Below are positions 1-32,500 of a stretch of DNA of 32,500 nucleotides, piece by piece. The first letter of the stretch is position 1. Every line of letters starts with the position of its first letter. The stretch is from Neocallimastix lanati (nom. inval.) (Eukaryota; Neocallimastigomycota; Neocallimastigomycetes; Neocallimastigales; Neocallimastigaceae). The position numbers and the translations under genes were made by a program. Below the pieces are notes generated by a model. It did no database searches. It was not told the DNA's origin and was given only the letters and a program-made list of their open reading frames with translations. The stretch spans positions 1,390,001-1,422,500 of the forward strand of contig JACVTC010000020.1 in assembly GCA_016946835.1 (NCBI GenBank), in the 5' to 3' direction.

Positions 1-44
1 ATAAATATTATTAATCCAATCAAATAAATATATTTTATAAGTTT
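1..44. other. AT-rich left edge
   Basis: Plain AT-rich sequence at the left edge of the window. No feature seen. Confidence 0.5.
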
Positions 45-417
45 ACATTCTTCTGTCACCCTAAAAGAGCTTCAACGAATCGAATTGTATCAATATTAAA
101 TAGTATATAAGTGACTTTTATGTTGCTCAAGTCTCAATGTTAAAATCTCATTCACGGTATAATTATATTTTATTTTTCTTATTTTACGCTGGCCTTGCTT
201 CGATGAGAAATTAGGAACTGGAGAGGCATTTTAAGAAAAAGCGTACAAGAAAATTCTCAACATTAATATGCATGTCAGCGTGCCAATGCTGAACACTCAG
301 TAAAGCCCTCTAGCAGGGACACTATCCGCCAATGTGAAAGCATACAAAAGTGTTGCAACTACCTCAATATTCCCTATACCTTGAGTGGCTAAAGGGCGGT
401 ACACATCGAAAGTTAGG
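45..417 (+). ncRNA. GC-elevated hairpin-rich island 1, candidate structured RNA or SINE-like copy
   Basis: This island stands out from its surroundings: by hand count 101 of the 240 bases at 181-420 are G or C, while neighbours are almost all A/T. No open frame of useful length crosses it. Local inverted repeats are visible: TCAGC 275-279 with GCTGA 288-292, CCCT 306-309 with AGGG 315-318, CTCAA 363-367 with TTGAG 381-385, and CCGCC 326-330 with GGCGG 395-399 enclosing the last hairpin. A 21-base A run (418-438) follows directly. On the plus strand GCCTTGCTT (192-200) and GAGAGGC (221-227) recur in the minus strand of the island at 5220-5620. I do not recognise it as RNase P, MRP, SRP, U1-U6 or U3 RNA. 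The plus orientation is chosen because of the trailing poly-A and the shared motif; it could instead be a remnant of a mobile element. Confidence 0.3.
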
Positions 418-438
418 AAAAAAAAAAAAAAAAAAAAA

Positions 439-1041
439 GATTTTCATATTTTATTTTATATTATATTTTTTAATTATACATGATCATATAGTCATGTGTA
501 TTAATACTTGATATGCGGGAGTGAGTTTTTAAATAATGGTAGTCTAGTAAATTTTATTAATAAAATTATAATATTCGTACAATTAAAATAATAATTCTAA
601 TTCCTAAAATTTACAAGAGAGTCCTCTATTTCTAATATATATAATTTAATATATTTATAAGAAATAGGTAATATATTAGTAATATATTCTAATATATAGA
701 ATTATAAATTTTATATGAATTAAAGTATTATAATTATAATTATTATAATTACAATAATAACATATTAAAATAAAAAAAAAAAATGAAATAATTATTATCA
801 AAAAGATATAAATTTAATATTTAATTATTATTAAATAAACAAATATGCTACTGCACATATATATATTTTCTGTATCATAGTTAACTTATATGTACAGTAC
901 ATATAAGTTAACTATGATACAGAAAATATATATAAACATACATTCGAAATTTTGTACTACTTTATATCAAATAAAGTTAAAAATTATAAGATAAAAAAAT
1001 TATTATATCTTTAATACATTTTTCTTTTTTTCTTTTTTTTT

Positions 1042-1078
<37 letters not shown>

Positions 1079-1596
1079 TCATAATTAATTTTCATTTAAA
1101 TGATTAAATTGTTAAATTGAATTTTTTTTTTTAAAAAAAAAAAATTTATAATAAATTTTAATTTTGAAATTTTGAAAATAAAATAAGTACTATAGGACTT
1201 AAAATATTTATATATTTTTTACTAATACATTTATAATAATTTAAATATATATATTTATTTTTTTTTTTCTAATTTTTTTTTTAATTAATTTTTATTTTTA
1301 TTTTTATTTTTATTTTTTTTTAAAAAACAAAAAACTATAAACGGAATTCTAAATTATTTTATTTTATTTTATTTTTTTTTTTTTTAAAATTTATTTTTTT
1401 TTTTTTTTGTATAAAAAAACTCTATTTATCTATATATATATATATATATATATATTTTATATTTTGTTAATATCTTTTTAAATATAAAATATATAATGAT
1501 TTCAATTTACTATTGAATTGAAATTAAGTGTTAGACTCTTTAAAAATAATAATTTAAATTATATATATATACATATATAATTTTTTTTTTTATAAG
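439..1596. other. AT-rich 5' flank of the helicase gene
   Basis: Low-complexity DNA with long T runs (1020-1070, 1255-1400), a T/A foldback near 1120-1145 and a (TA)n tract at about 1430-1455. It also holds the perfect palindrome at 858-934. No gene was seen. TATA-like sequence is everywhere, so no promoter can be assigned. Confidence 0.5.
858..934. repeat. Perfect 38-bp inverted repeat with a 1-nt loop
   Basis: Arms 858-895 and 897-934 are exact reverse complements around the single base 896, checked base by base; symmetry stops at 857/935. It could be a transposon footprint, a hairpin transcription signal, or a foldback artefact of library preparation or assembly. Confidence 0.9.
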
Positions 1597-4563
1597 ATGA
1601 ATATTGGAGATAATATATCAAAAGCCATAAAAGAAAAGAAATGGCTAGATATTTCATATACTAATAATCTTAATAAAAATACTTTTTTTTGGATAGCTGT
1701 TTTAGATATAAGATTTTATACCAAAGATCTTTATGTTTCAATATTTAATGATAAAAAAGCAAAGTTAAATACAATAAATTCATGGATAAATTTTAAAAGA
1801 ATAAAATCTGCAAAAGTTATAGAATTTACGTCATATGATAGACCAGATGAACTCATTGAGAAAATAGAACAAAATATTGAAAGCTGTAAATGGTTAAATT
1901 ATGACCATTATAGTAATAATATTTTGAATTATTATATTAAATGTAATGAATTAGATGTTGATCCAGTTCAGAAAAACTATGAAAGCGTTTCTGGAATCGA
2001 TTTAAATCTTTTAATGAAAAATTTAGAAATTAAATTAAATGAAACCCAAGAAAAAAAAATCATATCAGATATTTACCATTATGAAATAAAAAATTTTTCC
2101 AATTCACATTACACCCTAATTATTAATAAACTTTCAATTGATAGCAGTAAAAAAAAGTATGTAGTATGTTATTACGTATTAACCTTGGATCCGGAAAGAA
2201 AATCATTAGTAATTTCACCTCAATTGAGATTTAATGAAAGTTTTATGATAGAAGGTCGACCTCATTCCATTTTTAAATATATAAAGATGGATGTAGATGA
2301 ATTTACGAGAACATTTGAGTCGAATCAAAGTGAATATGAAGATATTATTTCAGAAAATTTATGGTATGGAGAATACATTAATACTAAACCAGAAATTATG
2401 TTACTGGAGAGGGAAATTAATGTTAATTTAACGGAAACCTACTCTGTCATAGAAGATAAATACAGAAGAAAGATGTTACCAGATCCTTTAAAATCTTTTT
2501 TTAGTAGTAACACAAAAATAAATCACGTGGAAAAGGAAGACTTTTCTATGGTAATATATGATGAACAAATTAATATTGATCAAGCCAGAGTCATCTATAA
2601 TTCATTAAAATATCCTACGACCTATGTAAGAGGTCCACCTGGAACAGGTAAAACTCAAACCATTTTAAATATTATCATGAGTGGATTTTATAATGATCAA
2701 AAAATACTGGTTTGTTCTTCCAATAATAAACCGGTAGACGGAATCAGAGATAAATTAGATGATTTTAAATATAATAAAGAAACTATTCCATTTCCTTATA
2801 TACGATTAGGAAATTATGATGATTTGAAGAAGGCAACAAAAAAAATAAAAGAATATTATGAAATGAACACGAATATCTCTAAGCCGGAAAAAGATTTAGT
2901 TGAAATTAAGATAAATGATAAGAAAAATCATGAAAAGTTTCTTAATCTATTAGAAATATATGAACGACGAGAAGAGCTTCAAAACCGTATAAAGAGTAAA
3001 AAGGATTTAATTCAATCAATTAAAAATGAAAATAGTAATACTAATATTGATGAAATTCAAATGAAATTGGAAAAGGATAAAGAAGAATTAGATAAATTAC
3101 CAATAATTACTAATAAAGATATTGTTAATAGTTATACTCCATTTAAAAGTAATGAACAGGTTTCCGAATATTTTTATTATAAATCCTATCAATGTATTAA
3201 TAATCTAAAAGACCCTATATATTCTTCTTTAATTAGTGTATGCTCAATTCGTGATGATAATATTCGTGTAAAAAAATTTAATAATTGGTGTTCTGACGAT
3301 AGTAATATGGAACTATTAACTAAAGTTTTTCCTATTATCCTTTCAACAAATATATCCTCTAGACGATTAGGAACCCCTAAATTTATGTTTGATACAGTGA
3401 TTATGGATGAAGCAGGACAATGTAATATAGCGACTGCATTAATACCGATAACAAAAGCAAAGTCATTAGTATTAGTTGGAGATCCAAGACAGTTACGACC
3501 AGTGATTGTTTTGGATGATTCTGTCAATAAAACCCTCATGGATGAATTTCACATATCAGAAAATTATAATTATAAAAAGAATTCGATCCTTGATGTGATG
3601 CTTTTCAACGATAAAATTTCAAAAAATATTTTGTTAAGTTATCATTATCGATGTGGCCGTAAAATTATTAAGTTTTCTAATCAACGTTACTATAATAATG
3701 AGTTAAATTTATCTCACCTTAAAAGTGATGGGAATTTAGAAATATTAGAGATCGAAAATCAAAATGTAAAATATAGAAATGAAGCCTTTGATGAAGCTTC
3801 GGAAATCGTAAATTATATTAAAAGAAATGATATTCATAATGTTTCAATTATAACCCCTTTCATCAATCAAAGGGATCTTATCAATATGATGTTAAAAAAG
3901 GAAAACATAAATGATGTCCACTGTGGTACGATTCATTCGTTGCAAGGAGCAGAAAAGGATACTATTATTTTTTCATTAGCTATCTCTCTAAAAACACAGA
4001 AAAAAACATATGAATGGATCAATAATAATTTTGAATTAATTAATGTAGCCATTACAAGAGCAAAAAAAAAATTAATTATTGCTGCAGATACAGAGGCGGT
4101 TGATCAACTCTCCAATCAAGAAGATGATCTCAACACTCTTATAAAATACGTAAAAAATAATGGAAATATTATTGTTCCTTCTAATGAATCTATTCTTGTT
4201 GAAATTGGTCGTTCCAATGGTAGTCAAGCTGAAGATGAGTTTTTCGTCACAATGTCTCATTTTTGTACATGTTATCAAAAATATGAGGTAAAAAGAAATG
4301 TTAAATTATCTAATCTATTTGGAAATAGATATAATACAGATATGGAATTTGATTCCATTCTCTATGATTTAAGTGGAACAGATCCTAAACCATTAATAGC
4401 ATTTGAAATTAATGGTGGAGAACATATAGGAATCGCCTCAAGAGAACATTCAGATAGACGAAAAATGAAAATTTGTTCTGAAAATAATATTAAATTAATT
4501 TTTATACCAAATAAAATGGTAAAATCCTATATAGCTATAATGGATATGATACTAGAAAATTAA
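1597..4563 (+). CDS. SF1 (UPF1-like) helicase fused to a C-terminal PD-(D/E)XK-type nuclease
   Basis: Intronless 988-residue protein. Residues 1-80 form a small beta-rich N-terminal domain (pattern AI-x4-WLDISY...FFWIAVLDI...LYVSIFN) resembling the start of bacterial helicases of this type, possibly WYL-like. The helicase core follows: Walker A GPPGTGKT at 346-353, a charged coiled-coil insertion about 429-505, motif II DEAGQ at 604-608, motif III GDPRQL at 628-633, HYRCG at 683-687, motif V TIHSLQGAEKD at 778-788 and motif VI NVAITRAKK at 816-824. Residues about 869-988 look like a restriction-fold nuclease of the DUF2726/Vsr-like kind: E879, E881, D919 in FDSIL, then E937-x-N939-GG-x-H943, matching the family's E-x-D-G-x-x-H pattern with Asn for Asp. 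The start is the first in-frame ATG after a stop at 1555-1557. Role is unknown; ATP-driven nucleic-acid remodelling and cleavage is inferred. Bacterial ancestry is likely from architecture, not from codon use. Confidence 0.9.
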   Translation: MNIGDNISKAIKEKKWLDISYTNNLNKNTFFWIAVLDIRFYTKDLYVSIFNDKKAKLNTINSWINFKRIKSAKVIEFTSYDRPDELIEKIEQNIESCKWLNYDHYSNNILNYYIKCNELDVDPVQKNYESVSGIDLNLLMKNLEIKLNETQEKKIISDIYHYEIKNFSNSHYTLIINKLSIDSSKKKYVVCYYVLTLDPERKSLVISPQLRFNESFMIEGRPHSIFKYIKMDVDEFTRTFESNQSEYEDIISENLWYGEYINTKPEIMLLEREINVNLTETYSVIEDKYRRKMLPDPLKSFFSSNTKINHVEKEDFSMVIYDEQINIDQARVIYNSLKYPTTYVRGPPGTGKTQTILNIIMSGFYNDQKILVCSSNNKPVDGIRDKLDDFKYNKETIPFPYIRLGNYDDLKKATKKIKEYYEMNTNISKPEKDLVEIKINDKKNHEKFLNLLEIYERREELQNRIKSKKDLIQSIKNENSNTNIDEIQMKLEKDKEELDKLPIITNKDIVNSYTPFKSNEQVSEYFYYKSYQCINNLKDPIYSSLISVCSIRDDNIRVKKFNNWCSDDSNMELLTKVFPIILSTNISSRRLGTPKFMFDTVIMDEAGQCNIATALIPITKAKSLVLVGDPRQLRPVIVLDDSVNKTLMDEFHISENYNYKKNSILDVMLFNDKISKNILLSYHYRCGRKIIKFSNQRYYNNELNLSHLKSDGNLEILEIENQNVKYRNEAFDEASEIVNYIKRNDIHNVSIITPFINQRDLINMMLKKENINDVHCGTIHSLQGAEKDTIIFSLAISLKTQKKTYEWINNNFELINVAITRAKKKLIIAADTEAVDQLSNQEDDLNTLIKYVKNNGNIIVPSNESILVEIGRSNGSQAEDEFFVTMSHFCTCYQKYEVKRNVKLSNLFGNRYNTDMEFDSILYDLSGTDPKPLIAFEINGGEHIGIASREHSDRRKMKICSENNIKLIFIPNKMVKSYIAIMDMILEN

Positions 4564-4595
4564 TAAATAATAATAATAATAATAATAATAATATA

Positions 4596-4597
<2 letters not shown>

Positions 4598-4642
<45 letters not shown>
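4598..4642. repeat. Poly-A run, 45 bases
   Basis: An uninterrupted run of 45 A begins 35 bases after the helicase stop codon and follows an (AAT)n tract. It may help define the 3' end of the transcript, but similar runs occur throughout the window. Confidence 0.85.
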
Positions 4643-4647
<5 letters not shown>

Positions 4648-5009
4648 TATTAACTTATATTATCAAATCAAAATAGATTAACTAAAAATTTTAAAATTAT
4701 TAAATAATATAAAATTATATTTTATACCTATATCCACTCAAGCAATTTCAAAAAAAAATATTTATAAATATATATATAGGTATATATAATTTTTTCACTT
4801 TAATTAATTATAAAATTTTTAGGTATTTTTAAACAGTCCTAATAGAAAAAAAAAATAGTTGAAATGCATTTTCAATTTTTGATATTTTATTAACCATTTT
4901 TTTTTTAAATTTTACTATAACTAAACAAAATTAATAAAATAATCATAATGACATTTTAATCCATACTTTTTCTCCTTATTTATTTCCTAATTTATTTACT
5001 TTTATTTCC

Positions 5010-5040
<31 letters not shown>

Positions 5041-5209
5041 TTATTATTAAAAAATTTTATATTATAAAAGTTTTTCAATATATATTTTTTATTATCTTTA
5101 CTTTTTTATCCAGAAATATATATATGTATATATTATATATTATATATTATTTATTAAAAAAAAATTACAAAAAATATGATTCATCTTATAAAAATCTTTA
5201 AAATTAATC
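4643..5209. other. AT-rich 3' flank of the helicase gene
   Basis: AT-rich sequence with a (TTTA)n stretch at about 5000-5042 and several T or A runs. No gene or RNA seen. Confidence 0.5.
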
Positions 5210-5219
5210 TTTTTTTTTT

Positions 5220-5620
5220 CCAGACTGGGATTAACGAGAGGAAAGGACAATAGAGCCTTCCTTAAACGTATCAGACTCTCATTGGATTCTTTGCCGTATC
5301 GTTTTGGTGAGCCTCTCTAAGCAAGGCTAATATGAAAAACATTCTCTATAAGCCGCTTTATATGACAGGCTTCTTTTCAGTGAACTCATGAACCATCATC
5401 GAGAGAGGAACAATTACAATAATCCTCTGTACTAGTAAATATTGTAAATATTATAATCTAGCAAAAGGAATACTTTTCATGGCGAGCAAACACCAATTTC
5501 ATTTATAGGGAATAATACTCTAAGATAATGAAAATTACCTCATAAAAATTAAGGAGAAAAGTCGCGGAGTCGAACCAGAAACTTTATATGTATTATTCCC
5601 GAACAGGATAAAAATTGGAA
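5220..5620 (-). ncRNA. GC-elevated hairpin-rich island 2, candidate structured RNA or SINE-like copy
   Basis: By hand count 128 of the 360 bases at 5221-5580 are G or C. Stems visible: GAGAG 5236-5240 with CTCTC 5276-5280, enclosing GGAAAGG 5240-5246 with CCTTCC 5256-5261; AAGCC 5350-5354 with GGCTT 5368-5372; AGAGG 5404-5408 with CCTCT 5424-5428; and a long-range pair GGGAATAATAC 5508-5518 with GTATTATTCCC 5590-5600, extended by CCAATTT 5493-5499 with AAATTGG 5612-5618. On the minus strand GGTTCGACTCC (about 5565-5575) matches the Pol III B-box consensus GGTTCGANTCC at every position, near the 5' end in that orientation; no convincing A box is seen. In that orientation the island ends in ten A (T run 5210-5219). 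It shares GCCTTGCTT...GAGAGGC (5327-5311) with island 1. Identity unknown. Confidence 0.35.
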
Positions 5621-5639
5621 AAATGATCTATTTTATATT

Positions 5640-6461
5640 ATATATAGATAGATAGATAGATTTTATTTGATTTGTTTATAATTTCTTATTAATAATAACA
5701 ATGAAAAAAAAATTTTCCTATAAAATATTTATAAAAAATAAAATAATAAAATAATAAATTAGAATTATTATATGTACATGTATAAAAAAAAAAAAAAAAA
5801 AAAAGATTAATCTTTAAACTATATACCTTATTTTTTCCAATTTCACTTTTTTTTTTTTTTTTTTTTTTTTTTATGGGTTATTTAAATAAGTAAATTTCAA
5901 ATAAAAATTTCATTAAATCAATTAATATAAAAATTTTTTTTTTATATACAAGTTTTTATATTTATTTTCAATATAATTTTATTAAAAATAATTTTATGTC
6001 GATAATAAATAATTTCACATTATATTTATAGAAAATATTATAAAACTTTTTTGTTATGAAAAAAAAAATAAAAGTATAAATAATAATATTTATACCTATT
6101 TTTTTTTTAAAACTCTAAATTATTGAGTCTTATTATTAAATACTACTTTTTTTTTTTCAATTTTTAAAAATTTTTTTTGAAATTTCAATATTTTTTATTG
6201 CAATTCACAATTTCATCAGTTTTAATATAACTAAATTATAATACTTTTATTAAAAAAAAAATTAAATAGAGCAAAATTTATGTGAATTTTCAATATTTTC
6301 ACATGATTTTAATATTATATAGTAATGATAAAAAATATACATGGCTTATATTATTTTTTGTAAATTTTTATATATTTTATTTTATTTTTTTTCATTTTAT
6401 TTTTTTATTTTTTTTAATTATTATTTATTTATTTATTTATTTATTTATATAAAAAATTTAT
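5640..6461. other. AT-rich spacer
   Basis: Homopolymer-rich DNA, with A runs near 5787-5804, T runs near 5848-5872 and a (TTTA)n tract at about 6421-6448. No gene was recognised. Confidence 0.5.
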
Positions 6462-6672
6462 ATATGATTTTAAATATTCAAAAAACCTCAATATTTTCAT
6501 TCAACTTCATTCACTGATTCGACTACGCTCACTCTCGGGTGATCTCGAGTCTCTACGAAGCTTCACTACGTTACGTGCTCGATCTCTCACTCCCCTACTT
6601 TCGCTTCGTCTCATTTAAACGTTCATTTATTTCATTCAATATTTTCAGTTTTTTGAATATTTAAAATCATAT
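6462..6672. mobile_element. MITE-like element with 25-bp terminal inverted repeats and a CpG-dense core
   Basis: The outer 25 bases at 6462-6486 are the exact reverse complement of 6648-6672. Just inside, the word CAATATTTTCA occurs on both sides in the same orientation. Between them is a GC-rich core with 11 CpG dinucleotides between 6520 and 6621, striking in this AT-rich setting. There is no coding capacity. The size of 211 bp and the terminal repeats suit a small non-autonomous DNA element. No target-site duplication can be picked out from the AT-rich flanks. A hairpin regulatory sequence is the alternative. Confidence 0.5.
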
Positions 6673-6673
6673 G

Positions 6674-7950
6674 GTTTTTAGCATATATTTATACAAAAAT
6701 TATACCATTTTACATTTATTAATTAAGGCTCCAGAAATTGTATGTATATAAACAATACGGTTTTATGCTATATATATGCTAAAAACTATATTGTTTATTA
6801 ACAATCTGGAACCTGTATAATTCAATGAACAAAACAGCTATGATTGTATATAAACTATATATGTTTTGAATGTTCAATTAACGATACAGCTTTGATATTC
6901 AATTAACAATATAGCTAAGTTGTTCAATAAACCATATAGCTATATCATATATATTAGCAATATATGCATATGTTTAATTAATTAACAACATAGCTTTTTG
7001 ATATATTAATAATAATATAAGCATATATTGCTAATATATGTATATTTATGCTATGTTTATGCTAAAACTATGCATATATATGATTATGCCTTTTATTTTA
7101 TTTTATTTTATTTTTTTTTATTTATTTTTTTGATGAATTTGCCTGTTGTTTTAATATAGTTTTAGCATCAAAACCCTATGTTGTTCATTTATATATATAT
7201 GTTCCAGAATGTTGATATATTGTATTTGTATGCCATTTAGCATCAATGTTTATCAAAATACATATATAAACATAATTGTTTAAGTTGATACTAGTTTGAA
7301 CAATAAAATGCATATATTTGGAATACAAATACAATCAAACAACCTATATTGTTTATATTATTAATATATATAATTAATAGTTGTTTCAATTTTGAATGCC
7401 TTAAACAACAACATGCTATGATTGTATATGATTAACGATATATGTTTTGCATTGTTTGATTGATAAATATAGCTAGTTTGTATCAAAAAAGGCATTCAGC
7501 ATATTGCAATAATATTCATATAATAATATTATTAATAATAATAGTTTATATAATAATATAGCAATATTGTTCATATATATATAATATAACAACAATAGTT
7601 TATATAAAAATATTAGCAATAATCGTTATATTTTAATATATGAACAATAATCGTTTATATTTAATATATATATACAATATAGGTTAGTTATGCAAAACCT
7701 AGCTAGTTGAACAACATATGCTTTTGATCGTTCAACGTGGTTAAATATATGCCATATATTCTCAAACTAGCTAGGTTTGTAAATGCTAAAAACACTATTA
7801 TTTATATTGATTCATTGCTGTTTTATTGTTCATTGAATTTCTGGAACATGTATAAATAAATAAACAACATAGCTATGTTATTCAATTAACAACAATGCAT
7901 ATATGTTCAATATATATCGCTATTTTAAAAATATGTGGCTTATAACTAAT
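6674..7950. repeat. Palindrome-rich block of degenerate short repeats
   Basis: This stretch is AT-rich but not homopolymeric. The phrase TTCAATTAACAAYATAGC recurs with changes; copies end at 6837, 6890, 6915, 6940 and 6993, so the spacing is 53, 25, 25 and 53 bases, close to multiples of about 26. Related copies lie at 7856-7873 and 7881-7898. CTGGAAC(C/A)TGTATAA is at 6805-6819 and again at 7841-7855. AAACCTAGCTAGTT (7695-7708) is inverted at 7765-7778. Many self-complementary words (ATATGCATAT, TAGCTA) recur. No open frame was seen. It may be an eroded satellite or a remnant of a repeat-rich element. Confidence 0.6.
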
Positions 7951-8980
7951 CTCGTGTGAGTCAGAAATGCACTATCCCATATGAAATATATATTTTTAAC
8001 AAATCTTTCTAATATAACAATACAAAGGATTTTATTTTTATAATTAAAAGAATTTAAAATATAATTTTTTTTTTTTCCTGTAAATTTAAGAAAATCCAAA
8101 TATGTTAAAATTTTAATAATTTTAATTTTAAAGATTTAATAATAAATATATATATATATATTGAAAAATGTAATATCTCTCATAAAATGATATAATATAG
8201 CTGAGCATTATTGCTAATAATAATTTATCAATTAGGACTCAATAATTTAAATCATTAAAATTTCAAAAAACATAAAAATTTTAATTATTAGTAGATTTAT
8301 ATTATGATTAATTTAAGTTTAGTTCATAATGTAAATATACTAATTTTGAAGATTTTTATGTTTTTTTATATAATATATATTATATAAAATATATTATTAT
8401 ATATTTTTATGTTTTTTATTTTTTTGTTAATGATATGTTTACTTTATATTAAATTTCATAATTAAAAAATATATATTATGAACATATTAAAAGTTTAAAT
8501 TATATTAAATATATAAATATATTGTATTTAAATAAAAATTAAAGATGTTTGTATTCAATAAATAATATATAATATTAGGTATATATAATTTAATCTTTTT
8601 TTTTTTTTTTTTTGATATAAAAAATTTTTTTGAAATAATTTTGAAATTTTATATTAAAATTATTTAAATGATTGGTTAAAATTTCATTATTTTTAATTTA
8701 TTTTTTTTTTTTATATGTTTTTTTTTTTTTTTTTTTTTTCTTGTAAAAATATATTAAAAGAAAGATATTAAATAATTTTTAAAAAAAAATAATTTATGTC
8801 ATAATTAATTTGTGATTCCCATTTCATATATTATATACCTTTCATATATATATTTCTACTATAGTTAAGAAATTTGTTATTTCAATTTTATTTTATAACT
8901 GTTTTAATCAGCTATCAATTGTCTTTTCCTAAAATAATATATAAATAATAAAGTATTTTAAAATAATATAAATAATAAAA
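7951..8980. other. AT-rich 5' flank of RIX7
   Basis: A short, more GC-balanced piece at about 7932-7980 is followed by A/T-rich DNA with T runs at 8598-8613 and 8720-8740. Nothing else was recognised. The RIX7 start lies directly downstream. Confidence 0.5.
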
Positions 8981-13906
<4,926 letters not shown>

Positions 13907-16574
13907 AACATAAATTATTAATTAAAAAATATATATATATATTTTAATATAATAAGAAATAAACTAAATGAAAATCAGTAATCATAAATCAATTATCTTT
14001 TTAGCATTGTTATTTAAATTAAATTAAATTAAATTAAATATATAATAATAATAATAATAATATTTATATTAACGATTTGTTTTTTAAAATTGTTACTTTA
14101 CATTCAATTTCAACTTATATTTTTTAAAAAAATTTTATTGACATATTTAAATAAATAGATACTTTTAATTTAATATTTTCTTAAAATAAAACAATATTAT
14201 TATATACATTATTTACAAAATAATTTTTTTAGACCATTATATTATTTATTATATATATGATATTATATCATTTTTTAAATCTTCATACTATAAATTTGTT
14301 AAATAAAAAAATTAAAAAAAAAAAGAATAATGATTAAATAATAAATAAAATAAAAATATTTTTGATATTTAGAATTCTATTTAGAATTTTTTTTTTTTTT
14401 ATGTATATTTTAAAAAATGAAAAAAATTTAATAATAGATAAGAAAAAAAAAATTTTTTAAATAAGTTAAATTTGAAAATTAAACATTTAATTCTGAACAA
14501 GTGTACTTTCAAACTAATATATTAATAGATAGGGGGGAAAAATAAAATTTAATTTGGATGATAAATATAATGAATGTGGAAAATTTATTATATAAAATTT
14601 TTTATTTTTTATTTTTTATAATTTAAAAAAAAATTTTTTTCTTTTTTTTAATAATAATGGAGAAATTTCTATTTCCTAATTTTTTTTATTTTTAAAAAAA
14701 AAAAAATTACTTATTTTCTTATTTGATATAAAATTTAATATAAAAAAAAAAAAAATTTTTTTAAATATATAATTTTTTTAAATATGTAATAATAATAAAT
14801 AAAAGGTTAGATTTACAATCAATTATTAGTTTACGAATAATATGAAAATTTTGTTATAATTAACAAAAGAGTTCAATAAAATAATTTAAAATTAAAAATA
14901 AAAGAATAAAATAAAAAAAATAAAAATATTAAAAATATTAAAAATATTAATTATATTTCCAAAATAAATAATGATTATTATTCAATTATAAATATAACAA
15001 AAAAAGAATTTTAACATATAGATATACTTATCAAAAGAAATAAATTTAATAAATTTTTTTTTTTAAAAAAAAAAAATTTGGTTAAAAAAATTTCCCAAAT
15101 TTTTTATTATTTTTAAAAACTATAAATTAGTAAAATTAGAAAAGTGAAGTAATTATAATTGATATTTTACTAATACTCTTATACTTTTTAAAAAAAAAAA
15201 GAAATTTTATAATTAATAATTAATTTCAATTATAATAATAACTAATAGATGTTAATTTCTTTAACAGAAATTAAAAAAGGCGATCTTTTGTAACTTTGTT
15301 AAGAAATTCAATAATTGTTATATATTTTAAAAAATTTGATAAAAATTGACTATAATTTATTTTAAATTTAATTTTTTTTTTCTTTTTCATTTATTGATTT
15401 ATTGAATTTGTAAATATATTTATGTATATGAACGTGATCTAAGGGAAAAATTTTTGTTTATTCCTTATGTTGCTAAAAAAAATTAATATATTTTTAATAC
15501 ATTATTTAATTATTAATAAAATTATAATACGTATTTAGTATAAATGATTTTTTTTTTTAAAATAAAAAAAAAAATAAAATTAAATAAAAAAAAAAAAAAA
15601 AAATTAAAGTTTGTAGTAATAAAAATTTTATAAAAAAATTTATTTTTTTTTTATTATTTTGGTTTCTTTTATGGTTTAAGTCTAATTTTTATGATTATTG
15701 TAAATGGAAAGTAAAAAGAATAAAAATTAAAAAAAAAAAAAATAAGAGTGAAAACTGAATGTAAAAAAAAAAAAAAAAAAAGAAAGGAAAAATATTATTA
15801 ATTTCATTTTTATAATAATTGGTAGAATTTTAAAATTGAATTTAAAGATTATTATTTTTTTTCTTGGGAAAAAAAAATATAATATAAAATTAAGAATATT
15901 AGTTAGAAATAAAGATAACTACAATAAAAAAAAAAAAAAAAAAAAAAGGTTTGTTAAAAAATAATAATAATAAGAAAATACATAAGTCCATTAAATAAAT
16001 AAGTAAAGCAAAACAAAATAAAATAATAAAACTTATAAAAAAAAAAAAAGAATTTTGAATCATTCATTCAATTATTATTTCTTTCAAATTTTGAAATATA
16101 AAATGACTAACGGGTATAAAAATAATAATACTAATATACGATTTCTATTTAATAATATATTATAATAATATTTTTATATTATATTACATAATTTTTATTT
16201 TTATTTAATATTAGAAATAATTATAAATTTCAATTAGGAATTATTCATTTGAAAATAAGAAAAATTTGAATATAGTTTTTTTTATATAATTTTTTTTTTT
16301 TTTTTTTTATTTTTTATTTTTTTTTTTTTTTTTTTTTTTCTAATATTATAGTATTATAATTTTAATTTTAAGTTGAAATAATAGTATTTATACTATTAAA
16401 AATAATAAAATTAATATTTATATTTTTACAAATAATAGTGCATATATTTTTTATATTAAAATTATTTACAATTATCAGATTTAATAAAAGAAAATTTTAA
16501 ACATTTTTTAACAGTATAATAATTAATAAAAAAAAATATTAACAAAATAAAATAAAATAATTTATAAATAAAAA

Positions 16575-16605
<31 letters not shown>

Positions 16606-16618
16606 TAGTAATAAAAAA
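13907..16618. other. Gene-free AT-rich spacer between RIX7 and the CABLES-like gene
   Basis: 2.7 kb of A/T-rich DNA with many A and T runs. TTAATTTCT (15252-15260) and AGAAATTAA (15266-15274) form a small perfect hairpin. An almost unbroken A tract (about 16571-16605) lies just before the next start codon. No gene, RNA or conserved element was recognised. Confidence 0.55.
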
Positions 16619-17919
16619 ATGAGTGAAGTATTCATATTTAGTAGACTTGAGAACAATGAAAAGAACCGTAAGAATGCTGCATTCAGTTTTTTAAAAAATA
16701 TAAAATTAGGAAATGAACCAGAAAACAGTGAAAGAAATGCAGTTCATTATGAAAATCCTTTAAAAAAAGAAAATTCATATAATAGTATAAAAGATAATTC
16801 AGAAGAACAAAGGAGAGATACAAAACCAAAATTTTTCTTAAATGATGATGGAAGTGACAATGAATCAAATTCTTCAAATTCCAAAGAACAGGTAAATTTT
16901 AATCAGGGTACCATTACTGAAATACCTTCTTCATATGATTTGAATAAAAATATGGAATTTAATAAAGAAAATGAATTGAAGAATAATTTCAATAATTCTT
17001 TTGCCTATAATGAAGTAAGTAACATGTCTGAAAAATCAAAAAGAAATTTGTCAATTATTATTGGTAAAACGAAAAATGGTGAAATGAATTCAAATTATAA
17101 TTTTAAAACTTTATGGTCTGCTCGTAAAAGTATAAATGATTCCCCAGTATTTGGAAGAATACATTCATTATCAGATTTAACGGAACTTTCAAAACAGGAT
17201 AAATCCAATACATTATCTGTATGTGGTAAATCAAATTCAGGAGATAATATGATTAGAACTAGACAAATGGCTTTAAACCTAACGCCTATGCCAATAGCAA
17301 GAGATAAACGTCAAAAAGCAGCAAAAAAGTTTTTATCCAATATTCAATTAGTTCCATCTCAGACCGCTAAAACCAAAATTCCTTTTATGGAAAAAGAAAT
17401 TAGAAAAACGAATTTCAATGGATATAATAGAGAAGGTATTAATATGTGAAAAGAAAAAAAAAAAAAAAAATTTTTTTTTCAATATAAAAATATATAATAA
17501 TTAATATATATATATATTTATTAATTATTATTATTTTAATATTTATAAAATACAAATATTTTATTTTTAACATTTAAATAATATATTATATAATTAATAT
17601 TAATTATTAATTTTTATAAAAAGCTTGTATAAACTCAAATTATCTTTCTATCAAGGGATCCCAATTAAAAAATTATGATAATGAAAATAAAGATGATCAT
17701 GAGAAGGAATTATTTAATACAGTATTAAACAATATTCAAGTTTACACCTCACCAAATGTAAATATATATATATATTTATATTTTTATTCGGTTTATTTAA
17801 AATATAAAAATATTTTGAAAATATATTAGTATAGTTATTTTTAATTTATTTTATTGTATTTTATTATTATTATTATTATTATTATTTTAATAATATAAAC
17901 TTATTCATAAATATATTAT

Positions 17920-17951
<32 letters not shown>

Positions 17952-18183
17952 AATATTAAAATAAAAAGGGTAATATTATTGGAACATTTTCTGTATTAAA
18001 TCCAAAAAGTTATAGAGAGAATAAAACGAGGATTATGAGTAGAAATTATAGTTTTATAAATCAAAAAAGGTAAATTTATTGTTATTCAGTAAATAGGTTT
18101 AAAAGGCTCAAACCCTAAAAAAAAAATTATTTATAAATAATATAATATTAATTTAATAATATTGTAATATATATATATATATA

Positions 18184-18220
<37 letters not shown>

Positions 18221-19072
18221 ATTATTTTTATTATCTTTAATAGAAATAGCAAAAAGGATATTTCATTTAAATTACCAAATATTCAAATTAGAAAAAAGGT
18301 AATTTATATATATATAGAAAGAAAAAAAAAAATAAAAGTTAAATAAAAATAAAACAAAAATTAAATTATATATTGTTCAAAATTAAAAATATTTTATATT
18401 TCTATAATTATATCTTAATATATATTTATATATTTATATATTATTTATATTATATAAATAATATTCTCTATTTCATTTATAATCATTATTTGTATTATTG
18501 CTGTTTTAAAGACATCAGAGTCCTATGCAAAACTATTGTTCCCTTCTCATTCACTGGAAAGAAAGCCTCCAGATAATTATCATATTACTGTATTAGATGA
18601 TCCAACTCTAATCACCGGAAAACATAAAACAATTATTGCATTACCTTATTTCATGGTAACGTTTATTTACAAACAAATTATATATATATTAATGCTTTAA
18701 ATGTTTTATTATTATTATTTTTATTATTAATATTAATATTAATATTATTATAATTAATATTGGTATCTTTTATTAACTACTTTTATCTATTTAATAATGA
18801 ATATATATATACTTTATAGAGTTCAATTATTCAATATTCAAGACCGTCCGATTTAAAGAGAGAACTAAATGAACAATTCCGTCAACTTCATCCTGATTTA
18901 GATCCTTCATTAACACTTACACAAATAAGAAAAGTTAAGAAAGATATATATTTAGCTGCACAAGAAATGGTAAAAATATAATAAAAATAAGATAATATAT
19001 ATATATATATTAGGTTTATCATTATATATTTCAAAATTAATAATTAACAGGATTAATAGAATTTATTTAATA

Positions 19073-19130
<58 letters not shown>

Positions 19131-20043
19131 ATGTATATTTATTATTGTTTAATAGAATTTAGAATTATCTAGCGTTGCTAAAGCTTATGTTTATTTTGAA
19201 AGATTAATTTTAAAGGTAAAAATAAAATTAATATCATTATTAAACATGTTTAATTATCTATAATAAAAGCTAAATTAAATTAAAATTATATTAATTATAT
19301 ATCTATATACTTAAAAATATATATACTTTATTTTTTTTTTTTTTTTTTTTTTAATATTGCATTATTAACAGAACGAAGTAAATAAATATAATAGAAAACT
19401 AATAGGAGGTAATAAATTATTTTATTATTAATCATATTTTATACATTTTTTTTAAAAAAAATGATATTGATATTATTGTAAAACCTTTAAAAATAAAAAA
19501 TATAAATTAACATTTAAAAAAAAAAATATTTTTTTGATACATTTATTTATTTATTTATATTTATTTATTTATTTTTCATTATATTATAACTAGCAACATG
19601 TTTATTTTTAGCTACCAAAGTTAACGATCCAAAGGAAGTTTCTTATGCTAATTTATTAAGAGTAATTATCTTTTTATTTTATTTATTTAAAAAAAAAAAA
19701 AAAAAAATTGTTTTAAAAATAAAATTTAATGAAAATACAATATATATATATATATATCAATAGTAAATAAATATAAAAACAATTAATTATTTATTTATAT
19801 TTTTATTAATGATATATCTATATATATACTCCTCAACTTCTAAAGATATTAAATAAAATTATGGGTGTTTCACCTAAAGAGATTAGAGAAAATGAATTTA
19901 ATGTATTTGTTGCATTAGAGTTTGTACTCTATGTACCGTTATGGGATATTAGACCTCATTTTGAACGATTGGTCACTTCGTCAGAATTTCCAAAAGTAGA
20001 TATGAGCGAATATATTGGTGATAAAATGTTTTATTATAATTAA
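16619..20043 (+). CDS. CABLES: CABLES-type (CDK5 and ABL1 enzyme substrate) cyclin-box protein, 10 exons
   Basis: Exons: 16619-17435, 17624-17757, 17969-18069, 18244-18298, 18512-18655, 18820-18969, 19156-19215, 19372-19408, 19594-19661, 19846-20043. All phases join, giving 587 residues; human CABLES1 is about 630. The N-terminal part is Asn/Ser/Lys-rich and likely disordered, but carries the CABLES motif AAFSFLKNIKL (20-30) and a second copy AAKKFLSNIQL (234-244). Residues 396-417 hold the conserved linker VLDDPTLITGKHK...LPYFM. Residues 418-587 are the degenerate cyclin box: SRPSDLKRELNEQF, LTLTQIRKVKK, AYVYFERLILK, NRKLIGATCLFLATKV and NVFVALEFVLYVP. Animal CABLES proteins link CDKs to kinases such as Abl and Wee1; a CDK partner here is inferred. 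The 19594 acceptor was preferred over a later AG because it restores ATCLFLATKV. Confidence 0.87.
18183..18220. repeat. (TTA)n microsatellite in a CABLES intron
   Basis: About 12 units of TTA inside the intron 18070-18243. Confidence 0.85.
19075..19125. repeat. (TTA)n microsatellite in a CABLES intron
   Basis: About 16 units of TTA inside the intron 18970-19155. Confidence 0.85.
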
Positions 20044-20280
20044 AGAACAAGGAAAACAAAATAATAAAATAATAAAATAATAATAATATATATATATATA
20101 TAAAGCAAACTATATATATATATATTTTTTTTATCTAAAAATCTTTTTATTATAAGCTCTAAATTTTTATTTTTCTTTCAACCCTCATTTATCATTTAAT
20201 TATATATATATATAATTTACTAATATACCTTAATATATAATCCAAATTACATAAAAAAAAAAACCAATCTATATAGAATG

Positions 20281-20334
<54 letters not shown>

Positions 20335-20369
20335 AAACAGTCAAAACTAACAAATAAGCAAGTAAATAC

Positions 20370-20372
<3 letters not shown>

Positions 20373-20429
<57 letters not shown>
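20373..20429. repeat. Poly-A run, 57 bases
   Basis: The longest homopolymer in the window, located 330 bases after the CABLES stop and between two trinucleotide arrays. Confidence 0.85.
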
Positions 20430-20431
<2 letters not shown>

Positions 20432-20462
20432 AATAATACCCAAGATATCTTTTTTCTATTAA

Positions 20463-20540
<78 letters not shown>
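20463..20540. repeat. (AAT)26 array
   Basis: An uninterrupted trinucleotide array of 78 bases, non-coding, between convergent gene ends. Confidence 0.9.
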
Positions 20541-20544
<4 letters not shown>

Positions 20545-20999
20545 TAAAGATAAAAATAAAAATAAAAATAAAAATAAAAATAAAGTAAAAAATAAAATAA
20601 AAATAAAAAAATAATAAAAATTCTACTTATATTGTTATGGCATATCTTTAAAATAAAAATATAAAAAATATTAAATATATTAAAATAAACAAATTATATA
20701 TATTTATATTTTTTTTTATTTTATTAATTTTATTTAAAAAAATAAATATTTCTTTTTTTTTTTTAAGAATATAATTATGATTTTATATAAATAAAATAAT
20801 TTTCTTTACAATTTATAAAAAAAATAAAATTATTTTTTTTATATATGAAAAGAAAAAGATATAGTATTTATTGTTATATTTTTTGTATTCCTTTAGAGTA
20901 CTACATTTTAATTTTAAAACAAAATATTCGTAATATTTTTTTAATTGGAAAATTTGAAATTTATGCTTTATGAAATTTTGAAATTTAATCTATTAATAT

Positions 21000-21982
21000 T
21001 TAATGTTCTTCGCACCAAGCATTTTCCTTCTTAATTTGTTCTTCTTCTTCAGGAGTAAAATCATTTTGAATGTTGAATAATTTGCGAAGTTCTTCGACCT
21101 TCTTACCCTTAATCATATTAGCAACAGTTTTACAACCTTTGTAGATACCATTTCATTTTTTTTGTTTTATTTTTTAACAAATTTTTTATTTTTTTTAAAA
21201 AAAAGTATTTATTTAATTACAATTTAAGTTTTATTTGATATTGTAAGCATAGGATATTTCAATTGATATATAATTAAGAATTTAATTAATGGGTTAATAT
21301 GTTTGAAATGAGGAAAGTTTATGTTGTATTGAATATACAGATATATATAAGCAAATTTTTTAATATTATATTTTTAATAAATTATAAATAAAGTATCGAA
21401 AAATAATATTTATAATTTAAAAAAATTTATATATAAAAGAATTATAATAATTATTAAAATTATTAGTATAGAAATATTTTAAAAAAAATTTTTTTATTTA
21501 TAATATTTATATATAAATCTCAATATATTATAATTCAATATAATGTAATAATACCAATAATAACTATTAAAATATATATAATAATTTATAGCTTTATTTA
21601 TTTATTTTTATAAACTAACCTAAATCTAATAAATCCTTGATATCTAAGTAATTAGCAGCAAGGATAAGTTCATATAAAGAACCTTGATCAATGTTCATAA
21701 ATTCTTTGTCCCATTCATCAGTAATTTCAGAAGTTCTTGGTCCTTCAACTGGTGGTTTAACTGGATCATCCTTGTGATGAGTAGCATATTCGATAACCTT
21801 GACTAAAATTGGACCAGAAACATTTGGTAATGGAATTGGGTTTTCTTCAGAATCAAGGACATCTTTTTTTTTTTTTTCATATATATGTATGTTATCAAAA
21901 ATTAAAAATATTTATTTATAATATATATAAACATAAATATTTCATAAAAAATATATATATTATTATTATTACTAATATAATA

Positions 21983-22013
<31 letters not shown>

Positions 22014-22240
22014 TATTAATAAAAAATATAGAAATTTCCTAATTTTAAATAATAAGGTTTATAAGTACTTCTAATTTATTTTTGATAAAATAATAATATT
22101 AATATTTTAACAATTATTCTTTGATTTAAAATCTTTATATATAATTCAAAAATATACTTTCATATTTTGAAAATATTAAATAAATAATTTATTAAGATTT
22201 ATTTATATTATTTATTTATATTTGTACGATTTATATTTCA

Positions 22241-22271
<31 letters not shown>

Positions 22272-22594
22272 TTAAATTTGAAAATAATAAAGATTATTTT
22301 GTTTATATTTTTTTATAAACAATTATTCCATTTAAAATTTTAAATTGTCATCTATTTTTTTTTTTTTAAAAAAAAAAAAAAAAACTTCAAAGCCAAAATA
22401 ATGGATTATTAATTTATCATCATTTTTTCTATTGTTTTATTGCATATACTATTCAAAATTTCTTTTCATTTTTACTAGTTCTAAATTTAATTTAATAATA
22501 TACCTTCAATCATGTTCTTTAATAAAACAGATTGGTAAGCAACTTCCTTGGAAATAGTAAATTCTTGACCGTCAGAACTAGTTAATTTAACCAT
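21000..22594 (-). CDS. SKP1: SKP1, SCF ubiquitin-ligase adaptor, 3 exons
   Basis: Adaptor that joins cullin 1 to F-box proteins in SCF ubiquitin ligases; also found in kinetochore and endosomal complexes in fungi. Exons on the minus strand: 22594-22504, 21862-21620, 21136-21000. Phases join (G|AT and G|GT), giving 156 residues, close to the usual 158-165. It starts [19 protein letters not shown], continues [19 protein letters not shown] (BTB/POZ-like fold), has [20 protein letters not shown] and [11 protein letters not shown], and ends [19 protein letters not shown] before AWCEEH. The C-terminal helices with WCEE contact F-box proteins. The acidic loop after the first strand block is short. 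Introns of 641 and 483 bp are T/A-run rich. Confidence 0.96.
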
Positions 22595-23549
22595 CTTTAT
22601 TATATTTTATGTTTTATATATTTTAATTTCTTTATAAATAATATTTTTTCTAAAAATAAAAGAAAAGAAAAAATAAAATAAAAAACTGTAAAAAATATAT
22701 TATTCATAGTATATTATATATATTATATTAATATTATTTTAATATTATAATTCTATTAATTAATAAATTATTAATTTATCAATTATTAATTTTTTTTTTA
22801 TTTTTATTTTTGTTTATATTTAGTCACCAATTTATCAATTTATTTAGTTATTTATCTACTTATTTCTCTATTATTTATTTAAATAAGTATTTATTTATCT
22901 ATTTGTTTATCAATATATATAAAAAAGGAAATTTTAATAAATTAATAATAATCACATGATATACATATTTTTTAATAATTTTTTATAAATAAAAATTTAT
23001 GATTAGTAATAGTATTGTAAAAATTTAGTAAAAAAAAATAATATGAAAATGATTTTAAATTATAAAAAAAAATATATATATATATTAAAATATTATAAAA
23101 CTTTTCAATAAACTATAAATAATTATAAATTTTGATAATAAAATTGATTAATTTATTATTTATAATGAATAAATAAATAAATAAATAAAAAAAAAAGGAA
23201 AAAATTCTCGATCAATATATTTAAATAATTGATATAAAGGATGTGCATTAATTAATACTTATATTGCATAAAATAAATCAATATAAAATTATGTAATTAC
23301 TATAGTTTTTATATTAAAAACTATATATTACATTATTTTTTAATATATATTATAACTAAGAATTAACAAAAAAAAAAAAAAAAAAAAAAAAAAAAAGCAA
23401 CATTTTTTAATTAATTTAAAAAAATTACTTTAAAAGGAAATAAAATTAAAAAAATGAGTTTCTGTTAAAATAGAAAAAAAAGATTTACATGTAAAAGTTT
23501 TAATTTTAAAAGGTGAATTAAATTATAAAAATCTTTTCAATATTTAAAA

Positions 23550-23582
<33 letters not shown>

Positions 23583-24018
23583 CAAAAAAAAAAAAAAAAA
23601 GAATTAATAATAGGAACATGTTAATTTTTATGATATTAATAATTAATATATATATTTATATTATTACATAATTATTTCTAAGCTAATTTTAATATTTAAA
23701 CTTTTCATTTTATATAAATATTTTAAAATTTTAATCGTATATTAAAAATAATTATAGTTGTTTTTTTTTTCTGTTTTCTTGTCATATATATATATATATT
23801 TAATGTACTATATATTTCATATGAACAAATATATATATTGTTTAAATTTATATTACAATAAAATAATAGTAAAACAATTAATCTTCAAAAATTTAAACAC
23901 ATATTAAAAGTATAAATTTAAAATAAATACCTTTTTTTTATATTATTTTTATACTTTTTTATTTTTCTTTATTAAATTTATTGAATATTTTATTTATTTA
24001 TTTATTTAAATGTATTTC

Positions 24019-24061
<43 letters not shown>

Positions 24062-24066
24062 TTAAA
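22595..24066. other. AT-rich spacer between SKP1 and the ankyrin gene
   Basis: Contains A runs (about 23369-23396), a T31 run followed by A17 (23552-23600) and a (TTA)n array ending at the ankyrin stop codon. The SKP1 promoter must lie at its left end and the ankyrin 3' end at its right, but no motif separates from the background. Confidence 0.5.
24020..24061. repeat. (TTA)n array just past the ankyrin stop codon
   Basis: About 14 units ending 5 bases from the stop codon at 24067-24069 of the minus-strand ankyrin gene, so it lies at the very start of its 3' untranslated region. Confidence 0.85.
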
Positions 24067-25389
24067 TTAATTTTCTTTACTATTTTGTTTGTTATAAGAT
24101 TTTATATTTAATATAACATTACTAAAAAATTGATGGATTTTATCATTTTTTGAATATGAACTAGAAGATTGAAATCTTTTCTTAATTTCTTCAAAGTCCA
24201 TTTCATTATTCATATTGTACTCATCTTCACTTTTACCACGAAGGGAATTATGTTCTTCATTTAAATAGACTATTATTTTTGAAAATTTGCTATTTTTATA
24301 TAAATTATTTATGGAAAAATTATTACTTTGCTCATCACTCGCATCTCTGTATTCATCAATAATAGAACTGAAGCTATATCTTTTTTCATCAAAATCATTC
24401 CATTCATTAGAGAGTGAATCGATATCAATGTAGCATTTAATAATATCACGAGAATGAGTATGAATAGAGATATCATTGGTTCTTTTATGTCTGGAGTCAT
24501 CAAAATTGATAACTTTTAAGGATTTAAGAGATTTTTTTGAATTTAATTTCTTATTAAATATATTGAAACTATTATCATAATTTGAAGTATTTTTCTTACT
24601 TTTAAGGTTAAACTTTTTATGATTGGACATAATATAATTTTTTTCGTGATTTTTAATTTGAATAGTATTATTTTGATTATAATCATTAATATTCTTTATT
24701 TTTTCTTTTTCGGATGATAATGTAGTTTTTAAAGTAGAAGTAATTGTAGTGGAGTTAATCTTATTATAATTATTTAAGTCATTAACTTTATTATTAGTTA
24801 AAAGAGATTCTTTTCTTTTATTTATAATAGTATGATGTAATAAATAATAAGTAATATCATCATAATGCTTATCGGATGCAAGCTTAAAAGCAGTAACATT
24901 ATTTTTATTAATAATAGAAGAATTAGCACCATGATTAATTAAATATTGAACAATATCAAGACGCTTGGAAGATATAGCATAAAATAAAGCTGTGGAACCT
25001 TCATGATCTTTTTGATCAATGAAAGCTCCTTTAAATAGTAAATAACCAACAGTAGAGATATGACCATAAAGAGAAGCATACATTAAAGCAGTTAAACCAG
25101 AATTATTAATTTCATTTATGTTAGCACCATTATTAATTAAGTATTGGACAATAGAATAGTAACCCTTTTGAGAAGCATACATTAAAGGAGTGGAACCAGT
25201 TTTGTCTTTTTGATTTAAGTCAACTTTTAAATCAACAAGACATTTAATAGTATCTAAATGATTATATTGAGAAGCGAAAATTAACATGTTTAAATATTTT
25301 TTTTGATTTTCATTTTTACGATGGTTAATAGAAGAAGATAAAGAAGAAGAAGTATCAAAAGTATTATTAGTTTGAATAAGAGTATTCAT
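24067..25389 (-). CDS. Ankyrin-repeat protein with a low-complexity tail
   Basis: Single-exon, 440 residues. After a Ser/Thr/Asn-rich leader of about 30 residues there are five ankyrin repeats at about 31-62, 63-95, 96-128, 129-161 and 162-188. The middle three carry the consensus: GSTPLMYASQKGYYSIVQYLINNGAN, GLTALMYASLYGHISTVGYLL and GSTALFYAISSKRLDIVQYLINHGAN are each one repeat. The first and last are capping-type and weaker. From 190 to 440 the protein is Asn/Lys/Ser-rich with no domain I know. Ankyrin repeats bind other proteins; the partner cannot be told. No transmembrane segment or catalytic motif is seen, and no sign of truncation. Such genes form large families in protists and early-diverging fungi. 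Confidence 0.9.
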   Translation of the reverse strand: MNTLIQTNNTFDTSSSLSSSINHRKNENQKKYLNMLIFASQYNHLDTIKCLVDLKVDLNQKDKTGSTPLMYASQKGYYSIVQYLINNGANINEINNSGLTALMYASLYGHISTVGYLLFKGAFIDQKDHEGSTALFYAISSKRLDIVQYLINHGANSSIINKNNVTAFKLASDKHYDDITYYLLHHTIINKRKESLLTNNKVNDLNNYNKINSTTITSTLKTTLSSEKEKIKNINDYNQNNTIQIKNHEKNYIMSNHKKFNLKSKKNTSNYDNSFNIFNKKLNSKKSLKSLKVINFDDSRHKRTNDISIHTHSRDIIKCYIDIDSLSNEWNDFDEKRYSFSSIIDEYRDASDEQSNNFSINNLYKNSKFSKIIVYLNEEHNSLRGKSEDEYNMNNEMDFEEIKKRFQSSSSYSKNDKIHQFFSNVILNIKSYNKQNSKEN

Positions 25390-26437
25390 TTTGAATATAT
25401 ATATATTATAAGTATTTTATTAATTTTGTAGTAAGAATGAACAATAGTTATTAATTTATAAATTATTATTTAATTTAATGATTAATCTATACTAAATATA
25501 TTTATTAAAATATTTATCTATTGAAATAATTATGATAAACTGAATATGAATTGAAAAATAAAATTTTTTGAAGCCTATTTTGATGTTTTTTATATAAATT
25601 CTTTTTTTAATAAAAAAAAAAAAAAACTTATAATATGTTTTATACATTTTAAAATAAATTAAATAATTTTATAATAATAAAAATGAAGTATCAATGAACT
25701 AAATTTCATTATTATTTATTACTTTTTAAATAAAATGAAATAGTATTTTTAATAGGCTAATTTATCGCATAAAAGTCAATATTATTTTTCATTGTATATA
25801 TATATATAAAATCTAAATTTTTAATTTTTATATATTAATCTTTGTGATACTTTAAAATAAAATAAAATATTTCCCATTATTAGTCATTATATAAAATATT
25901 TTTATAATCAATAATACTGATAGTAATAAATATAATAAAAAATAAAAAATATAATAATTTAATATTATGAAAAATATTTATTAAGAATAATATAAAGAGA
26001 AAAACTTTATTATATTGATTATCATATATATAATCTTATTTAATAGTAAAATACTTTTTATATTTATATGTATATTTTAAATTAGTATTGGATAAAAATA
26101 TAAAAAAAAAAATCTTTTTTTTTTTTTCTTTGTATTTAAAATTTAAATATTAAAAAAAAAATTTCAAAATAAAATTCAAAGATTTAATAATAAATATTTA
26201 AAGATTTAATAATAAAATATAATATATTTTCATTATATTTACCTTATATTAAACATATATTAAAATATAAATGATATATATAATACCATATATTAATATA
26301 TATATTTAATATATATTTAATATAATATAAATTATAATATATAAAATAATAAAAATAAATATGAAATTAAAGAAATAATTATTATAATAAAGTATTAAGT
26401 CTAAATCACATCGATTTTGTTTATAAAAATATAATGT

Positions 26438-26641
26438 TAATAAATAATCTATTATATTTTTTATTTTTCATTAATAAATAATCTATTATATTTTTTATTT
26501 TTCATTAATAAATAATCTATTATATTTTTTATTTTTCATTAATAAATAATCTATTATATTTTTTATTTTTCATTAATAAATAATCTATTATATTTTTTAT
26601 TTTTCATTAATAAATAATCTATTATATTTTTTATTTTTCAT
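26438..26641. repeat. Six perfect copies of a 34-bp tandem repeat
   Basis: Copies start at 26438, 26472, 26506, 26540, 26574 and 26608, and are identical as read. The unit begins TAATAAATAATCTATTATAT and ends TTTTTCAT. There are no spacers, so it is a minisatellite. The identity of copies indicates recent expansion or homogenisation. Confidence 0.93.
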
Positions 26642-26780
26642 TAAAAATTAATTATTTTTTTTTTTTTTTTTTTTTTTTATTTTTTTTTTTATTTTTTTAA
26701 ATATTGTTTTAATTATTTTATATATAATGAACAGAAAAAGATAATTATAATATTTCGCTAATATATTTCCTTTTAATTAT

Positions 26781-26911
26781 TTTTGGCTTGTTCTATATAA
26801 ACTATAAATTTTTATAATATTATAAAATAAAAATTATTGATAATCTTTTATTTATTTATTTTTTTTTTTGGCTTGTTCTATATAAACTATTAAATTTATA
26901 ATATTATAAAA
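26781..26911. repeat. Direct duplication of about 45 bp
   Basis: TTTGGCTTGTTCTATATAAA and the following AT-rich bases (ending TTATAATATTATAAAA) occur at about 26781-26827 and again at about 26866-26911, with a small internal change. The offset is roughly 86 bp. Confidence 0.8.
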
Positions 26912-27217
26912 TTATTTAATTATTAATTAATAAATTAAAGAAAGAAAAGTATATATATATTTTTAATTTTAATTTATTCATTTATATATAGGTACATATA
27001 TATATTTTCTTAATCCTTAATTTTTTATATAAATATTATATACATAAAAAAATGTTTTGGGATTATTAATAGATATTAACCACCACTTTAATATTTAAAT
27101 ATCATTATATATTACCATTTATACATAATAATAATATATAATATCAATTTATTATTATTACCACCATTATTTTTATTTTTATTTTTTTTTTTAAAAAAAA
27201 ATAAAATATTTAAATTC

Positions 27218-27220
<3 letters not shown>

Positions 27221-27260
<40 letters not shown>
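27221..27260. repeat. Poly-T run, 40 bases
   Basis: Lies downstream of the minus-strand RING gene, so it reads as poly-A in the sense of that gene, about 180 bases after its stop. Confidence 0.85.
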
Positions 27261-27262
<2 letters not shown>

Positions 27263-27443
27263 TATAATATTAAATAATAATAAAAATTTTTTATTTTATC
27301 ATTAGAATCATTAAAACATAAATTTTATTTTTTTTTTTTTGAAAATAAAAAAAAAAAATTGTAATATATTAAATAATAATTATAATAATAAATAAATTAT
27401 AAATACTTTTAAAATGATGATAAAAAATCCAATAGTTATTATT

Positions 27444-29237
27444 TCAAGGAAGTAAGGTAACTATAGCATAATTATTACATTTTGGACATTTAATATACAT
27501 TGGTTTATTTTCTTTATTTTCTAAATTATAGTTTCTGACGGCTAAAGCAGACTTTAAACAGGCATTATGAAAAATACATCCACAATTAGCTTTTACCATT
27601 GGTTTTGGTATACTTGGATCACCATATATTCTTCCATCTTGACCTTCAAAATCACATAAATCTTGAGAGATTAAAGCACATTTTTCTGTTGTAGTAGTAT
27701 TAGTAGTAGTATTAGTAGTATTAGCAGTGGAATTAGTAGAAGAAGCTGGTGGATTGTCAGAAATAATATCTTCTACTGATGGAGCACTAGGTTGTGGAGT
27801 TTCGTCTGGTTTATTCATTTCTTCTGATTTTGTAACAATTTCAGTTTTAGCTTCATCCTTTGGTTTTTCATTTTCGATAGAGTCACCTTCTTTTTTACCT
27901 TTTGATTTATCACATTCTTCATATATTTTATTTAATGGAGGCAAGGTAACTTCGACATCCTTATGACATTTCGAACATCTAAAGGTGACTTTACCTCCTT
28001 CCTCCTGAAGGACATAACCACGAATAATTAAGGAAGATCTTAAACAGGAATCATGATAACTACAACCACAGCTTGCTTGAAGAATATGTTTTGATTCACA
28101 GGCTTCAACATCTTCATAATACACACCATTTTCATCTTCATAGTCACAAGCACCTTGTGGAGCTAATGCACATTCATGTTCAGTGAAAGCAGGATGTAAA
28201 TTAGCCATTCTCTTTTTCATCGCCACATTATAGTCATGATTATCGGTTTCAATTTCATAACGACAATTACAACATGTATTAGACTTTTCAAGCCAAGCAA
28301 ATATACAATCTTGATGATAGACATGACCACATGGCATTGCACGAATTGTCTGGTCCGGAGTATCATTAAAGTCTTCCATACAAATGGAACAAGTAGGTTG
28401 TTGCTTAACAAGACGGCTTTTTAAAGAAACAATTTTTAAAGATTCCATTGCAAGTTTTGAAGCTGGAGGTTGACCTTGGAAAGATTGAGTTTGTTGAAAT
28501 TGTGGAATTTGTTCTGCAAAATTTGAAGCCATTCCAAGTAAAGCATTCATAGCATCAAGGAAAACGAAAGGACTATTATTATTACTAAAATAAGAATTTT
28601 GATTTTGTTGTTGATTGAGATTATCTAAAAAATAACCAAGGAAAACTTGCATATTATCTGTTTGTTGTGGTTGATAATTTGGTTGTTGTTGTTGGTTATT
28701 TGTTTGTTGATATTGTGGAGGATATTGGTAATGAAATTGATAAAATGGATATTGATTTTGTTGTTGTTGTGGAGGTGTTTGAGATTGTGGTTGAGGTTGA
28801 GGTTGAGGTTGAGTTTGAGTTTGAGTTTGAGGTTGAGTTTGAGGTTGAGGTTGAGATTGAGGTTGAGGTTGAGATTGAGGTTGAGGTTGAGATTGAGGTT
28901 GAGTTTGTGATGAATTTCCTTGTTCAGTTTGTGAAGTTGAAGAAGTTTGAGCAGCGTCTCTTGTTTGTTGATAATGAGTTTGGGCATTACTAATGTAATT
29001 ACTGATGGTTTCACCAATTCTATTAACTACATTATCCCATAGATTAGAATTTTCCTCTCTTTGAGGTTGTTGTTGTTGTTGAGCTTGTCTTTGTGCATTG
29101 GTGAAGGCTTGTGCATGAGCTTGAGCATGAGCCTGAGCATGGGCTTGTGCATGTTCATCTGAAGCATTATTGGCTACCACTGGGAAAAGGCTGTTAAATA
29201 AATCTGTGATAATATTATTACGTGAAAAATAACTCAT
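27444..29237 (-). CDS. Gln-rich RING-H2 protein with two copies of a Cys/His-rich module
   Basis: Single exon, 597 residues. The N-terminal half is low complexity: an HAQA tandem (about 29-45), poly-Q and a Pro-Gln-Ser repeat (about 110-160). RING-H2 finger: C283, C286, C303, H305, H308, C311, C322, C325 (spacing C-x2-C-x16-C-x-H-x2-H-x2-C-x10-C-x2-C), typical of RNF115/126-like E3 ubiquitin ligases. Two further modules follow, at about 353-434 and 516-597. Each reads C-x7-C, then about 25 residues, CGC-x2-H-x2-C, about 22 residues and C-x2-C, ending in a hydrophobic VTLPP or VTLLP. The two are alike (CAL-x2-Q-x2-CD, YED/YGD, CLxSxL-x2-R-x-Y). A Lys/Glu and Thr/Asn linker separates them. E3 ligase activity is inferred from the RING; I cannot name the modules. 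The start ATG is followed by a complete frame. Confidence 0.9.
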   Translation of the reverse strand: MSYFSRNNIITDLFNSLFPVVANNASDEHAQAHAQAHAQAHAQAFTNAQRQAQQQQQPQREENSNLWDNVVNRIGETISNYISNAQTHYQQTRDAAQTSSTSQTEQGNSSQTQPQSQPQPQSQPQPQSQPQPQTQPQTQTQTQPQPQPQPQSQTPPQQQQNQYPFYQFHYQYPPQYQQTNNQQQQPNYQPQQTDNMQVFLGYFLDNLNQQQNQNSYFSNNNSPFVFLDAMNALLGMASNFAEQIPQFQQTQSFQGQPPASKLAMESLKIVSLKSRLVKQQPTCSICMEDFNDTPDQTIRAMPCGHVYHQDCIFAWLEKSNTCCNCRYEIETDNHDYNVAMKKRMANLHPAFTEHECALAPQGACDYEDENGVYYEDVEACESKHILQASCGCSYHDSCLRSSLIIRGYVLQEEGGKVTFRCSKCHKDVEVTLPPLNKIYEECDKSKGKKEGDSIENEKPKDEAKTEIVTKSEEMNKPDETPQPSAPSVEDIISDNPPASSTNSTANTTNTTTNTTTTEKCALISQDLCDFEGQDGRIYGDPSIPKPMVKANCGCIFHNACLKSALAVRNYNLENKENKPMYIKCPKCNNYAIVTLLP

Positions 29238-31149
<1,912 letters not shown>

Positions 31150-32500
31150 ACACTTATTATCAAGAAAGTGTCACTAAAGATATGCTGCAGCAGATGCCTT
31201 GGTAAAAGAATATTTAATCAATAGTATTCCTAAAGCACCGGTCGAAAAATTTGATAACTGATAATGGAATTGAATTAACCAATGGTGCTTTTGAAGATTT
31301 TTTCAACAATAATGGTATTACACAAATTTTTATACCTTACTCACCACAATAAAATGGTCGAATTGAAAGATTACATGATACTTTACTCCCCAATGTCAGT
31401 ACAAAATTAAAGGAAACTAAACTCAATCATGTGTTTTTGGGAAGATGTCGTAATACCATTAACATTATTCATAATAATCGAATTCCTCACAACGGTATTT
31501 ATAATATCATTCCTCATGAATTCTTATGTAATAAAAAGTTAATTTTTCAAAATTTGGTATTTTCGGTTGTAAAGTATTTTTCTATATTCTTAGACAATTT
31601 TGTATTAAAACTTTTAAACTATGCTTTCCCTTTTATATTTCTTGGTTATGACTCTAACCCATCTGCTTATCGTATTTATGATAATACTAACAATAAAATG
31701 GTTCTTTCTCGTTCAATTTTTTTCTTTAAAAATATGGTAATTGTGCTTTTCCTACTTCTCCTTCTGAAGTAGTAAATTTTATACCATATTATGAAATTGA
31801 GGGAGATGATGTATTCGCCAATGATATTAATGATTTTAATGACAATGATAATAGTAATATTAACAATGAATCTAATAATAATTTATATGATAATGATATT
31901 GATAATAATAATAATTATTCATATAACAATCTTAATTAAAGTTAAAATAATAATACTTACAATGAAGAAGGAATTGACAACAATATAAATAATAATAATG
32001 GTAATAAAGATAATATAATAATATGGACAATGGAAATAATCAATAAAATGATATTTAAAAAAAATAATGACGTAAAAAATGAAAAAATGGATTATATCGT
32101 AGATAATAATGATGTTAATAATACAAATAATAACTTTACATAATATAACAATATCACTGAAAATAATCAAAATAATAAAATAAGAAATACAATTTATCTA
32201 AATAATCAAAATAATATATTTGAGAATGAAAATATTGCTAATAAACAATTTAATAACTCAACAAATGATATAAATAATAATATTTTAAAAATAATTAATA
32301 ATATTTCAAATTTAAATAAAAATGAAAATAATTATACACCTAAGAGAAAATTTATCTATGAAATGGATATTTTTGGTCGACAAAAGAATGGCTATAAGCT
32401 GTTAATGAAGAACTAAACAATATGAAAATAAAAACAAATCTTCTCTTTAGTAATAAATATCTAATATTTCTAATGATAAAAACGTAATTTCTAGTAAATT
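31150..32500 (+). mobile_element. Degenerate Ty1/copia retrotransposon pol (integrase to start of reverse transcriptase)
   Basis: Fragments in different frames line up in the order of a copia polyprotein. Integrase: TDNGIELTNGAFEDFF (from 31257, with the catalytic Asp) and NGRIERLHDTL (from 31353, with the catalytic Glu), interrupted by a stop at 31350-31352. Then FWEDVV, NRIPHNG and IIPHEFL in shifted frames, FGCKVFFYI near 31560-31600, and GYDSNPSAYRIYD...NKMVLSRS near 31645-31715, the segment between integrase and reverse transcriptase. An Asn-rich linker spans about 31840-32330. AVNEELNNMK at about 32398-32427 is the start of the reverse-transcriptase domain, reached through another frame and preceded by a stop. 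Gag, protease and the 5' LTR are not recognisable. The copy is dead; it runs past the right edge. Confidence 0.85.

Follow-up and report, generated by a model that had tools for sequence, protein, structure and literature searches.

The genome of the anaerobic gut fungus Neocallimastix lanati contains an intact gene of bacterial type, which joins a WYL-like domain, a UPF1-like helicase and a DUF2726-type nuclease domain in a single protein. Our overall account, to which we give a probability of roughly 0.6, is that this gene derives from Bacillota, has been duplicated and kept under constraint in the fungus, and most likely degrades foreign or aberrant nucleic acid. The window analysed here is a stretch of 32,500 nucleotides, comprising bases 1,390,001–1,422,500 of a 1,737,666 bp contig, in an assembly of 199 Mb and 762 contigs.

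Domain organisation of the gene

The gene is a single ATG-to-stop frame of 988 codons without introns, encoding the protein called here P0001 (Table 1). Calculated from single-base composition, an open frame this long would arise by chance with a probability of about 1e-43. The start ATG is common to the nearest bacterial relatives, which also begin MNIGD. The first-pass annotation had described a complete set of SF1 helicase motifs in one intact 988-codon frame, and all of these are present at the residues quoted. The C-terminal pattern that it had pointed out is likewise found in frame, and reads D919...E937-x-N-G-x-E-H943.

Besides the conserved residues listed in Table 1, R685 is present in 44/44 and K956 in 43/44 of the aligned family members. 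One of the 44 rows is a gap at each nuclease column, and this is presumably the second fungal copy, the readable sequence of which stops at residue 908. P0001 itself holds all of the helicase and nuclease catalytic residues that were checked.

Table 1 Features of the gene and its upstream flank. Positions are those of the window, and rows are those of the alignment of 44 family members.
Feature	Residues	Position	Strand	Evidence
Whole gene: probable WYL – UPF1-like SF1B helicase – DUF2726/PD-(D/E)xK nuclease		1597..4563	+	Frame and full-length bacterial relatives
WYL-like domain	1–86	1597..1854	+	Helix 3–12; strands 17–22, 28–39, 44–50, 59–65, 69–74
UPF1-like SF1B helicase	105–865	1909..4191	+	
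Walker A, GPPGTGKT	346–353	2632..2655	+	K352 in 44/44 rows
Motif II, DEAGQ	604–608	3406..3420	+	D604 and E605 each in 44/44 rows
Motif III, GDPRQL	628–633	3478..3495	+	Q632 in 43/44 rows
Motif V, QGAEKD	783–788	3943..3960	+	G784 and E786 each in 44/44 rows
Motif VI, NVAITRAK	816–823	4042..4065	+	R821 in 44/44 rows
Probable DUF2726-type PD-(D/E)xK nuclease domain	877–988	4225..4560	+	DUF2726 in relatives; element order in model
Presumed catalytic D919	919	4351..4353	+	43/44 rows, the remaining row being a gap
Presumed catalytic E-I-N-G-G-E-H	937–943	4405..4425	+	E937 in 43/44 rows, H943 in 42/44 rows
Possible promoter, about 200 bp upstream, duplicated with the gene		1394..1596	+	blastn match to the upstream copy

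The Pfam domains that score above cut-off (AAA_11, AAA_12, AAA_19 and Viral_helicase1) all fall inside the helicase, and there is no match above cut-off in residues 1–300 or 870–988. The helicase is identified by its SF1 motifs together with a core fold of the UPF1 type, for which the best matches among solved structures are IGHMBP2, UPF1, DNA2 and SETX.

Residues 1–86 have a WYL-like fold, a Sm-like barrel of the WYL type, and are very probably a WYL domain. The WYL profile PF13280 matches six of 30 family members at E ≤ 1 (best E 0.082), and does not match P0001 itself. It has no match in the fungal genome either, and matched in 7/14 controls; PF10881 gave no match in the fungal genome and matched in 0/14 controls. 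A PDB profile search returned one match for the N-terminal alignment (E 1.2) and five for the C-terminal alignment (best E 0.16).

The nuclease proposed earlier for the C-terminus is backed by the relatives, and the succession of secondary-structure elements in the model is compatible with it. DUF2726 matches 40 of the 44 full-length rows, and 28 of 29 C-terminal rows at E ≤ 1, with a best E of 1.1e-11; P0001 itself scores 13.3 bits (E 0.069), which is below the cut-off of 24.7. In the full model, the elements fit the α-β-β-β-α-β order of the PD-(D/E)xK core: a helix at 877–892, strands at 896–903, 917–924 (containing D919) and 931–939 (containing E937), a helix at 947–962, and a strand at 966–971. 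A helicase-nuclease architecture is highly likely.

Three observations go beyond the first-pass annotation: the probable WYL domain at the N-terminus, the presence of the gene in a second copy, and the existence of the full architecture beforehand in bacteria.

Bacterial relatives and the origin of the gene

A scan of bacterial genomes using P0001 alone gave 29 pattern matches, none of which was confirmed. When an alignment was used as the query against bacterial and archaeal genomes, at least 488 of 588 candidate stretches were found to encode relatives, and the best 80 of these were retained. The top two among the matches listed are in MAGs titled Clostridia and Bacilli, and are 56% identical over residues 1–986.

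Full-length relatives with the same WYL – SF1 helicase – DUF2726 order occur in Bacillota genomes (L025, L026, L113, L122, L123 and others), and no name was found for them. They are collinear with P0001 over residues 1–986 at 55–57% identity, have a similar length and a common start, and some are similarly AT-rich. The fungal genes differ from them in being duplicated and in residing in a eukaryotic genome. The highest identity in the genome searches was 57% at full length, and 58% in one fragment of 192 residues. The isolate name of one relative (Lapin) suggests a rabbit source; apart from this name, we infer a gut origin for the relatives. Within the order to which the genome of L026 belongs, 47 of 279 genomes have relatives at E ≤ 1e-60. 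For the order of the L025 genome the figure is 7 of 396, these genomes being a sample of a larger set; the query genome is included in both counts.

A tree of 54 rows places L025 and L026 together with the two fungal copies, with a support of 99. This tree took in 47 of the 81 bacterial or phage loci, and alignment A4 took in 42 of them. A second tree of 29 rows, which comprises 14 of the 81 loci and 13 of 15 sequences from the genome searches (the fragments L126 and L127 being left out), joins the fungal pair with five bacterial sequences (98/99), inside a clade of 22 rows that is otherwise bacterial (100/100). L032 and L099 were excluded from the reference list.

Because the fungal pair is nested among bacteria, the direction of transfer is taken to be from bacteria to fungus. 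The first-pass annotation had regarded the gene as horizontally acquired and bacterial in type, and this agrees with what was found: among the bacterial, archaeal and viral sequences and the fungus's own genome, the closest relatives found are bacterial, the fungal copies are nested by phylogeny in a bacterial clade, and the gene is resident in a fungal genome. A horizontal origin from bacteria is almost certain.

Contamination of the nearest MAGs by fungal DNA was also considered, and was rejected since the neighbours of L025 and L026 look, by eye, like ordinary bacterial genes.

Possible role of the protein

One full-length member of the family, L006, is found on a contig from a viral collection, beside genes for tail sheath, baseplate hub and baseplate wedge proteins. 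The GC content of its ORF is 0.445, compared to 0.674 in its flanks. This setting among phage tail genes, with the contrast in GC, therefore implies that members of the family can travel on phages. A scan of viral contigs using an alignment of fungal and phage sequences confirmed one of 85, and this was L006, which was already known.

The bacterial neighbourhoods were analysed starting from 81 loci, 67 of which yielded 259 neighbour proteins; L071 was dropped, as was every locus with under three neighbours. The scan took in 110 of the 259, drawn from the loci as far as L069, after manual removal of proteins that were short or overlapped. There is no recurrent partner among these 110 neighbours, with a maximum of three per PADLOC family and four per Pfam family. 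They match 165 PADLOC families at least once, a number which, without a control set, shows no defence island. Isolated cases include a restriction-like gene near L031 and an IetA-like gene near L033, and the surroundings of L027 contain a further helicase, which belongs to a different subfamily.

Of the known systems, Mokosh types I and II resemble the gene in having a UPF1-like SF1 helicase, and give the best PADLOC models (MkoC, E 1.6e-44; MkoA, E 5.3e-43). However, the best stretches (598–852 for MkoC and 292–854 for MkoA) cover the helicase only, and no full-length match was obtained. Mokosh carries a PLD-family nuclease, which has no counterpart found in the gene, where the C-terminus is instead DUF2726-like. 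The anti-phage protein Hhe also has an SF1 helicase, accompanied by a Vsr-type nuclease. Its NCBIfam model NF042953 matches with E 1.1e-20, but the score of 72.8 bits fails the cut-off of 2000, and the model, at 1797 positions, represents a much longer protein. The NCBIfam model for the IGHMBP2 family, TIGR00376, fails similarly (139.3 bits against a cut-off of 348.9).

There are also UPF1-like helicases with an alignable C-terminus in Bacteroidota, on enterobacterial plasmids and on phage contigs (P0003, P0004, L007, L008 and L010). Residues D919, Y923, P932, E937 and G940 are identical in P0001 and in these rows, but the proteins have 20–25% identity, a different N-terminus and a distant position in the tree. 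By sequence, UPF1, IGHMBP2, SETX and DNA2 are not the nearest relatives of the gene either; they are not known to carry a WYL domain, and the nuclease of DNA2 is N-terminal. The WYL-Pif1 helicases of thermophilic bacteria likewise carry a WYL domain on a 5'→3' SF1 helicase, and in TePif1 this domain is described as binding ssDNA and as crucial to activity. In these proteins, however, the WYL domain is C-terminal, the core is Pif1 and not UPF1, and the available part of the paper mentions no nuclease (PMC9964779).

A probable history and a possible mechanism can be outlined. A gene of this family most probably reached the gut fungus from a Bacillota lineage, possibly carried by a phage, and in the fungus it has undergone head-to-tail duplication and been retained under purifying selection. 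In the protein, the WYL domain would license the enzyme on binding a single strand of nucleic acid or some other anionic ligand; such capture is proposed because the WYL domains of PafBC are reported to bind single-stranded DNA, which activates PafBC (PMC11804915). The UPF1-like core would translocate 5'→3' using ATP, and the metal-dependent PD-(D/E)xK domain at the C-terminus would cleave the strand fed to it. The most likely use would be the breakdown of foreign or aberrant nucleic acid, whether viral, from retroelements, or naked bacterial. The activity, direction, ligand and substrate given here for P0001 are all putative.

A role in defence is plausible, with a chance that we would place a little under even. 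What makes us lean towards it is the patchy presence of the family in bacteria, the position of L006 among phage genes, the Mokosh-like helicase, and the link between WYL domains, which are sensors of nucleic acid, and defence in prokaryotes. WYL domains have been described as regulators of defence, and their fusions to SF1 helicases were noted in 2014 (PMC4012209), while DUF2726 has been described as a DNase of the REase fold in abortive-infection fusions (PMC3710099). Viruses have been reported in Neocallimastigomycota, in 25% of the 8 isolates screened (PMC7482067). More tentatively, and with less confidence than for defence in general, the protein may be a domesticated bacterial immune effector, ligand-gated, acting cell-autonomously against viruses or retroelements, tandemly multiplied, and among the first documented WYL proteins to be fixed in a eukaryote.

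A role in repair or RNA turnover fits almost as well as defence. The gene would then have the same bacterial origin, but would have been co-opted as a housekeeping enzyme of DNA repair or RNA turnover, like DNA2, UPF1 or SETX. This would match the best structural relatives of the core (IGHMBP2, UPF1, DNA2 and SETX) and the fact that no partner recurs in the scanned set of bacterial neighbours, and the purifying selection described below suits any enzyme in use. On the other hand, a housekeeping gene would not be expected to have a patchy spread in bacteria or to turn up, as L006 does, beside phage tail genes, and duplication together with a decayed relative suggests turnover. Housekeeping is a serious but somewhat less likely alternative, and the breakdown of foreign or aberrant nucleic acid remains our preferred reading.

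Two copies in a fungal genome

A second copy of the gene is located 9,322 bp upstream, in a head to tail arrangement. The pairwise comparison covers 908 shared codons, the last part of the upstream copy being outside the readable sequence, and over these the copies have 86% protein and 92% DNA identity, with no indel and no stop. In a blastn comparison, bases 1394–4322 of the window match the upstream copy at 90.5%, so that around 200 bp of 5' flank are shared. A longer protein, from a frame of 2602 codons at the second copy, was rejected because this frame crosses unread sequence. A third relative, decayed and with many stops, is present on a separate contig of 3.7 Mb (C223). Its pieces have summed scores of 253 and 238 bits against the fungal copies, and 206 against the best bacterial row, L025.

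Between the two copies, NG86 gives dN 0.071 and dS 0.138, and YN00 gives a dN/dS of 0.071/0.156; the contrast is weaker with LWL85 (0.064/0.080). The range of dN/dS across methods is 0.46–0.80. In a neutral simulation, the 215 observed substitutions were placed randomly in 2000 runs. This generated a mean of 9.25 stops (minimum 2), against none observed, and 0/2000 runs reached zero; the mean number of changed codons was 155 (minimum 136), against 125 observed. The copy pair is under purifying selection, or functional constraint, and of this we are confident. The gene had been described as kept intact, which is borne out by this selection and by the lack of any stop where neutrality predicts about nine. 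The identity is uneven along the gene; codons 601–700 do not differ at all between the copies, a pattern that points to gene conversion or to strong constraint.

If the transferred gene were now drifting without function, this would fit the decayed relative on C223, and a dN/dS of 0.46–0.80 is not low. However, 908 shared codons free of stops and indels, where about nine stops are expected and none of the 2000 simulations was free of them, and the presence in P0001 of every catalytic residue checked in the helicase and the nuclease, make drift highly improbable.

The GC3 of the gene is 0.18, that of three other ORFs in the window 0.14–0.17, and that of the relative on the phage contig 0.49. 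The GC content of the ORF is 0.26, and is 0.24 for the bacterial relative L026. Base composition was considered as a sign of long residence and rejected; it is uninformative, because some of the nearest bacterial relatives are equally AT-rich, and on this account contamination is given slightly more weight.

The location in a fungal chromosome, as originally claimed, is supported by the large contig and by the neighbouring genes in the window, which include an AAA ATPase gene with apparent introns, together with RING and ankyrin genes. It is further supported by dockerins. Abundant fungal dockerins are a mark of the anaerobic gut fungi (Neocallimastigomycota), and the dockerin profile (CBM_10, PF02013) matches 150 of 150 scored candidates in this genome, from 1440 at first look, and 0/14 control genomes. 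One PF02013 match is on the gene's own contig, and there are dockerins on C223 also.

These observations bear on bacterial contamination or an assembly chimera, which would account for closest relatives that are bacterial and similarly AT-rich, and which might be placed in the unread stretch between the two copies. The tandem copy with its duplicated 5' flank, the decayed relative on C223, a different contig of 3.7 Mb, and the dockerin domains on both contigs all argue against it, as does the distance to the nearest bacterial sequence found, which is just 57% identical at full length and 58% in a fragment. A bacterial-fungal chimera is thus very unlikely. A native fungal helicase of the UPF1/SETX type that gained its nuclease by convergence would explain the UPF1 fold of the core, but its probability is negligible: vertical UPF1/SETX descent was rejected on the full-length collinearity with bacterial proteins (residues 1–986) and the bacterial placement in the tree, and in a check for fungal relatives the genome beyond the three family copies gave four matches of only 23–25 bits (E 1e-4 to 1e-3).

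The architecture itself is bacterial. As far as our literature searches show, the novelty lies in a fungal genome that carries it in duplicate and under constraint. In the available parts of two surveys, WYL domains are given as undetected in eukaryotes in 2014 (PMC4012209) and as 'limited to bacteria' in 2019 (PMC6789036). In the latter, 81 of 15,079 sequences are from Eukaryota, Archaea or Viruses together, and because of these 81, priority for a eukaryotic WYL domain cannot be claimed. No fungal WYL helicase-nuclease is named in the titles and abstract openings of the literature searched, which covered few subscription papers.

The foreign genes reported in gut fungi include pectin-degradation domains and an animal-type lectin with a putative role in microbial defence, and the main text of the same survey, as available, mentions neither helicases nor nucleases (PMC6712302). 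The acquisition of a protein that cuts nucleic acid would differ in sort from the transfers described there. If our account is true, a WYL helicase-nuclease of the defence type can be retained by a eukaryotic cell, and the gene would provide a concrete case for how bacterial immune genes turn eukaryotic.

Tandem copies and a decayed relative

The helicase-nuclease gene and the second copy upstream of it do not differ at any position in a stretch of 300 bp (window 3397-3696, codons 601-700 of the gene), with a divergence of about 9% over the remainder of the 908 shared codons. The identical stretch may be the result of gene conversion. A decayed relative is present on another contig of the fungus, C223, and sequence comparison places it closer to the fungal copies than to the bacterial relatives. 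A dockerin domain lies about 91 kb away from it.

Neighbouring open reading frames

The second copy is preceded, at a distance of about 14 kb, by a nitroreductase-family ORF that is possibly another gene of bacterial origin. Two ORFs resembling retroelement gag and protease, for which a Pfam scan gave no match, are found about 2 kb ahead of the same copy. The 113-residue ORF within the window is likely to be the remnant of a retroelement.

Features of the fungal genome (G000) and of the bacterial contig L027
Feature	Position	Strand	Description
ORF with SH3-like domain	window 31431-31772		113 aa; retroviral polymerase SH3-like domain, PF25597 (Pfam)
Nitroreductase-family ORF	L024:1936-2562 (G000:C113:1367936-1368562)		208 aa, no introns; Pfam PF00881
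gag- and protease-like ORFs	L022:1571-4350	-	read by eye
Decayed relative	G000:C223:536795-538071 (L106:4795-6071)		
UPF1-like helicase	L027:760-3483	-	
UPF1-like helicase	L027:3870-6887	+	

Bacterial relatives

L027 encodes two distinct helicases of the UPF1-like type in back-to-back arrangement; the first belongs to one subfamily and the second to a different one, and one of these subfamilies is that of the fungal gene. In the 29-row tree, the family members of loci L033 and L101 form a deep branch of their own (support 100/100), and the L033 member has an IetA-like gene as neighbour.
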